A stretch of 64,000 nucleotides of DNA from Legionella parisiensis (lineage in GTDB: Bacteria; Pseudomonadota; Gammaproteobacteria; Legionellales; Legionellaceae): contig NZ_LNYQ01000012.1 in assembly GCF_001467945.1 (NCBI RefSeq), forward strand, positions 310,001 to 374,000. Reading direction: 5' to 3'. This document shows positions 1-64,000 of this stretch, piece by piece. Each line of letters opens with the position of its first letter. Position 1 is the first letter of the stretch. The position numbers were made by a program, and so were the translations under genes. The notes below the pieces were generated by a model. The model had not been told where the DNA came from. It saw nothing but the letters and a program-made list of their open reading frames with translations, and searched no databases.

Positions 1-10
1 GATACGTAGC

Positions 11-154
11 TTAGTAAATGCTCATGTTTGCTGTCGGCAGTTTTATATAAGGAATAACCGATAGTAGCTGATCGCAACCTTGTTGTTTGGCAATAACAAA
101 TTGCGTATTCTCATCGGGCAAAAGTACATTCGGTCCACCTTCGTGTTTCAACAT
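11..154 (-). CDS. Possible short ORF, 47 aa, unrecognised
   Basis: A 47-codon frame opens at an ATG (152-154) and stops at a TAA (11-13). An in-frame stop lies only about 10 bases upstream of the ATG, so it is not the visible end of a longer intact gene. The peptide looks like ordinary soluble protein and could be a remnant of a decayed gene. I see no clear ribosome binding site and recognise no family. The rest of 155-260 is AT-rich spacer before the next gene. Confidence 0.2.
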   Translation of the reverse strand: MLKHEGGPNVLLPDENTQFVIAKQQGCDQLLSVIPYIKLPTANMSIY

Positions 155-260
155 AAATTGATTTTAATTAAAAAATCATAGGTGATTATTTTAGAGATAT
201 AAAACCAATAATTGATTTACAAGTTTCCTATTTGCAAATGTAGACAATAATTAAGTTCTT

Positions 261-2594
261 GTGTATAAACAAAAAAAAAGATTATACGCTATTTTTATGC
301 AATCAAAACAAGCAATACGCAGGTTTCATCGCTTTGAGAAAAAGAAAAGGTTAAGATGGCTAATCAATAATGAGTATCAAAAAGCGCAAGAGTCTACGCC
401 GGCAAATCTCTATGAGAGAATTCAAGTAAACGATGCTATCAAGCAATTACCAGAATTACTGAGTTGTTTAAATAATAGGGAAAAACTTAAACAATTTCTT
501 GCCACACGCTGGCAGAACATTAAAAAAACCTATCTAAGTTATACTTCAACACCTAATTCTCCGATGACAAAAATTTGTTGTGAAGTGGCGAATTATTTAG
601 CGGAGCAGTCACAACTTTTATCCCCCAATTCTGCTGTCCCTGCTTTATTGTACTTGATGCCTTTCGTGAACTGTTCCTCAGATAGTCAGTATAACTATAT
701 TGAAATAAACAGCTATGTCGACGTAAGAAAATTAGCCCTAACCGACATAATAAAATTTTATATTATTATTACTACTGATCATAATGAAGATTGGCTTATT
801 CCCATATCCTTACTAAAGCATATAGATATATCTACATCAGAGGAACTTGTAGAGAAGATTTTAATTAATCCTTTCACAGGAAAACGTCTTTCGCAAAAGG
901 ATATAGAGCGACTTACCCATCATTCAGAGATTACAGATGTGCTTATGAAATCGTATTCGCGGTTTCGTTTTTTTTCTAAGAAGTCCTCATCACTTTATAG
1001 TGCCATAGAGTTTTTAATCGAGGGTTTACGAGGAGGGGGAGAGCATGCTCTTGTTCACGGAGGAGAAAATGGCTTTGCTGGTATCAAGGCATACCTTGCT
1101 TTAGAGCAGTTTCGCAACTATTGGAAAACACTTTCGGTGGAGCAACAAAAAAAAGCCAGAGGAAATCGTAAATTAAATAGTGCTCTAACCGAGGCTATAC
1201 TGAACCCGAGTTGGAGAGATAGCTGTGTTGAATCACTTGCAGAGTTTTTGACGAGAGCACTTGCAGACGATAAAGGAGAGCTAACTTCTATTTGCTTGGA
1301 TAAGACAAAAATAGATTCCTTATTGGTGACTTATAAGGAAGACTTTGATCTGTATAAGAAATCATTAGAGGATGCCCTCGATAAGAGAGTAGCATATGAT
1401 GGCAGGGAGATTCTTCCACTCTCCTCGTCTCAAGTAATGGAGATAGATAAAAATTCGATTCAAAATTCTCAGGATGTTTTAATCTTACTCAAAGATCTTG
1501 ATCTGAGAAGTATTTCAAAACTCTGTAAACGATTTAAGAAAACAATCGCTGCATCCATTGGGAACCTCAATGGCTTAGCGGAGGTTCTTATTGGGCTAAA
1601 TGAAGAGCAAATTTTTATTTTAACTCGAATAATGGCTCATCGATTCACTAAGCGACTTAATTCTGATGAATTTATAGCGCTTATAGATTTTCTTAATGAA
1701 GAAAGAGCGAATGCATTTCTTCAAGGTTTAGGCAAAAGAGTATTGAACTATATGAAATTCAATGATGAAGATTTTATGAGCCTTCAACCAAGCAAAAGAA
1801 TAATTGTGTGGAATAATATTCATAAAGAATTGCTCTCTCTTTCGATAAGCATTTCCGCCATACAAGAAATAGCCAGTGCGCTCCCTCTACAACAAAGAGG
1901 TATCTATTTCAATAATGTGAAAAATAAACTAATTGAACTGTCAACGGACCTTTTATGCTGCTTTCACATTTTAAATCTTCTTTCAGAAGAACATCAAAAG
2001 GCTTATTTAGAGGCAATGTGGCCCGAACTCATTAAATTCGTTGCTGATATCACCCATTTCATGATGTTATTAAGCGTGATTGAGGGGGAAAATAAAGCAG
2101 AGTATCTAAATAAAATGGAGTGTAGGCTGGTTGGCATTACACGAGATCACGACGAATTAGAAAAGATTTTCTGGGTACTTCCTAAAGATAAAAAAGAAAG
2201 ATATTTAAAAAACATGAAGGAGAACAAGGAGCAGGTATTTAATGAGTACATGAGATTAATCTGCTGTAATTTTATTAAGAAAATTAAATTACCTCGAATT
2301 GCCCAATCGGGTTTATTAGAGGAAATTAAGCATGTTCCGTCATTCAATATCGAGCTTTTTAAAGAAAAGATCAGTAATCAAGATAAAAGCTATTTTAATT
2401 GGTTCAAAGAAACAACAAATTATCTGCTCTCCAACTCTATAAGTTTAACTTTTTTTAATAGTAATAAACCAAATAGATTAGAGGATTGTTTTTATCAGGT
2501 ATTGGAGGATAATCCAGATGAATTTTTAGCCATTAGAATGTTTGTATTCAATATGGAGCCAACCAACTCTCAGGGATATGTACCACAATATTGA
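261..2594 (+). CDS. Large helical-repeat protein, candidate Dot/Icm effector
   Basis: The product is 777 aa and I do not recognise it as a named protein. The N-terminal ~20 residues are strongly basic. Around residues 205-230 a stretch reading NPFTGKRLS..DIERL resembles the C-terminal half of a U-box, but the rest of a U-box is not evident. Residues ~470-680 hold degenerate ~40-residue helical units starting with LP or LS and containing an R/K-x-x-Y-L pattern. Similar units occur in Legionella and Coxiella effectors. There is no signal peptide or membrane segment. The frame opens at GTG 261 without an obvious Shine-Dalgarno; ATG 297 is an equally plausible start. The gene converges on the next one, which also looks like an effector. 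Effector status is inferred from architecture and genus context only. Confidence 0.6.
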   Translation: MYKQKKRLYAIFMQSKQAIRRFHRFEKKKRLRWLINNEYQKAQESTPANLYERIQVNDAIKQLPELLSCLNNREKLKQFLATRWQNIKKTYLSYTSTPNSPMTKICCEVANYLAEQSQLLSPNSAVPALLYLMPFVNCSSDSQYNYIEINSYVDVRKLALTDIIKFYIIITTDHNEDWLIPISLLKHIDISTSEELVEKILINPFTGKRLSQKDIERLTHHSEITDVLMKSYSRFRFFSKKSSSLYSAIEFLIEGLRGGGEHALVHGGENGFAGIKAYLALEQFRNYWKTLSVEQQKKARGNRKLNSALTEAILNPSWRDSCVESLAEFLTRALADDKGELTSICLDKTKIDSLLVTYKEDFDLYKKSLEDALDKRVAYDGREILPLSSSQVMEIDKNSIQNSQDVLILLKDLDLRSISKLCKRFKKTIAASIGNLNGLAEVLIGLNEEQIFILTRIMAHRFTKRLNSDEFIALIDFLNEERANAFLQGLGKRVLNYMKFNDEDFMSLQPSKRIIVWNNIHKELLSLSISISAIQEIASALPLQQRGIYFNNVKNKLIELSTDLLCCFHILNLLSEEHQKAYLEAMWPELIKFVADITHFMMLLSVIEGENKAEYLNKMECRLVGITRDHDELEKIFWVLPKDKKERYLKNMKENKEQVFNEYMRLICCNFIKKIKLPRIAQSGLLEEIKHVPSFNIELFKEKISNQDKSYFNWFKETTNYLLSNSISLTFFNSNKPNRLEDCFYQVLEDNPDEFLAIRMFVFNMEPTNSQGYVPQY

Positions 2595-2651
2595 ATCGGA
2601 GCAGCCTGCTTTCTGAGGTTGATTTCAGCGTATGTTTTGTTCCATTGTAGG

Positions 2652-5000
2652 TCACATCACGTTTTCAATTTTTTTACTGAGAACGGCACTTAAGTAATTG
2701 GGTACATGCATACCCGTATTTTCTGCTGATATGGCTAGCAACTGATTTTGAATGGCTTTTTGCATGCTTTGATCTGTGGTTTCTAAAAGTTGGATGAGCA
2801 AACTCTCTTTTAACTCATTCTCTTTTGATTGGGGTTTAAAAAAAGAATGAGAATTATCGGAAGTTGCTTTCTCAAAAAACAATGCACGTAAAACCAACGT
2901 ATTTATTGGTTCTTTATTAAGCGCATCGATACACGGTGGGTTTTCCGCTTTGAATAACTCTTCTAACAAAATTTCTTTCGCTTGGGGGTTATTCAGTATT
3001 CTGCTAAGCACCTCTGTTCGTTCTTGCTCTTTCAGTTGAAAAAAAACACTAGGTTCTTCCGCAGTAAACTCAAAAACCTCCCCAGATATTTCATAGGTGG
3101 GGATAGTGAACAATATTTTTAATCCTTGCTGCAATATGTACTCATCAGATTCATTTTCCATTATTTGCAGTAAAGGTATTAACATATCTTTACGTGGTTT
3201 TTCCTCATAAAAAAAAGCACTTAGACTTAACATGACATCAAGAGCCTCTTTTTTTTCTTCCGATGTTAATATGTTTGTATCTATCCATGATAAGGAATTT
3301 AGGTAATCGTTTATGGGGTGTGCTTCGATTGTAATATCTTCTTCTTTTCGATTTATAAGAACAATACCAACTTCCTGTGAAGTCGTTTTTTGTAAACTGT
3401 TAAGTATAATTGGGGCAGGTAATTGAATATTTAGAGATGGATATTGTTTATGAATTTCGTAAAAAAAAGGCATGACATCATATACTTCCAAATCAAAAAT
3501 TTCATGTATGTTGTTAATAAGGCATTCTATCATTGCGTTTCTTTCATCGTCAGTATCTGCACTTTTGAGATAAAATTCGATATGACTACATAATGCCTTA
3601 TGACTCAGGAATTTTTCTTTCTGCCGCCCTTCACTTTGTGTATAAAAATCAAAATCGTTTATGAGATTTTGAATAAAGTATTGATATCGTTCAAGTAAAC
3701 TCATTCCTATTAAAGAATTAATGTAGTCAATAATATTAATCGCCAAGTTTTTCTTCAGAATGAGCTCGGCTCGTAGTGATTGGATCTCTACTTGCATTTT
3801 CGACTTATTAATTGAATAAAACTCAGCCAGTTCTTTGGGCGAGATGGTTTGACTCGCATTTTTAGTGAGCCATTCGTGAAGGGTGGGGTAGCTTTGAGTA
3901 AAAGATGTTAGTGAGTCATAGAGTTTTTTCTTCCAGGGCATGGCTTGATAAAACGGAATTTTTGCTAAAGATAATGCCTCTGAAAGGCTTTGATCGCCCG
4001 TCAAAAGATTCACGGATTCTGATGCTTCCATTAATGCTTGTACGGATTGTGGGTGTAGAGGAAAAGGATTGAAAACTCGAATTACTTTATCCGAGTCGTT
4101 TTTTTGAGTTTCATATTCTACTTCATTAATTTCTTTTGCAACCAATTGAGTTTCATTTTTTTGATAAACAAAATAGCGAGTAGTGCCGGCGTGAGAGTAT
4201 GTAATAACTACTTTATTAAAATCTTTTATGTCATCCATAAAGTTTTTTTCAAGTAGTGCATCTATTTTATTTTCCACATCAATATCATTCCCTCCAGGCA
4301 AGAGAGGGATAACCACATCCACTTGTTTTCCAGGGCTATTATGGGCCGCAAAAGCTATAAAGTGTGCAGGATTTGCCCCTGTTTTGGAGCAGCCAATTTT
4401 ATTAAAATAGCCAAAATACAGACCTTCATTTTGATTAAGATCACGGGGCAATTTTGCCAGATCAGTCAGATGGAGTCGCTGAAATAAATTTTCTTGGGAA
4501 GGGAGGGGGTGATTAATGAAAATTCCTAAACATTTTTCTCCAATGCCAGTACTCACATACATAGATCCCGCTACTGTATTGACAAAACCTTTGCTATTAT
4601 GTTGATGAAGAATATCGTAGTCATACTCTACCAGTGAAATAACCCCACTTTTTTTTGATCTTGCCATTATGTCTGAGATTAATGTTGCCGTATTTAAATT
4701 AAGGAAATGAGGTGTCGGATAGAGAATGATGAGATCCGCATCACTAATATTTTGTTCTAAACTCTTTTTTCCTTCAGGGGTATTAAATTTTTTTATTAAT
4801 TCATAGCTCATTTCCCCGTGAAATAAATTTTTAACAGCCTCTTCATCTTCTGTGGAACCGGTATCAACAATTACTTTAACATCGATCTCTTGTCCTAGTT
4901 GTTTAAATTGTTCCTGCAGAAGCCTTTGTAATTTCGCTGCTGAGCTTGGGTCTCCTAAAGTCTTTTGCGGAGCGTGCGTCATTATGATTATTTTAGCCAT
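2652..5000 (-). CDS. Large protein with GT-B-like N-terminal half, candidate effector
   Basis: A 782-aa product starting at ATG 5000; an upstream in-frame TTG at 5012 is less likely. The first ~370 residues alternate beta strands and helices, beginning with MAKIIIMTHAP. They contain a SHAG motif and a segment reading LLTGDQSLSEAL..AKIPFYQ. That segment is the kind of acceptor/donor loop found in the C-terminal Rossmann domain of GT-B glycosyltransferases such as the arginine rhamnosyltransferase EarP. The remaining ~400 residues are helical, with no recognised domain. There is no signal peptide or transmembrane segment. A glycosyltransferase-like effector is an inference; the overall family is unknown to me. 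Confidence 0.55.
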   Translation of the reverse strand: MAKIIIMTHAPQKTLGDPSSAAKLQRLLQEQFKQLGQEIDVKVIVDTGSTEDEEAVKNLFHGEMSYELIKKFNTPEGKKSLEQNISDADLIILYPTPHFLNLNTATLISDIMARSKKSGVISLVEYDYDILHQHNSKGFVNTVAGSMYVSTGIGEKCLGIFINHPLPSQENLFQRLHLTDLAKLPRDLNQNEGLYFGYFNKIGCSKTGANPAHFIAFAAHNSPGKQVDVVIPLLPGGNDIDVENKIDALLEKNFMDDIKDFNKVVITYSHAGTTRYFVYQKNETQLVAKEINEVEYETQKNDSDKVIRVFNPFPLHPQSVQALMEASESVNLLTGDQSLSEALSLAKIPFYQAMPWKKKLYDSLTSFTQSYPTLHEWLTKNASQTISPKELAEFYSINKSKMQVEIQSLRAELILKKNLAINIIDYINSLIGMSLLERYQYFIQNLINDFDFYTQSEGRQKEKFLSHKALCSHIEFYLKSADTDDERNAMIECLINNIHEIFDLEVYDVMPFFYEIHKQYPSLNIQLPAPIILNSLQKTTSQEVGIVLINRKEEDITIEAHPINDYLNSLSWIDTNILTSEEKKEALDVMLSLSAFFYEEKPRKDMLIPLLQIMENESDEYILQQGLKILFTIPTYEISGEVFEFTAEEPSVFFQLKEQERTEVLSRILNNPQAKEILLEELFKAENPPCIDALNKEPINTLVLRALFFEKATSDNSHSFFKPQSKENELKESLLIQLLETTDQSMQKAIQNQLLAISAENTGMHVPNYLSAVLSKKIENVM

Positions 5001-5102
5001 ATTATTTTTCAAATAAATTAAAAATTTAGCTTATGGGGTTAATTATATACTAAATTGTACGGTTTTTTGCTGAATCAAAGAGTCGAAGAAAATATTCTAT
5101 GA

Positions 5103-5243
5103 ACTAGAGAAGTTTTCATATCAGAAGCAGCTAGTTACACTCAATGTGGGGAAGTAGATACTGTTCATTATTACCAGATTAATAAGGTGGCCGCGCTACC
5201 CAATAAAGGGCTACGATCCTTAAAACTACAGTATTTAATCTAA
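5103..5243 (+). pseudogene. Possible decayed coding remnant in the 5001-5347 gap
   Basis: The gap between the divergent genes contains a 46-codon stop-bounded stretch ending in TAA at 5241-5243. Its translation has protein-like composition (for example EVDTVHYYQINKVAALP), but it has no start codon or ribosome site. It may be the tail of a lost gene. The rest of the gap is AT-rich and presumably holds divergent promoters. Confidence 0.2.
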
Positions 5244-5347
5244 TGATCTATCAAATAATTCATAGTAGTGATAAAGTGCTTTGAAGTAAGAAGCTAATGC
5301 CATTTCCATTAACGGAAAATAGTTTAGATAGGGAATTCTTAGCGCCT

Positions 5348-6901
5348 ATGTTAAAAATTTTTACCTTCATTGCCTACCTATTTCTTTGCGCCTGTATGGT
5401 CGGTCCTAATTATAAAGAGCCGCTAAAACCAGTCGTAACACATTGGCCAAAAAAAGATGCCTCAGTAAAAGAAGCGCCATTTAAAACGACTAGGTGGTGG
5501 GAGGTTTTTCATGATCCTGTTCTGACTTCATTAATTTACGAAGGTTATTATAATAATTTGACACTTCAGATCGCAGGAGTAAGGGTACTGCAAACTCGTG
5601 CTCTCCTGGCTCAATCGGTAGGTATGTTATATCCGCAACAACAAGCAGTGACGGGTAATTACACCTATGTTCAACTGGGTGGTAGTGAACTTCAGTCAAT
5701 TCTACCCTCATCGTTCCAAACACTATCTTTAGGTTTTGCAGCAAATTGGGAAATTGATTTTTGGGGAAAATATCGAAGAGCAATTCAAGCCAATGATGCG
5801 ACGTTTTTATCTTCTCTTGCTGCTTATGATAACGCCCTGGTTACCCTGACTGCGGACGTTGCCAGCACCTACATCCAAGTTCGAACCTTTGAGGCGCAAA
5901 TCAAAGTAACCAAAGCCAACATTGTTGTGCAAAGAGAGGGGTTAAAAATAGCCAAGGCTCGATATAATGCAGGTGAAACAAACCTCATGGATGTGGAACA
6001 AGCACAGACGGAGCTTTCGCAAACAGAAGCATCTCTTCCGCCACTGGAAAATAGCTTGGAGCAGCAAAAAAATGCATTAGCTCTTTTATTGGGTACAATG
6101 CCCAATGGAGTGGATGGAGAGCTCAAGAAAAGCAAAGGAATCCCTAAAGCACCTTCAACTGTAGCAGTGGGAATCCCTGTGGAAAGTTTGGCGCGACGGC
6201 CGGATATTCATCAAGCCCGTTTAGAGGCGATGGCCCAATCCGCGAAAATTGGCGCAACAAAAGCAAATCTTTTTCCCTCTCTCGCATTAAACGGTACATT
6301 TGTTTTTTCATCAAACAATATTGGCCAAAATTCCCTTTCAGATTTATTTCAATGGTCTAATCGGTCAATAACTGCAGGCCCGGCTTTGACTTGGCCAATA
6401 CTAAACTACGGCCAAATTACGAACGCAGTACGGGCACAAGATGCTGCATTTCAGCAGAGCTTGTTAAACTACATTAATTTGGTTCTCAAAGCACAGCAAG
6501 AAGTGCAAAATGGTATTAGCGCCTATATCGAGGCAAAAAAAGCGGAGCGTGCATTAATCAAAGCAAATAATGCAGCCATCAAAACACTAAAACTGGCAAT
6601 TGTCCGTTATATTAATGGAGAAGTTGATTTTACTCCTGTACTGAATGCCGAGCAGCAACAATTGAGCGTCCAGACTGCATTGGTTAACGCTCAAGCGAAT
6701 ATTCCACTCGCATTAGTCTCCCTTTATCGAGCACTAGGTGGGGGCTGGGAAATACGTGGTACTCATGATGTTGTGCCGCCCTTAATAAAAGCTGAAATGG
6801 CAGCACGTACAAACTGGGGAACTTTGCTCAAACAGCAAAATCATGAGCCGCCGCGTACTAAGAAAGCGCGATTTAAAGAGCTTTATTTACCAAAATGGTA
6901 A
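5348..6901 (+). CDS. RND efflux outer-membrane lipoprotein (NodT/OprM family)
   Basis: Outer-membrane channel of a tripartite RND efflux pump; it forms the trimeric exit duct for substrates passed on by the adaptor and pump encoded downstream. The start is set at ATG 5348 because it gives a lipoprotein signal: a hydrophobic stretch ending in a lipobox around L-C-A-C (residues 13-16), followed by the family-typical MVGPNYKEP. The frame is open 51 bases further upstream, but that would bury the signal. Two tandem OEP repeats follow (residues ~40-250 and ~260-470), with family hallmarks such as W..F.D..L, GEINLMDV-like and SLARRPDI motifs. The ~517-aa length is slightly long because of a basic C-terminal tail. 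It is first in the set, whereas many RND operons place it last. Confidence 0.93.
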   Translation: MLKIFTFIAYLFLCACMVGPNYKEPLKPVVTHWPKKDASVKEAPFKTTRWWEVFHDPVLTSLIYEGYYNNLTLQIAGVRVLQTRALLAQSVGMLYPQQQAVTGNYTYVQLGGSELQSILPSSFQTLSLGFAANWEIDFWGKYRRAIQANDATFLSSLAAYDNALVTLTADVASTYIQVRTFEAQIKVTKANIVVQREGLKIAKARYNAGETNLMDVEQAQTELSQTEASLPPLENSLEQQKNALALLLGTMPNGVDGELKKSKGIPKAPSTVAVGIPVESLARRPDIHQARLEAMAQSAKIGATKANLFPSLALNGTFVFSSNNIGQNSLSDLFQWSNRSITAGPALTWPILNYGQITNAVRAQDAAFQQSLLNYINLVLKAQQEVQNGISAYIEAKKAERALIKANNAAIKTLKLAIVRYINGEVDFTPVLNAEQQQLSVQTALVNAQANIPLALVSLYRALGGGWEIRGTHDVVPPLIKAEMAARTNWGTLLKQQNHEPPRTKKARFKELYLPKW

Positions 6902-6968
6902 AAGAAAAAAAACTCTCTCATGTTAGGAGATGGGCTGGACACACTAAGCTAAGGAACTTTGTCCACTC

Positions 6969-7037
6969 CCGCGTAGGTCGAAATTTGTCCCTGGATTGGC
7001 TTTGATGTTTGATTAGAGTTGGATCCCGCCTACGCGG
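6969..7037. repeat. GC-rich inverted repeat element between efflux genes
   Basis: The 9-bp arms CCGCGTAGG (6969-6977) and CCTACGCGG (7029-7037) are exact inverse complements, separated by 51 bases. The surrounding sequence (TCCCGCCTACGCGGAGATGACA) resembles dispersed 'CCCGCCTACGCGGG' intergenic repeats or small MITE-like elements found in many bacteria. It sits in the 217-bp space between the outer-membrane component and the adaptor gene. There it could form an mRNA hairpin that uncouples their expression. Confidence 0.6.
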
Positions 7038-7118
7038 AGATGACAATTTTTTGTATGGACTTAACTTAATGGTAATGATCCTAAGTAAAGCAAGGAAATT
7101 TCGGAAAAATTAAATAAA

Positions 7119-8333
7119 ATGGTATTGGGTATGAACTTTAATAGAGATTCAAAATCAGTCAAAATTGCAGGGATAGCGGTTGCTATCTTACTTCTCATTT
7201 ATCTGATTTCACATATTTTTGGCAAAAGCAGCCCGCCAGCCATCCCCGCACCCAAGGTTGTTGTGCAAAAACCAAAACTTGCAGAAATGGCTGATTATGT
7301 TACTCAAACAGGGAATACCGTCGCTTACAACTCTGTAAATCTGGTTGCACGTGTCGAAGGCTATCTTGATTCAATCGAGTTTGTTGATGGAACTTTTGTT
7401 AAAAAAGGCAAGGAGCTGTTTGTTATACAGCCTGAGCCTTATTTTGAAAAACTAAGAGCTGCCAAAGCGACAGTTACTGCAGAAAAGGCATCCCTTGTCT
7501 ACAACAAAGCCGAATATGCACGTCAACAGCAAATGTACAAACAACGTGCTACTTCATTAAATGAAGTTGAAAAATGGTATGCCAAAACACTGGAGATTGC
7601 CGCAGGAGTTGATAAAGCCGAAGCAGAAGAAGTCAATGCAGCAATTAACTACAGCTACACGCATATTTCGGCCCCTTTTGATGGCCGAATCGGCCGGCAT
7701 TTAGTTGATGTTGGTAACCTTGTAGGTCATGGTGAAGCAACAAATTTAGCTACCATAGAGCAAATCAACCCCATCTATGTTTACTTTAATTTAAATGAGC
7801 TCGATTTACTCAAATTACGGGCAGCTGCTCGTGCGCGTGGATTTAAACCCCAAGATATTAAACAAGTCCCTATAGAGGTGAGCCTGCAAAACGATCCTTC
7901 GGTAAAGTACAAAGCAACGCTTGATTTTGTTAATACAGGCCTTAATGCATCTACTGGCACTATGGAGCTGCGCGCTGTATTAGAAAATAAAGAGTACATT
8001 TTTGTACCAGGTCTTTTTGTGCAGGTACGGGTCGCAATCTCCAAACCCAAAAAGCAATTAACGGTGCCTGATACAGCGATCCTTTATGATCAAGTCGGTT
8101 CTTATGTATTGACTGTTGAGAATGACAATGTTGTGGCGACAAAACGGGTAACACTAGGTAGTGCAGAGAACGGGATGCGTGCTGTGGTCACGGGACTTTC
8201 CGCCGAGGACAAAGTAATCATTGATGGCCTGCAATTCGCAACTCCCGGTAATAAGGTTGAGCCGTATGAACAGGCGCAAACAAAAGATAATGGGAATAGT
8301 AAATCTAAAAATAATGGGAAAGCCAAACATTAA
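7119..8333 (+). CDS. RND efflux periplasmic adaptor (membrane fusion protein)
   Basis: A 404-aa HlyD/AcrA-type adaptor that bridges the inner-membrane pump and the outer-membrane channel. Residues ~15-32 form a single N-terminal membrane anchor rather than a lipobox. The lipoyl/barrel-sandwich half appears around residues 60-100 (VEGYLDSI..DG..VKKG), then a short alpha-hairpin. The second lipoyl half contains HISAPFDGRIGR (~178-190), and beta-barrel and membrane-proximal domains follow to ~380. The last ~25 residues are low-complexity N/K/S. The pump gene follows after 59 bases, so the two are almost certainly cotranscribed. An internal ATG at 7131 is an alternative start. Confidence 0.92.
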   Translation: MVLGMNFNRDSKSVKIAGIAVAILLLIYLISHIFGKSSPPAIPAPKVVVQKPKLAEMADYVTQTGNTVAYNSVNLVARVEGYLDSIEFVDGTFVKKGKELFVIQPEPYFEKLRAAKATVTAEKASLVYNKAEYARQQQMYKQRATSLNEVEKWYAKTLEIAAGVDKAEAEEVNAAINYSYTHISAPFDGRIGRHLVDVGNLVGHGEATNLATIEQINPIYVYFNLNELDLLKLRAAARARGFKPQDIKQVPIEVSLQNDPSVKYKATLDFVNTGLNASTGTMELRAVLENKEYIFVPGLFVQVRVAISKPKKQLTVPDTAILYDQVGSYVLTVENDNVVATKRVTLGSAENGMRAVVTGLSAEDKVIIDGLQFATPGNKVEPYEQAQTKDNGNSKSKNNGKAKH

Positions 8334-8392
8334 TCCAGATGGACCAGGTGTATTGTTTTGGTGATCGTTACAAAATGTGAGAAGACAGCAGA

Positions 8393-11300
8393 ATGATTTC
8401 TAAATTTTTTATTGAGCGGCCTATACTGGCAAATGTTATTGCGCTCCTCATCGTGTTGCTGGGGATGGTGGCTATAATGGTACTACCAGTTTCTCAATAT
8501 CCTGCTATTGTTCCACCAACCATTCAGGTCACTACTACATATCCTGGTGCCGACGCCAAAACTCTCATTAAAACCGTAGCTTTGCCTATTGAACAGCAGG
8601 TAAATGGGGTGGAAAACATGCTGTATATGCAGTCCACCAGTACAAATAATGGTACTTATACTTTGATTGTTACATTTGCTATTGGAACGGATCTTAATTT
8701 TGCGCAGGTACTAGTACAAAACAGGGTACAAGCTGCAATGGCGCAGTTGCCCGATTCAGTACAAAAGCAAGGCGTGGTGGTACAGCAAAAATCTACTGCG
8801 ATTCTGCAATTTATTACGCTAACGTCCAAAAATAATGAATTTGATGGACTGTTTCTTGATAATTATGCGGCAATTAACATGCAAGATGAATTGTCGCGTT
8901 TGCCTGGCGTAGGTAATGTGCTTATTTTTGGCACCGGTACTTATGCGATGCGTGTTTGGCTGGACCCTAAAAAAATGTTGGCTTATTCCCTTAATCCCAG
9001 TGATGTTCTGCAGGCCATTAGTAATCAAAACCAAGAGGTTTCTTCCGGACAGGTTGGTGCACCGCCAACTTCTGGGAAGCAAGCATATCAATTTACGGTA
9101 AATGTACCGGGGCAACTTGCTGACGTAGATCAATTTGAAAACATTATTGTGAAAACAATAGCCCAGAATCCTAATCAAAGTGCTAAAGAAACCAGTACGA
9201 CACAAAGTGCGCAAATTGTCCGTATTCGTGATGTAGGTCGTGTTGAGTTAGGCTCTAGCAGTTATAACCAGCTTGCAAGACTGAATAATAAACAGGCCGC
9301 TGCTATTGGTATTTACCAACTTCCCAATGCCAATGCCCTGCAAGTTGCAGCCGAGGTACGAAAAGCAGTCGAGAAAATGGCAAAGAAATTTCCTCCAGGC
9401 ATGCAATATTCTATTCCATTTGACACAACCGTTTTCGTGAAAGCTTCCGTGAATGAGGTATATCACACTTTGTATGAGGCGGGTATTCTGGTTTTGATTG
9501 TTATTCTCCTTTTCTTACAAAACTATCGGGCTACCTTGGTACCCACTACTACAGTACCAGTGACCATCATTGGTGCGTTCTTTGCGATGCTTTTATTAGG
9601 TTATTCCATTAACTTGTTAACTTTATTTGCACTTGTTTTAGCAATTGGTATTGTAGTAGATGACGCGATTGTGATTGTTGAGGGTGTAACCCAACATATC
9701 GAGCGGGGCACTCCACCTAAACAATCGTCAATTAATGCTATGGCTGAATTAATGGGTCCCATTATTGGTATTACGCTTGTATTGATGGCGGTATTCGTTC
9801 CTGCAGGCTTTATGCCAGGCTTAACCGGCGCTATGTATGCGCAATTTGCGCTAGTTATTGCAGCAACTGCTTTTATTAGTGCCATCAATGCGATGACCTT
9901 GAAGCCTACTCAATGCGCCTTGTGGCTTAAGCCCGTTGACCCGCAAAAAAAGAAAAATGCCGTTTTTCGTTTATTTGATAGGTATTACTATCCTGTAGAA
10001 AATTTCTATCTCCGATTCATTGATAGGCTCGTCCATAAAAACAAAACCGTGTGCATCATTGGTATTGCCTTAGTCATTTTAGCGATTTTAGGTTTAACAC
10101 GTATTCCTACTGGGTTCATTCCTCTTGAAGATCAGGGATATGCAATGATGAACGTGCAATTGCCTGATGGAGCGAGTTTAGGACGCACGGAAGCTGTTTT
10201 ACACGATTTAAGCGCGCAAGTATCTAAAATTGGTGGTGTAAATAATGTGATCAGTATTGCCGGGATCTCTCTTTTGGATACTAACGCGAGCCTTGCCAAT
10301 GGTGGTGTTCTTTATGTGGTATTTAAAGATTGGAGTGTGCGGGGTAAAAAAGAAGATTTGCTGGCGATGTATAAGCAGCTTAGTGCGGTCGCAGAAAAAA
10401 CCTTAGGTGCTAAAATATTGGTTATGATCCCCCCGCCAATTCAAGGTTTGGGTATGTCTGGTGGTTTTCAAATGCAACTGGAATTGCAAGACGGCTCATT
10501 TGATTATCAAAAATTGCAAACGGCTACAGATCAGTTGATTCGTTATGCAAGCCAGCAGCCCGAATTGCAACGCCTGATGACTTCGTTTCGTGCTTCGGTG
10601 CCACAGCTTGCTGCCCCAATAAATCGAATCAAAGCAGAAGCTTTAGGTGTTTCTGTGGGTGATGCATCGAATACGTTACAAACATATCTTGGCTCATCCT
10701 ATGTGAATCTTTTTTCAAAGTTCGGCCAGGTGTTTCAGGTCTATGTGCAGGCAGATGCCGAATCGCGCATGACGGTTGGTGATGTCCGTAATTATTATGT
10801 AAGAAACAAATCAGGAGAAATGGTGCCCTTGGGAACACTTACTGATATGTCGCCTACAGTTGGGCCCTCCATTATTTCACTTTACAATTTATACCCGTCC
10901 AGCAATATTTATGGTTCGGCTGCACCAGGTTACAGCTCAGGCCAAGCCATGGCAGTTATGGAGCGGCTCGCAAAAGAAGTTTTGCCTGCAGGTATCTCTT
11001 ATGAGTGGACCAGTACCGCCTATCAGGAAAAAATTGCAGGAAACATGAGTTATTATATTTTTATCCTCTCACTCATCTTAGTGTATCTGATTTTGGCAGG
11101 TCAATATGAAAACTGGATAGCTCCTGCTGCGATTTTGTTAAGCGTGCCCTTAGCTTTAATTGGAACAGTATTGGTTTTATCGGCTCTGGGCCTTTCCAAT
11201 AACATGTATACCCAAATCGGAATTCTGCTGCTTATTGCGTTAGCAGCGAAGAATGCTATTTTGATTGTTGAGGTGGCGCGAGAACAACACGAACTGCATA

Positions 11301-11593
11301 ACAAATCAATCATGGAGGCGGCAGTAATTGGCGCTAAAACACGTTTTCGTCCTATTTTAATGACCTCATTCGCTTTTATTCTGGGGGTTATGCCCTTAGT
11401 ATTCGCCACAGGTGCTGGTGCTAATGCACGACGCTCGATTGGGATTGCCGTATGCAGTGGGATGCTGGCTTCAACGTGCCTTGCCGTGGTATTTGTTCCT
11501 GCATTTTTTGTGATGTTGCAAACTTGGAAAGAGAAAAGAAAGGCAAAAAAACAGACCAAACAGCAAAATTTCCGCAAAGAGGCTGAGCTTTAG
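8393..11593 (+). CDS. RND multidrug efflux pump, HAE1 family (AcrB/MexF-like)
   Basis: A 1066-aa proton-driven inner-membrane exporter of the hydrophobe/amphiphile efflux-1 family. It starts with the classic MISKFFIERPILA, has 12 predicted membrane segments in two repeats, and large periplasmic loops after TM1 and TM7. The proton-relay pair in TM4 is visible as GIVVDDAIVIVE (Asp423-Asp424). The matching lysine lies in the TM10 segment ALAAKNAILIVE. The numbering is shifted about 16 relative to AcrB because of a Q/N/S/T-rich insertion near residues 255-275. Substrates cannot be predicted. The upstream adaptor and lipoprotein complete the set; no dedicated regulator is adjacent. Confidence 0.95.
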   Translation: MISKFFIERPILANVIALLIVLLGMVAIMVLPVSQYPAIVPPTIQVTTTYPGADAKTLIKTVALPIEQQVNGVENMLYMQSTSTNNGTYTLIVTFAIGTDLNFAQVLVQNRVQAAMAQLPDSVQKQGVVVQQKSTAILQFITLTSKNNEFDGLFLDNYAAINMQDELSRLPGVGNVLIFGTGTYAMRVWLDPKKMLAYSLNPSDVLQAISNQNQEVSSGQVGAPPTSGKQAYQFTVNVPGQLADVDQFENIIVKTIAQNPNQSAKETSTTQSAQIVRIRDVGRVELGSSSYNQLARLNNKQAAAIGIYQLPNANALQVAAEVRKAVEKMAKKFPPGMQYSIPFDTTVFVKASVNEVYHTLYEAGILVLIVILLFLQNYRATLVPTTTVPVTIIGAFFAMLLLGYSINLLTLFALVLAIGIVVDDAIVIVEGVTQHIERGTPPKQSSINAMAELMGPIIGITLVLMAVFVPAGFMPGLTGAMYAQFALVIAATAFISAINAMTLKPTQCALWLKPVDPQKKKNAVFRLFDRYYYPVENFYLRFIDRLVHKNKTVCIIGIALVILAILGLTRIPTGFIPLEDQGYAMMNVQLPDGASLGRTEAVLHDLSAQVSKIGGVNNVISIAGISLLDTNASLANGGVLYVVFKDWSVRGKKEDLLAMYKQLSAVAEKTLGAKILVMIPPPIQGLGMSGGFQMQLELQDGSFDYQKLQTATDQLIRYASQQPELQRLMTSFRASVPQLAAPINRIKAEALGVSVGDASNTLQTYLGSSYVNLFSKFGQVFQVYVQADAESRMTVGDVRNYYVRNKSGEMVPLGTLTDMSPTVGPSIISLYNLYPSSNIYGSAAPGYSSGQAMAVMERLAKEVLPAGISYEWTSTAYQEKIAGNMSYYIFILSLILVYLILAGQYENWIAPAAILLSVPLALIGTVLVLSALGLSNNMYTQIGILLLIALAAKNAILIVEVAREQHELHNKSIMEAAVIGAKTRFRPILMTSFAFILGVMPLVFATGAGANARRSIGIAVCSGMLASTCLAVVFVPAFFVMLQTWKEKRKAKKQTKQQNFRKEAEL

Positions 11594-11770
11594 GATATTA
11601 AGCTTTTGTTTTAAGGATGGTTATGTACGGTGAAATCTGGAATTTTTCTCCAAACCACAAGTTCACATTTAATTTATCCTTGCCATTTGATTAATAAGCA
11701 AAACACGTAAGGTTTATATAATATTTTATGTGCTAAAATTTAAGTATCTAGCTAGAGTGAGAGGTTTGTC

Positions 11771-14587
11771 ATGCTTAATAAAGAGCAACTTGAAGCACGT
11801 AGAGCCTACATTGCCCAACTTATTCAAAAAGCGAAAGAAAACGCTCTGGCAAATCCAAATGCTTTACTTTTTGATCCTCAGGGACGCGTATTAATTGATG
11901 TTGCATTACCAAAAGACGCTGAGGTACTTTTTAAAAAAGGTTTTCCACTAGATGAACAGTTTAGCCCCTCTAAGGTAACTACCGTTAGCCTTGATGTAAC
12001 TCAAGATCCAGAACTCAAGGCACTGAAATTAAAGTACATGCATCAGTATGGGTTAGGTGCAGGAAGCATACGTCCGTTATCAAAAATCCAAAGCAATATT
12101 ATCCCGCTCCAACAAGAATATCATTTTCACTTGGCACTTGCTTCCCGTACCTATGGAAAGGTGTTTGAGGAACTATTTAAAAAACAATTAGAGCCACGCA
12201 AAAAGTTAGTTGAAAAAGAACTCAAAGCGGAACTTAAAGCGAAGAAAGCTGATTTCGATACAAGTAAAATCGAATACTCGCTTAATCAAAAATTTGAGCT
12301 TGAGAAAGATATCGCAAGAAATGAGCAAGGAAGTAGTTTCAATATCAGGGAGTTCAGAGAACAATTCCTAGCGAAGTATAATGAAGACTACAAAGAGTTC
12401 TTAAGAAGAAAGGAAGTCAAAAAGGACATAATCAAGAGACACTCAGCTCCATTAAAAGAAGAAATTGTTAAAGAGAGAGCAAAACTCGAAAAGCAAATGG
12501 CTCAGGCCCATCAAAACGCGATGATCCGGCTACAGCCATTAATTCAAGCAGAGTTTAAAAAGGCTTTCCAAGCGGCTAAAAAAGATGGACAAACGCTGGA
12601 TGAAGTTAGGCTCATTAAAGAATTAGATAAGGCGCGTAAGCAAATTTTTGCAGAAGCACATAGCATCCTTATGGAGGAAGTGGTTAAGGTAACGGGTAAA
12701 CGCCTTTCCAGGAAAGATTTCGAAAAAGTAAAAGTCAAGCATCTTGCTGAGGCAACAACCGCTACGGCTAATGACATACTCCATACGGATGGGTCATTAC
12801 AACAAGCTACCTGGATTGCTGGTACTAACAATACCGCCCATGAACGCGGTATCGATACGCTTGCCGATAGGCAAATTGTCACTATAGCGCTCGATCGTGA
12901 CTATGTGCCTTCGCGCTTACAAATCAGAACACCTTCTTTGGATGTGAAAGAAGATATTAGTAAGAAAGCTGCAATTAACGATGTCAGTGTTAAGCTGTCT
13001 TCTCTTGCAACAAAATATAAAATAGACGAGGTTGTCACCGGCAAAAAGATTGATAAAGACAAACCGGCTATTAAGGCATTTACCTATAATTTGCATACTG
13101 CGATTAATGATGGACTAGGTGATCGCAATGGCAATAAACAATCAGAAGGGGCACGCATCATATTGAGCGGGGCCCACTTGTATAATAAAACGCAGATAGA
13201 AAAAAGCAGGCATGGAGAACCAAAACAACACATACCAGAAGCAAACTATTCTGCTAATCCATTATGTCTTGTACAAAACATCTCAGTAAATGGATTTGGT
13301 GATAGCTTAGGATATGGGGGAAATGATCTAAGAACAGAAGCCACTTTAATGTCAGAAATGGCGATGTTGTACAATCTCGTGGGTGAAAATGATACCCAAA
13401 TGGAGAAGGTTAAAGCGGTATTTGATAATTACAAAGAGTTTTTAAAGAAGGCCCCTGCACACACGGATGATGATCTTTTCTTTTCTAAATCAGAGGAAGG
13501 CAAAAAAGCCATTAAACTGATCCAGGAAATTAAAGGAGCATGGAAGAGGCCTGAGGAGGTCAAAGAAAAAGAAGACCCTGTTGAACGGGCGAAAGCAGCA
13601 TTAAAAACCATGATGGCTAATGACCTACACCATCAACATGAATACAGCAAGCTTATCCAGGCATTATCTGTCTTTATCGAAGAAGCCTCAATTTCAGGAT
13701 GTAAGAGTGGAAATGAACGTGCGCAAGCGATTAATGGTCGTGTTGCGATCTTGGATCATGAAGCGGCTCACCCTCCTAGCCATATTTTTAAAATCATTGA
13801 TGCGCTTGCTCAGGCTGACACTCCTGAGAAAGTATTAGAGCAGGCTCCAAGCTTAAAACAGCAGTTGGATGAACAATACGATCAATACCTGCAATCTGGT
13901 GTTTCTCTAGTGAGCGATGTAGATCAGGGAGCATCTGCCAAAGTAAATGCCAGAAAAAAGATAGATGATAGTTTACCTTGGTATAAGAAAGTTAAAATTT
14001 TCTTTTCTAATATGAATCGGAATATCGCAGAGGAGTCTTCGCTGGGCCACCTAAGTCAAAGTGAAGCCGGTAATATGCAAGCGCATAAAGAACTGACCAA
14101 ACAAATGGAGGAGTCGTGGGAGCCTAAGGGACTGGGAAAATTCCTTGGAAAAGTGGGAATTTTTTTAAATGTTATTACATTCCCAATAGGACTTATTTTG
14201 GTGACTCTTCCAATGTATATCAATTACAGAAGTAGTTCACATGCACAGGAAAGAGTAAATAATGCGATGAAAGAATATGATCCCAATATACAAGTAGAAG
14301 AAGTAAGGGAAGGGATAGGGCCTGTTGTAGTTGAGCCGTCGTCTTCTGATCAAGTGTATAATCCAATGTATGGAATTGAAAAACAAGAAATAGGTAATCC
14401 GGGGGGGACTTGGGTAGAGACTCGCTCATCTAAAAAATCTGGATCTGGGGTTACAAGCTTACAGACCCATCCACCAATGGACACTGGTGAACATACGACT
14501 GAAGCCAGGGAGAAAATACAAAAAATACGAACAGAGGTGGACTCTCCTGCAAATGAGTCCGGTCTATCTTCTCAGGTCACCTCGTAA
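11771..14587 (+). CDS. sidF: SidF-like phosphoinositide phosphatase effector
   Basis: A 938-aa homologue of the Legionella effector SidF. SidF removes the D3 phosphate from PI(3,4)P2 and PI(3,4,5)P3 on the Legionella-containing vacuole and thereby supplies PI4P. The catalytic CX5R loop is visible as CKSGNER with the nucleophile at Cys644, essentially the position I recall for SidF (Cys645); this loop also matches the SopB/IpgD class CKSGKDR. Residues ~130-300 are charged and helical, and 330-640 form the phosphatase core. Residues ~795-820 are a hydrophobic hairpin near the C-terminus, matching the membrane-anchored tail of SidF. The last ~100 residues are a polar, Ser/Glu-rich tail typical of Dot/Icm signals. 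Shine-Dalgarno AGAGG precedes the ATG. The Asn-Glu in place of Lys-Asp inside the loop is a notable difference. Confidence 0.85.
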   Translation: MLNKEQLEARRAYIAQLIQKAKENALANPNALLFDPQGRVLIDVALPKDAEVLFKKGFPLDEQFSPSKVTTVSLDVTQDPELKALKLKYMHQYGLGAGSIRPLSKIQSNIIPLQQEYHFHLALASRTYGKVFEELFKKQLEPRKKLVEKELKAELKAKKADFDTSKIEYSLNQKFELEKDIARNEQGSSFNIREFREQFLAKYNEDYKEFLRRKEVKKDIIKRHSAPLKEEIVKERAKLEKQMAQAHQNAMIRLQPLIQAEFKKAFQAAKKDGQTLDEVRLIKELDKARKQIFAEAHSILMEEVVKVTGKRLSRKDFEKVKVKHLAEATTATANDILHTDGSLQQATWIAGTNNTAHERGIDTLADRQIVTIALDRDYVPSRLQIRTPSLDVKEDISKKAAINDVSVKLSSLATKYKIDEVVTGKKIDKDKPAIKAFTYNLHTAINDGLGDRNGNKQSEGARIILSGAHLYNKTQIEKSRHGEPKQHIPEANYSANPLCLVQNISVNGFGDSLGYGGNDLRTEATLMSEMAMLYNLVGENDTQMEKVKAVFDNYKEFLKKAPAHTDDDLFFSKSEEGKKAIKLIQEIKGAWKRPEEVKEKEDPVERAKAALKTMMANDLHHQHEYSKLIQALSVFIEEASISGCKSGNERAQAINGRVAILDHEAAHPPSHIFKIIDALAQADTPEKVLEQAPSLKQQLDEQYDQYLQSGVSLVSDVDQGASAKVNARKKIDDSLPWYKKVKIFFSNMNRNIAEESSLGHLSQSEAGNMQAHKELTKQMEESWEPKGLGKFLGKVGIFLNVITFPIGLILVTLPMYINYRSSSHAQERVNNAMKEYDPNIQVEEVREGIGPVVVEPSSSDQVYNPMYGIEKQEIGNPGGTWVETRSSKKSGSGVTSLQTHPPMDTGEHTTEAREKIQKIRTEVDSPANESGLSSQVTS

Positions 14588-14597
14588 ATATGATGAG

Positions 14598-15464
14598 TTA
14601 AAATGTACTGTTGCTTGAGCTACATAAGTCTTTAACTTTTTGCTTTATTTCTTCAGATAAGTGCGTTAGAGGTAGCGTACTTAAGGCTGCACTTTGATAG
14701 AAACGCTTGATCTCTGGATTTTCTATCGAATCTAAATGCAAGGCAATAGTTTGCACATCACCTCTTACTAAGGGCCCTGTGAGTGATTCAGCAATACGGG
14801 CTGTTTGTTGTAAGTTATTTAAATTACCTTGCATTAAATTGACCATCATCCGCCGGCTTTTCTGTGCATCGATACCTGCTTTAAGAAATAATTCTTCACT
14901 ACAGGATGCCAAGGTAATTAAGTAATTCGAAGCCATACATGCTGCAGCATGATATGCTGTTTTTGCCTCAGGTTTAATGGTAATGAGATGAGATCCTAAC
15001 TGCTTGAACGCGCTTTTTAGCCACGCGCATACTTCAGAGTCACCCTCTAAAACACAATCAACTTGGTAAAATGCAGTGGGCTCCAGGTAATTTGCTTTAA
15101 ATGCTTTTAAAGGATGAAAACTCGCGACCAAACAGCCTTGCTTTTTTAATGGAGCCAATACTGCAGAACTCAATACCCCACTACAGTGAATAATAAAATT
15201 GCCTGGCTTTACCACATTACTTTGTGCAAGTATTTCTATTGCATTGTGAATGGCATCATCATTACAGCATATCCAGATTACTTCCGCTTCAGGTAAGTGC
15301 TCAATTTTGTCAATTACTTGACCAGAGCCAATCTCCTGACTCGCCTTTTGTGCGCTTTCCAAACTGCGATTACAAATGGATAAGGATGAGATGAGGTGAG
15401 CTTTAGACAAGGCCAATGCGATATTTTTACCTAATCGGCCTGCGCCTATGATATTACAGTTCAT
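14598..15464 (-). CDS. Rossmann-fold NAD(P)-binding protein, DUF2520 type
   Basis: A 288-aa protein with an N-terminal dinucleotide-binding domain (IIGAGRLGKNIA, residues 5-16) of the F420/NADP-oxidoreductase and pyrroline-carboxylate-reductase-like type. A helical DUF2520 domain follows, with the family-typical FHPLKAF motif near residue 118 and an A-Y-H-A-A-A motif near 170. The substrate is unknown for the family. It lies tail-to-tail with the SidF homologue (10 bases apart) and divergently from the next effector-like gene, so it looks like a housekeeping gene between virulence genes. The ATG at 15464 begins directly with the Rossmann strand. Confidence 0.8.
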   Translation of the reverse strand: MNCNIIGAGRLGKNIALALSKAHLISSLSICNRSLESAQKASQEIGSGQVIDKIEHLPEAEVIWICCNDDAIHNAIEILAQSNVVKPGNFIIHCSGVLSSAVLAPLKKQGCLVASFHPLKAFKANYLEPTAFYQVDCVLEGDSEVCAWLKSAFKQLGSHLITIKPEAKTAYHAAACMASNYLITLASCSEELFLKAGIDAQKSRRMMVNLMQGNLNNLQQTARIAESLTGPLVRGDVQTIALHLDSIENPEIKRFYQSAALSTLPLTHLSEEIKQKVKDLCSSSNSTF

Positions 15465-15617
15465 ATTTATTTTCTTGCCTCAATAGGTTGTCAGTAAGTC
15501 ATCCACACCATGATAACTTGGTAAAGGTATTAAAAATGCAATTTTAGCAAAAAACCATCACCATCTCGATGAATTATTGGTTATAATACTTTCAATTTGT
15601 CATATTGAGAATGAATT

Positions 15618-17909
15618 ATGCCTTATTTGCTGAAGGGAAACGCAGAACAAATTTTCCAAGCTTTTGGACAGGGCTGGGTCGTTGCAGAACAAAAAGATGA
15701 CACAAATATAATTGGGGATTTTCCCTCTGTAAATTTTCTGGGTACGATACAGCAGGCCATAAGACATTTTAGTATCTGGCGCAAACACGCTCTAGGGAAA
15801 TATTATTTGCGCGGTAATATGACTGCAGGAAATTTGTCTTATTTATTTGGGGGGGAGCCACTCAAAAGGGAAGGGGAAAGTTCAGCGGTTTACCATGCGA
15901 ATTTAGGTTGTCAGGATTTTGCCTACATTAATGACGCAGGAGAGAACTGCGGCATTATGGTGATGTATCGAAAGGATGACCCAAAACAGTGGGTAATTGG
16001 TTTAATAAAAAATGGCCATGCAGAACCGCAAGCAAGAGAAATGGTCTGTGTATCAAGTTTTGATTTAACCCCGTTTATTCAATCATCTGATTTTGGGGTC
16101 AGCGTTTCCTCTGTGTCATCTATAGAACCTTTGTTACAGCAGATTGGTTCCGCTATTCCGAGCTTTTTATTACAAAATGCAGTCCTGGGGAATAACGAGA
16201 TAAACTTAAGTGTTCAGCGTATAGCACTATTGATGCGAAAACTCCAAATAGAGCAAGAAACGACACCCCTTCCCGATCCCATTTCTTTTGCTGAACTTAA
16301 TCTGTCTGCATTATTTGCAGAAAATCCAGTACTGGATTTGCTTTTTCAATACAAAATACAAGATGAGATTTCCTTATCTGTTTCTCTGCTCAAAGAGCTT
16401 TTATCTGAATCCAGTCCATTACGTCAAGAAATTCAAGGAATTCAATTCACTGATGATGAACGCATTAATAAAAGTCTATTAAAAAGCATCATCGTATTTT
16501 ACAAAAATGGGATTCTTGATGAACAAAACCGGAAGTTGCTTACTAATCTTGAGTTGATGAGAAAATTCAGCGGCTATATGAAAGATGAGACACAAATTAA
16601 GTTACTTCCATTTTTAATTCAACAATCCTATCCATATGATTTAATTCAACTTATTTTATCTAATGAAGCTTATTACCGTGCAATAGACAGTTTAGTAGAG
16701 TTAGAGCCAGCACTGACAGAAGATGTTCCCAAATTTTTTAAAGAATCTAAAAAACGCCAAGAATTAAAATTTATTTTTTCTTTGCCTGATGAAGACTGCA
16801 GACGACTTTGTTTGATTTTTTGGGTCAAAGGATCTTTATCTGAAGATGGTTATCAACAAATCGTTGCAGCAACAAAGGAATATCCATTGTTGGCTTCCAG
16901 TTTGGTAGCTTTGGACCAAACAAAAACCATCAGTATTGAAAATCTGGAAAAGCTTGCTTTAAATCCCCACCAACATTTACAAAAATCAATTGCCCATCAT
17001 TTTGCTAAAGAATTTCAAGGACTTCATGATGTAACATCGAAATTACGCAAGTTAACGCTCGACGAGCTAAAAGCAGCAAGCACCGCGTTACGGCTATTAA
17101 AAAAATCAGGCATTACTGCCCCTCTTGAAACATATCACTTAGTATTAGAAAAAGATAATAAAGGACAAGCTTTACGCTTGCTTTTACCCCCATTAGCGAA
17201 TGAGATGGGTAAAATGAGAACGTTATTGATGGAAATTCTTTATAGTGGTGTAGTGCACGGGGTACAGACTCAAGGCAATAAAGTACTTGCGATAAAAGAT
17301 CCAGTAGAGTTAGCTTTGGCTAAAAGATTGCGCGAGCGTTTTATTTGCGTCAGGCAAATGCAAGACTTAAAGCTCAGAAAAGAACTGATCGAATTGGCGG
17401 CACAAGAAGACAGTGAAGAAGCTAAACGGTTTCGACAAGTTATTTTGCGAGTCGAGGCGCAATGCAAGAAAATCCATGAGCGTTTATCCGGGGCTAAATC
17501 ATCCGGCGACATGCATATACAATGGAAGGGGGCGGAAGAAGTTTATAGAAAAACATTATACAACCTTTCTTATGATGCGCTCATGAATCCTTACGCCGAA
17601 GTGCATCCCACATTAAAAAATGCTGAAAATGAAATTCTTAAAATTGTCGACCCTGAAATTGAGTCTGATTTATATAGATTTTTATACAATGCCTTAGTTG
17701 TTATTGCTAATATAATTAGCTGTACCCTATTCCTTGGCGTGCCAAATGGATATAAACACTACAAAACGGGTAATTTCTGGTTTTTTAACCAGACTCGTTC
17801 AGGAGAGGAGATACGCGAACTGGATAAGGACGTACTTCACCTTATCGATCTAGAGCACTCAGATGAAAATGAAATGTGCTTTCCTATATCATGGTGTCAA
17901 ATGAGTTAA
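15618..17909 (+). CDS. Membrane-tailed effector-like protein, 763 aa
   Basis: I do not recognise a catalytic domain. The N-terminal ~130 residues (Phe/Tyr/Gly rich, for example GNMTAGNLSYLFGG) look like a folded beta domain. The middle is a long, mostly helical region rich in Leu, Glu and Lys. A hydrophobic hairpin lies at ~690-715, followed by FFNQTRSGEEIREL. A tail of this form, a short hydrophobic pair then FF..T.SGE.(L/I)R.L, recurs at the C-terminus of several Legionella proteins as I recall, and would place the protein on host membranes. It is transcribed alone, divergent from the DUF2520 gene. Effector status is an inference from architecture and position between other effector-like genes. 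Confidence 0.6.
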   Translation: MPYLLKGNAEQIFQAFGQGWVVAEQKDDTNIIGDFPSVNFLGTIQQAIRHFSIWRKHALGKYYLRGNMTAGNLSYLFGGEPLKREGESSAVYHANLGCQDFAYINDAGENCGIMVMYRKDDPKQWVIGLIKNGHAEPQAREMVCVSSFDLTPFIQSSDFGVSVSSVSSIEPLLQQIGSAIPSFLLQNAVLGNNEINLSVQRIALLMRKLQIEQETTPLPDPISFAELNLSALFAENPVLDLLFQYKIQDEISLSVSLLKELLSESSPLRQEIQGIQFTDDERINKSLLKSIIVFYKNGILDEQNRKLLTNLELMRKFSGYMKDETQIKLLPFLIQQSYPYDLIQLILSNEAYYRAIDSLVELEPALTEDVPKFFKESKKRQELKFIFSLPDEDCRRLCLIFWVKGSLSEDGYQQIVAATKEYPLLASSLVALDQTKTISIENLEKLALNPHQHLQKSIAHHFAKEFQGLHDVTSKLRKLTLDELKAASTALRLLKKSGITAPLETYHLVLEKDNKGQALRLLLPPLANEMGKMRTLLMEILYSGVVHGVQTQGNKVLAIKDPVELALAKRLRERFICVRQMQDLKLRKELIELAAQEDSEEAKRFRQVILRVEAQCKKIHERLSGAKSSGDMHIQWKGAEEVYRKTLYNLSYDALMNPYAEVHPTLKNAENEILKIVDPEIESDLYRFLYNALVVIANIISCTLFLGVPNGYKHYKTGNFWFFNQTRSGEEIRELDKDVLHLIDLEHSDENEMCFPISWCQMS

Positions 17910-18185
17910 ATCAAAGTAACCAAAGAAAGCTACAGCCCGTAACCAATCTCCCCCGGGACTAGTCATCTTGATTCAATCAGGCATGCAATTTGCATGATGA
18001 GTCGTCATTAAAAAGCAGAGTAACATGATCTGAGTGATTATTTTTTAGCAATACACTAAGTATTTGAATCTTAACTGTTTAGTTTCCTTGTTATCTGTTT
18101 GAAAATTATTCTTGAACTTATTGAATATTTCTGCCTAATATGAACTATTCTAAAAGGACGACTGGGATTTAATGGATTAAAAAAT

Positions 18186-21032
18186 ATGGGAATTCCAAAA
18201 AAGGCACTCACAAATAGTAAACTCACGTATATAGAAAAAATTGCAGATAGCTCTCATGAAACATGGAAGGTTTCTTTTGAGGAAGAGGGTGTTGTCAAGA
18301 AGGCTTTTTTTAAAAAATTAGAGCCTAAAAATCACTATCCTGAATTATTAGCCAAAATCAGTGTAGCAACTTCATCATTCAAAAGGTTATTTCAAGGCAA
18401 AAGATCCGCTGAAGAGCGTTTGGTATTTGGGGAGTATGATCTCGAATTAATGCCAGATGATGTGAAAAATATAAAAAGTGGCACCCTTCATATTAAATTA
18501 GAGCAAGACTTTCTCGAATACATTGTTAAAACTCCGGATGGCTTAAAAAAGAATACCATTGCGATAAAGGATATACCAAACTTTAACCCCCAACTACCTT
18601 TAACTATAGAGCAACTGCAAAAGGTAAAGAGTAGTATCCTGGAAATCACCTCAAAAAGGGGGGACACACAAGAAAAAGTAATCGGTACATTATCTATTGG
18701 TGTTGAAGATTTTAAACCTTTTCATTATGCAAGTCAGGGCGTTCCTATTAACAGTACTTTAAAGGAACAAGTTGCGCCCAGCGTTAAAACCCTTGTCGAA
18801 AAAAATATCATGGAAATTTTGTTTGGCAGATGGTTCCTTGATGATGATGATGCGCATCCCCATAACCTAAGCCTGGCTGGGGATATTGATTTTGATATGT
18901 TCTTCTATTGGTTCACTATTCATATGAAAGTGCCAAGAAAAGTAATCGGTATACCGAAAGAGCATGTTACTTTAACGGTCCGAGATTATGAGGCTTTTCC
19001 CAATGTTCAGCAATCTATGCCTTATCATTGGCCTCCTTATGAGCATCCGGGGCAAGAGACTATTCCACTAATTATACCTGGAGTACAAGAGCAAGCGCTT
19101 AAAATGTTGCCTAAAGCCTATGCAGATCCAGGGGAATTTGCGCGCCTGGCACAAAATTCACTTGCGCAAGAGCAGAAGCTTGCAGCGGCTTTAAAAGCAT
19201 TATTAACTTTTCAGCCTGAACTACAACGTCAACGTTTAACAGAGCTTTTTGGTGATCTGCCTTTAAATTACACTTCTTTAGAAGAGACAGATCCTGACTT
19301 ACGAGAAAAATATGAAAAGCTGTATCCCCGCTTTTGCAATGAAAAGACAGACAAAAAATCATTTGTTGATTTTATGATGGATTTATATCAAGAACACTAT
19401 GATAACTTATATCGAGTGGTAGTTTTTTACATGGGGTGTATGGACAATGGTTATGGATTACCTTTGCCGCCTACTTATTTAGCTCTTTACCAAAAGCCTT
19501 CTTTTTATCGCAAGATTTTGGAATGGAGCCAAAAGGAAAATGAAACAACCTATGCTAATGAAGAAGATCTAAAGTACAATCCTGATGAATTACAAAAACG
19601 ATATCATCAGGTTTGGCGTGATGCATTTGCTCCGATAATAAAAGAGTTGATCCACAGCGCCTACAGACTCACAAACACAATACTTAAGGATGCCACCAAT
19701 CCTCCATATGTACAAATTTCCGAACTGGAAAGCAAAAAAGCCACAGATGATAGTTTAACCAGTGCCTGGGAGTTATTTGGAAATCTTCCTGTGCTTTCTG
19801 CTGAAGCAATCCAAGCAAAACTAAGTGTCGATAAAGACAGTAAGTTGCGTGATGCATCATTATTTTTGATTGCCTTTGTTAATGAGTTTCGTGAAATTAC
19901 AAAGGCCTATTATGAAAAAGAGCGTCAGGATCTTACTGAAGAAGACAATCTTGAATTTTCAAATAAGCTGAGTTTACTCCATCAAACGTATAACCTAAAA
20001 ATTCGTCAAGTCCTGGCGAATACAACAACCCATGCTTCTGAATTTAATAGTATTGCATCAAGCCTTAAGCTCATGGCAGAACAGGTCAATTTCCAATTGC
20101 ATTTGACGACTACAGACGAACTTATGGAGGAAGCATTACTGGCTGTGAAGCGAGAAGTTCTGCCTTTTACGCATGAAGATGTGAAACAACAATACTATGA
20201 TTCATTGTTTGTTTGGGCAAAAAGTCTCAAACCCGATGAGTTGGAGCGTTATATCAATGAAATTATAGATAAAAAATATGCACCCTTAGTGTCTACGTTT
20301 TCATTCCGTCAAAGGGTTGAACCGGTGAAGACCTATTTAAAAACAAGCATAAATGAAACTGGTGATAATCGTTTGGCCTATATTTTAAGCTCAGGAACCC
20401 AGCAAGATGGAGCATTGAATACTTTACTTGTGCAAGGTCTTACTCCTCTAATGTTGCAAAAGCATCCTATACCAAGTATTGATCTTGCGATCAGAGATAA
20501 AAGTTTTGAAAAAGGAATCAATGATTTTACTCGCGATGTGGTGGCTTTTGCCAAGAAAGATAAACGATTTACTCATCCTTATAGTGACGGGGGCATCGCC
20601 ATGTTGTATCGGACGATTTATGATTGGGTAGATTCCCTCACTGATAAATCATTTAAAAGCTTAATTTCTTCTTCATTGTCAAAATATGAATCGAAAACAT
20701 GGGGAAGTCTTTTGGGAGCCTCCAGGAGATCAGAAGTAGAAGGTTATTTAAAGGGGAATTGTAATGCGAAAGTACTGGCTATGATCTTCATGAATGGGGG
20801 AGAGTCTTCAACATTGAACGAATGTTTGTTTGTTAAAATAGTGGAAGCAATTAAAAAAGAAGTGAGTAATTATACGGTATTGCTGGAAGAGCCTAAATAT
20901 AAATTAATTGCTCAGTTAAATTTGGAAGAACATACAACTAAATCGCATTGTCTTAATAATATGAGATACCATCACGAAACGATTTCTGCTTCGCATCGAC
21001 AATTACAACTTACTTCTGGTTATACTTGTTAA
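18186..21032 (+). CDS. Kinase-like effector candidate, 948 aa
   Basis: The N-terminal ~300 residues look like an atypical kinase fold. There is an early strand pair with a lysine-rich stretch (KKAFFKKLEPK). A loop reading DDDDAHPHNLSL at ~219-230 is followed at once by DIDFDMF, giving the spacing expected for a catalytic H-x-x-N and a metal-binding D-x-D. Similar motifs occur in HipA-like and phosphoinositide-kinase-like Legionella effectors (LepB N-terminus, MavQ, Lpg2603 group). The rest (~300-948) is long and helical, with no recognised domain. There is no signal peptide or membrane segment. The 276-bp spacer upstream contains only AT-rich promoter-like DNA. The kinase assignment is inference from one motif cluster. 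Confidence 0.6.
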   Translation: MGIPKKALTNSKLTYIEKIADSSHETWKVSFEEEGVVKKAFFKKLEPKNHYPELLAKISVATSSFKRLFQGKRSAEERLVFGEYDLELMPDDVKNIKSGTLHIKLEQDFLEYIVKTPDGLKKNTIAIKDIPNFNPQLPLTIEQLQKVKSSILEITSKRGDTQEKVIGTLSIGVEDFKPFHYASQGVPINSTLKEQVAPSVKTLVEKNIMEILFGRWFLDDDDAHPHNLSLAGDIDFDMFFYWFTIHMKVPRKVIGIPKEHVTLTVRDYEAFPNVQQSMPYHWPPYEHPGQETIPLIIPGVQEQALKMLPKAYADPGEFARLAQNSLAQEQKLAAALKALLTFQPELQRQRLTELFGDLPLNYTSLEETDPDLREKYEKLYPRFCNEKTDKKSFVDFMMDLYQEHYDNLYRVVVFYMGCMDNGYGLPLPPTYLALYQKPSFYRKILEWSQKENETTYANEEDLKYNPDELQKRYHQVWRDAFAPIIKELIHSAYRLTNTILKDATNPPYVQISELESKKATDDSLTSAWELFGNLPVLSAEAIQAKLSVDKDSKLRDASLFLIAFVNEFREITKAYYEKERQDLTEEDNLEFSNKLSLLHQTYNLKIRQVLANTTTHASEFNSIASSLKLMAEQVNFQLHLTTTDELMEEALLAVKREVLPFTHEDVKQQYYDSLFVWAKSLKPDELERYINEIIDKKYAPLVSTFSFRQRVEPVKTYLKTSINETGDNRLAYILSSGTQQDGALNTLLVQGLTPLMLQKHPIPSIDLAIRDKSFEKGINDFTRDVVAFAKKDKRFTHPYSDGGIAMLYRTIYDWVDSLTDKSFKSLISSSLSKYESKTWGSLLGASRRSEVEGYLKGNCNAKVLAMIFMNGGESSTLNECLFVKIVEAIKKEVSNYTVLLEEPKYKLIAQLNLEEHTTKSHCLNNMRYHHETISASHRQLQLTSGYTC

Positions 21033-21054
21033 GAAACAATTTAAAATTTACCAC

Positions 21055-21120
21055 TATACTTCAAGTGATCACAACCCTGTTTGTGGCCGCTGGAAGTATA
21101 CGTTATTATTCACTTTTTTT
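21055..21120 (+). terminator. Nested hairpin with T-run between effector gene and psd
   Basis: The arms TATACTTC (21055-21062) and GAAGTATA (21093-21100) pair exactly and enclose a second stem CACAA/TTGTG (21070-21074 with 21081-21085). A run of seven T follows at 21114-21120. This probably ends the upstream transcript or forms structure in the psd leader. Confidence 0.45.
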
Positions 21121-21140
21121 AGAATGCTTGAGAGCTTCAC

Positions 21141-21989
21141 ATGTCCTTTGATTTAATAAAAACATTACCCCAATACCTGATTCCTCAGCATGGGCTTACC
21201 AGTCTTGCTGGTTGTTTGGCTGAGGTGAAAAATGTCAAAGTAAAAAATTACATCATTCAACGATTTATAAGGAAATATCACGTTAATATGAGTGAGGCTT
21301 TAATTGAAGACCACACTGCATACACCTGTTTTAATGATTTTTTTATTCGTCAATTAAAGCCAGAGTGTAGGCCCTTAGCCGATGCCGATATTATTTCACC
21401 TGTAGATGGCTGTGTTAGTGAAATTGGATCTATAGAGCAGGGTCAATTAATTCAAGCAAAAGGTCGATATTATTCCGTGACTGATCTTTTAGCATGTAAT
21501 AACGATGTAGCTGCCCAATTTATTAATGGGCATTTTGCTACTTTGTATTTATCGCCTAAAGATTACCATCGTGTGCATATGCCTATGGATGCCAAAATCA
21601 CCTCGATGACCTATATTCCAGGTGCTTTATTTTCAGTTCAACCCTCAACTGCTCGAGTTGTGCCAAAATTATTCGCGCGTAATGAGCGACTCGTTATCTT
21701 TTGTTCTACCGCAGCAGGCCTTATGGTTATGGTGATGGTTGGTGCAACCATCGTTGGAGCGATAGGAACCAGTTGGAATGGGGACATTAAACGCAGTAAG
21801 ACCCGTGTTGATTTTGAGTACAATCAAGAGCAAGAACAGAAGCTTGCCCAAGGTGATGAAATGGGATACTTTAAATTGGGATCAACCGTAGTTTTACTGT
21901 TTGCAAACGACACGCAAGTACATTGGAGTCCCGCTTTAAAAGCAGGAAGTACAATCCGCTTAGGCGAGGCAATTGGTGAAATTAAATAG
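21141..21989 (+). CDS. psd: Phosphatidylserine decarboxylase
   Basis: Makes phosphatidylethanolamine from phosphatidylserine at the inner membrane. The 282-aa proenzyme matches the short bacterial family in length. It carries the conserved N-terminal [11 protein letters not shown] and SPVDGCVSE motifs, the HRVHMP motif, and the self-cleavage site LGST near the C-terminus. There Ser248 would be converted to the pyruvoyl cofactor, giving a large beta and a small alpha chain. A GAGAG Shine-Dalgarno precedes the ATG. Transcribed alone. The product feeds the phosphatidylcholine route if the PmtA-like enzyme further along works as expected. Confidence 0.96.
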
Positions 21990-22010
21990 CACGAAATGTA
22001 GCTGTTGAAT

Positions 22011-22031
22011 AGCCTGGGTTGCACCCAGGCT
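22011..22031. terminator. Hairpin between convergent genes
   Basis: A perfect 9-bp stem AGCCTGGGT/ACCCAGGCT with loop TGC lies in the 57-bp gap between psd and the convergent ornithine-cyclodeaminase-like gene. T-tracts are short on both sides, so efficiency is uncertain, but its position suits a shared terminator. Confidence 0.6.
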
Positions 22032-22046
22032 GCGGTTTAGTATCAA

Positions 22047-23018
22047 TCAATTTAATGCAAAGAGAGTACCCAACTTTTTATCCATGGCATTTTGATAAAC
22101 AACAGAGGCAACACTTAGATCCTGTATTGAAAGTCCAACTGATTTGAAAACAGTAATCTTGTTTTTGAAGTCTGCACTTTTATGCATTAACCAATCACCT
22201 ATCTCAATAATATCTTCTTGTTGTAACTGCTTCTTCTCCACAGCGCTGATAATTTCACCTGCTTCGGCCATAACAGCGCTTAATTGATCCACAATTACTA
22301 CGCCATGTTTTAGTACATCATTGCTGATTTCTTTCATATGGGCAGTGTGTGAGCCTATAGCATTAATATGAACATGCGGCTCTATATCATGCATATGGAT
22401 TAACGGCTCAGCACTTGCGGTTGCGGTGCAGATGATATCCGTATCTTTAACTGCTAAAGAAATGCTGTCATATACGTTGATGGCATATTGGTCTGCGAAC
22501 TTAGTTGCAAATTGCTCTGCATTCTTAATGTTTCTTGACCATACCGATACCTGCTTTATATCGCGTACGTTTGCTACGGCTTCAAGTTGTGTTTCTGCCT
22601 GTACTCCTGAGCCAATAATTGCAACATGAGTTGCGTTATCTGCTGCAAAATATTGAGTGGCCAATCCAGAAACTGCCCCAGTTCTTAATGCAGTCAAATA
22701 ACCTGCATCCATGAGCGCTTTGGGCTCGCCAGTACTGGCATCAAGCAACATGATAAAACCCGTGATAGAAGGTTTGTTGAGGGTGCTATTTTTAGGAAAA
22801 ATAGAAGCCACCTTCAAACCTAAAGCTTTATCTTGGGCAAGATATGCCGGCATGGTTAACGTAAGTGCATCTTCTTCATCAATAGCAATCCCGGTTCTTA
22901 AAGGTAGTTTAACTTGTTGTCTTGCTAATTGAATAAATGCGTTTTCCATCGCCTTAATTGCTTGACTCATGGTGATGCTTTGTTTGACTTCGTCTAAAGA
23001 CAATAAGCGAAGACTCAT
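22047..23018 (-). CDS. Ornithine cyclodeaminase / mu-crystallin family protein
   Basis: A 323-aa NAD(P)-dependent protein of the OCD/mu-crystallin family. The dimerisation domain (residues ~1-110) is followed by the LRTGAVSGLAT motif and a Rossmann nucleotide site, VAIIGSGVQA. Members include ornithine cyclodeaminase, alanine dehydrogenase and ketimine reductase; the substrate cannot be read from sequence. The start is placed at ATG 23018: GGAGG lies 11 bases upstream and overlaps the stop of the preceding gene, whose last codons read GGA GGT TAA. This arrangement implies translational coupling. The TTG at 23036 would lack a ribosome site. Confidence 0.88.
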   Translation of the reverse strand: MSLRLLSLDEVKQSITMSQAIKAMENAFIQLARQQVKLPLRTGIAIDEEDALTLTMPAYLAQDKALGLKVASIFPKNSTLNKPSITGFIMLLDASTGEPKALMDAGYLTALRTGAVSGLATQYFAADNATHVAIIGSGVQAETQLEAVANVRDIKQVSVWSRNIKNAEQFATKFADQYAINVYDSISLAVKDTDIICTATASAEPLIHMHDIEPHVHINAIGSHTAHMKEISNDVLKHGVVIVDQLSAVMAEAGEIISAVEKKQLQQEDIIEIGDWLMHKSADFKNKITVFKSVGLSIQDLSVASVVYQNAMDKKLGTLFALN

Positions 23019-23025
23019 AATAATT

Positions 23026-23958
23026 TTAACCTCCAAATTCTTTAGTTAAAGCAGATAATAAAGTTGGGTATTTGAAGTTAAATTGATATTCCGACAATCG
23101 CTGAGGTGCAACGGTTTGTCCCGACAATAATAACTCCTCACCCATTTGACCAAATAAAAGCTGTATAATCCATGCCGGCATCCACAAAAAAGCAGGTTTT
23201 TTTAATACCTGGGCAAATGTTTTAGTAAATGTTTTTTGTGACACACACTCCGGCGCTACCAGGTTCACTGGGCCTGTAATCTCTGGGTGCGCTAACAAAA
23301 ACATGATTGCTTCCACGTGGTCGGTGCTGTCAATCCATGCTAAAGGTTGTTCTCCAGTTCCAACTACCGCTCCCATTCCATATCGAGTAGGCAACTCCAG
23401 TTTTTTTAACATTCCTTCCCCCCGCTTTAGAACCACACCAAAACGCATAAGCGTAACAGGCATGCCCATATCAAATCCCTTTTTTGCAGTCTCTTCCCAC
23501 TGACTAACCAGTTGGTTTGCAAAACTGGGTTCAGGAGAATCAATGGGTGGGGTAGTTTCGGTAAATGTAATATGGTCTTGTGCCAGTTTCTTCTGTAAAC
23601 CATAAATGCCAACAGCACTTGCGTTATATAAGTGAGGTTTTTTAGTATCGGCCTTTATTCCCCAGAGAACTAATTGATTGGTCGTTTCAATTCTACTTGA
23701 AAGTAGCGTTTCTTTTGTTTTAGCACTCCACCGATGATCGGCAATATTTTCACCAGCCAAATTAATGATCACATCAAATTCATTTGGGTTTAATGTATTT
23801 AGCTTATCCCAAGTGGTTCCATGAACTGTATTTGAAAACATATGGTTAATTTTTTTTTCATCTCGTCCTATAACATAAATTTCGTGTCCAGACCGAAGTA
23901 ACTCTGGCACTAATGTTTGACCAACGAATCCTGTTCCACCACTAACGATAATTTTCAT
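23026..23958 (-). CDS. TIGR01777-family epimerase (YfcH-like)
   Basis: A 310-aa extended short-chain dehydrogenase-like protein with an N-terminal GGTGFVGQ nucleotide-binding loop, NLAGENIAD..W motif at ~70-80, and the C-terminal DUF1731 segment (residues ~250-300). That segment carries P.FLWMPAW..Q..FG and L.LSGQ.V.P..L. E. coli YfcH belongs here; the function is unknown. First gene of a two-gene operon with the cyclodeaminase-like gene, 7 bases away. Confidence 0.9.
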   Translation of the reverse strand: MKIIVSGGTGFVGQTLVPELLRSGHEIYVIGRDEKKINHMFSNTVHGTTWDKLNTLNPNEFDVIINLAGENIADHRWSAKTKETLLSSRIETTNQLVLWGIKADTKKPHLYNASAVGIYGLQKKLAQDHITFTETTPPIDSPEPSFANQLVSQWEETAKKGFDMGMPVTLMRFGVVLKRGEGMLKKLELPTRYGMGAVVGTGEQPLAWIDSTDHVEAIMFLLAHPEITGPVNLVAPECVSQKTFTKTFAQVLKKPAFLWMPAWIIQLLFGQMGEELLLSGQTVAPQRLSEYQFNFKYPTLLSALTKEFGG

Positions 23959-24108
23959 GAGAATCTCCCTATAGAATGGGTTAAGCGAATTAATTTTAAC
24001 CTACTTACGTGGAAACAGCTTACACAAAAATGATTTTGTGTGATTTGTTTAGAAAAACATAACATTTAAGTCTATCCTTTTATTAATACATTTAAGGGAA
24101 TAACCAAC

Positions 24109-24543
24109 ATGCCCAATAAAAGTTTAACTGCAATAATCGGAATGAACAGTATATTGTTTTCCACAATAGCACTAGCCGCCTCAAGTAAGAGCGTGACTAA
24201 AGATGAATGGTTAGCCTCTTTCAAAGAGCAAGCTCCAGCGAAAATGTGCCGGCAATTAGTAGATGATCCGAAGACGAATAAACTGCTTGTAAACGCTAAT
24301 ATTAGCTATGATAAATGCGTAGCATTAATTTCAGTAAGTTTTGATAAATGTAAAACAAAATTTTATTCAGAATTACCCGTAAACCTAGACAATAAAGATG
24401 CATCAACATGGGGCAATAATCTAGGAAAATGCATTGGTATGGATTTTTTGTCGAATAACCTCACTGATACTTCTCAACCGACATCTGCAACACCAGCCAC
24501 TACTTCTCCAACAACAACGAAACCAGGTGGTGCTTATCCATAA
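24109..24543 (+). CDS. Small exported protein with four cysteines
   Basis: A 144-aa protein with a Sec signal peptide (hydrophobic core ~8-22, predicted cleavage near ALA/ASS at residue 23-24). The mature part has four cysteines (47, 70, 81, 108), which in the periplasm could form two disulfides, and a C-terminal Thr/Pro/Ser-rich tail. I recognise no family. An AAGGGA ribosome site precedes the ATG. It stands alone, divergent from the epimerase operon. Confidence 0.65.
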   Translation: MPNKSLTAIIGMNSILFSTIALAASSKSVTKDEWLASFKEQAPAKMCRQLVDDPKTNKLLVNANISYDKCVALISVSFDKCKTKFYSELPVNLDNKDASTWGNNLGKCIGMDFLSNNLTDTSQPTSATPATTSPTTTKPGGAYP

Positions 24544-24582
24544 ATTCAAATGAGCAGGGCATTAAAGTTTTAAAACCATCAA

Positions 24583-24669
24583 TGGTACCGAGAAGAGGAC
24601 TCGAACCTCCACGGAGTTGCCCCCACTAGCACCTGAAGCTAGCGTGTCTACCAATTCCACCACCTCGGC
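24583..24669 (-). tRNA. tRNA-Leu (anticodon CAG)
   Basis: An 87-nt tRNA with the CCA encoded at 24583-24585 on the complement. The acceptor stem pairs GCCGAGG with TCTCGGT (two G-U pairs). The anticodon loop reads TTCAGGT, giving CAG, flanked by the GCTAGC stem. A long variable arm (TGGGGGCAACTCC region) and GGTTCGAGTCC T-loop mark a class II tRNA-Leu. Confidence 0.95.
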
Positions 24670-24681
24670 ATTGTGGCCGCT

Positions 24682-24710
24682 AAGTTACTCATATTTTGTT
24701 GAACTGTCAA
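24682..24710 (-). promoter_or_regulatory. Sigma-70 promoter of tRNA-Leu
   Basis: On the complement a TTGACA box (24705-24710) and a TAACTT box (24682-24687) are 17 bases apart, 13 bases upstream of the tRNA 5' end. Confidence 0.7.
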
Positions 24711-24846
24711 TGGCTTTTTCAGATTAATATGAGAGCCTGTTTATTATTCTGCTTTCTTGGCCAAAATGCTGCGATTTTAGGACTCCGATACTACCTCGGA
24801 AAACGAGCTTTAAGGAATGCATACGTCCTAAGGTGACCTTCCTAGA

Positions 24847-25812
24847 TCAGGTGGAATAAGGCGTTCCTGCTTTTAAAATACGTTCTCGCACTCCTTGCCA
24901 ATTTCCTGTCTCTGGGGGAAGTTCGATTGCAATGATTTGAACATCGGCTGCATCCGCTTTTCTCAATTGATAGTACAAGTCAAAGGCCAATTTTTCGGGA
25001 TCATCTGCCAAAAGATGAAAATGATCTTCATGGATGTTCATCGGTCGTTTGCTTGCAATAACATAAATTTTATCTCGATTTTTTTGACAAAAATCCGCCA
25101 GATCTTCATAGCTGACAAAATAATATAAGATTTTTTGCGGTTGGTAATGGCTTTCCAGCTTTCCGGGCACACGTACAGTACTCTCAAGGTGAAAGGAGGG
25201 GGTCGCAATCACTTCGGCTAGAGTTTTTTCATCAATAAGCCCGTGACGTAAAATTTGATAGTTTTCTGCATGAGTCGCATCAATGATGGTCGATTCAATG
25301 CCTACGCTACAACGGCCCCCATCTAATATGGTGACCTCTACGTTGGGAAATGATTCGCTAACATGCTGTGCAGTAGTAGGACTAACTTTCCCAAAGGGGT
25401 TGGCTGAAGGGGCTACCAGTGGGATACCTAATTTTGTTAATAGTTCCTGGGCTATTGGGTGGGCTGGACATCTGATGGCTATCGTAGTCTGGCCACCTGT
25501 GATTAGAGGATTGATGTGACCCCGTTTGCAATGCAGGACGAGCGTTAGAGGACCTGGCCAAAATTTCTGAATGAGTTGCTGCGCATAAGCAGGAATATCT
25601 TCGACCAGGGTACTGAGATCCCAGTTTTGTGGAACATGGACAATTAAGGGATGATTTAAGGGTCTACCCTTCATCTCAAAAACAGCTCTAATTGCTTTTT
25701 CATTATTAATAGGCGCGGCTAACCCATAGACAGTTTCTGTAGGTATGGCTACAGGTTTTCCTTGATGTAAGTCATTGATAACCTGATTAATATTGGTGGT
25801 AATTAGAGGCAT
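24847..25812 (-). CDS. tsaC: L-threonylcarbamoyladenylate synthase (Sua5 type)
   Basis: Forms threonylcarbamoyl-AMP from threonine, bicarbonate and ATP for t6A37 modification of ANN-decoding tRNAs. The YrdC domain fills residues ~5-200, with the start PTETVYGLAAP, the KGRP..HPLIVH motif, and the SANPFGK.SPTTA region. At 321 aa it is the long Sua5 form, with an extra C-terminal domain linked by a segment around G.L.SHYQP (~225). Many gamma-proteobacteria carry the short ~185-aa TsaC instead. Transcribed toward tRNA-Leu, no operon partner. Confidence 0.93.
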   Translation of the reverse strand: MPLITTNINQVINDLHQGKPVAIPTETVYGLAAPINNEKAIRAVFEMKGRPLNHPLIVHVPQNWDLSTLVEDIPAYAQQLIQKFWPGPLTLVLHCKRGHINPLITGGQTTIAIRCPAHPIAQELLTKLGIPLVAPSANPFGKVSPTTAQHVSESFPNVEVTILDGGRCSVGIESTIIDATHAENYQILRHGLIDEKTLAEVIATPSFHLESTVRVPGKLESHYQPQKILYYFVSYEDLADFCQKNRDKIYVIASKRPMNIHEDHFHLLADDPEKLAFDLYYQLRKADAADVQIIAIELPPETGNWQGVRERILKAGTPYST

Positions 25813-25939
25813 ATACCAATCATAGATTTAAAAACCCCTTATTCTTACACAAATTGCAAGAGAAATCAGTATTTTTGCGTTTTCAATTTTACCCACATAG
25901 AATAACTATACTTAATATAAAGAGATCAGGAAATTTGTC

Positions 25940-26710
25940 GTGTTTCTTAATTTATTAGAAAAAACAGTGGATGGTTTTTTTGCCATCATTCCCAGGGATA
26001 AACCCTCGATGGAAGTCGTTAAGTCCGCTCGTTTGATTGCACATAGAGGTGCCCATAATCAAGCACAGGGTATTATTGAAAATACGCTTGCTGCATTTAA
26101 TTTGGCAAAAGAATTGAAATGCTGGGGAATTGAATTTGACGTCCGCACAACAGCAGATAAAGTGCTGGTGGTAAATCATGATCCTACTTTAAAGCGTCTC
26201 TGGAACCATGAGCGAACAATTGCTGACCTGAGTTTTAATGAACTAAGGACTCTGGCTCCTGATGTGCCCACGCTTAATGAGGTTGTTGCTACCTACGGGA
26301 AGAGTATGCATTTGCTGATTGAACTAAAAGCACCTTTTCAGAATGAGGATATTTTATTAGAGGCTTTAAATGGGTTATCTGCTGGTGAAAACTACCATTT
26401 GTTAACCCTAGATTCTGCAATTTTTTATTCATTGTCACACTTTCCCAAGGAAGCTCTTTTGCTGGTTGCATCACATTGTAATGTGCATCAATTTTGTAAC
26501 GCCAGTTTAAATGAGAATTATGGTGGTGTACTAGGCCATTATTTTTTGATCAACAATAAAATAGTTAACCAATTCAAAGCAGCCGAAAAAATTGTCGGTG
26601 TGGGTATGGTCGATTCTAAATACAGCTTATACAGAGAATTAAATCGAGGAGTAAACTGGCTTTTTACCAACCGAGCAGATGAATTGAATGCTTATTTGCG
26701 TCATTTTTAG
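25940..26710 (+). CDS. Glycerophosphodiester phosphodiesterase
   Basis: A 256-aa GDPD-family enzyme that hydrolyses glycerophosphodiesters (phospholipid head-group remnants) to glycerol-3-phosphate and an alcohol. The active-site set is visible: AHRGA near residue 35, ENTLAAF ~50, GIEFDVR.T ~68-76 and NHDPTL ~84. There is no signal peptide, so it is cytosolic like UgpQ. The start is GTG 25940 with an AGGA-like site upstream. It is divergent from the Sua5 gene. Confidence 0.92.
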   Translation: MFLNLLEKTVDGFFAIIPRDKPSMEVVKSARLIAHRGAHNQAQGIIENTLAAFNLAKELKCWGIEFDVRTTADKVLVVNHDPTLKRLWNHERTIADLSFNELRTLAPDVPTLNEVVATYGKSMHLLIELKAPFQNEDILLEALNGLSAGENYHLLTLDSAIFYSLSHFPKEALLLVASHCNVHQFCNASLNENYGGVLGHYFLINNKIVNQFKAAEKIVGVGMVDSKYSLYRELNRGVNWLFTNRADELNAYLRHF

Positions 26711-26929
26711 CAGAGTAACAGAGTTCATATCCTTCTGTCTTTTAAAACACCGTCTTAAGTTCGGCTTGTAACTCATTGACCGGTTGCACTAGATATGTTC
26801 TGATAGCAAGCAATATTTTGCTGATATTCTAATATCATTTTTATTAGCAAACCTATGGGGCCTGTAAACAGACCCTAAAATGTAAGTAACGTTTTAAACG
26901 AAGATAATTGTGTTAAAAGGGATGTAGCG

Positions 26930-27883
26930 ATGGGATGGGCGGATAGATTTTGGACGGCAACCAATTGGGTTTTAGATACAACGGTACATGCCGTGGCAGA
27001 TACCATGAGCACATGCGGTACACTGGCATGCACTCTTGGCGGAGCTGCCTATGCATTATCTAACGTGCTTCCTTTGCAGGAAGTTAATGCAGCATACTAT
27101 GGGGGTGTGCATGCCGTGGGTAATTTTTCTCTAGGAATTAATGTTACAAATTTGAATTATAATATTCCTGAATGGCTCCCATTCTCTTACAGTAACCAGT
27201 TAAATAATGATACGCCGGCATATAATCTGACGGATTACATCAGCTTGGGAATGGTTAGCTCGATTAGTACCATATGTATTGGCTCAGGCATTGTCTTAAA
27301 AACTTTAGGCGCTAATATGAATCACTGGCAAGAAAACAGGGAGGAACGGCGTTTTTACGCTCAGCGCAAAGGAATTCAAATTAGCAATCCTCAGTTGAAA
27401 GAATACCTTTATGTGACTGCTGAAGCGTTTAGCAGCTCGATATCTACAGTCATGCTCAGTAATGGAGTTACAGCAGCGTTTCTCTATTTTTCAGGCAAGG
27501 TATTCCCCGATGTTACCTACCCTCCTAATGGAGAGAAAGTATATGGGGAACATTATAATGGAGCAGTGATAACTCAACCTTTTAAGGTAACAGTCGATTT
27601 AGGAGAGAGTAACTTTACCGTTCCTCTATATTTTGAAAATTGGAACGTTTTACTAAAAAAAGCAGTTGATGCAACCGTAAACGCTACTTATGGAGGCGGT
27701 TTTTTCATTAAACCGAATGGAGCCACCCAAAATCCTTCTTTTGCTGTTACGGAGACAGTTTCTTCAACCGTGGGGATAAGCGCTTATCTGGCAAGTAATT
27801 TTTTTGCTACTAAATCCAGGGAAATGCATTCTGAAAGAATACACGAGTCAGAAGTCAATACGTACACGCTCATTAACGCTTGA
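26930..27883 (+). CDS. Multi-segment membrane protein, unrecognised
   Basis: A 317-aa protein with three or four hydrophobic stretches (~28-48, ~100-125, ~165-190 and a weaker one near 280-298). It has a Trp-rich start and a long, polar, beta-like loop (~190-270) rich in Asn, Thr and Tyr. No family recognised. AAGGGA precedes the ATG. It is followed by the convergent fadI gene. It may be an inner-membrane or secreted membrane-inserting protein; function unknown. Confidence 0.6.
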   Translation: MGWADRFWTATNWVLDTTVHAVADTMSTCGTLACTLGGAAYALSNVLPLQEVNAAYYGGVHAVGNFSLGINVTNLNYNIPEWLPFSYSNQLNNDTPAYNLTDYISLGMVSSISTICIGSGIVLKTLGANMNHWQENREERRFYAQRKGIQISNPQLKEYLYVTAEAFSSSISTVMLSNGVTAAFLYFSGKVFPDVTYPPNGEKVYGEHYNGAVITQPFKVTVDLGESNFTVPLYFENWNVLLKKAVDATVNATYGGGFFIKPNGATQNPSFAVTETVSSTVGISAYLASNFFATKSREMHSERIHESEVNTYTLINA

Positions 27884-27936
27884 TGAATTATCGGGGCGTA
27901 GAAACGAAAAACCGATCTCATTATCCGAGAAGTGTG

Positions 27937-29211
27937 CTAACGTTCAATAATTGCCGCAACACCCATTCCCCCTGCAGTGCAGACACTTAGAAGAATGCGT
28001 CCTTGACCTTGATCGGCCAGTATTTTGGCTGCTGCACCAACTATGCGTCCACCTGTAGCTGCGAAGGGATGGCCAAGGGCAAGACTCCCGCCCTTAATGT
28101 TCATTTTTTGTGTATCAATACTTCCTAAAGGTTTCTTGAGGTTCAAAACTTTTTGACAGTATTCAGCAGATTCCCAGGCTTTTAAAGTACACAGTACCTG
28201 TCCGGCAAATGCTTCATGAATTTCGTAATAATCAAAATCGTGCAATTTGAGTCGATGTCGTGCCAACAAACGTGCAACGGCAATGGTTGGAGCCATTAAT
28301 AGACCTGCGCCATGCACGAAATCTACTGCAGCTACTTCGCAGTCCATAAAATAAGCGAGGGGTTCCAGGTGATGTTTTTTTGCCCATTCAGGAGTGCTTA
28401 ATAAAACAACGGCGGCGCCATCAGTGAGTGGAGTCGAGTTTCCTGCAGTCAAACTGCCTTTATCTGATTTATCAAAAGAAGGTTTTAAAGCAGATAATTT
28501 TTCCAAAGATGTGTCTTTGCGCGTAATTGTATCTCGTTTTAAGGAATCAAGAGGTGCAATCAAATCTTCATAGAACCCTTCATCATAAGCTTGTGTGGCA
28601 TTTTGATGTGAGCGAAGGGCCAATTCATCTTGATCCTTTCGCGAAATTTGCCATTCTTTAACCATTAACTCACAATGTTCACCCATAGATAAATGTGTTC
28701 GAGGTTCACGTACTTCCGGGACCTCAGGTTTTAACATACCGAACCGGAACTCCTTGAGCAACTTAAGTTTTTCCTTAAATCCTTTAGCATTTTGAAATTT
28801 GATTAAAAAATGGGTCAACCTTCGTTGGCCAATTAATGGGGTATCTGAATTAGTATCTGTTCCTCCGCCGATACCTGCTGCGATTTGTCCACTGGCAATT
28901 TTTAGGGCAATAAGGTTAACTGCTTCTAAACCAGTACCACAGGCACGTTGTATGGTCAACCCAGGAGTTTCAGGAGAGAGGGAGCTCCCTAAAACAGTTT
29001 CACGAGCAAGATTCCAGTCAAAAGGATGATTCATAATTGCTCCTGCAATAAAATCACCTAATAACTCACCTTGGAGTTTGTTTCTATCGATGAGATGAGC
29101 TAAGGCTGTACCCAGCAAATCCTGATTGGATTTTCCCAAATAGTAGGTTTGTGATTTGACAAAAGGTGTGCGGGAACTGCCAAGAATAGCCACTTTATCT
29201 TTAAGGCTCAT
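27937..29211 (-). CDS. fadI: Acetyl-CoA acyltransferase, FadI-like thiolase
   Basis: A 424-aa thiolase catalysing thiolytic cleavage of 3-ketoacyl-CoA in fatty-acid beta-oxidation. The nucleophile is Cys91 in RACGTGLEA. The His motif GHPFAATGGRIV and the second cysteine motif CTAGGMGVA appear near the C-terminus, and an EIHEAFA motif precedes them. Length and the N-terminal VAILGSSRTPF fit the FadI branch. No FadJ partner is adjacent, although the two are often encoded together. Confidence 0.92.
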   Translation of the reverse strand: MSLKDKVAILGSSRTPFVKSQTYYLGKSNQDLLGTALAHLIDRNKLQGELLGDFIAGAIMNHPFDWNLARETVLGSSLSPETPGLTIQRACGTGLEAVNLIALKIASGQIAAGIGGGTDTNSDTPLIGQRRLTHFLIKFQNAKGFKEKLKLLKEFRFGMLKPEVPEVREPRTHLSMGEHCELMVKEWQISRKDQDELALRSHQNATQAYDEGFYEDLIAPLDSLKRDTITRKDTSLEKLSALKPSFDKSDKGSLTAGNSTPLTDGAAVVLLSTPEWAKKHHLEPLAYFMDCEVAAVDFVHGAGLLMAPTIAVARLLARHRLKLHDFDYYEIHEAFAGQVLCTLKAWESAEYCQKVLNLKKPLGSIDTQKMNIKGGSLALGHPFAATGGRIVGAAAKILADQGQGRILLSVCTAGGMGVAAIIER

Positions 29212-29367
29212 GTTAAGTCCTTTTTTGCATATGATTTCTAAAATTAGACTAAAAAAATAATTGGGTTTCTTTAGAATTATAGTCTATCTTGTCATTAATC
29301 TGGTGGGAGTTAATCGAAGAAAAAATTTACGCTCTTTCAAATCAAGAATTAAAACAAGGAGGTTCTT

Positions 29368-30006
29368 ATGTATACCTTGTACTCATGGGGTACGCCTAAT
29401 GGTATTAAGCCGACAATTATGCTGCACGAGTTGTCTCAATCTTATACGCTTCAGTTAATTGATATTTCTAAAGGAGAGCAGTTTAATCCTGAATTTTTAA
29501 AAATTTCACCGAATAATAAAGTCCCGGTTTTATATGATTCGCAAAAAGATTTTTATTTGTTTGAAAGCGTCGCTATATTGGAATATCTTGCCGAAAAACA
29601 TGGTAAGTTTTTACCTGAATCATTGACAGAGAAATATACTATTTTGCAATGGTGTTTTTTCCAAGCGGCACATATAGGGCCCATGTTTGGTCAATTAGGC
29701 TATTTTCATCGCGCCACAGAAAAGGTTCCTCATGCATTGAAACGTTATGCAGACGAAAGTGATCGTTTGCTTGGTGTTATGGAAAAACAATTGACCCAAT
29801 GTTCGTATATAGGTGGCGCGGATTATACTATTGCGGATATGGCAATTTGGCCCTGGATTTACTGTTTTCAAATTTTTTACCAGCAGACCATTGATGAGCA
29901 GCGGTTTGCTCGTTTACTTGAATGGTATCAACTAATCAGCGAACGTGCAGCAGTCAAAGCGGCTTTAGAAGCATATAATTTGACTTTACAAGGAAAAAAG
30001 GAATAA
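29368..30006 (+). CDS. Glutathione S-transferase (YghU/YfcG-like)
   Basis: A 212-aa two-domain GST. The thioredoxin-like N-terminal domain has the TPNG motif near residue 9, typical of the bacterial nu class, and NKVPVL near 50 (the cis-proline of the glutathione site). ESVAILEYLAEKHG lies ~68-82. The helical C-terminal domain carries YTIADMAIWPW. A strong AGGAGG ribosome site precedes ATG 29368. Divergent from fadI with about 150 bases between. Confidence 0.9.
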   Translation: MYTLYSWGTPNGIKPTIMLHELSQSYTLQLIDISKGEQFNPEFLKISPNNKVPVLYDSQKDFYLFESVAILEYLAEKHGKFLPESLTEKYTILQWCFFQAAHIGPMFGQLGYFHRATEKVPHALKRYADESDRLLGVMEKQLTQCSYIGGADYTIADMAIWPWIYCFQIFYQQTIDEQRFARLLEWYQLISERAAVKAALEAYNLTLQGKKE

Positions 30007-30108
30007 AGCACGGCATTTTAAATGCGCTGCAGTGTTATGGAGCATCGTAAATATCCCCTCACCAGTTAAGCAAAAACATGTGGAGAGGGGAGGGAGATAT
30101 GAATCGTA

Positions 30109-31368
30109 TTACATAGTTGCTTCGAGTGATACTACAGGGTCTGTTGTCCCAAGGACTCCCGTTTCTTGTTTTTGCGCGTAAAATCCTTTTTTAGCTAGTA
30201 ATTCGCCAACGGGAGTTATTTGGGGGGCTTGATCCGAAGGGGTGCTCAGCGTTTTAAGCGTGTCTATGTGTCGCTCCTGTATTTTAAGAAGCTCTTGATA
30301 GCGCGCATTGGAGTTTTCTAATTCTCTTTGCGTCAGGGCAAGCTTGCGTTCTGCTTCACAGATGCGATCAGCGATTAAGAGAAAACTTGATTCTTTATCC
30401 TCTATGAAGATATTCAGTTTTTCTTGAAATGCCAGACGTTGTGCTTCATTGCCAATGGCAGTGGTTGATAGTTGCGATATAGTGGAGTGCAATGTATCTA
30501 TCATTGATTTAGCTCGCTGAAGATCCTCTCCAAGTTCATCCCGTACCTTTTTAACCTCAAGAACTTTTTCCGCTAATTCCTTTCGGCTGCTGCTGTATGC
30601 TTCAGTAATACGATCTAGTTTCTCTTGGTTTTGCCTTAAAAAATCAGCGTGTTGCGTGACGCCTTCTTTGAGTATACCTGAGGCTGCTTCTAATCCATCT
30701 TTGGTTTCACCTAACGCTACATTTATTTTGGAGGTAGCCATAACTTGTTTGTCTATCGCATCAATTTGCTTGCTTAATTCGTCGATATTTTCTACAAGCC
30801 TTACATTTTCTTTGGCAAATTTTTGAATTTCTACTGCTAATTGTTGGCGAATAATATCCAGGGCATTAATGGTTAACTCAAGAAGATCAGCCAAACCTAA
30901 AATACCTTTTTGCAAGCTTTCGACAGCGCTGGTGCTGCATTTATGATGATCATCAAGAATGAGGCCTCCGGCTGTATAAGTAATTGCTGTGACCCCGCAA
31001 ATGGCCAAAAGAAAACCAATGTGGGCGACAATACCCATGATTAGCGTAGGAACGGTTAATGCGACCCCCCCAACAATTTTTTGCCAAAGCGGTAATTCAC
31101 CCCAGTATTCTGCAGCTCGCGAAAACATACTTGGATTTTTTTCCATACTTTTGACAGTGTCTTGTAGACTTTTTCTGATTTGCTCAAATATTTCTTTAGT
31201 TATGGTGATTTTTTGGAGTTTGTCTTGTTCGGGTTCAGCATCGGATTGTATGCGTTGTAGTTTGGTTTGTATTTCTTCTATCGGTGTTTTTTGTAATTCT
31301 TTTTGTTCTATTGCTTTGGGAGTATCGATCTCGATAAGTAGTTGAAGCTCTTCGTCATTGGTAGCCAT
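30109..31368 (-). CDS. Coiled-coil membrane protein, LegC2/LegC7 (Ylf)-like effector candidate
   Basis: A 419-aa protein with an acidic N-terminal ~95 residues, a hydrophobic hairpin at ~97-136, and a long coiled coil from ~146 to ~370, then a polar tail. This size and order match the L. pneumophila effectors LegC7/YlfA and LegC2/YlfB, which act as SNARE-like coiled-coil proteins on ER-derived vesicles. Start ATG 31368 has AAGGA 6 bases upstream. There is no signal peptide, which suits a translocated protein that inserts into host membrane. The assignment rests on architecture and an approximate resemblance, not alignment. Confidence 0.6.
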   Translation of the reverse strand: MATNDEELQLLIEIDTPKAIEQKELQKTPIEEIQTKLQRIQSDAEPEQDKLQKITITKEIFEQIRKSLQDTVKSMEKNPSMFSRAAEYWGELPLWQKIVGGVALTVPTLIMGIVAHIGFLLAICGVTAITYTAGGLILDDHHKCSTSAVESLQKGILGLADLLELTINALDIIRQQLAVEIQKFAKENVRLVENIDELSKQIDAIDKQVMATSKINVALGETKDGLEAASGILKEGVTQHADFLRQNQEKLDRITEAYSSSRKELAEKVLEVKKVRDELGEDLQRAKSMIDTLHSTISQLSTTAIGNEAQRLAFQEKLNIFIEDKESSFLLIADRICEAERKLALTQRELENSNARYQELLKIQERHIDTLKTLSTPSDQAPQITPVGELLAKKGFYAQKQETGVLGTTDPVVSLEATM

Positions 31369-31526
31369 GTGAATTCCTTTTCTGTTGAATAATCTTCCTG
31401 TGCCTACTATTTTTAACCAGAATAATATAAAAAAACAAGGAAAAATTTATTCTGGAACGGGCAGTGATTTGATTAAGTAATTAAAATATGCTTTAAAGGG
31501 GGCGGAAAAACTTATTATAGATTATT

Positions 31527-31550
31527 AGTTGGGCTAAAAAAAGCCCAACT
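31527..31550 (-). terminator. Perfect hairpin downstream of the 226-aa membrane-protein gene
   Basis: Arms AGTTGGGCT and AGCCCAACT pair over 9 bp with a six-A loop (T6 on the complement), 20 bases past the stop of the gene on the complement. No strong T-tract follows, so it may act as a stabiliser rather than an intrinsic terminator. Confidence 0.5.
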
Positions 31551-31569
31551 CATTTAAGGATGTTTATGA

Positions 31570-32250
31570 TTAATTATGACTGTAACTAGAGCTATGATCT
31601 TCTTCGCTACTACAAGAAGACATGCACTCATTAACTTTTGCAGTACCAGCTACAATGCCTGTTGCAACACTACGGCTCAGCCCATAAGCAAGCGCTAGTG
31701 GGAATATAACGGCGGTAAACAGGGCAGCAACAACTGCAACTGCAGCACAAACTGCAGCAACAATACCTGCTTTTGCAGCAAGAATTAGTGCATCGTGTGC
31801 TTTTGTTTTTGACTCTTCATGACCTTTGCGTAAGCCATCTAAACTATAACCGGCTGCAAAAACTAAGCTGCCAAGCGCAGTTAGTGTTGTGCCAATGGAA
31901 CCAATCACTGCAACACCAGCAATAAGCGCTGAAGCTATGGGTAAGGATAAAGGAGATGTGGCAACAATGCCAAATTCTTTTTTGCTTTTAAAGGGAGTGA
32001 AAAATCCGGGCAAATTTTCTTTTGCATAGGCAAAACTTTGAGATGCTTTCAATTTAAGGTCAGCTGTTATTTCTTTTTTTTGCTCTGCATTTCCTAAGAA
32101 CAAATCAAAATAAGAGTTCTCATCATTTTTATCTTCAATAATTACAGGTCGTTCAGATGTGCGGGAATAGCTAGTGGGGTATTGAGTGTATTCGCTGGTA
32201 TATTCTTCGTCTCTATTTCTTCTATCATCTATATTAAGTTTTGATTCCAT
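31570..32250 (-). CDS. Membrane protein with Gly/Ala hydrophobic segments, unrecognised
   Basis: A 226-aa protein with a charged, Tyr/Ser-rich N-terminal ~60 residues and two small-residue hydrophobic regions (~100-135 and ~155-195) that could form a membrane hairpin or four short helices. The tail is Ser/Cys/Glu/His-rich (CMSSCSSEED). Family unknown. The polar head and tail flanking membrane segments resemble Legionella membrane-directed effectors, but this is only a possibility. The GGGG-containing spacer upstream serves as ribosome site. Confidence 0.6.
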   Translation of the reverse strand: MESKLNIDDRRNRDEEYTSEYTQYPTSYSRTSERPVIIEDKNDENSYFDLFLGNAEQKKEITADLKLKASQSFAYAKENLPGFFTPFKSKKEFGIVATSPLSLPIASALIAGVAVIGSIGTTLTALGSLVFAAGYSLDGLRKGHEESKTKAHDALILAAKAGIVAAVCAAVAVVAALFTAVIFPLALAYGLSRSVATGIVAGTAKVNECMSSCSSEEDHSSSYSHN

Positions 32251-32374
32251 AGTAGCACCCCTAGGGTTGATTAAATTCGAGCCATGCTATTTAAAAAAAG
32301 GATACAAGTCAAGTTGTGTTTATTTAAAATTTTGATTATTTTAGTGGCACTTGACGAAAATAAAATGGTTTTTT

Positions 32375-35230
32375 ATGACTTTTAGTATTGGCCAACGCTG
32401 GATAAGTAACACAGAAACACACCTCGGGTTAGGAATCATTATTGATTTGAATGGGAGACAGGTGAGCGTAAGTTTTCCCGCTGCTGACGAAGAACGTATT
32501 TATTCTACAGACAGTGCTCCGCTGAGCCGTATCATTTATAAAGAAGGTGAAGAAATCACTACCTCGAGCCAACAAAAAATTTGTGTTACTCATGTTGAAA
32601 CGCGTCAAGGATTGTTTTTTTATACAGGAGTAGATGAAGCCGGCAATGAGTTTCAGATAAGTGAACTTTCCCTGGATTGTTTTATCAAGCTCAACACTCC
32701 AGAGCAGAGGCTTTTTAGTGGTCTGCTTGATAAATTAAATGCCTTTAAATTGCGAATAGATACCTTGCATCATGCCAGCAGATTACAGCAATCTGAGGTT
32801 AGGGGGTTATTGGGTTCACGAACCAGTCATCTTAAACATCAAGTTTATATCGCCAGTGAAGTTGCACAACGCCATGCTCCAAGAGTTTTACTGGCAGATG
32901 AAGTAGGGCTGGGCAAGACCATAGAAGCCGGCATGATTATGCATTATCAACTAAGTACTGGCCGAGCCCAGCGAATATTGATTGTGGTACCCCAAACTTT
33001 GATTCATCAGTGGCTCGTCGAGATGATTCGCCGTTTTAATTTGTATTTTTCAATCATCGATGCAGAGCGCTATGAGCTTTTGTATGAGTTAGACGAAGAA
33101 GAAGGGATGCAACTCGGTACATCGCAAGAGAATCTTTTTGAAAACGAGCAATTGGTTTTATGCAGCTTGGACTTTCTCATGGAAAATGAAAATGCACGCC
33201 AACAGGCGATGACCAGTCAATGGGACTTGCTTGTTGTCGATGAAGCACATCACTTACATTGGTCCGAAGAAGAAAAGAGTCCCGAGTATGAATGCATAGA
33301 AGAATTAGCAAGACAAAGCAAGGGTTTATTGCTTTTGACTGCAACACCAGAACAAGCAGGAATTGCCAGTCATTTTGCTCGCTTAAGATTGCTTGATCCT
33401 TCACGATTTTATAATTTACCTGCATTTAAAAAAGAAGAAGAAGGGTATCAACAAATTAATAAACTCGTACACGAATTGATGGCTTATGAGGAACGGACGT
33501 CGACAGATGCCTTGAGTGTGAAACATAAGTCTCAGCTGGAAGCTTATTTGGGTGAAATAACAGGCTTGAATATTGATCAGATTATTAAAGACTTATTAGA
33601 CAGACACGGAACAGGTCGCGTTTTATTTCGCAATACCCGTGCAGCGATTCAAGGCTTTCCTGAGCGACGCGTGCACCCCTGTCCTTTGGAGTGCCCCGAG
33701 ATTTATTCTTCTATGGAGGAACAAAAAGGTCAAAGGAAGCTTTATCCCGAGCAACTCTTAAACAAAGAGATATGGCTTGAAAATGATCCTCGAGTAATGT
33801 GGTTAGTGAATAAAATTAATGAATTGCATCCCCAAAAAGTTCTTATTATTTGTGCCAAGGCAAACACAGCAATTGCTTTGGATCAGCATTTAAAATTAAA
33901 GAGAGGAATTCGCAGTACTTCGTTTCATGAGGGATTATCCATTATTGAACGTGATCGTTCTGCAGCTTATTTTGCAGAACAAGAAAACGGAGCCCAAGTA
34001 CTCGTTTGTTCTGAAATAGGAAGTGAAGGCCGAAATTTCCAGTTTGCTCATCATTTAGTATTGTTTGATTTACCATTAAATCCTGATTTGCTGGAGCAGC
34101 GTATAGGTCGGCTCGATCGCATAGGCCAGCGAGATACTATTGAAATTTATGTTCCTTATCTATTGAGTACTGTACAAGAGAAATTGTTTCGTTGGTATCA
34201 CGAAGGGATTAACTTATTTACCAGGAGTTGTTCTATTGGTTTTACACTTTATGAAGAATTTGAAAATGAATTACTGCCAATTCTTGATACTGTCGCTACA
34301 AATCAACAAGAACTCGAGAAATTAATTGTAGAAACAAAAACTCGCGCGGAACAAATTAATCAGGCACTTCACGAAGGTCGAGATCGCTTATTGGAATTAA
34401 ATTCCTGTAATGCACCGCAAGCAGAAGCATTGATTGCTGCCATAGAAGCAGAGGAAAATTTTTTGGAATTGGAAAATTATATGGCGCAGGTCTTTCAGGA
34501 GTATGGTATTGACCATGAGTACCATTCTGAATCCACGGAAATCTTGCGTCCTACGGATCATATGAAAACAAGTCATTTCCCAGGGCTAAAAGAAGATGGT
34601 GTTACGGTGACCTACTCCCGTTCTAAAGCACTGGTGCGTGAGGATGTCGAGTTCTTAAGCTGGGAACATCCTATGGTCAGCGAATGTATGGAAATGATCC
34701 TGGATTCTGAGTTGGGAAATGCAACTTTGGCTACTATTTCTATAAAAAGCATTAAGCCTGGAACATTATTTTTGGAATCATTCTTTACAGCTCATTGTGT
34801 CGCACCAAAAAATTTGCAATTAGATCGCTTTTTGCCGCTTACACCGATTCGTGTGCTCATGGATGTTTCTGGAAAGAATCTTTCCAGCATCTTGGCTTAC
34901 AAACAATTAAATCAAATGTGTGAGCCTGTTAAACGTCATTTAGGCTACCCAATTATTCAGCAGATCCATAGTGATCTTGATGTCATATTAACACAAAGCA
35001 AAAAAGTAGCTGAAGGACAACTTCAAGAGATAATCAAACATGCTACAAGCCAGATGAAAGAGAGCATTACTCATGAAGTAAATCGGCTTGAGGCTTTAAA
35101 GAGGATTAATCCCTCGATACGTGAAGATGAGATTGCGTTTTACAAAATACAGCTTATTGAAAGTGAAGAGTTTATTCACAGTAGCACTTTAAAGTTGCAA
35201 GCGCTGCGAGTGGTTATTAATAAAGTCTGA
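32375..35230 (+). CDS. rapA: RNA polymerase-associated ATPase RapA (HepA)
   Basis: A Swi2/Snf2-family ATPase that binds RNA polymerase and promotes its recycling after transcription. The N-terminal tandem Tudor-like region starts MTFSIGQRWIS. The helicase core has the Walker A region LLADEVGLGKTIEAG (~170), DEAHH, LLTATPEQ and VLFRNTR motifs, and motif VI region LLEQRIGRLDRIGQ. The family-specific C-terminal domain runs to the end. At ~951 aa the length is close to E. coli RapA (968). The start is ATG 32375, which aligns with the E. coli N-terminus; the frame is open upstream to a TTG at 32351. It stands alone. Confidence 0.96.
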   Translation: MTFSIGQRWISNTETHLGLGIIIDLNGRQVSVSFPAADEERIYSTDSAPLSRIIYKEGEEITTSSQQKICVTHVETRQGLFFYTGVDEAGNEFQISELSLDCFIKLNTPEQRLFSGLLDKLNAFKLRIDTLHHASRLQQSEVRGLLGSRTSHLKHQVYIASEVAQRHAPRVLLADEVGLGKTIEAGMIMHYQLSTGRAQRILIVVPQTLIHQWLVEMIRRFNLYFSIIDAERYELLYELDEEEGMQLGTSQENLFENEQLVLCSLDFLMENENARQQAMTSQWDLLVVDEAHHLHWSEEEKSPEYECIEELARQSKGLLLLTATPEQAGIASHFARLRLLDPSRFYNLPAFKKEEEGYQQINKLVHELMAYEERTSTDALSVKHKSQLEAYLGEITGLNIDQIIKDLLDRHGTGRVLFRNTRAAIQGFPERRVHPCPLECPEIYSSMEEQKGQRKLYPEQLLNKEIWLENDPRVMWLVNKINELHPQKVLIICAKANTAIALDQHLKLKRGIRSTSFHEGLSIIERDRSAAYFAEQENGAQVLVCSEIGSEGRNFQFAHHLVLFDLPLNPDLLEQRIGRLDRIGQRDTIEIYVPYLLSTVQEKLFRWYHEGINLFTRSCSIGFTLYEEFENELLPILDTVATNQQELEKLIVETKTRAEQINQALHEGRDRLLELNSCNAPQAEALIAAIEAEENFLELENYMAQVFQEYGIDHEYHSESTEILRPTDHMKTSHFPGLKEDGVTVTYSRSKALVREDVEFLSWEHPMVSECMEMILDSELGNATLATISIKSIKPGTLFLESFFTAHCVAPKNLQLDRFLPLTPIRVLMDVSGKNLSSILAYKQLNQMCEPVKRHLGYPIIQQIHSDLDVILTQSKKVAEGQLQEIIKHATSQMKESITHEVNRLEALKRINPSIREDEIAFYKIQLIESEEFIHSSTLKLQALRVVINKV

Positions 35231-35379
35231 TATTTTGATAGGCTGGGCTGTTAAAGCCTGGAGATTGTCAGTTTTTGCTATGAATCTTTGAACTATGTTC
35301 AATAAAATGTTTCTATCACTACTAAGTCCCGCGGCATCCAGGGATAAAGAATAATGAAAGCTGGCGATACCTCAGGTTG

Positions 35380-35466
35380 TTAATCCCCTTCAGCGTGCAC
35401 CCATGCTTCGATTTTGACACCATTCCAGGCGCGTGTAGAATGAATAATAATCATTGGAAGGCACAT
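35380..35466 (-). CDS. Possible 28-aa small ORF in the rapA-cfa gap
   Basis: In the 723-bp gap between rapA and cfa the complement has GGAGG eight bases before an ATG (35464-35466). A 28-codon frame ends at TAA 35380-35382 (peptide starts MCLPMIIIHSTR). A good ribosome site makes it worth noting, but the length gives little support. The rest of the gap (35467-35953) is AT-rich; a 73-codon frame at 35591-35812 is Phe/Tyr-rich and looks non-coding. Otherwise I see only spacer and the cfa promoter region. Confidence 0.25.
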   Translation of the reverse strand: MCLPMIIIHSTRAWNGVKIEAWVHAEGD

Positions 35467-35953
35467 GATTTCATCCTCCAAAAACGTTTCTTTTTAGGTT
35501 GGAGCAATGGAAACAGTATCGTTCATGGCGCTTTATCCCTCTTTCGATAGGCAAGTACTGATACCCAGGCTTTTGCTGCTAAGGTAATTATTGGCATATC
35601 GATCCTTGCAACGCGTTTTTTATTTTTTTGTTGAAGGGATAGGCTTAATCAAAATGTATTACTGGAAAAAATTACAGGTTTTATTGAGGGTATTTTTGTT
35701 TATAATCTTTGGCAATGAACGCGAATTTTTACTTTTAGGAATGTATTATTCGTTTTCTCTTGTTTCATACAATCAAAATGGATACACAAGTTTTATAATT
35801 ATAATGTTGTGATGTAGGGAAAATATATTGTATTAATGATTTTGTTGTTTGAAATATTTATTTTTTACAGGATAAGTTGAGTAAGATACCCCGTTAAAAA
35901 TTACTCACTTGATACATTCTTGAATTGTGTAGTTCAAAGGGAAGAGCCTATTC

Positions 35954-37135
35954 ATGAATCAGCAGATAAAAAAAATTGCAACGGATCTTTTGCATTCAGC
36001 AGGAGTTACTCCCAATGGAAATGAAGATTGGGACATTCAAATTAGTAATGAAGAATTCTACCAGCGCGTTTTTAATGAGGGTTCTTTAGCTCTTGGTGAA
36101 TCATACATGGATGGATGGTGGGACTGTAAAAGTCTCGACCAGTTTTTTACCCGCATTCTACAAGCCCAACTTGACCAAAAAATCAAATCCGATAAGTGGT
36201 CATGGCCAAAATTAGTTTGGCTCAAACTGATTAACCATCAATCGAAAAAACGTGCCCTCGAAGTAGGCAGAAAACACTATGACCTGGGAAATGAATTATT
36301 TAAATCGATGCTCGATAGCCGTATGAATTACACATGCGGCTATTGGAAAAATGCAAATGATCTGGATACCGCGCAGCTAAACAAATTGGAGCTGAGCTGT
36401 CAGAAATTAAAGCTTGAACCAGGGATGCATGTATTGGATATCGGCTGTGGTTTTGGTGCTTTTGCCAAATATGCTGCAGAGCATTATGGGGTGAGTGTAG
36501 TTGGAATTACTATATCCAAAGAACAGTTTGATTATGCAAAACAAAATTGTTCAGGTTTACCTATAGAAATTCGCTTTCAGGATTATCGTGACGTTCATGA
36601 ACAATTTGATCGTGTCGTGTCTTTAGGAATGTTCGAGCATGTAGGTTATCGAAACTACCGTACCTACATGCAAAAAGTTCGTGATTGCCTTAGAGGAAAT
36701 GGTTTATTTCTGTTGCATACTATTGGTGGAAATCAGACTACAAAAGCAACAGATCCCTGGATTAACAAATATATTTTTCCTAATGGGATGATTCCCTCCA
36801 TGGAACAAATCAGCCACGCCTCGGAAGGATTGTTTATCATGGAAAATTGGGCTAACTTCGGGGCATATTATGATCATACTTTAATGGCCTGGAACGAGCA
36901 TTTTGAACAAAATTGGGAGCATCTAAAAAAACAATACGACCAGCGGTTTTATCGAATGTGGCGCTATTATTTATTAGCATGTGCCGGTACTTTTCGTGCG
37001 CGAACGAATCAGTTATGGCAAATTGTTTTTTCCAAAAATGGTATTCCAGGAGGATACCAGGAGCCTTTATTTACAGGAATAAAAAAAAGAGAATCTGAAA
37101 ACAAAAAAACAATATCGGATTTCGAATTATCTTGA
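35954..37135 (+). CDS. cfa: Cyclopropane-fatty-acyl-phospholipid synthase
   Basis: Transfers a methylene from S-adenosylmethionine to cis double bonds of membrane phospholipid acyl chains, usually on entry into stationary phase. The 393-aa length and layout fit the family. The N-terminal lipid-binding domain includes GE.YMDGWWDC (~47-57). The SAM site LDIGCGFGAFAKYAA lies ~160-174, and the GMFEHVGYRNY and HTIGG motifs bind bicarbonate/substrate. A GGGAAGAG ribosome site precedes the ATG. Confidence 0.95.
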   Translation: MNQQIKKIATDLLHSAGVTPNGNEDWDIQISNEEFYQRVFNEGSLALGESYMDGWWDCKSLDQFFTRILQAQLDQKIKSDKWSWPKLVWLKLINHQSKKRALEVGRKHYDLGNELFKSMLDSRMNYTCGYWKNANDLDTAQLNKLELSCQKLKLEPGMHVLDIGCGFGAFAKYAAEHYGVSVVGITISKEQFDYAKQNCSGLPIEIRFQDYRDVHEQFDRVVSLGMFEHVGYRNYRTYMQKVRDCLRGNGLFLLHTIGGNQTTKATDPWINKYIFPNGMIPSMEQISHASEGLFIMENWANFGAYYDHTLMAWNEHFEQNWEHLKKQYDQRFYRMWRYYLLACAGTFRARTNQLWQIVFSKNGIPGGYQEPLFTGIKKRESENKKTISDFELS

Positions 37136-37147
37136 ACGAATATAAGT

Positions 37148-37176
37148 AGGGATCCTGTCTCGTTCACAGAATCCCT
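37148..37176. terminator. Hairpin between convergent cfa and esterase genes
   Basis: AGGGATCCTGT pairs with ACAGAATCCCT over 11 positions with one mismatch, loop CTCGTTC, in the 54-bp gap between two convergent stops. It probably serves both genes. Confidence 0.6.
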
Positions 37177-37189
37177 CAAAGCGATTGAG

Positions 37190-38158
37190 TTAGTGCTTCT
37201 TGGAAAAAACCATACGCAAATGACTGCTGATTGTCTCGATTGCATTACGGCAAGCCGGGGTATCAGCAAGATCATTTAACATAAGAAAATCATGAATTGT
37301 GCCATGATGACGAAGCCCGGTAACTGGTACACCCGCTGCATTAAGCTTGTGTTCGTAGGCCTCACCCTCATCGCGCAATACATCGCATTCACCATTGATT
37401 ACCAGTGCAGGCGGCAATCCTTTAAGTTGATCAATCGACGCTTGCAAAGGACAGGCAGTTATTTCTTTCCTCTTTGCCTTATCAGGTAAATAATTATCCC
37501 AAAACCATTGCATTGCTTTTTTAGTTAACCAAGGACCATCCGCGAATTCTTTGTAAGAATCATTTTCAAAATTGGCATCAGTCACAGGATAAATAAGGAC
37601 TTGATAATCAATTTTGGGACCGCCACGCTCTTTGGCAAGAAGCGTCATAACCGCGGCCATATTTCCGCCAACGCTATCGCCAGCAACTGCTAAGCGAGAA
37701 GAATCAAGATTCAATTCTTTTCCATGTTCTGCAATATATTTCAATGCAGTATAATCTTCTTCAATTTGAGTTGGGTATTGCGCTTCTGGAGCCAAAGAGT
37801 AATTGACAAATATGATCGCTGCATGAGCACCTACAGCAAGCTCACGAACAAGACGACCATGGGTTTGCCAATCACCAAAAACCCAACCTGCACCATGATA
37901 GAACATGACTACCGGTAGTTTTTCTTTTGAGCCTTTGGGACGAACAATACGAATGTCTAATTTACCTTTAGAATGTTGAATAGTACGATCTTCAATATCC
38001 ACATCAGCTTTTTCTTTTCCTGAAGGCAATTCTTGTAATTTGTCAAAAATGGCCCTGCCTTCTTTTACCGGAAGATCATAAATCGGTTTACCGCCAGCTT
38101 TGTTGATTTTTTCAACGAAAGCCCAGGTTTTTGGTTCTATACGTTTACTTAGATCCAT
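37190..38158 (-). CDS. Alpha/beta hydrolase, hormone-sensitive-lipase-like esterase
   Basis: A 322-aa member of the HSL/bHSL esterase family. It shows an oxyanion-hole motif HGAGW (HGGGW in most members), the nucleophile elbow GDSVGGN, a catalytic Asp in the GECDVLRDEGE segment, and His in GTIHDF near the C-terminus. No signal peptide. ATG 38158 is preferred because GAGGA lies eight bases upstream; ATG 38173 also opens the frame. Substrate probably short-chain esters; physiological role unknown. Related Legionella genes are often annotated as acetylesterase/lipase. Confidence 0.88.
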   Translation of the reverse strand: MDLSKRIEPKTWAFVEKINKAGGKPIYDLPVKEGRAIFDKLQELPSGKEKADVDIEDRTIQHSKGKLDIRIVRPKGSKEKLPVVMFYHGAGWVFGDWQTHGRLVRELAVGAHAAIIFVNYSLAPEAQYPTQIEEDYTALKYIAEHGKELNLDSSRLAVAGDSVGGNMAAVMTLLAKERGGPKIDYQVLIYPVTDANFENDSYKEFADGPWLTKKAMQWFWDNYLPDKAKRKEITACPLQASIDQLKGLPPALVINGECDVLRDEGEAYEHKLNAAGVPVTGLRHHGTIHDFLMLNDLADTPACRNAIETISSHLRMVFSKKH

Positions 38159-38429
38159 TTTACTTGTCCTCATGGTTGAAGTTTAAACAAACAGTTTCAC
38201 TCTTTTTTTAAATATGAAATCAAGCCGTCACTTTTGTTAATAGGACAGAATAAGTATAGACAATTTGTAAGATTTTTGTTTTTCTGTAAGAAACTGAAAA
38301 AGTGGCTTGGTTTCTATGCACGGTGCTTTATTCTACTTAGGCAATAGCGGGCTTGTGTCAGAGAATGCCTTATTTATTCCCTGTTGGAAAAGAGCCATTT
38401 TCAGCGTTTCTGTAATCAGGAAAGGAACA

Positions 38430-38480
38430 GTGCATGTGGGCAACCTTCCATGCACCCTCTTCTTTTCTCTTTTTTAATAA
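38430..38480 (+). terminator. Hairpin with pyrimidine/T-rich tail in the 38174-38682 gap
   Basis: The 509-bp intergenic gap contains a 7-bp stem GTGCATG/CATGCAC (38430-38436 with 38449-38455) followed by a C/T-rich tract ending in six T. It has terminator form, but no gene on this strand lies just upstream, so it could end an unannotated short transcript. The remainder of the gap shows no gene. Confidence 0.35.
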
Positions 38481-38682
38481 ATATGGGGTGGTTTAAGTCA
38501 ATTTTTATGACATATCACCAAAGCAACCTGGATTCAGTTGAATAAGTCGGATGCTATTTTCCCAGTAATTTTATTATTGATCAAATTGAATTGTGTTGTC
38601 TCATTGTGTGTGTTCTGATATGATTGTGCAAAAATTTACCCTCTTTGAAGCAGAATAAACTGAATGTCAGAGGAGACTATCG

Positions 38683-38985
38683 ATGACCAAAGCAAAAATT
38701 AATGCAGAAATGCCGCTCAGTAAATTTATGCCGGTAAGCTTCAAGCGTCAGCTATCAGTTAACTATACTGCCCCTGATGGTCGACTTACTTCCGATGACC
38801 CTAATTCTTATACCGGGGAAGAGCGTATTGCTTATCAAAACGCGCTGCTTAGCCAACATCCAAACACAGGTTATGCTGATGGAATTTTAGAAGAAAGACG
38901 AAAAAAACCTGGTTTTTTTGCCCCTAAAAAGGAAGAAAGCATCGATAGCGAGCTCCCTGCACCTGCTTGCTCATCCATGATTTAA
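38683..38985 (+). CDS. Small soluble protein, 100 aa, unrecognised
   Basis: A 100-aa polar protein with a good AGAGGAG ribosome site before the ATG, which supports expression. It begins with a basic stretch and has a central segment (SDDPNSYTGEERIAYQNALL). The C-terminus is acidic then ends PAPACSSMI. No signal peptide, membrane segment or family recognised. It stands between two long spacers. Confidence 0.6.
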   Translation: MTKAKINAEMPLSKFMPVSFKRQLSVNYTAPDGRLTSDDPNSYTGEERIAYQNALLSQHPNTGYADGILEERRKKPGFFAPKKEESIDSELPAPACSSMI

Positions 38986-39087
38986 TCAAATAGAACCTAA
39001 ATGCCTTCTTTCTTGAGAGGTATTTTAAGAGACTAGTTCTCCATAGAAATGGGTCATTGAAAAAAGTAAAACTCAACAAGGATGCAA

Positions 39088-39615
39088 ATGGATACAGTCA
39101 AACCTGTAACCCCACAAGAAGTGTTCCATGAATTAATCCAGCCTGCTGGTTTTTTCCCAAATAATCCGCGTTATCCCTTATTGATTTATAAGCAAACATT
39201 TGTCATTACAAGTCGATCACTGCAAGCTATTCAGGATTTGTTACAGCGAAATCATTGGGGTAAATCATGGGTTGATTCGATATACGACTATCATCATTAC
39301 CACAGTACCACTCATGAAGTATTAATTATGATTGAAGGAGAGGGTATCGTTCAATTTGGAGGAGATAAAGGCAAAATTTATGAGGTGAAACAGGGCGATG
39401 TGGTGATCATTCCTGCAGGGGTAGCGCATAAGAGCCTGAGCTTATCCAGGGGATTTAAATGCATTGGCGCTTATCCATGGGATGTTGATTTTGATATGAA
39501 TTATGGAGCAGCTGAAGAACATACGCATGTTGATAAGCAAATCAAAAATGCCGGGTTACCTCAAAGTGATCCCGTGTTTGGAGAACATGGATTATTATTT
39601 GATTATTGGAAATAG
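39088..39615 (+). CDS. Cupin-domain protein (YjlB-like)
   Basis: A 175-aa cupin protein. The double-stranded beta-helix motifs are visible: DYHHYHSTTHEVL (~70-82), which supplies metal-binding histidines and Glu, GDVVIIPAGVAHK (~110-122) and the N-terminal PNNPRYPLLIY typical of YjlB relatives. Function of this branch is unknown. ATG 39088 is chosen because AAGGA lies five bases upstream; the ATG at 39082 overlaps that site. Confidence 0.85.
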   Translation: MDTVKPVTPQEVFHELIQPAGFFPNNPRYPLLIYKQTFVITSRSLQAIQDLLQRNHWGKSWVDSIYDYHHYHSTTHEVLIMIEGEGIVQFGGDKGKIYEVKQGDVVIIPAGVAHKSLSLSRGFKCIGAYPWDVDFDMNYGAAEEHTHVDKQIKNAGLPQSDPVFGEHGLLFDYWK

Positions 39616-39691
39616 AACTCTAAAACAGTAGGTTAATCGTTTTTTGTATTCCAATTTATTTTAGATTATTAGCATTTCATGGAGTATGTTT

Positions 39692-40336
39692 ATGTCTGTA
39701 GCCTCAATAAGAAAAGTTTATAATGTGTATGCTTCGTTCTACGATTTCCTCTTTGGTTCCATTTTTAACCCTGGCCGTTCTTTATGTACGGAGATAGTCA
39801 ATAAGGCAGCAAAGCAAAATGCTACCGTACTTGAAATTGGTATTGGCACTGGTTTGTCTTTGCCGCTTTATCGTGATGATTTGCAGATTACCGGAATTGA
39901 TATTTCTGAAAAAATGTTAGAAAAAGCAGAAGAGCAGATCGTAAAAAATAAGCTGGAAGAGCGGGTGCAGTTAAAGGTTATGGATGCCGCTCATTTAGAG
40001 TTCCCCGATAACAGTTTTGATTTTATTGTTGCCATGTATGTGGCGCCTGTGGTTCCTGATATACATGCTTTTCTTCAGGAGTTAACTCGTGTTGCCAAAC
40101 CTACAGCACAAATTGTATTTGTGAACCATTTTGCTTCAGAACAACCGGTAATTCGCTTTTTTGAGAAAATATTTGCACGAGTTAATGAACTCGTAGGTTT
40201 TAAATCCGATTTTTCTGTGCATTCGATTCTTGATTACAAAGCACTACAGTTGTTGGATTCTCGCAAGACCAATCTGTTTGGTTATTGGAAATTATTGCAT
40301 TGTCGAATTCATAAAGATGAGGCATCTCCATCATAA
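39692..40336 (+). CDS. pmtA: Phospholipid N-methyltransferase-like (PmtA type) SAM methyltransferase
   Basis: A 214-aa class I methyltransferase with motif I LEIGIGTGLSLPLY (~46-59), GIDISEKMLEKA (~68-79) and a motif IV region VMDAAHLEFPDNSFD (~96-110). The GTGLSLPLY form and the short length match bacterial PmtA. PmtA methylates phosphatidylethanolamine stepwise to phosphatidylcholine, a lipid Legionella needs for virulence. ATG 39692 has GGAG seven bases upstream; ATG 39686 is too close. An ubiquinone/menaquinone UbiE-like relative is the main alternative. Confidence 0.72.
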   Translation: MSVASIRKVYNVYASFYDFLFGSIFNPGRSLCTEIVNKAAKQNATVLEIGIGTGLSLPLYRDDLQITGIDISEKMLEKAEEQIVKNKLEERVQLKVMDAAHLEFPDNSFDFIVAMYVAPVVPDIHAFLQELTRVAKPTAQIVFVNHFASEQPVIRFFEKIFARVNELVGFKSDFSVHSILDYKALQLLDSRKTNLFGYWKLLHCRIHKDEASPS

Positions 40337-40397
40337 AATAGAGAACTTCTTATACCTGTGCCTTGCATGAAAACAAAATTCACGGGTTATATAAGAT

Positions 40398-41369
40398 TCA
40401 GTTTTTATTAATTTTTGTTTCCGATTCGAGGAATGAGCGCAGCACCTGCGTCATTCGTCCTTGATGACGTTCGATAGCATACCATCCCGGGCATTGAGTT
40501 AAACGAAAAAAACTTAAGCAATATTTAATAGGGCTTAAGCGTTTTGCTAATGCAAAAGCATCGAGCAGTCGCTCTTGAGACTCAAAAGCTTGCCAGTAAC
40601 GCAAATAGGTATCACGTAATGTAGTGTAAACTTCATTTTGCTCTTTTATTTGATGGGTGCGCATCATGTGCATCAAAAAAGAAATGAGAGAAAAAAAAGG
40701 ATGGGCAATGACGCTTTCACCCCAATCGATAATCGTTAGATGTTGTGCCTGATGCACTATATTATTCTCATGAAAATCACTGTGCTCAATAGTTTCAGGA
40801 ATAGAGTATTGTGCAAGGTGCTGACAAAGCTTAGTAACCCTGGGATGTAAAGAAATCAGGTGCTGTAATTCATTTGGGGTTAAACCATCATGGTTTAAAA
40901 ATTCAGATTCATGTAACAATTTTAAATAGAGGGCAGGCAGATTCGCCAAACGCCAATCGGGAATTTTAAGGGCGAACAGAGAGTCGAGCTGGCTTATAAG
41001 CCCTGTTTGGATCTGTACATAGGATTTAAGCGTCTCTTTGGCCAAATCTACTTGATAATTGATTGCTAAAGTTTCTCTAAGCGGCGTTCCTCTATCGCCC
41101 ATTAGAAAACAGCGTAAGCTGGAGTTGTGGCCGAGTATTTCAGGTACTAACGACGGAAAAAAACTCCTTAGGTAGCGTAATAAATCAGGCTCAACCGCAA
41201 ATGGCTCGGGTATTTGTTTTAAATACAAGTAGCCTGTTGCCGTGGTTATTTGATATACCCTGGCCCATGCTGAACTCTGTATGAGTCTAAATGGCTCCTG
41301 GATGGAATATCCCTGTTGATTCAGATAGTTTTGCGCCCATAGAAGCGCTGAATTATTTTCTGCATTCAT
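40398..41369 (-). CDS. Aminoglycoside-phosphotransferase-fold kinase
   Basis: An APH/choline-kinase-like small-molecule kinase of about 323 aa. The Brenner-type catalytic loop HSDFHENNI and the metal-binding IIDWGE are clear, followed by a HPFFSL segment typical of the family. The substrate is unknown; antibiotic, choline-type or sugar substrates are possible. The start is set at ATG 41369, overlapping the upstream methyltransferase stop by 17 bases. The frame is open much further (to 41486), but that would overlap the neighbour by 134 bases. Second gene of a two-gene operon. Confidence 0.8.
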   Translation of the reverse strand: MNAENNSALLWAQNYLNQQGYSIQEPFRLIQSSAWARVYQITTATGYLYLKQIPEPFAVEPDLLRYLRSFFPSLVPEILGHNSSLRCFLMGDRGTPLRETLAINYQVDLAKETLKSYVQIQTGLISQLDSLFALKIPDWRLANLPALYLKLLHESEFLNHDGLTPNELQHLISLHPRVTKLCQHLAQYSIPETIEHSDFHENNIVHQAQHLTIIDWGESVIAHPFFSLISFLMHMMRTHQIKEQNEVYTTLRDTYLRYWQAFESQERLLDAFALAKRLSPIKYCLSFFRLTQCPGWYAIERHQGRMTQVLRSFLESETKINKN

Positions 41370-42114
41370 AGAGAATGGTTTCATCCTGTTTATCTGGAGA
41401 TGCTGACCTATCAAATGCTTTAACCAAGCGAATTTCGCTAAAACCGGTTTCATGAAGCAAATCGAGTAAAAGAGCAGGATCGTCATAAAGACGAATTTTA
41501 TATTCTTCGACCTCAGTTTTTATAAGTTGATTGGTTTCAATTAATTCATATTTACCAATGGAATAACATATGGTCTCTTCAAGCATGGCCAACTGGCTCA
41601 ACAAAATCATTTGCCCATCCGCACGGTACCAACGTGAACCGCGCCAAATACCTAATTCTTTAGGAGCAGCATTTAAGGTTTCGATTTCAAATACAAAAAC
41701 ACCATCGTCTTTTAAATGATGATAAATCATTTTTAATGCGTGTTTCACCGCAGCCAAGTCGACGAGCAGACCAAACGAACCACTAGGAATAAAGATTAAT
41801 CCATATTGCTTTGCCTGGCTGAGCGTCTCAAGGTATCCATGCCAGACCAACGGATTTAACTGTTGTGCTTTTGCTTTGGCATGCAGTGCATCCAACATCG
41901 ATTGACTGGCATCAAATCCCTCAATGGCCAATCCTTCTGTTAGCAAGGGAAGAAGAAAGCGTCCGGTACCACACATGGGCTCCAAAATAGGACCCTCTGC
42001 TTCTTTTGCATAACTCAAATAAAAATTCCAGGCATCTGCTGGCGGAAGTGGTTTGCTCAGATCGTAGACTTGGGTACATAAACTTAAATAAGTATCCAGA
42101 GATTTATTGGGCAT
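41353..42114 (-). CDS. Class I SAM-dependent methyltransferase
   Basis: A 253-aa methyltransferase with motif I LEPMCGTGRFLLPL (~40-53), followed by IEGFDASQSMLDAL, and a motif IV-like SFGLLVDL. Substrate unknown. ATG 42114 has AGAGG about eight bases upstream; a GTG at 42120 is in frame but too close to it. It overlaps the following kinase gene, so the two probably act on the same small molecule or pathway. Confidence 0.82.
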   Translation of the reverse strand: MPNKSLDTYLSLCTQVYDLSKPLPPADAWNFYLSYAKEAEGPILEPMCGTGRFLLPLLTEGLAIEGFDASQSMLDALHAKAKAQQLNPLVWHGYLETLSQAKQYGLIFIPSGSFGLLVDLAAVKHALKMIYHHLKDDGVFVFEIETLNAAPKELGIWRGSRWYRADGQMILLSQLAMLEETICYSIGKYELIETNQLIKTEVEEYKIRLYDDPALLLDLLHETGFSEIRLVKAFDRSASPDKQDETILYECRK

Positions 42115-42240
42115 AAGCACAACCTCTTTAGAATAAAAAATGGATAATTTTATCCGCTGTTTTTCTCTTTTTTTATTGATATTATCTGTTATGAATGATC
42201 AATGCCAATATGTTTATACCTTTATAGCGAGATGCAATAA

Positions 42241-42753
42241 ATGAATTCAATGCCCATGCACATCCGCTTAATGAATCAAGAGGATATCGACTTAATCGTG
42301 CAGCAATTTGCAGTACATAATTGGCAAAAACCCAGAGCCACTTTTACTAATTATCTGCAGGAACAGGAACATCAAGAGCGACTGATTTGGGTGGCTTTTT
42401 ATGAAACGAATTTTGCTGGATATATTACCTTGAAATGGCAATCATCCTATCCATCATTTAACCAGCAAAATATTCCTGAAATTATGGATTTGAATGTCTT
42501 ACCCCCTTATCGGAAGAGAGGAATTGGTACAGCTCTTCTTGACTGTGCGGAAGCCGAAGCATTTAAAAAACATGCAGTACTTGGAATTGGTGTAGGGCTG
42601 TATGCAGATTATGGTCAGGCCCAGAGACTTTATGTGCAGCGGGGTTATATTCCCGATGGTTTGGGAATCACCTATGCTTATAACATCGTTGAACCGGGTT
42701 CTATGGTTTGTCTGGATGATGACTTAATTTTGTGGTTTACAAAGCGTTCTTAG
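42241..42753 (+). CDS. GNAT-family N-acetyltransferase
   Basis: A 170-aa acetyltransferase. The acetyl-CoA-binding motif A is PPYRKRGIGTALLDCAE (~89-105) with the preceding strand EIMDLNVL, and motif B GLYADYGQAQRLYVQRGY follows. Substrate unknown. The next gene begins 14 bases after the stop, so both are likely cotranscribed. Confidence 0.88.
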   Translation: MNSMPMHIRLMNQEDIDLIVQQFAVHNWQKPRATFTNYLQEQEHQERLIWVAFYETNFAGYITLKWQSSYPSFNQQNIPEIMDLNVLPPYRKRGIGTALLDCAEAEAFKKHAVLGIGVGLYADYGQAQRLYVQRGYIPDGLGITYAYNIVEPGSMVCLDDDLILWFTKRS

Positions 42754-42767
42754 TAGGGGGAGGTGTC

Positions 42768-43454
42768 GTGGCGGAAAAAACATTGGTCTTTTTAACCGGG
42801 GTTTTATCGGATCATCGAGTATGGTCTTATCAAACAAATCATTTACAAGATCTCGTACAATGCCAGACTATCCCACTCACACATGGAGGCTCCACTGAAG
42901 AGTTAATTGAAAGTGTTTTAAACAAGGTTGAAGGACCTTTTTTCCTGGTAGGCCATTCAATGGGGGGATGGCTGGCATTAGAACTTGCCAGGAAACTTCC
43001 CGAGCGCATTGCGAAATTATGTCTGGTAAATACTTCCGCCCAACAAGACTCTGACGAAAAACATCGAAAGAGAATAGAAATGATACAGGAAGTGGAGCAG
43101 GGAAATTTTCAAACTGTTGCCAAAATGCTTGCGGATCTCTACGTGTACGATGACCGGTTCAAGAAAGAAGTGCATTCTATGCTTTTAAATGTTGGCCAAC
43201 AGACATTTCTCACTCAGCAAAAAATTCTATTAGCACGCCACGAATGCCTTTCTTTTCTTCCCTCCCTTGCAATGCCTACTTTAATTATTCATGCACGCCA
43301 AGATAAAGTTTTTTCTCTGGCGGTTCATGAAGAGTTGGCAGGCAAAATCCCCAATTCCAAGTTAGCGATTATCGAGGATTCTGGCCATATGTCACCTATG
43401 GAATCACCGCAAGCGGTAACTGCATTATTACGATTTTGGCTTGATTATTTTTGA
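42768..43454 (+). CDS. Alpha/beta hydrolase
   Basis: A 228-aa hydrolase with the nucleophile elbow GHSMGGW (Ser in GHSMG), strands LVFLTGVLSDH..W at the start (oxyanion region), acid Asp in IIHARQDKVFS, and final His in EDSGHMSPME. It resembles the MhpC/BioH-like group; substrate unknown. GTG 42768 is chosen because a strong GGGGGAGG lies four bases upstream. The frame also extends upstream into the acetyltransferase gene to ATG 42732. Confidence 0.87.
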   Translation: MAEKTLVFLTGVLSDHRVWSYQTNHLQDLVQCQTIPLTHGGSTEELIESVLNKVEGPFFLVGHSMGGWLALELARKLPERIAKLCLVNTSAQQDSDEKHRKRIEMIQEVEQGNFQTVAKMLADLYVYDDRFKKEVHSMLLNVGQQTFLTQQKILLARHECLSFLPSLAMPTLIIHARQDKVFSLAVHEELAGKIPNSKLAIIEDSGHMSPMESPQAVTALLRFWLDYF

Positions 43455-43564
43455 TGGTTGCATTCTTGCTACCTGGCTAAATGGTCCTGATTTGGGTGTA
43501 TGCTGCGCTTCGGGGCTCGAAAATCAGGCCATTTTGACTCAAGCCAACGGCATGGAAGCAGACC

Positions 43565-44593
43565 CTAATCTTCATAATCATTTAGGTCGAATGCTTCTTG
43601 CAGGTTTTCTAACTGTTCTTCAACGATGGTCAATTTTTCAAAACTGGCAATATGAAACAAAGCCTGTCCTGAATGAACAAGCGGTAACATATTTTCACCA
43701 ATAATAATTCCGGAAAGCGGTGATTTTAATTTGTATTCTTCTGTACTGCTTGGATTGGCTATAACTGCAATTACTTGTCCCTTAGCGACTCGGTTCCCGG
43801 ATTTCTTAATGTGCCTTAAGATGCCGCTTATGGGGGCTCTTATCCAATAACTGTTTCTGGAAATAGTAGGAGTGCATTTCTTTACTCCGTATCCACTCAG
43901 TTTAATCATTCCTAATGCCCCCATCACACTCAAAATACCATTGATCCCCGTTCTGATTGATAGTTCATCAAAACGCAAAGACTCACCTCCTTCATAAACT
44001 AGAATGGGAATGCCTTGTTCATTGGCATATTCGCGCATTGATCCGTCTCTAAAAGTCGAATGCAGGATCACTGGAACATTAAAAGCACGGGCTAGGTCTT
44101 CGATGCCTGGCATATCAAGATTTACTCTGATCTGAGGCAAATTGAAGCGATGGTTTGAACCGGTGTGCAGATCAATCGCATGGGTGGATTGAGATAAAAT
44201 TTGCTTGCTAATAATTTCCGCAAGAATGGATGCAAGTGATCCATTTGAACTACCAGGAAATGATCGGTTTAAGTCTCTCCGATCCATTAAATATCGTTCT
44301 TGATACAAAAAACCGTATACATTAACAATAGGAATGGCAATGACATTGCCTATGATATTTTTTAGTCCCTTTTTTTTCAAAAACCGTCTGATGATCTCAA
44401 CACCATTGATTTCATCGCCATGAATGGCTGCAGTAAGACATAACGTGGGCCCCTCTTCTATTCCGTTAATCACATGAATTGGCAAACTAATTGGCGTCCA
44501 ATCATATAATTTGGGCATAGGTAATAAAACAGTTTTACGTTCTCCTGGTTTGACTTTCACATCACCAATTACAACGGGTGCCTTGCTACTCAT
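43565..44593 (-). CDS. Aspartoacylase/succinylglutamate-desuccinylase-family (M14-like) hydrolase
   Basis: A 342-aa zinc deacylase. The zinc and catalytic motifs are HGDEINGVE (~58-66), the Arg pair RRDLNRSFPG (~105-114) and IDLHTG (~140-145). The C-terminal ~90 residues form a beta-rich module (APISGILRH..G..VAKGQ..A.I) that looks like a lipoyl/biotinyl-type barrel, as in the YP_-type AstE-like deacylases. Substrate unknown: probably an N-acyl amino acid. A LysR regulator is divergently encoded 246 bases away and may control it. Confidence 0.87.
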   Translation of the reverse strand: MSSKAPVVIGDVKVKPGERKTVLLPMPKLYDWTPISLPIHVINGIEEGPTLCLTAAIHGDEINGVEIIRRFLKKKGLKNIIGNVIAIPIVNVYGFLYQERYLMDRRDLNRSFPGSSNGSLASILAEIISKQILSQSTHAIDLHTGSNHRFNLPQIRVNLDMPGIEDLARAFNVPVILHSTFRDGSMREYANEQGIPILVYEGGESLRFDELSIRTGINGILSVMGALGMIKLSGYGVKKCTPTISRNSYWIRAPISGILRHIKKSGNRVAKGQVIAVIANPSSTEEYKLKSPLSGIIIGENMLPLVHSGQALFHIASFEKLTIVEEQLENLQEAFDLNDYED

Positions 44594-44839
44594 TCTTACT
44601 GTTTCCTTAAATAGGCTTATATAACAAGTGTAGCTTGAATTGAGACAGATATAATAAAACTACCATATGATTTCAGAGTGAAAATTTTTCTGAAGCGAAT
44701 TATTTTAAAATCATAAAATTGGTGTCCTGTTCTTTTTTTGATTCTAATAAACCCAAAGTTTTGAGAAAACGAGCTTGCTTAGATCGTCATTGAACTATAA
44801 TCGAATATATACATTCTTATATCCCACAGGGTTATAAAT
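44594..44839. promoter_or_regulatory. Divergent promoter region, LysR gene and deacylase gene
   Basis: This 246-bp AT-rich spacer separates a LysR-type regulator from the deacylase gene transcribed the other way. Such spacing commonly holds the regulator's T-N11-A operator and both promoters; I do not single out a convincing site by eye. Confidence 0.4.
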
Positions 44840-45745
44840 ATGGATATCACCGAAATAAAATCTTTTCTTGCAGTTATTGAATACCGCTCGTTCACACTTG
44901 CTGCCAAGAGAGTTCATATTACCCAGTCAGCAATAAGCAAGCGAATGCAAAAAATCGAAAATGAACTTGGTATGCGTTTGTTTATTGTCGATGGTTCAAA
45001 AATAACATTAACAGATGCTGCAAACCATTTTATTCCTTACGCAAGGCAAATGCTGGCGGCTTACAACAATATGGTCATGTCCTTTAAGAACGAGTCCCGA
45101 GCATTTCAACATCACTTAGTGATCGGCGCTTCCGTATTTGTTTCCCATTATATCTTACCGGAATTTTTAAATTATCTGAAAACAGCAAATTTGCCTATCC
45201 AACTCCACGTAAAAACAATCGGGGAGAATGAGATTGAGGATCGAATAAACTATGGGACAGTAGACCTTGTAATTGGTCCTGAGCACGAACTTTCTGCAAA
45301 ATTATTTACTAAAACTCCATTATGGCAAGAAAAATTCTATTTGGTAGTGGATCGCAATCACGAATTATTGCAAATCAATAAGTCACTGTCGCTTGCTGAT
45401 CTTGCAAATTTTCCAGCCATTTTTACTGAACGTGGGGGCGCAGTTCGCGAGAAGGTGGAAACGCTTTTTCAAGAGAATCAGTTGCACTTAAATTTAGGTC
45501 TAGAGATTAGCACAATGGATGCGATTAAAACCTTAGTAGAGTACGGTCTAGGTTGGAGTATTTTACCTGCTAAATTAATTTCTAAACAGTTAAAAATCCT
45601 AAACAGTGATGCAATGAATGTACTCATTCCTTTCAATGCTTATTATCTTAAAAAAAGAGCAGAAGATCGTGGAATTAATAATTTTTTACATTTCTTTGAT
45701 ACATGGCAACACCCAAGTTCCAAAGAAGACAAGATTTTGTGGTGA
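44840..45745 (+). CDS. LysR-family transcriptional regulator
   Basis: A 301-aa LTTR. The winged HTH fills residues ~3-62 (FLAVIEYRSFTLAAKRVHITQSA with SKRMQKIENELG). The periplasmic-binding-protein-like effector domain covers ~90-295, with the family-typical VDLVIGP and GLGWSILP motifs. Likely target: the divergent aspartoacylase-like gene, and itself by autoregulation. Effector unknown. Confidence 0.92.
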   Translation: MDITEIKSFLAVIEYRSFTLAAKRVHITQSAISKRMQKIENELGMRLFIVDGSKITLTDAANHFIPYARQMLAAYNNMVMSFKNESRAFQHHLVIGASVFVSHYILPEFLNYLKTANLPIQLHVKTIGENEIEDRINYGTVDLVIGPEHELSAKLFTKTPLWQEKFYLVVDRNHELLQINKSLSLADLANFPAIFTERGGAVREKVETLFQENQLHLNLGLEISTMDAIKTLVEYGLGWSILPAKLISKQLKILNSDAMNVLIPFNAYYLKKRAEDRGINNFLHFFDTWQHPSSKEDKILW

Positions 45746-45863
45746 AAAATCATGACATTCTTCTCAATTTATTTGAGTCGTGTGAATCCTATTCTCTTTA
45801 ATTGATAAAAGTATTCGGTAAAATGCTGGATTACGAGTTACCTATACTTGCTGAGTGAGTACT

Positions 45864-46898
45864 ATGAGTCTTTTTTTAGAAACAAAAAACTTAATTATTA
45901 ATGCGCCTGCACTGGCAGACTTTAATAATTTATATGCCTTACAATCTGATGCTGAGGTAATGAAATATATTGGCCAGGGAGTACGCACCCAAGCAGAGGT
46001 AATGACGGGCTTAGAGAAAGCGATTACACACTATGAAAAACATAATTTTAGTCTGGGCTGTGTCTTTGAAAAAGAAAGCGGGGTATTTGTTGGTCGAGCA
46101 GGATTAATTTATCTTGCTTATGATGACAGTCAATCGGATATTGAAGTAGGTTATGCGTTGACTAAAACATCCTGGAATAAGGGTTACGGTAAGGAGCTTG
46201 CAACAGCGCTTATTCATTGGGGATTTGACCATTTACCGGTTAAAAAACTTGTTGCCGTTATTCATCCGGACAATGATCGTTCTCGCAAAGTATTGGAAAA
46301 AGTCCAAATGAATTATGTAGGGCGCACGCATTATTGGAATAATGAAGTAGCAATGTACGAAATTCAGAAGTCCAGTATTGATCACAACACCATTAAACTG
46401 GTTCCGGCGACTTTAGAGGATTATCCCGCGATCCAAAACCTAGGCCGGTTTTACGTATATGACATGAGTGAATATCTTGGTAATCAAGAAGGCTGGGAAA
46501 TACCAGAGGATGGTTTGTATGAGTGCATCGATTTTAAAAAATATTGGCAGGATGAAAACTCTTTCCCATTTGTAGTGCGTTATAAGAATGAACTGGTTGG
46601 TTTTTTCATAGTGGATAAAAAAGGAAGTGAGCCTGGAATTGATTTTAATATGGCGCAATTTTTTGTGCTGCGAAAATTCAAAAATAAAGGTATTGGCCAA
46701 TACATTGCAGAACAATGTTTTAAGAAATTTCCGGGCATATGGGAAGTAATGGTTATACCGGGCAATGAGGGGGCCTATAGATTCTGGCGGGCAACGATAA
46801 GACATTATAATGGCAATAACTTTACCGAATATACTCGTGAAATTGCGCATTTAAACAACAGTAAGAAAAATATCTTTAGATTTAATAGCCAAATTTAA
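45864..46898 (+). CDS. Tandem GNAT-GNAT acetyltransferase fusion
   Basis: A 344-aa protein with two acetyltransferase domains. Residues ~1-168 are RimJ/RimL-like (LETKNLIINAP start, VGYALTKTSWNKGYGKELA as motif A, HPDNDRSRKVLEK). Residues ~178-340 are a second GNAT with a QFFVLRKFKNKGIGQYIAEQ motif A and a final GNEGAYRFWR. Each half is the size of a stand-alone enzyme, so this looks like a gene fusion. ATG 45864 is used; GTG 45855 is in frame but less likely. Substrates unknown. A small-molecule kinase gene follows 28 bases later. Confidence 0.85.
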   Translation: MSLFLETKNLIINAPALADFNNLYALQSDAEVMKYIGQGVRTQAEVMTGLEKAITHYEKHNFSLGCVFEKESGVFVGRAGLIYLAYDDSQSDIEVGYALTKTSWNKGYGKELATALIHWGFDHLPVKKLVAVIHPDNDRSRKVLEKVQMNYVGRTHYWNNEVAMYEIQKSSIDHNTIKLVPATLEDYPAIQNLGRFYVYDMSEYLGNQEGWEIPEDGLYECIDFKKYWQDENSFPFVVRYKNELVGFFIVDKKGSEPGIDFNMAQFFVLRKFKNKGIGQYIAEQCFKKFPGIWEVMVIPGNEGAYRFWRATIRHYNGNNFTEYTREIAHLNNSKKNIFRFNSQI

Positions 46899-46926
46899 TT
46901 TATGTTTTGTGCAGGGGATTATTTAA

Positions 46927-47835
46927 ATGAAAAAACTAAAGCAAAACATAACCAGTATCTATGGGGCAAAGGGTGAGCATTGGCTTGCTCATTTGCCTGC
47001 GACTATTGCGACACTTAAAGATTATTGGAAATTAAGTGAGGTAACCCCTGTTGCCAATATGACGTTCAACTATGTTGCCAAAGCAGTTTTAGATGATGAT
47101 CAGCCTGTCGTTATAAAAATTAGCTATGACAAAAAAAGTATTGAAAATGAAAAACAGGCATTGATGAATCTCGATTCTCAAGGCTCAATTAAACTTATTG
47201 ATTATAACAGTAAATATCATGCGCTATTAATACAACAAGCAATTCCTGGTATTTCGCTTAAGTCCTTATATCCTGCTCAAATGGATTATGTGATGGACTG
47301 TTACGTGCAGACCATGCAAAAGCTGCATAATAAACACGTACCTAAAAAACAGAATGTTTACCATATTGCTGATTGGCTAAAAGCACTTGATATGCCTGCA
47401 TCGAAACAAATCCCTGCACCTATATTAAATAGAGCGATAGATTTGAGAAATAAATTGCTCTCTTCACAGGAGTCACTCGTTTTCCTGCATGGAGATTTGC
47501 ATCATGACAATATCCTAAAACATGGTAGTGCATGGTTGGCTGTTGATCCCAAAGGCGTAGTTGGTGAGGCAGAGTTTGAAATTGCAGCCTTTGATTTTAT
47601 GTACATTACGGAACTCGCAACAACGGTTAATGTAAAAAAAATATTTGCGGAACGAATTGACTTATTGGCACAAAAATCAAATCTCGATGGCCAACGAATT
47701 AAGGATTGGGTGTTTGTGCGATTAGTTTTGATGGCAGCCTGGCAAATTGAAGATAACTCCGATCCAAGCTGGGCTATAAAACTTGCTGCGCTCTTGTTGA
47801 ACGATGAGGCTGATATAAATATTCGCTTTCAATAA
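46927..47835 (+). CDS. Aminoglycoside/hydroxyurea phosphotransferase-family kinase
   Basis: A 302-aa kinase of the APH(6)/hydroxyurea-resistance family. It shows an invariant Lys in VVIKISYD (~60), the catalytic loop LHGDLHHDNIL (~186-196) and the family-specific AVDPKGVVGEAEFE (~205-218), which is DPKG in place of the usual IDW. Members inactivate streptomycin or phosphorylate hydroxyurea. Resistance here is an inference. Probably cotranscribed with the GNAT fusion upstream. The AGGGGA ribosome site precedes the ATG. Confidence 0.85.
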   Translation: MKKLKQNITSIYGAKGEHWLAHLPATIATLKDYWKLSEVTPVANMTFNYVAKAVLDDDQPVVIKISYDKKSIENEKQALMNLDSQGSIKLIDYNSKYHALLIQQAIPGISLKSLYPAQMDYVMDCYVQTMQKLHNKHVPKKQNVYHIADWLKALDMPASKQIPAPILNRAIDLRNKLLSSQESLVFLHGDLHHDNILKHGSAWLAVDPKGVVGEAEFEIAAFDFMYITELATTVNVKKIFAERIDLLAQKSNLDGQRIKDWVFVRLVLMAAWQIEDNSDPSWAIKLAALLLNDEADINIRFQ

Positions 47836-48022
47836 CAGAAACAAGATTATTTTTTGCGTTAATTAAAATTACGCTGCTCTTTATGAGCACATGGGTTTGA
47901 TTATCGCAACGCCCCTTACGCAGAGGAGAATCGTATACAAGAAGTGGACTAACATTTTAACGGTTTAATAATATACAGAAATGAAAGCACGATGTGGCTT
48001 CATTTTTTTTCTGCGCCCAAAG

Positions 48023-48359
48023 TTGACTTTTTTTGAACACTTTGATTTACTGATTTTGACTCAACTTATTCAATGTTCAGTCAAGAAGTAAAAAGAAGGG
48101 ATACAATTGCTTAGAATATTGCTATTGGAAAGTGAAACCTGACTTGTTGCATGTTCAAACTTATACAAAAAAACAAAAATCAAGCGTGCTATCTTGCATA
48201 CAAGGAACATTTTAATCTGATACCGCTCGAAGCTGTTGTGCCTATGGAATTTACCCTTACTTTATTCTTAAAATCAGTGCGAAAACTTGGTAACTCCTCT
48301 ATTAAGTTTAAGAAGGGCGCGCTGAAGATAGAGTATAAGTATCAATTAAGGATAGAACG
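48023..48359 (+). promoter_or_regulatory. Leader/promoter of first PARG-like gene (duplicated copy A)
   Basis: The 524-bp gap 47836-48359 holds a region homologous to that before the next PARG-like gene. Shared landmarks are TTGACTTTTTT (48023), the identical GGATACAATTGCTT (48099-48112, containing a TACAAT -10-like box), CTTGTTGCATGTT, and AATTAAGGATAG just before the start codon. A 72-codon frame at 48151-48369 is not kept open in the sister copy, so the region is most likely an untranslated leader of roughly 240 nt. Confidence 0.55.
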
Positions 48360-49439
48360 ATGTTTTTAAAATTATTTAGACCTCAATCCATTTCCTCTTC
48401 ATTAATTAAAGAAGTTCATGCTGCACATAAACCCAATCTCTTTACCGGCTCCATTTCTGGAAACAGGTGGCGTCATAAAAGCATGGAACGAACATTAGAT
48501 TGGATTACAGATGTTAATAAAACTATGGAATTACACAAACAGGCACAAGAAAATTTAAATCAATGGACAAAGAAAAGGAGTTCTTTCCCTAAGTCTGTTG
48601 AAGTACTGAAAAAAGATTGGGGCCTTGCTACACTGGAAGCAACGCAAAAACATGGTGTGCCCTATGCCGTACTTAATATGGCAAATTCAGTTTACCCTGG
48701 GGGCGCTGCTTTGGAAGGAGGAAGTGCCCAGGAAGAGAATATGTGGCATCGAAGTAATTGTGCCCAATCGTTAATGGACAAAAGCATTTATTTAGATAAA
48801 GTCTCTAAGACATTTCGTTACAATGAAATGGCACGTAAATTGTTAGAAGCCAGGATAAAAATGACTGATGAAGAGCGTGATGCCTTAAAAAAACATCGCG
48901 GGGAAACAGATTCCATAGTCTATAAAGTATTATTTGATCGAGAACCGAGGGTATGTTTCCGTGGACCAGAAGTACAAGTTACCACCAGTGGTTTTGATGA
49001 CTTTGCATCTAGCGGTCGTATTGCAGACAGCGGACTGAGTTATACTTTTCTTCCCCAATCTGATATTTTTCCATTCTATGAATTAAGATCAGCTGCTCCA
49101 GAACTTTCTACTGAGCCTCACGCATTAGATCCTGAAACTATGGGACCTTACAGAGCTGATTTGCGCCGACGTATTGCCGCCCAGCTGGATACCTTAATCC
49201 TTGAAGGACAACACAATGTCATTTTAGGTGCCTGGGGGTGTGGAGAGTTTAAAAATGATCCAAAAATAGTGGCACAGATATATAGTGAAGAAATTGAAAA
49301 ACGCGCTCATTTCTTTGACCATATTGTATTCCCCATATTGAATATGGGGCATGATAACCATGCTATTTTTGCTCAACACCTAGACGGCATGAGGCTTGGA
49401 AACACAAATGTTATTGATAGGTCTCTTAACCTCATGTAA
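48360..49439 (+). CDS. Microbial PARG-type macrodomain protein, copy A (TIGR02452-like)
   Basis: A 359-aa protein of the microbial poly(ADP-ribose) glycohydrolase-like family. The macrodomain core begins with LNMANSVYPGGAALEGG, and the catalytic-loop form QEE (residues 124-126) follows the PGG of the diphosphate-binding loop. This matches the GG...QEE signature of bacterial PARGs. Later family motifs include VCFRGPEV, a conserved YELRSAAPELS, and ILGAWGCGEFKNDP near residue 290. No signal peptide. A function removing ADP-ribose from host or bacterial targets is plausible; Legionella uses ADP-ribosylation and macrodomain effectors (for example MavL). AAGGATAG is the ribosome site. Confidence 0.85.
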   Translation: MFLKLFRPQSISSSLIKEVHAAHKPNLFTGSISGNRWRHKSMERTLDWITDVNKTMELHKQAQENLNQWTKKRSSFPKSVEVLKKDWGLATLEATQKHGVPYAVLNMANSVYPGGAALEGGSAQEENMWHRSNCAQSLMDKSIYLDKVSKTFRYNEMARKLLEARIKMTDEERDALKKHRGETDSIVYKVLFDREPRVCFRGPEVQVTTSGFDDFASSGRIADSGLSYTFLPQSDIFPFYELRSAAPELSTEPHALDPETMGPYRADLRRRIAAQLDTLILEGQHNVILGAWGCGEFKNDPKIVAQIYSEEIEKRAHFFDHIVFPILNMGHDNHAIFAQHLDGMRLGNTNVIDRSLNLM

Positions 49440-49594
49440 ATGCAACATTCATTTATGACACGTTAAAAAATTGATTTGCTCTTTTACCCAGCCTGGTAGG
49501 TTGGGTCATTCAATCTCCCTCAGGCATAAAAAAATTTTTAAATTAATAAACATAAGGTTAAATAAATTTATCTCATGATAGAGAACACAAGAAA

Positions 49595-49893
49595 TTGACT
49601 TTTTTGATCATTGTGTTTAAAATTTGTCCTTTTGAATTCGACTTAATCATTGTTGAATCAAAAAATAAATAGACAGGATACAATTGCTTTGAATAGTGCT
49701 ATGAGGAGTACAATCAACCTTGTTGCATGTTTAGGAAAATTCAATTCGGTAACTAGTAAAGCTCTTGTGCCTCCGAAATTTAACCATTACTGTATTCTCT
49801 AAATTAGAGTGAAACCTTAAAACTGCTCTTGAAGTTTTTAAGCAATAAAGCACCGAAGATAAAGTATGAATACCACAAATTAAGGATAGGAAC
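49595..49893 (+). promoter_or_regulatory. Leader/promoter of second PARG-like gene (duplicated copy B)
   Basis: Sister of the copy A leader with the same landmark order: TTGACTTTTTT (49595), GGATACAATTGCTT (49676-49689), CTTGTTGCATGTT, and AATTAAGGATAG before the ATG. It is about 40 nt shorter between the -10-like box and the start. The frame equivalent to the copy A leader ORF stops after nine codons. The remaining part of the 454-bp gap (49440-49594) shows no gene. Confidence 0.55.
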
Positions 49894-50979
49894 ATGTTTT
49901 TAAAGTCTCTATTTAGACCTATACCCAAAGAACCTTCTGTAATTAAAGAAGTATACAATGAACATACACCAAGTCGGTTGTCAGGGGTATATTCAGGAGA
50001 GAGATGGCGCCATCAAAGCATGGGAAAAACATTGGAATGGGTTACTGATTTACCCAAATACATGGAATTACAAAAGCAGGCACAAGAAAATATAATTCAT
50101 TGGGAACAAAAGAAATCTTCTCCACCAGAATCAGTTGAAGTAGTTAATAAAGATTGGGGAGTTGCAACACTTGAAGCGACCAAAAAACACGGTGTGCCTT
50201 ATTCGGTGCTTAATATGGCAAATCCAGTTTTCCCCGGTGGTGCGGCTTTGGAGGGTGGGAGTGCCCAGGAAGAGAATATGTGGCATCGAAGCACCTGCGC
50301 CCAATCCTTATTAGACACAAGCGTACATTTAGATAAAGAATCAATGACGTTTCGCTATAATGAAACAACAAGTAACCTGGTGGAAGCCAAAATAAAAATG
50401 ACCGAAGAGGAGCACGCAATCATAGGAGATCACAACTATGAAAATGGCTCCCGATATAAAGTATTATTTAACAGCGAACCCAGAGTGTGTTTCCGAGGTC
50501 CAGAAGTATCTTTTATTACCAGTGGTTTTGATGACTTTACACCAACCGGTCGTAAGGTAGATAGCGTACTGAGTTATTCTTTTCTTTCTAAATCGGATAT
50601 TTTTCCATTTTATGAATTAAGATCAGCAGCTCCAGAGCTTTCCACTACGCCATATGGATTAACGCAAGAAGAATTAGCACACTACAGAACAGATTTGCGG
50701 CGACGTATCGCAGCTCAACTGGACACCTTAATTATTGAAGGAAAACGCAATGTAATTTTAGGTGCTTGGGGTTGTGGTGAATTTCATAATGATCCAGTAC
50801 TCGTTGCAGAGCTGTATGGTGAAGAAATTAACAAGCGCGCTCATTTCTTCGACCACATTGTGTTTCCCATACTGAACACCGGTTCACACAATAACTATGA
50901 AATATTTAATCACCACCTTAATGGCATGAAACTTAAAAATGAAAGTCCGAATGATGTACCAGCGTTGACTCACATTTAA
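49894..50979 (+). CDS. Microbial PARG-type macrodomain protein, copy B
   Basis: A 361-aa paralogue of the preceding gene, colinear along its whole length, with the same PGGAALEGG loop (114 onward), QEE at 125-127, VCFRGPEV, YELRSAAPELS and ILGAWGCGEFHNDP motifs. Divergence is concentrated in the N-terminal ~40 residues, the segment ~165-185 and the C-terminal ~25 residues. Both copies retain the catalytic Glu pair, so both should be active. The tandem arrangement with duplicated leaders shows a duplication of about 1.57 kb. Confidence 0.85.
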   Translation: MFLKSLFRPIPKEPSVIKEVYNEHTPSRLSGVYSGERWRHQSMGKTLEWVTDLPKYMELQKQAQENIIHWEQKKSSPPESVEVVNKDWGVATLEATKKHGVPYSVLNMANPVFPGGAALEGGSAQEENMWHRSTCAQSLLDTSVHLDKESMTFRYNETTSNLVEAKIKMTEEEHAIIGDHNYENGSRYKVLFNSEPRVCFRGPEVSFITSGFDDFTPTGRKVDSVLSYSFLSKSDIFPFYELRSAAPELSTTPYGLTQEELAHYRTDLRRRIAAQLDTLIIEGKRNVILGAWGCGEFHNDPVLVAELYGEEINKRAHFFDHIVFPILNTGSHNNYEIFNHHLNGMKLKNESPNDVPALTHI

Positions 50980-51185
50980 AATGATTCACCGCGCGCCACA
51001 ACAGCAGGGTTGGTTATGGTTAATTCCTCGAATGGAGAAAAAGCCTGTTAGTAAGCAAACAGGCTACGCTTCTTAAAGGCACCTATAAATCAACGCTGGA
51101 AATATGGCGCATGATTGTTTTATTTTAGTCTGAATTAGATTATTGTCCTTTTCCATATGATGAGCCATGTTTTGAATCACCCTGA

Positions 51186-51965
51186 ATGAGTACTGTCGAA
51201 TTAATAAATTATACCGATTTGGTTAATCATATTTGTAACGATCTGTTTAAGCTAACAGGTATTAATCATTTCAGTTATGTCGAAATAAATAATCAAGGTA
51301 ATTTGATTTGGTTAGGAAGCGACAGCAATTATTTGGAGAAGTGTATTAACCAACAATTGGTTAAAAACGCACCTACTAGTATTTTAAAAACTTATCCTAA
51401 AACTGGGTTTTATCTGATTGACGTTTATCAAGATGAATACAAGCAATATAGTTTACCTGTATTTCAACTACTTAATCATTTCGATTATGGCCATTCATTT
51501 CGCATACTAGAAATTACGGATAGTTGTACTATTAAGTTGTATTCCTTTGATGCGCCGCTTGGAAAGCAGGATATGAACCATGTTTATTTAAATAATCTCC
51601 ACGTATTTAAAAAATTTAACCTCCATTTTGAAAACCAAATTGCGTCCATTCGTAATAAAATAAACCACAACCATCTTCAAGAAGATCAACATTCTGAATT
51701 TACTCATTTATGGGATTTAACATTTAGACAAAATAATTTTATAGAGCATACTCCGCCCGCAGCTTTTTATTCATTAGAATCTAAAGTTCCAATTACTCCT
51801 CGTGAAAAAGAAGTATTATTTTGGTATTTCAAAGGAAAAACCTCTGATGAAACGGCAAAACTACTGAATGTATCCCGACGAACTATTGAGCGGCATTTTG
51901 AAAATTTACGCGAGAAGTTTGGTTGTTTTTCTAAAAGCCAAATTGCTTTAAAATTAATGGCTTGA
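51186..51965 (+). CDS. LuxR-family transcriptional regulator (LpnR-like)
   Basis: A 259-aa regulator. The C-terminal GerE-type HTH (~195-257) reads ITPREKEVLFWYFKGKTS..A..LNVSRRTIERH, the canonical LuxR pattern. The N-terminal ~185 residues resemble an autoinducer-type sensor fold but lack an assigned ligand. Legionella has orphan LuxR regulators of this size and layout (LpnR1-3). It lies just downstream of the PARG-like pair on the same strand and might regulate neighbouring accessory genes. Confidence 0.87.
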   Translation: MSTVELINYTDLVNHICNDLFKLTGINHFSYVEINNQGNLIWLGSDSNYLEKCINQQLVKNAPTSILKTYPKTGFYLIDVYQDEYKQYSLPVFQLLNHFDYGHSFRILEITDSCTIKLYSFDAPLGKQDMNHVYLNNLHVFKKFNLHFENQIASIRNKINHNHLQEDQHSEFTHLWDLTFRQNNFIEHTPPAAFYSLESKVPITPREKEVLFWYFKGKTSDETAKLLNVSRRTIERHFENLREKFGCFSKSQIALKLMA

Positions 51966-52115
51966 ATTGTCCTTCCAACTTCAACATAGCTCAAGACCCA
52001 ACTTGAGTTATGTCTACAAAAACACAAGCGCATGGGTAATATTACGCATGTGATACTCTTTCAAAATGAGTTATATTTTAACTAACAATTAACTTATGAA
52101 GTATTTAGAAAAAAA

Positions 52116-53417
52116 ATGAACTCACGCATTACATACTTTCAAGAACAAATTAATCTTATTCATGCCGTCTGTTTGCTATTAGAACAATCCTATGACTATT
52201 TGCGCGGATTTGATCCGCAAAGCCCTCATGAGTCTCATGGAGTGAGACAATTATTAAAAATTAAACAAGCATTGGAAGAACATACGGAGCGTGTGAACAA
52301 TTTACAAGGAATGCTACAGGAGCTAAAACAACAAAAAGATAACCAATCGGCTTTTAAGTCCCTGAGTGCTGCGATAGGGATGCAAGTAGAAAAACAACTG
52401 GTTGACATCATTGATCTAAGCTGTCCTGTTTCATCTCAAACGGCTCTCAAGAAGCAATACAGTATGCTTCTGGCGAAAACCTTTAGCTCACTGCAGTCTC
52501 AAGAAAAATCCTTATTGACTCAATTTACTTCAACTCTTACTGGCTCTCCCGCTATCAAGCAATTTAAAGTGGGATTAAAAAAATACATTGCCGAATTGAC
52601 TCTGGCAGTTCAACAAAAACAAAAAGCCATTGAGCGAGAGTTACCTCAAGAAATGCAAAACGAATTATGTACCATTAGGGCTGGTAGTTTTAGTAAATTA
52701 CCTGGAGAAATTACAGCATATGTTACTTCTTTTCTCAAGCCAAACGAGCTATGCAGACTCTCAGAAACAGGCCGGTTTTTTAGAAAAATAACAGAGATTC
52801 CCAGAGCAAATTGGAAGGTATCTTTTGAAAAAAGCTTAACACCAATCATTGTTAATCTGATTGGCGATACAGATATTGGCATTAAAAGCCTAATCTGTCG
52901 GCTTGCCGAAAACAAATTTATTGATTCGAATATAACACAAATTGAGAAAAGTCATGTTCAGAGTGATAAAAAATATGGACCATTGTTATTGCGTTATCAA
53001 AGCCCTTTAGTTCAAGGACGCGATTATCCAATAATTCATAACGCGACTCCTTATTATAGAAAGCAATATATGGGAGATAAAATTCATCTTCTGTGCTTTG
53101 ATATTAGTTCTCGCGAGACCTTTAATCATTTAAGCCTCTGGTACGATGATGTACTGCGATATAACGAATATAATCCTCGATTCAGGTTTTTATTCGTAGG
53201 ATTAAAAGGCGATGTTGATTCAGAGCGACGAGTAAGCAAGCAAGAGGCAAAAGAACTAGCGGAAAGTTTCTATACAGTCTATATCGAAACATCCGCGAAA
53301 GAAGAGATTGGGCTTGATAAATTAAAATCTCAAATTATCGAGACATATATGGAAAGCCATAAGTCATTGCACGTACAACAACAAGAAGAAGAGTCCCACT
53401 ACTCTGCAAAACCTTAA
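52116..53417 (+). CDS. F-box plus degenerate Rab-like GTPase protein, effector candidate
   Basis: A 433-aa eukaryotic-like protein. Residues ~1-180 are helical/coiled coil. Residues 191-234 form an F-box (FSKLPGEITAYVTSFL.P.EL..L..T...F), expected to bind host Skp1 in an SCF ubiquitin ligase. Residues 243-412 resemble a Rab/Rho GTPase: P-loop-like GDTDIGIKS (250-258), FDISSRETFNHLSLWYDDV, LFVGLKGDVDSERRVS (G4 position reads LKGD instead of NKxD) and the G5 motif ETSAK (391-395). The P-loop is altered and the switch II WDTAG is absent, so nucleotide binding is doubtful. It may mimic a Rab surface to recruit substrates. No signal peptide; ends convergent with the next gene. Confidence 0.75.
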   Translation: MNSRITYFQEQINLIHAVCLLLEQSYDYLRGFDPQSPHESHGVRQLLKIKQALEEHTERVNNLQGMLQELKQQKDNQSAFKSLSAAIGMQVEKQLVDIIDLSCPVSSQTALKKQYSMLLAKTFSSLQSQEKSLLTQFTSTLTGSPAIKQFKVGLKKYIAELTLAVQQKQKAIERELPQEMQNELCTIRAGSFSKLPGEITAYVTSFLKPNELCRLSETGRFFRKITEIPRANWKVSFEKSLTPIIVNLIGDTDIGIKSLICRLAENKFIDSNITQIEKSHVQSDKKYGPLLLRYQSPLVQGRDYPIIHNATPYYRKQYMGDKIHLLCFDISSRETFNHLSLWYDDVLRYNEYNPRFRFLFVGLKGDVDSERRVSKQEAKELAESFYTVYIETSAKEEIGLDKLKSQIIETYMESHKSLHVQQQEEESHYSAKP

Positions 53418-53466
53418 ATTAATAAAAGGTTTCTATTGAAGTCGAGTTGCAGCTTATAACGAATTA

Positions 53467-53483
53467 GGGGTCAGGCTGACCCC
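53467..53483. terminator. Hairpin between convergent effector-like genes
   Basis: GGGGTCA pairs with TGACCCC around a GGC loop, in the 86-bp gap between two convergent genes. The sequence AGGGGTCAGGCTGACCCC is also a common dispersed intergenic repeat. No long T-tract is present. Confidence 0.5.
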
Positions 53484-53503
53484 ATTCTGAGTTTTTAGAC
53501 TCA

Positions 53504-55462
53504 CTAAAATGGAGATGGTTTAGCAGAATTTTCGCAGGTGAGTGTTTGTTCCAGTTGTTTGAGTTCAGAATAAATATCAGCTATAGGACCATGGTTAAGA
53601 CAGCTTGTGTTTTCACTATAGATATCATCAAGCGACTGATTGTTTATAATTGCGGACATTAAAGCATTTGCTGCCAAGATGAACTTACTCTTTCCAACAT
53701 CCAAATCGGTGCTCTGTGTTAAAAAAAAATCAGGTTGATAAGTGCTTGTTCCTGATTCGAGATCATTTTTACAAATTTGTAATAATCCCAGGAAAAGCGC
53801 TTTTTTAATGTCCCGATCCACATATTGCTGATTGATTGACAAAATAGCATCCTGCATTGAAACATGTTGCAGCAAGCAAGATTTTAACTTGGTAGCCGGG
53901 ATAGCGCTTATTAAAGCTAATCGATTTTTGTGGTCTGTTTTGGAAATTATGTTAACGAATTCATCACGATTTGTTATATCGGCAAATAGTTTAAATGATG
54001 TTGTAGCTTCAAATTTATTAAGTTTGATATTTTCTAAACTTGCCCCTTCTGATATCAGGTATCGAGCTATTGCATATTTTTTCAATTTGAGTGCAAGGTA
54101 TAAAGGAGAATTTTTGGGGTCGTCAGGTGAATCAAATTTAAAACCTCTATCTATAAGTAATTTTAATACTTCAATATTATTTTCTTTAATAGCTAAATGT
54201 ACGGGGGAATCGTTATTAGAAGTCAAGCTGTCACAATCTAACGCACTTTTATGATTAAGTAATACTCGCACAGATTCGATGTGGCCTTTTACAATAGCAA
54301 TATCGAGTGGTGTCATGCCATTTTTATTCTTGATGTGCATATTTGCACCGTTATTTAATAACACTTCTAATATTTCTGGGTCGTCTCTCTGGTAAGCAAA
54401 GAAATATAAAGCTGTCTCGCCAGTGTTCGGATCAACAGAATTCAAGTTTATTCCCTGTTGTACCAATGCGTTCACAATCCCGATATTACCACGCGCCCAC
54501 AAAAGCAAGGATTTTTGCCGAAACGTCTGATGAATGTCTAATTTTTTATTATTTATAAAATCTTCTATTATCTCAGGGTTATGTAATGATATTAAATGGA
54601 TAGTATTATCATTTAAAATATTCATTCTTTCATCGGTGATTTTTTTATATGCACTTCTGAATTGTGTTAAATCACATTGATTGTCTGCTGCGATTAGTAT
54701 TGTTAAGGAAGGACTATGAATACTTCCAGATGATAATTTTTGTCTTGCAATATTAATTGTATTTATTAAGCCAGTATAATCATTTTCATTAAATGATATT
54801 TCTCCAGATTCATTGTTGGGATCAAAAAACCACCATTGGTCGTCATGAAATTGTAACGCCATACTATGCTTGACAAATATAATGAGACAGATATTATTTT
54901 TAATTGCATTTTTTGTCTGGGGACTATCCAATAATTGTTTTAGTTCTTTATCATCAAAATCACCGGATACCGCTTCATCCTGGACTATGCTATGAATATG
55001 GCCCTCTGAATCAAGATATTCAAAATATCCCCCAGGTTGCAGAAATCTTTCCTGCCTGTAATTGGGGCTCGTAATCATATTTTTAGTAGTTAATTTTCCA
55101 TGATTGAAATAAAGATAATTCACCACTTTCTCAAGGAGTGTTTCAAGTGTTTCATCTAGAGAGTCAGAATCAGGAAGTGCGAGAGGCAAATTCAAAGATT
55201 CCTCACTACCGTCCCATGTTATTATTGCAGTTAATGCAGAGTTCCACCATGCAGATTTCCCTATCTTATTCATAACGCTGTAACAAACACTTAAGCCAAA
55301 ACATAATCCTCCTTTATCTACATTAAAGTCAAAAGAGTCATTACCGTGTTTGCCTTTCTGTACTTCGAGGTATGCTTGAAGTTTTGGAATAATAACCATC
55401 TGGCTTAAATCGATTGACTGTTTAGATTCCACAACTATCTCCTTGGTCCGACTAATACTCAC
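53504..55462 (-). CDS. C58-like cysteine protease with ankyrin repeats, effector candidate
   Basis: A 652-aa protein. The N-terminal ~250 residues fit a YopT/C58-type papain-fold protease: GGLCFGLSVCYS puts the nucleophile at Cys54, KHSMALQF gives His199 and WWFFDPNNESGE gives Asp214. These are in the order and local contexts seen in YopT and AvrPphB. Residues ~310-480 contain about five ankyrin repeats (patterns such as TGETALYFFA, NGMTPLDIAIVKGHIESVRVLL and SPVHLAIKENNIEVLKLLI). The C-terminal ~170 residues are helical. Ankyrin repeats would select a host target. It resembles ankyrin effectors such as AnkH/LegA3, which has a cysteine-protease-like domain. No signal peptide. Confidence 0.78.
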   Translation of the reverse strand: MSISRTKEIVVESKQSIDLSQMVIIPKLQAYLEVQKGKHGNDSFDFNVDKGGLCFGLSVCYSVMNKIGKSAWWNSALTAIITWDGSEESLNLPLALPDSDSLDETLETLLEKVVNYLYFNHGKLTTKNMITSPNYRQERFLQPGGYFEYLDSEGHIHSIVQDEAVSGDFDDKELKQLLDSPQTKNAIKNNICLIIFVKHSMALQFHDDQWWFFDPNNESGEISFNENDYTGLINTINIARQKLSSGSIHSPSLTILIAADNQCDLTQFRSAYKKITDERMNILNDNTIHLISLHNPEIIEDFINNKKLDIHQTFRQKSLLLWARGNIGIVNALVQQGINLNSVDPNTGETALYFFAYQRDDPEILEVLLNNGANMHIKNKNGMTPLDIAIVKGHIESVRVLLNHKSALDCDSLTSNNDSPVHLAIKENNIEVLKLLIDRGFKFDSPDDPKNSPLYLALKLKKYAIARYLISEGASLENIKLNKFEATTSFKLFADITNRDEFVNIISKTDHKNRLALISAIPATKLKSCLLQHVSMQDAILSINQQYVDRDIKKALFLGLLQICKNDLESGTSTYQPDFFLTQSTDLDVGKSKFILAANALMSAIINNQSLDDIYSENTSCLNHGPIADIYSELKQLEQTLTCENSAKPSPF

Positions 55463-55846
55463 AAGTCTGTTATAAGGATAGTTTTTGACTTAAGCATTTA
55501 TTTTGTAGTTATATTAAGTATAGTCCATAGCCTGGGAACTTTGGTTGATACATCCCTATCTCCAGGTTCCATTGGGAGCTTGGTATGGATTTAATTGAGA
55601 AACAAAAAAATCATCAATAGACATTGCATTTTCTTGAAAAATTTCTCACATTATGCGCTTGTCCCAGATGTCCCCTCTTGCCCCAGTCATTTCTAATAAC
55701 TTTGTGATGATTATAATAGCTTGGATTGATTCTTGTATGCTTGTTCAAGAAATTTCTGATACCTACCAGAACAGAGAAATTTATAAAATATACTAGAATT
55801 ATAAAAGATAAAGACAACATTTAACAAAATTAGTAAAAGGGAATTT
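55463..55846. other. 384-bp AT-rich spacer before the reverse transcriptase gene
   Basis: No gene on either strand is convincing here. Short frames on the complement have skewed Leu/Ile/Asn composition. A TATAAAAT-like box near 55787-55795 could serve the RT gene. I looked for a retron-type or other structured RNA and saw no strong, consistent stem. Confidence 0.4.
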
Positions 55847-58800
55847 ATGAGATATACAGCTATGTTCCAGGGATGGGAAAAGTTAGCTCTTTCAGACATG
55901 CTGGTTGCTTATAGAAAGGCTAAAGCTGATAATTTTTTTGAAAATATATTTCCTTCATCGAGTAAATTTGCTGAGTATGAAAGAGACCTAATAAATAATT
56001 TAAAAAAATTGCTTAAAAGGCTTCAATCAAATAATGGGTTTGAAAATTGTGATGATCTATTAGGCATCCCAAGACTTATACCAAAAAAATTGACATCAGA
56101 GTGCAAGAAGAAAAACGAAAATATTCATTTCTCAGATCCAACTAGAGAATTTATAAGCATAAAGGAAAATTTGCATGCAGAATTTAGAGTTGTTGGTGAT
56201 TTTCCTATTGATACACATATTATCTCAGCACTTTGGATAAATATGATTGGTTATAAATTTGATGCCGTACTTAGTCATAATGTATACAGTGCTAGACTTA
56301 AAAGAATAAACAATGATGGCAGAAAGTTAGAATCATTTCATCTATCAGCAATTGATTCATTTGAACCTTATTACCACAGATACCAAAAATGGAGAGAGGA
56401 TAGTCTAAAAGCAATACGAGATAATTTACATAACAACAGAAATGTTATTGCTGCTTCGTTAGATTTAGAGAATTTTTTTCATAATATTGACCCATCGTTT
56501 CTTTCATCTGATGCTTTTGTAAAAGAGCTTATTGGAAAGCGTTTTACAGGTCTATCAGAAGATGAAACTAAATTTAATGTTCAAATGAGTCTATTCTTGA
56601 AATGCTGGTCAGATAAGGCCAGTTCATTATTTGATAATAGTCTCTTTAAAGGTGGTCTTGTTATAGGATTAACAGCGACTCGTGTTATTTCAAATATCAT
56701 TTTGTATAAGTTCGATAAATTGGTAAAAGAAAAAATTACACCAATACATTATGGTCGTTATGTTGATGATCTTTTATTAGTAATTTTAGATCCTGGTAAT
56801 ATAAGCAATATTGTAGAGTTTATGGATTATTTGAAAAACAGATTAGGTAACGGTTATCTAAGCAATGATAATGAGAAATGGTCAATAAATTTGGGAGAAG
56901 ATTATCAGAGAAAGTCAATATTCCAATTTCATTCTGAAAAGCAAAAATTATTTGTTCTAGAAGGTCAAGCAGGGTGTGATTTACTCGATAGTATAGAAAA
57001 AGAGATCAATGAATTATCTAGCGAACATCGTTTGATGCCTATGCCCGATCAACTAGATCAAACAACTGCGGCACGAGTGCTTTCTGCTTCAGATAATACT
57101 AGAGAGCAAGCTGACACTTTTCATAGAGCTGATGGGTTGACAATACGGCGATTAAGTTGGGTATTGCAGTTGAGACATTTTGAATTATTAGCACGAGATT
57201 TACCAGCTAATGAATGGAAAGAGGAGAGAAAGGAATTTTATCAATTTATTAAAAACCATATTATTAGGACTGATAAGTTCTTTGAATTTTATAAATATTT
57301 ACCCAGAATTTTGGGTTTTGCAATAAATCAGGGTGAGCTAAACAAGGCTTTGGACATTGTAAACTGCACATTCAAATGTGTTGAAGAGCTAAAAGATGTT
57401 AATAAAATAAAGATTAATGGGAAAGAAATTCCTTCAGAAATTAAAAATGACGTATTAAATAAGCTTGAAGAAAGTTTAATTGAAGTCTATAAGGAGGCAC
57501 TCTTTAGATATTTAGATTTAAGTAATTACATAAATAAAAATAAGCACTTCAATTTTTCTGAAAAAGATAAAAATATAATTCAGCAAATATTGTCAAAATT
57601 AAAATCCTCGGGGCCAAATATAATTTTTGAAAAATCAAAAAAATTGTTGATATCTGATTTGGCCACTATTCCTTATAAAGAATTTTTATCTAAAGCTTAT
57701 GCAAAAAGTTTATTACATGAATTTAATAGTGATAAACAGACTGAAAATGAAATCATGCAGGAGTTTCAAAAAGCTGAATTACTAAATACTCAAAATCTAA
57801 AAGAGTTTTTGAATAGACGAAAAAAAACAATACTCCAAGTTGATTTTTATTGTCCATTTCTCTTTCCAACTAGACCATATACACCTGAAGAAATTGCCAG
57901 TATTTCACCTGAGTGCATTTGGCCTCAAAAGTCAAAGGGAGAATCACCGAGAGCAATTTGGTCAAAATACGTTCAGGCTCTTAAAGGAGTATGGATTAAT
58001 CCCTCTGTTTTGGATGAAGAAGTTAACCTAAGTGAGAAGAATATTATAAGAGTAGGTAGTTTGCTCAAAGATAGGATTATAGTTGCTATTACAAGCTTAA
58101 AAACGTCAGAAGAGGAATGGGCGTATTCTGCTTGCGGTAAGCCTTCCTTGACTCTTAAGCGCTATAAACGAATATCAAAACTTATCAACCAAGCGCTACA
58201 ATTATCACCCAAACCTGACTATTTAATTTTTCCTGAACTATCAATACCAATTGATTGGATACCTAGTATTTCAAATCGTTTATTAAAATCCGGTATAAGC
58301 TTAATAGCTGGTACTGAATATAGAGGAAAAAAAGAAAATAAAATTTTTAGTGAGGCCTGTCTCTGCTTGATAGATAATAGTTTAGGGTATCCCGCATCAA
58401 TTAGAATATGGCAACCCAAGCTCAATCCAGCTGTTGGTGAAGAATACAAACTCCTATCAATCTTTGGGAAGACATGGTACAAGGACAAAAAAAGTCTGAA
58501 AGAAACTATTTATAATCATAACAATTTCTACTTTGGTGTTATGGTTTGTTCGGAGTTACAAAACTCAAAATTACGTATTAGTTACCAAGGCACCATCGAT
58601 GCTCTTATGATACTTTCATGGAATAAGGACATTGAAACTTTTTCTAAATTAATAGAGTCTGCAGCTTTAGATCTCCATGCTTATATTATCATGGTTAATA
58701 ATAGAAAATATGGGGACAGTAGGGTAAGAGTACCTAGTAAGCAAGAGTTCAAAAGGGATTTAGTAAGGCTAAGAGGTGGAAAAAATGATTTCTTAGTTTC

Positions 58801-58936
58801 AGTCGAGTTAGATATTAATGCTCTTAGGACATTTCAGTCTCGCGCTAAAAGTTGGCCTAGAGATGAAGATCCATTTAAACCAGTTCCAGAGGGCTTTGAA
58901 AGCTCACCTGGGCGTAAGAAAATTCCCCCCAGATAG
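55847..58936 (+). CDS. Defence-associated reverse transcriptase-nitrilase fusion (DRT/UG type)
   Basis: A 1029-aa fusion. Residues ~100-420 are a reverse transcriptase of the UG/Abi kind: the first catalytic Asp is in SLDLENFF (Asp206) and the YVDD box is Tyr305-Asp308. Residues ~430-700 are helical, as in other UG RTs. Residues ~745-1010 form a nitrilase/amidase domain with the full triad: Glu797 in LIFPELS, Lys858 in WQPKLNP and Cys901 in VMVCSEL. RT-nitrilase fusions are known as DRT type 1 (UG1) and also occur in UG5; they protect against phages by an abortive mechanism. No partner gene is needed in DRT1. Base composition is more AT-rich than in the housekeeping genes, and the integration site is 180 bp downstream. 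Confidence 0.88.
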   Translation: MRYTAMFQGWEKLALSDMLVAYRKAKADNFFENIFPSSSKFAEYERDLINNLKKLLKRLQSNNGFENCDDLLGIPRLIPKKLTSECKKKNENIHFSDPTREFISIKENLHAEFRVVGDFPIDTHIISALWINMIGYKFDAVLSHNVYSARLKRINNDGRKLESFHLSAIDSFEPYYHRYQKWREDSLKAIRDNLHNNRNVIAASLDLENFFHNIDPSFLSSDAFVKELIGKRFTGLSEDETKFNVQMSLFLKCWSDKASSLFDNSLFKGGLVIGLTATRVISNIILYKFDKLVKEKITPIHYGRYVDDLLLVILDPGNISNIVEFMDYLKNRLGNGYLSNDNEKWSINLGEDYQRKSIFQFHSEKQKLFVLEGQAGCDLLDSIEKEINELSSEHRLMPMPDQLDQTTAARVLSASDNTREQADTFHRADGLTIRRLSWVLQLRHFELLARDLPANEWKEERKEFYQFIKNHIIRTDKFFEFYKYLPRILGFAINQGELNKALDIVNCTFKCVEELKDVNKIKINGKEIPSEIKNDVLNKLEESLIEVYKEALFRYLDLSNYINKNKHFNFSEKDKNIIQQILSKLKSSGPNIIFEKSKKLLISDLATIPYKEFLSKAYAKSLLHEFNSDKQTENEIMQEFQKAELLNTQNLKEFLNRRKKTILQVDFYCPFLFPTRPYTPEEIASISPECIWPQKSKGESPRAIWSKYVQALKGVWINPSVLDEEVNLSEKNIIRVGSLLKDRIIVAITSLKTSEEEWAYSACGKPSLTLKRYKRISKLINQALQLSPKPDYLIFPELSIPIDWIPSISNRLLKSGISLIAGTEYRGKKENKIFSEACLCLIDNSLGYPASIRIWQPKLNPAVGEEYKLLSIFGKTWYKDKKSLKETIYNHNNFYFGVMVCSELQNSKLRISYQGTIDALMILSWNKDIETFSKLIESAALDLHAYIIMVNNRKYGDSRVRVPSKQEFKRDLVRLRGGKNDFLVSVELDINALRTFQSRAKSWPRDEDPFKPVPEGFESSPGRKKIPPR

Positions 58937-59115
58937 GTAAAGCTTATATAAAGTTGAGAATATCAAAAATAAAGTTGATTCAACATCTCTCTTATGGATT
59001 TAGGAATATTGAAAATTACAAATTAAGGTTAAATGCTTTACCTCAAACTTCGACACATATTCGACAGGTAAAATTTAAGGTTTGATTGATTTTCGCCAAA
59101 AACCCAGACTGGATT

Positions 59116-59167
59116 TGGCTCCCCGGACAAGACTCGAACTTGTGACCTAATGATTAACAGTCATTTA
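59116..59167 (-). other. Attachment site: displaced 3' part of tRNA-Asn
   Basis: The complement reads as a tRNA-Asn from the anticodon arm (ATGACTGTTAATCAT, anticodon GTT) through a T-arm (ACAAG-TTCGAGT-CTTGT) to the acceptor strand and CCA. The D-arm and 5' acceptor strand are missing. This is the usual duplicated core left by integrases that target tRNA genes. The mobile element should lie on the 5' side of the fragment, that is to the right, where the integrase is. Confidence 0.85.
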
Positions 59168-59193
59168 TTATTCGATATTAATTGATTTCAAAT

Positions 59194-59264
59194 AATATCA
59201 AAAAATATCATAATTATATGTATATAAAAGATATTTATTGGAATTTGACTTTATTTTAATATCA
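59194..59264 (+). repeat. AATATCA heptamer cluster beside the attachment site
   Basis: Three direct copies of AATATCA occur at 59194-59200, 59204-59210 and 59258-59264, within AT-rich DNA between the tRNA fragment and the integrase gene. A second cluster of three lies at 61917-61949. The 13-mer TATCATTTAATAT is also shared between both places. They may be integrase arm-binding sites or iterons. Confidence 0.5.
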
Positions 59265-59292
59265 TTTAATATTATCTCAATTCATATTTAGT

Positions 59293-59328
59293 GGTACCAA
59301 AATCGGTACCAAAAATCATCTTGGTACC
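59293..59328 (+). promoter_or_regulatory. Triple GGTACC boxes upstream of integrase
   Basis: The palindrome GGTACC occurs at 59293, 59305 and 59323, spaced 12 and 18 bases, immediately before the integrase ATG at 59333. It could be an operator for autorepression or an excisionase site. Confidence 0.45.
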
Positions 59329-59332
59329 AGTT

Positions 59333-60538
59333 ATGAAATTTACTGACGCGTATATCCGCAATTTAAAACCCCAGCAAAAATGGTTTGAACAAATCGAGTT
59401 TAGTGGGCTTGGAATTCGAGTCATGCCAGGGGGGGGTAAATCATGGATCTTTAGGTTCACTTTTGATGGCAAGCGTTACAAGATGACTTTGGGCAAGTAT
59501 CCGGGAATTGGCTTGAAGGAAGCACGTGAGCTAATGTTGGATGCGGAACATTTAAAAGAACAAGGGATTAATCCTATAGAGCATGCTAAGCAACAACAAG
59601 CCAAATCGGACAACACCGTAAAGAAACTTGCTTTAAGTTGGTATACTCATTATGTCGAAAAGCATTTAAAGCGTCCTTTAACGGTTAAAAAACAAATAGA
59701 GGGTGATATTAATATGCTTCTTGGTGATTGGGTTTTGGATGAATTGGAAACAAGGCATATTACTCAAGCGTTGGATAAGATTGTCAAACGAGGTGCAAGC
59801 GTGCACGCAAACCGCGTTTTAAGCTCTCTCAAACAAATGTTTGGCTATGCAGTAAGCCGTGGCACTATGAGCACTAATCCCGCCTCTAATATTCGCGCAA
59901 GAGATATTGGCGGTCATGAGAAACCAAGAGAGCGTGTTTTAAGTCTGGATGAAATCAAGTCCCTCTGGCTATTTTTGGACAGTAATGACTCCCAAATGGC
60001 ACCACAAACCCGCATTGCGATTAAGATTATTTTACTGACAGGTGTTCGTACTGCTGAACTGCGCTTGGCGCAATGGAGTGAAATCAATTTTGAGGAGTCA
60101 CTTTGGACTATTCCGGCTTTGCATTCCAAGGCTAACATTGTTCACAAGGTACATCTTAGTTATTTAACCAAAGAATTATTGTTGCAGCTCAAAACAATTA
60201 GTAAATCGGAATATGTTTTAACAGGTATAGACTATTGCAAACCATTGACAGAAAATGCTTTACCTAGAGCTATTAAGCGGATTCAAGAGCGCTTAGGCAC
60301 TTCAGAGTGGACAGCGCATGATCTGCGTCGTACATTCGCCACTCAACTTGGAGAGACTTTACAAATTGACCCTGTGGTTATAGAGAAATGTTTGGGGCAT
60401 AAAATGCCACGAATCATGGCAACTTATAATCGAAATGAAATGTTGCCTCAAAGAGAAGAGGCTTTGGAACAATGGGCACAGCATATACATAATTTAATGG
60501 CTAATAATATTGTGTATTTAAATATGAAAACGAAGTGA
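59333..60538 (+). CDS. P4-type tyrosine recombinase (island integrase)
   Basis: A 401-aa integrase. The N-terminal DUF4102-type arm-binding domain starts MKFTDAYIRNLKP. A SAM-like core-binding domain covers ~100-190, and the catalytic domain shows TGVRTAEL (Arg I), HDLRRTFAT (His-x-x-Arg), CLGHK and the nucleophilic Tyr in TYNRNEML. ATG 59333 is preferred over GTG 59291 because it gives the standard family N-terminus. It lies 165 bp from the tRNA-Asn fragment, so it is very likely the enzyme that inserted this element. Confidence 0.95.
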   Translation: MKFTDAYIRNLKPQQKWFEQIEFSGLGIRVMPGGGKSWIFRFTFDGKRYKMTLGKYPGIGLKEARELMLDAEHLKEQGINPIEHAKQQQAKSDNTVKKLALSWYTHYVEKHLKRPLTVKKQIEGDINMLLGDWVLDELETRHITQALDKIVKRGASVHANRVLSSLKQMFGYAVSRGTMSTNPASNIRARDIGGHEKPRERVLSLDEIKSLWLFLDSNDSQMAPQTRIAIKIILLTGVRTAELRLAQWSEINFEESLWTIPALHSKANIVHKVHLSYLTKELLLQLKTISKSEYVLTGIDYCKPLTENALPRAIKRIQERLGTSEWTAHDLRRTFATQLGETLQIDPVVIEKCLGHKMPRIMATYNRNEMLPQREEALEQWAQHIHNLMANNIVYLNMKTK

Positions 60539-60580
60539 TGGCATAACTACAAATGAATATAGTTTCTACTGAATGGAATT

Positions 60581-61300
60581 ATGATGAGTGAACTGATAAA
60601 TATATACTGTGATGAAAGTTGCCATTTAGAATCTTCGGCAATAACCATTAATAATAGGTATATGGTACTTGGTGCGATTGCATGTCCTATTAAAGACAAA
60701 GATGCAATATTTAAAAAAATTAAAGAGATTAAACGTCAAAATAAGCTTAAAGAATTCTCAGAAATAAAATGGACTAAGGTTACAAGAAATAAGCTCGCAG
60801 CATATGAAGCTTTAACAAATTATTTTTTTAGTTGCGAGCAGCTTTCTTTTAGAGCAATTATCATTGATAAAAATCAACTGCAACATGATCGATTCAATCA
60901 CACCCATGATCAGTTTTATTACAAAATGTATTGGCAAATGCTGGAATGGTTTATTGATCCTAAAAATTCTTATCATATCTATCTCGATATTAAAGATACA
61001 CAAGGATATTTAAAAATAGAAAAACTTCATGAAGTGCTTTGTAATTCCCATCATGATTTTAATAAAAAAGTAGTAGCAAAAATCCAAGAAGTGAGATCAC
61101 ATGAAAATGTATTAATCCAACTAGCTGATTTAATGATCGGCGCTATATCTTATGCTAATCGATATCCTCTAGGTGGGCAAAGTTGTGCAAAACAACGAAT
61201 TGTAGATCTAATCAAATCACATACTGGTCTGTCTCTTGTTCGCAGTACCTCTCTCGGCGCACGTAAATTTAACTTATTTAATTGGGAGGGGCGTTTGTGA
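60581..61300 (+). CDS. DUF3800 protein
   Basis: A 239-aa DUF3800 protein, a family with an RNase H-like fold and unproven function. The acidic residues that define the family are visible: Asp11-Glu12-Ser in IYCDES, Glu61 in FSEIKW, Asp96 in AIIIDKN, Asp136 in IYLDIKD and Asp183 in IQLADLMIGAISY, so a metal-dependent nuclease activity is plausible. Starts at ATG 60581 or the adjacent ATG 60584. The following gene overlaps its stop by 4 bases (GTGA), implying coupled translation. DUF3800 genes often sit in mobile elements, and structured RNAs (the DUF3800 RNA motifs) have been reported beside them. Confidence 0.88.
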   Translation: MMSELINIYCDESCHLESSAITINNRYMVLGAIACPIKDKDAIFKKIKEIKRQNKLKEFSEIKWTKVTRNKLAAYEALTNYFFSCEQLSFRAIIIDKNQLQHDRFNHTHDQFYYKMYWQMLEWFIDPKNSYHIYLDIKDTQGYLKIEKLHEVLCNSHHDFNKKVVAKIQEVRSHENVLIQLADLMIGAISYANRYPLGGQSCAKQRIVDLIKSHTGLSLVRSTSLGARKFNLFNWEGRL

Positions 61301-61782
61301 GTTTGTATCCCTTACCTGATCTCGTATTGTTTGAAAGTTTTGGTGGTGATTGGAACAACTACCAAAATGCTTTATATCAACTATTCCTTGATAAAATTGA
61401 TCGTAAACTATCATTTCTCGGATTACCAATTAAATGTCGTTATTTTGAACCAATTTCTGAAATGCATAGAAGTTTTTGGCATTTGGTCACTTCAGGTCCA
61501 GTAGAAGATGAAGACCGAACCGTAGATTTTCGTCGTTGTGAAAGGATTAATTGGATCCCCCACATAATCCAACATAGCAGTTACTCAGAAATTTTATGTT
61601 GGGAGAACAAAAGAGGCTCGAATATAAACACTGTACTATGGCTTCCTCCAGAGCAATACATGATTATTCTTTCAAATCGTAAAGATTACTATTTGTTAAC
61701 TACTGCTTACGTGCATGATGAAAGAAAAGGCAAGACAAATCTGAAAGAGTCCAGTGCAAATAAAGATCCCAGAAAAAGCTGA
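61297..61782 (+). CDS. Small DUF3800-partner protein, possible BECR-fold RNase
   Basis: A 161-aa protein starting at GTG 61297, with GGGAGGGG five bases upstream and the start overlapping the DUF3800 stop. Conserved-looking features are HRSFWHLVT near residue 52, FRRCERINWIPHII near 74-87, a WENKRG segment and LSNRKDYYLLTTAYVHDE near 122-139. The last pattern resembles the C-terminal strand-and-loop of Barnase/EndoU/ColicinE5/RelE (BECR) type nucleases found in mobile elements, but this is from memory of the pattern only. A small RNA is encoded convergently over its last bases. It may be toxin or effector of a cassette with the DUF3800 protein. Confidence 0.7.
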   Translation: MSLYPLPDLVLFESFGGDWNNYQNALYQLFLDKIDRKLSFLGLPIKCRYFEPISEMHRSFWHLVTSGPVEDEDRTVDFRRCERINWIPHIIQHSSYSEILCWENKRGSNINTVLWLPPEQYMIILSNRKDYYLLTTAYVHDERKGKTNLKESSANKDPRKS

Positions 61783-61833
61783 GGCCGCCTAAGCGACCTC
61801 GAATGCTCCTTCTACACTGAAGGTAGATGAGTT
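61771..61833 (-). ncRNA. Small RNA convergent to the DUF3800 operon
   Basis: On the complement a transcript of about 63 nt would begin near 61833. It folds first as TCTAC-CTTCAGT-GTAGA (61812-61828), then AGGAGCATTC, and ends in GAGGTCGC-TTAG-GCGGCCTC followed by AGCTTTTTC (stem 61781-61800, T-run at 61773-61777), a textbook intrinsic terminator. It overlaps the stop codon and last ~10 bases of the 161-aa gene in antisense. Location next to a DUF3800 gene fits the reported DUF3800 RNA motifs. It could be an RNA antitoxin, guide or regulator. Confidence 0.65.
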
Positions 61834-61839
61834 AATAGT

Positions 61840-61870
61840 ATTATAGCAGATTATACAGCCTGTATGTCAA
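61840..61870 (-). promoter_or_regulatory. Sigma-70 promoter of the small RNA
   Basis: On the complement TTGACA (61865-61870) and TATAAT (61840-61845) are both consensus hexamers, separated by 19 bases. A palindrome ATACAG-C-CTGTAT (61853-61865) lies between them and could be an operator. Confidence 0.65.
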
Positions 61871-61916
61871 ATAATTGGAGACCAAATAAGTTGTGTACGC
61901 CTTACCATACACAAAA

Positions 61917-61949
61917 AATATCATTATCATTTAATATCAATCAATATCA
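61917..61949 (+). repeat. Second AATATCA heptamer cluster
   Basis: Direct copies of AATATCA at 61917-61923, 61933-61939 and 61943-61949 lie just upstream of the promoter of the LvrA-like gene, matching the cluster by the attachment site. Confidence 0.5.
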
Positions 61950-61992
61950 GCATTTGAAATGCTATTGACCTATGTAGTTTCCTTCCTACAAT
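61950..61992 (+). promoter_or_regulatory. Promoter and palindromic operator of the LvrA-like gene
   Basis: TTGACC (61965-61970) and TACAAT (61987-61992) are 16 bases apart. The palindrome GCATTT-G-AAATGC (61950-61962) sits directly before the -35 box, a good place for a repressor or activator. Confidence 0.55.
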
Positions 61993-62026
61993 GAACCCAT
62001 AAAGACTATTAATTCGCTTAAAATGG

Positions 62027-62851
62027 ATGATACGAGGCATGAATTTTTTATTTGCCAATGCTTATGAGTTAGCAGCGTTACTTGAATTGCCTTATATACA
62101 AAGATTAGTTTACCTGATGGGTATTCGTCCATATATGGACAGACAAAGTTGCATCGTAGGTATCAAGCGCAGAATCAGTTATCAATCATTGCGTGAAACC
62201 CTTTATGTGGGACCTATTGCAGGCGTTAAAACAGGCAGTCCAAGCCTTCAGCAAATGAAGCGGGCCGTTAAATCATTAGAGCGTGCTGGACTTATTGAGA
62301 TTCAGTCCACTGAAAGGCACTTAATCGTGAAGTGTATTTACGCTGAATTGGATAACCCTGCTCCAAATAAGGCAGTATCGAAGCCGAACCGTAATCCCGA
62401 CACAAACCCGACACAGGAAGATGCTGTGGAATCAGGAGAATCATGTACATTAAGACACAAACCCAACATAGGCAATAACTCTGAGGCCGACCCACCTCAG
62501 AAGTCAGAAGATAATAATTATATATATGTGTGTAGCAAATTTGAAAAATTTTGGAAAAGTTATCCACATCCCGTTGATAGGGAAGCAGCTTTTTATCAAT
62601 TTAGAGAGCTTAATCCTGATGATAAGTTATTTGAAAAGATGATGACGGGACTACATAAGCAAATTGAAAGTTATAATCTTCTGGTAATGATAGGTGCATG
62701 GGTACCTAAATGGAAGTATCCGGCAAACTGGTTGGCCAGAAAATGTTGGCAAGCAGATCCGTACGTGTTTGAGCATTCATTACCAGTTGCACATGGCTTG
62801 GAAAATGAACAGATAGGTCTTCAAGAGGACTGCAATCTAGATCATACTTAA
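62027..62851 (+). CDS. LvrA-like island protein with winged-helix N-terminus
   Basis: A 274-aa protein. The N-terminal ~100 residues (FLFANAYELAALLELP..QRLVYLMGIRPYMD, then KRRISYQSL and QQMKRAVKSLERAGLIEI) look like a winged-helix DNA-binding domain of the plasmid replication-initiator or phage-O type. A polar Pro/Asn/Ser/Glu linker (~110-165) joins it to a C-terminal domain (FEKFWKSYPHPVDREAAFYQF..W) typical of replication-protein C-termini. It resembles LvrA, encoded at the start of Legionella conjugative islands, as I recall it. Start at ATG 62027 or 62039; neither has a strong ribosome site. Confidence 0.6.
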   Translation: MIRGMNFLFANAYELAALLELPYIQRLVYLMGIRPYMDRQSCIVGIKRRISYQSLRETLYVGPIAGVKTGSPSLQQMKRAVKSLERAGLIEIQSTERHLIVKCIYAELDNPAPNKAVSKPNRNPDTNPTQEDAVESGESCTLRHKPNIGNNSEADPPQKSEDNNYIYVCSKFEKFWKSYPHPVDREAAFYQFRELNPDDKLFEKMMTGLHKQIESYNLLVMIGAWVPKWKYPANWLARKCWQADPYVFEHSLPVAHGLENEQIGLQEDCNLDHT

Positions 62852-62935
62852 TTTCAGCGATGTGGGATACTCGATAACTGGTTAGGCTCTGCACTTTGAG
62901 AGAGAAGAATAATTTCTTTATCATCTATTATTATT

Positions 62936-63047
62936 TTCTGCGTCACTGCAATTTTCCAGCAGTGACGCAGAATTAATAATTCAATCTTAGCCAGTAAAAT
63001 CAAGACCAGTAGCCCTTTTGTCCGATCACGCTACTCGGGATTGGACA
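62936..63047. repeat. Two-hairpin structured repeat, copy 1
   Basis: Stem 1 is a 14-bp perfect inverted repeat (62936-62949 with 62959-62972; core TGCGTCACTGC/GCAGTGACGCA, 9-nt loop). Next comes TAAAATCAAG (62995-63004). Stem 2 is TGTCCGATC/GATTGGACA (63019-63047, one G-U). Every landmark recurs in copy 2 with the same spacing. Confidence 0.75.
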
Positions 63048-63101
63048 TTATTTACATGATAAATCGATAGTAACGTTCTCTATTTTGTTCGCTGAATTAA
63101 A

Positions 63102-63214
63102 TGCGTCACTGCAAGTTTCGTGCAGTGACGCAGGAAAATCACCCTGATTAGGCTCAATAAAATCAAGGTATCCAGAGATTTTGTCCTGACGCCCATCTGG
63201 CGCCAGGACAAAAT
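63102..63214. repeat. Two-hairpin structured repeat, copy 2
   Basis: Stem 1 TGCGTCACTGC/GCAGTGACGCA (63102-63112 with 63122-63132, 9-nt loop) has identical arms to copy 1 but a different loop. TAAAATCAAG lies at 63158-63167 (+56, as in copy 1) and TTTTGTCC at 63179-63186 (+77, as in copy 1). Stem 2 is longer here: ATTTTGTCCTG/CAGGACAAAAT with an inner CGCC/GGCG stem (63178-63214), followed by a T-run. The period between copies is 163 bp. Confidence 0.75.
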
Positions 63215-63218
63215 TTTT
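63178..63218 (+). terminator. Intrinsic terminator-like stem 2 of repeat copy 2
   Basis: An 11-bp stem extended by a 4-bp inner stem, followed by TTTTT (63214-63218). As a plus-strand element it would end a transcript covering the repeats. Confidence 0.5.
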
Positions 63219-63327
63219 ATCTTGAACTGATTGTTTAGAACTAATCTATTTGTTATTTTGAAATGAAGCATAACTGATGAGCCATATGGGCGAAACGTCA
63301 TACGATGTCTTATGCAAAGCTACTTTA

Positions 63328-63591
63328 ACCCTTAACCTGTGGCTGGACGTTAAGTAGGGTAAATAACGGTGAAATTATTAATAATTGTTTGATCTACATA
63401 AAAATACAGGAGATATTTAATTTAAAAAATAGTTGTAAACAGGCGAGCCGTTTGCCTTATAACGGTTGATTTGCCCCCTTTCTTCGAGCATTACAGCATT
63501 GCTGGGTTTCAACTTTGAGTGAGCCGCTCGACCAACACTAAACTCAGAACAGGGCAAATAACATTTCGATCATTGCTTATGAGATAATTGA
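63328..63591. other. Non-coding region with several inverted repeats, candidate origin or oriT
   Basis: This part of the 740-bp gene-free stretch holds an imperfect inverted repeat ACCCTTAAC/GTTAAGTAGGGT (63328-63360), a stem CCGTT/AACGG (63449-63466) and a widely spaced pair ATTTGCCC (63469-63476) / GGGCAAAT (63552-63559). No gene is visible. In a conjugative island such DNA can be an origin of transfer or a promoter-operator region; nothing here decides between them. Confidence 0.3.
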
Positions 63592-64000
63592 ATGGATAAA
63601 TTACATGAAGATGCTGTCCATATTAATGAAAAGCAATGGATTATTCCACTTGTTATATTTATTATTTGTTTTATAGTGGTAATTTTTGCCATTAATCAGA
63701 TTATTATTTTGGCAAAGCCTCATACAAATTTGAATACAAACAAATCATATACCCCAATTGATGAAGAGATTTCAAGCCTTATAAATAATCCTGAAATATT
63801 AAGCTATCAAATGCTTGAGAAAAAACCATTATTGAATTTTCAAAATGGCTCTGCTTTGCAAACACAACTTAATATATTACCACAGATAAAGAATTTGCCA
63901 CCAATCGATCAAAATACAATTATTAGAGTTAAATTAGTTGAGTGGAAGATTAAGCAGCTTCAAGATCAATTCAACCAATTCTCAACAGATAATAATGAGC
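63592..64000 (+). CDS. Partial bitopic membrane protein, runs off window
   Basis: The first 136 codons of a gene starting at ATG 63592 and still open at position 64000. A short polar N-terminus is followed by one transmembrane segment (~residues 17-41, IIPLVIFIICFIVVIFAIN), then a polar, mostly helical region rich in Asn, Gln, Ile and Leu, probably periplasmic. No family recognised. Given the LvrA-like gene upstream it could belong to the transfer or maintenance functions of the island. Confidence 0.6.
   Translation, partial: MDKLHEDAVHINEKQWIIPLVIFIICFIVVIFAINQIIILAKPHTNLNTNKSYTPIDEEISSLINNPEILSYQMLEKKPLLNFQNGSALQTQLNILPQIKNLPPIDQNTIIRVKLVEWKIKQLQDQFNQFSTDNNE

What the first reader, a model, noticed from the sequence alone, without database searches (positions are those of the whole stretch)
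60581..61833. DUF3800 cassette: two overlapping genes plus a convergent small RNA
A DUF3800 protein with its acidic residues intact is translationally coupled (GTGA overlap) to a 161-aa protein with possible BECR-nuclease-like C-terminal pattern. A small RNA with its own promoter and terminator runs into its 3' end. It lies directly after an island integrase, where defence and toxin-antitoxin modules commonly sit. Structured RNAs near DUF3800 genes have been reported as motifs but, to my knowledge, without an assigned mechanism. Protein pair plus RNA suggests an RNA-controlled nuclease system.
Basis: partly seen in the sequence, partly recalled or inferred. Interest (0 to 1): 0.82.

Follow-up and report, generated by a model that had tools for sequence, protein, structure and literature searches.

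The report
Likely RNA-controlled two-nuclease defence cassette
Two coupled genes for nuclease-like proteins and a small RNA that points at them form a cassette found across bacteria, in one archaeal assembly and in phage P1, and many other phages carry the small RNA alone, as if to switch the cassette off.

Summary
The two genes are homologues of phage P1 rlfA/rlfB and of PADLOC's phage-defence candidate PDC-M04A/B. RlfA is predicted to have an RNase H2 fold; RlfB's predicted fold resembles BECR RNases (RelE/HigB/colicin D), with modest scores. The predicted RNA (about 61833 to 61773, minus strand) is not a local oddity: the same two-hairpin RNA lies convergent behind rlfB in 79 of 80 RlfB loci from many bacterial phyla and one archaeal MAG (the exception is a contig end), and in P1 itself, where it is unannotated. 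Base pairs covary strongly and a sigma-70-like promoter sits at a fixed place. No Rfam family matched. Of 71 viral contigs with the RNA motif only 3 have rlfAB in the stretch fetched; the others, and SPbeta/phi3T and two Vibrio phages, carry it alone, often beside phage tRNA genes. Best explanation (inferred, about 55%): the RNA restrains an RlfAB nuclease that acts against phages, and solitary phage copies are antitoxin-like mimics. In relatives of this Legionella element the cargo slot holds RmrA+PIN, SoFic or AbiEi. Transcript, activity, direction of control and target are untested.

The parts
60581..61300 (+). rlfA-like gene, DUF3800 protein, 239 aa, predicted RNase H2-like nuclease
61297..61782 (+). 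rlfB-like gene, 161 aa, predicted BECR-like RNase, GTGA overlap with rlfA
61773..61833 (-). predicted small structured RNA, about 61 nt, convergent with rlfB (ends inferred from the promoter and T run)
   Evidence: model R1 hit 61840-61766, 57 bits, E 4.3e-16; fold z -3.6
61840..61870 (-). promoter-like site of the RNA, TTGACA-19-TATAAT with TGC before the -10 box
   Evidence: promoter-like sites at the same distance in relatives
61806..61831 (-). hairpin P1 of the RNA (CUC/GAG and UCUAC/GUAGA helices, loop CUUCAGU)
61781..61800 (-). hairpin P2, intrinsic terminator; reaches the rlfB stop codon
   Evidence: pairs covary in relatives
59291..60538 (+). tyrosine integrase of the carrying element
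   Evidence: Pfam PF00589 1.5e-21; same arrangement in L125
62027..62851 (+). 274-aa gene on the other side of the cargo slot, shared backbone of the element (replication-like by its look, recalled)
   Evidence: 99, 92 and 89% identical copies in G020, G041 (with one stop codon inside) and G006

Best explanation
The cassette is a three-part, RNA-restrained nuclease module, here called rlfAB plus its RNA. RlfB is the likely toxic RNase (BECR-like fold). RlfA is an RNase H2-like partner that may process or degrade a nucleic acid together with RlfB. The short RNA, made from its own promoter on the opposite strand, binds RlfB or the RlfAB complex through hairpin P1 and the following linker and keeps it idle, as RNA antitoxins do. 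Phage infection lowers the RNA or otherwise frees the nuclease, which then attacks an RNA needed by the phage, possibly tRNA. Phages answer by carrying their own copies of the RNA, often inside tRNA arrays or other phage transcription units. Shown: the genes, the RNA family, its covariation, promoter-like site and constant place, the solitary phage copies, the defence cargo slot. Inferred: transcription, binding, inhibition, trigger, tRNA as target, counter-defence.
For: RNA convergent behind rlfB in 79 of 80 genome loci (53 used for the model; 26 of the 27 others found) and in 18 of 18 viral RlfB loci, most of them P1-like. 97.9% of 954 cells paired; 15 of 18 pairs with changes on both sides (shuffles 7.2, 0 of 500; slid 41-52% paired); RNAalifold gives the same structure. 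Promoter-like site of 8/12 or better at a fixed place in 60 of 81 (simple shuffles 14.3, max 22). Two nuclease-like folds. PADLOC PDC-M04A/B. The slot in relatives holds RmrA+PIN, SoFic, AbiEi. 68 of 71 viral contigs with the RNA have no rlfAB in the stretch fetched, yet keep its pairing (123 of 123 free positions over 41 clusters, shuffles mean 109.4, max 117). 13 of 28 solitary phage copies with a tRNA in the stretch lie within 100 nt of it (3.87 expected), 27 of 28 on the same strand. Precedent: pseudo-ToxI of phage PhiTE (PMC3475682, passages).
Confidence: 0.55

Rival explanations
1. The RNA is an activating cofactor, substrate or scaffold of RlfAB (an RNA-containing nuclease complex), and solitary phage copies are decoys that titrate RlfA or RlfB, like solitary-repeat RNA anti-CRISPRs (recalled).
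For: Near-constant pairing of RNA and rlfAB; RNase H2 fold of RlfA, a fold that handles RNA-containing duplexes; DUF3800 proteins elsewhere sit beside Cas12a2 and are thought to act on RNA (PMC10910872, passages).
Against: The RNA has no variable stretch that could guide: its 5' part is nearly invariant and starts at P1. A free-standing promoter opposite to the genes fits an inhibitor at least as well.
Confidence: 0.22
2. The RNA is a general phage or mobile-element RNA with its own job (replication, packaging or translation control), and RlfAB is a phage function using it, as the P1 note 'possibly associated with lytic replication' says.
For: P1 annotation and C1 operator next to repL; 68 of 71 viral copies have no rlfAB in the stretch fetched; a doubled P1 hairpin in SPBc2.
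Against: rlfAB occurs in islands and genomes of many phyla, here beside an integrase; the genes are dispensable for P1 plating (PMC10695390) and replaced by other genes in P1-like plasmids (PMC6906374, passages); the Legionella slot trades rlfAB for known defence genes.
Confidence: 0.13
3. The hairpins are only the terminator and 3' boundary of the cassette, with no RNA function.
For: P2 is an intrinsic terminator; one cell copy follows a TonB-type gene in sense direction (L137).
Against: P1 is more conserved than P2, covaries, and is followed by a conserved linker; promoter-like sites point at it; G-U cells (112 of 954 by my sum) would be mismatches on the other strand, so the strand opposite to rlfB is the selected one; phage copies keep P1 without a promoter of their own.
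Confidence: 0.04

Closest known systems
Phage P1 rlfA-rlfB (P7 rapA-rapB)
   Same: Same two genes, coupled in the same way, and the same RNA convergent behind rlfB
   Different: The P1 record shows no RNA feature there; its note is only 'possibly associated with lytic replication'
PADLOC phage-defence candidate PDC-M04 (A and B)
   Same: Both proteins match
   Different: Candidate known here only by its proteins; no paper with that name in the library
Type III toxin-antitoxin ToxIN and phage pseudo-ToxI
   Same: RNA beside an RNase gene; a phage with RNA resembling the antitoxin (PMC3475682, passages)
   Different: Here a two-hairpin RNA, convergent to the genes, two nuclease-like proteins, BECR-like fold
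Rfam DUF3800 RNA motifs (e.g. DUF3800-I RF02969, DUF3800-IX RF02968)
   Same: Structured RNAs beside DUF3800 genes (names seen in PMC11701678, passage; the association is recalled)
   Different: None matches this RNA in the stretches tested
TPR-DUF3800 proteins with Cas12a2
   Same: DUF3800 as an RNase H-fold protein (PMC10910872, passages)
   Different: No RlfB and no such RNA in the passages seen
Colicin D, RelE, HigB, YafQ, CdiA toxins (BECR fold)
   Same: Predicted fold of RlfB resembles them

Membership tests
PDC-M04 / P1 RlfAB | both proteins match the models | tested here: met
   PDC-M04A 1.1e-85, PDC-M04B 7.6e-56; PHROGs 3732 and 16230
PDC-M04 / P1 RlfAB | adjacent, coupled genes | tested here: met
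   GTGA overlap; -4 nt in 39 of the 75 homologous loci with a measured gap
DUF3800 (Pfam) | profile match over cut-off and conserved acidic residues | tested here: met
   63.5 bits, cut-off 21; D11 E12 D136 D139 D183 invariant in 54 of 54
RNase H2-like fold | fold | tested here: met
BECR RNases | fold | tested here: inconclusive
BECR RNases | catalytic residues and RNase activity | not testable with these tools
   invariant W61 H62 R74 D77 R79 R80 C81 E82 R83 W102 in 62 are candidates only; one of 62 members has a weak PBECR2 hit, E 0.01
Type III toxin-antitoxin | RNA antitoxin gene as repeats directly upstream of the toxin, same strand (recalled) | tested here: not met
   single motif, downstream, opposite strand
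Type III toxin-antitoxin | ToxN/PemK-like toxin fold (recalled) | tested here: inconclusive
   not among the rows, which cannot exclude it
Type III toxin-antitoxin | RNA neutralises toxin | not testable with these tools
   needs a bench assay
Rfam DUF3800 motifs | covariance-model match | tested here: not met
   no match at gathering in the window and 10 loci, none up to E 5 in the window stretch or E 10 in a consensus-like copy

The most novel reading that the evidence does not exclude
A previously undescribed RNA-protein immune module, spread over many phyla, in which one small RNA family restrains a BECR/RNase H2 pair that cuts tRNA, and against which very different phages (SPbeta family, Vibrio phages, large phages with tRNA arrays) have independently taken up the RNA itself as an anti-defence agent.
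Probability: 0.4. Interest if true: 0.95.

Novelty: new variant of a known kind. Interest (0 to 1): 0.86.

Why it matters
It gives a protein pair of unknown function, named in the P1 genome record, a third, RNA, component that is nearly as constant as the genes and sits unannotated in phage P1, and an RNA of the same family in SPbeta. If the RNA restrains the nuclease, this is a widespread RNA-controlled defence module with a ready-made, natural set of phage counter-RNAs, and it offers a testable reason why DUF3800 genes lie beside structured RNAs.

Tried and rejected
Rejected: (1) RNA as part of the element's backbone and not of the cassette. The RNA in Legionella genome G020 beside RmrA+PIN first suggested this; it fell when the RNA was found behind rlfB in other phyla. 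By eye the G020 copy has a -10-like box but no good -35 and is best read as a remnant. (2) RNA as cis-antisense to rlfB: the anchor at the end of P1 lies beyond the rlfB stop in all loci where it was found except L035, L071, L081 and L096, so mainly the terminator part overlaps the coding end, by a varying amount. (3) RNA as a repeat family: one match per genome with the model; in the own genome by DNA one full match and eight short ones. (4) Rfam: chance hits only. (5) DNA similarity of the whole intergenic stretch in phages and plasmids: chance hits. (6) The exact 20-nt terminator stem in viral contigs: none. (7) Control for the viral pattern search: the reversed pattern gave 0 contigs against 70. 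(8) Sequence profile of RlfB against solved structures: no plausible match. ToxN/PemK-like chains were absent, which proves nothing.

Limits to tell: the 53 seed RNAs were chosen after seeing the motif with a hand-made anchor; held-out loci include near relatives of seeds. Seven of the 68 solitary viral loci have under 600 nt on the side where rlfB would lie, and a divergent rlfB could be missed. The tRNA test counts related contigs separately (74 loci, 46 clusters) and its random places include coding parts. The promoter shuffles keep base composition only. Eleven weak genome matches (E 1.3e-4 to 0.008) have no rlfAB; most may be chance, though G146 looks like the motif in a phage near a terminase gene. 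In SPBc2 two P1 hairpins are seen by eye, of which the model lists one. In one search, 40 of 55 records were listed; 21 of these match only the P2 stem (query 32-51) and are not counted as copies. L040 was misread by my stop-codon script and recovered by the model. In one search four of 80 loci show no rlfA: L044 and L067 start at contig edges, L083 and L088 were not followed up. L016 was fetched and not read.

Full report
1. What is in the window. The DUF3800 protein is 239 aa, its partner 161 aa. The promoter scan listed no promoter for the terminator's transcript because it allows spacers of at most 18 nt. A pattern search with 15-19 nt found one exact TTGACA/TATAAT pair in the whole window, exactly there (61870-61840, minus), against 0.14 expected in shuffles (14 of 100 shuffles hold one). 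The 70-nt stretch folds better than all 200 shuffles (z -3.6). The genus is Legionella by inference: locus L060, titled Legionella sp., has the contig length and model score of G034's contig, and one search lists G034 as same genus.

3. The RNA is a family. One scan of genome contigs for RlfB gave 163 relatives, of which the best 80 were kept. blastn of the window's RNA stretch against all loci unexpectedly hit just downstream of rlfB, on the opposite strand, in many of them; reading the stretches showed the same motif in nearly all. 53 copies were aligned. For the structure P1 (CUC/GAG and a five-pair helix) plus P2 (terminator), 97.9% of 954 cells pair, 15 of 18 pairs have changes on both sides (shuffles 7.2, sd 1.2, 0 of 500 reach it), and partners slid by 1-3 columns pair in 41-52%. 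RNAalifold predicts the identical structure unaided. Summing the G-U cells gives 112 of 954; on the other strand these would be mismatches, so the strand opposite to rlfB is the selected one. Model R1 then found the RNA in 26 of the 27 genome loci not used to build it (one of them, L090, cut by the contig end; the miss, L086, is a contig that ends at the rlfB stop), in the window, in P1, in the Bifidobacterium phage and in Legionella G034, G037 and G020, but not in L107 and L108, where no rlfAB was seen. All 18 RlfB loci in viral contigs have it too (most are P1-like). rlfA lies upstream on the same strand in 76 of 80, most often with a 4-nt overlap (39 of 75 measured). A sigma-70-like site with 8 or more of 12 matches occurs in 60 of 81 RNAs (simple shuffles 14.3, maximum 22); in 57 of the 60 its -10 box ends 7-10 nt before the CUC, and the spacer is 17 in 45. 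So the RNA should start at P1 and end at P2. Rfam has no matching family (window; window stretch to E 5; five Legionella loci; ten loci; a consensus-like copy to E 10).

4. Genome-wide, without looking at rlfB. R1 matched 5 of 45 Legionella genomes (E 0.01), 8 of 369 of the class (E 0.001) and 16 of 398 of the phylum, the window's own genome being counted in each. Of the 16 distinct genomes with E of 2e-6 or better, 9 have rlfAB beside it, 1 has a degenerate rlfB beside a DUF3800-like gene (by eye; G090), and 6 show none in the stretch (G020, G270, G375, G488, G431, G443; for G488 only about 400 nt lie on that side). Two of the six (G488, G431) keep a promoter-like stretch by eye, one is a terminator-like copy after a TonB-type gene (G375), one lies near a terminase-like gene (G443).

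5. Solitary copies in phages. A consensus query against phage records hit SPbeta-family phages (phi3T 25 of 25 nt) and two Vibrio phages, among 55 records of which many match only the terminator stem; with the P1 copy as query, Mammaliicoccus and Streptococcus phages appeared. Eight such loci were fetched; none has an annotated feature under the match. R1 confirms each of the eight (31-60 bits), and one search found no RlfB in these phages. SPBc2 carries a second P1 hairpin just upstream (by eye). In IMG/VR the P1 pattern matched 70 contigs, a variant pattern 1 more, a reversed control 0; R1 confirms 71 of 71. Only 3 of the 71 have rlfAB in the stretch fetched. The solitary copies still pair: at the three pair positions that the pattern leaves free, 123 of 123 combinations over 41 clusters are pair-compatible (shuffles mean 109.4, maximum 117). 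They show no excess of promoter-like sites (8 of 67, shuffles 7.3). 28 of 74 solitary loci hold a tRNA gene; in 13 of the 28 the RNA is within 100 nt of it (3.87 expected), in 27 of 28 on its strand.

6. Neighbourhood. In G020 the same integrase and 274-aa gene enclose an RmrA homologue and a PIN-like protein (PIN by eye; no PADLOC match). Beside the 274-aa gene G041 has a SoFic homologue and G006 an AbiEi homologue; their integrases were not looked for. So the three close relatives of the backbone gene (89-99% identity) all carry defence-type genes on that side. The gene upstream of the integrase in the window is a reverse transcriptase of the DRT type, UG5-nitrilase (PADLOC 1.6e-293). G020 also keeps the RNA, best read as a remnant of an earlier rlfAB.

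7. How it most likely works. Near-constant pairing of a separately promoted, convergent RNA with two nuclease-like proteins, in a defence slot, is what an RNA-restrained nuclease would look like. Phages that carry the RNA alone, kept in shape and apparently expressed from phage transcripts, are what phage evasion by RNA mimicry would look like; the known case is pseudo-ToxI of PhiTE against ToxIN (PMC3475682, abstract and passages). The tRNA neighbourhood and the colicin D-like match hint at tRNA as the target; this is a hint only. Against it stands the C1 operator before P1 rlfA. An activating RNA with phage decoys is the main rival.

8. Novelty. The protein pair is known by name only. For the RNA I found no description: no Rfam match (above), no annotation at the place in the P1, phi3T, SPBc2 and Vibrio phage records read, and nothing in the listings of the library searches for DUF3800, RlfA/RlfB, PDC-M04 and phage-defence candidates, pseudo-ToxI, SPbeta small RNA, anti-defence RNA or the combination (listings only, except the papers cited). 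The library lacks bioRxiv preprints and most subscription papers, so prior description cannot be excluded.

Noticed in passing
window 55847-58936: DRT-type reverse transcriptase, UG5-nitrilase class (PADLOC 1.6e-293), directly upstream of the integrase.
   Followed up: partly
window 63465-63559: RAGATH-13 RNA (Rfam, 94.8 bits), kept beside the same gene in the G020 and G006 relatives.
   Followed up: partly
window 59127-59183: tRNA-like stretch beside the integrase (Rfam 34.7 bits; not called by ARAGORN), also in G020; perhaps the attachment site.
   Followed up: no
L125, L107, L108: Cargo slot of the element holds RmrA+PIN, SoFic or AbiEi in three other Legionella genomes: a defence hotspot.
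   Followed up: yes
L226-L233 near 3000: Copies of the RNA in gaps of SPbeta-family, Vibrio, Mammaliicoccus and Streptococcus phages; a second P1 hairpin in SPBc2 by eye.
   Followed up: partly
L223, L231, L219, L225, L166, L191, L215: Solitary RNA directly next to a phage tRNA gene (model hit within 1 nt of it or touching it, same strand).
   Followed up: partly
L160, L161, L177, L193: A second, weaker copy of the RNA (about 25 bits) some 80 nt from the first in these related viral contigs.
   Followed up: no
L144 and Marinobacter-type loci L063, L068, L076, L078: P1 hairpin with a longer apical arm, so the usual loop sequence is not kept there.
   Followed up: no
window 61891-61914: Near-palindrome TTGTGTA...TACACAA between the RNA promoter and the 274-aa gene, perhaps an operator; the next 123 bp (61908-62030) are shared with three relatives.
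   Followed up: no
window 62027-62851: The 274-aa gene has homologues in 39 of 45 Legionella genomes, up to 7 matches per genome, without a Pfam match over cut-off.
   Followed up: no
L134: A DUF4411-like PIN gene and a HEPN-like gene (looks recalled; no PADLOC match for the second) are followed by a convergent copy of the RNA without a clear promoter.
   Followed up: no
window 53504-55462: Protein with ankyrin-type repeats (PADLOC Ankyrin model 3.4e-11) on the minus strand beside the reverse transcriptase.
   Followed up: no
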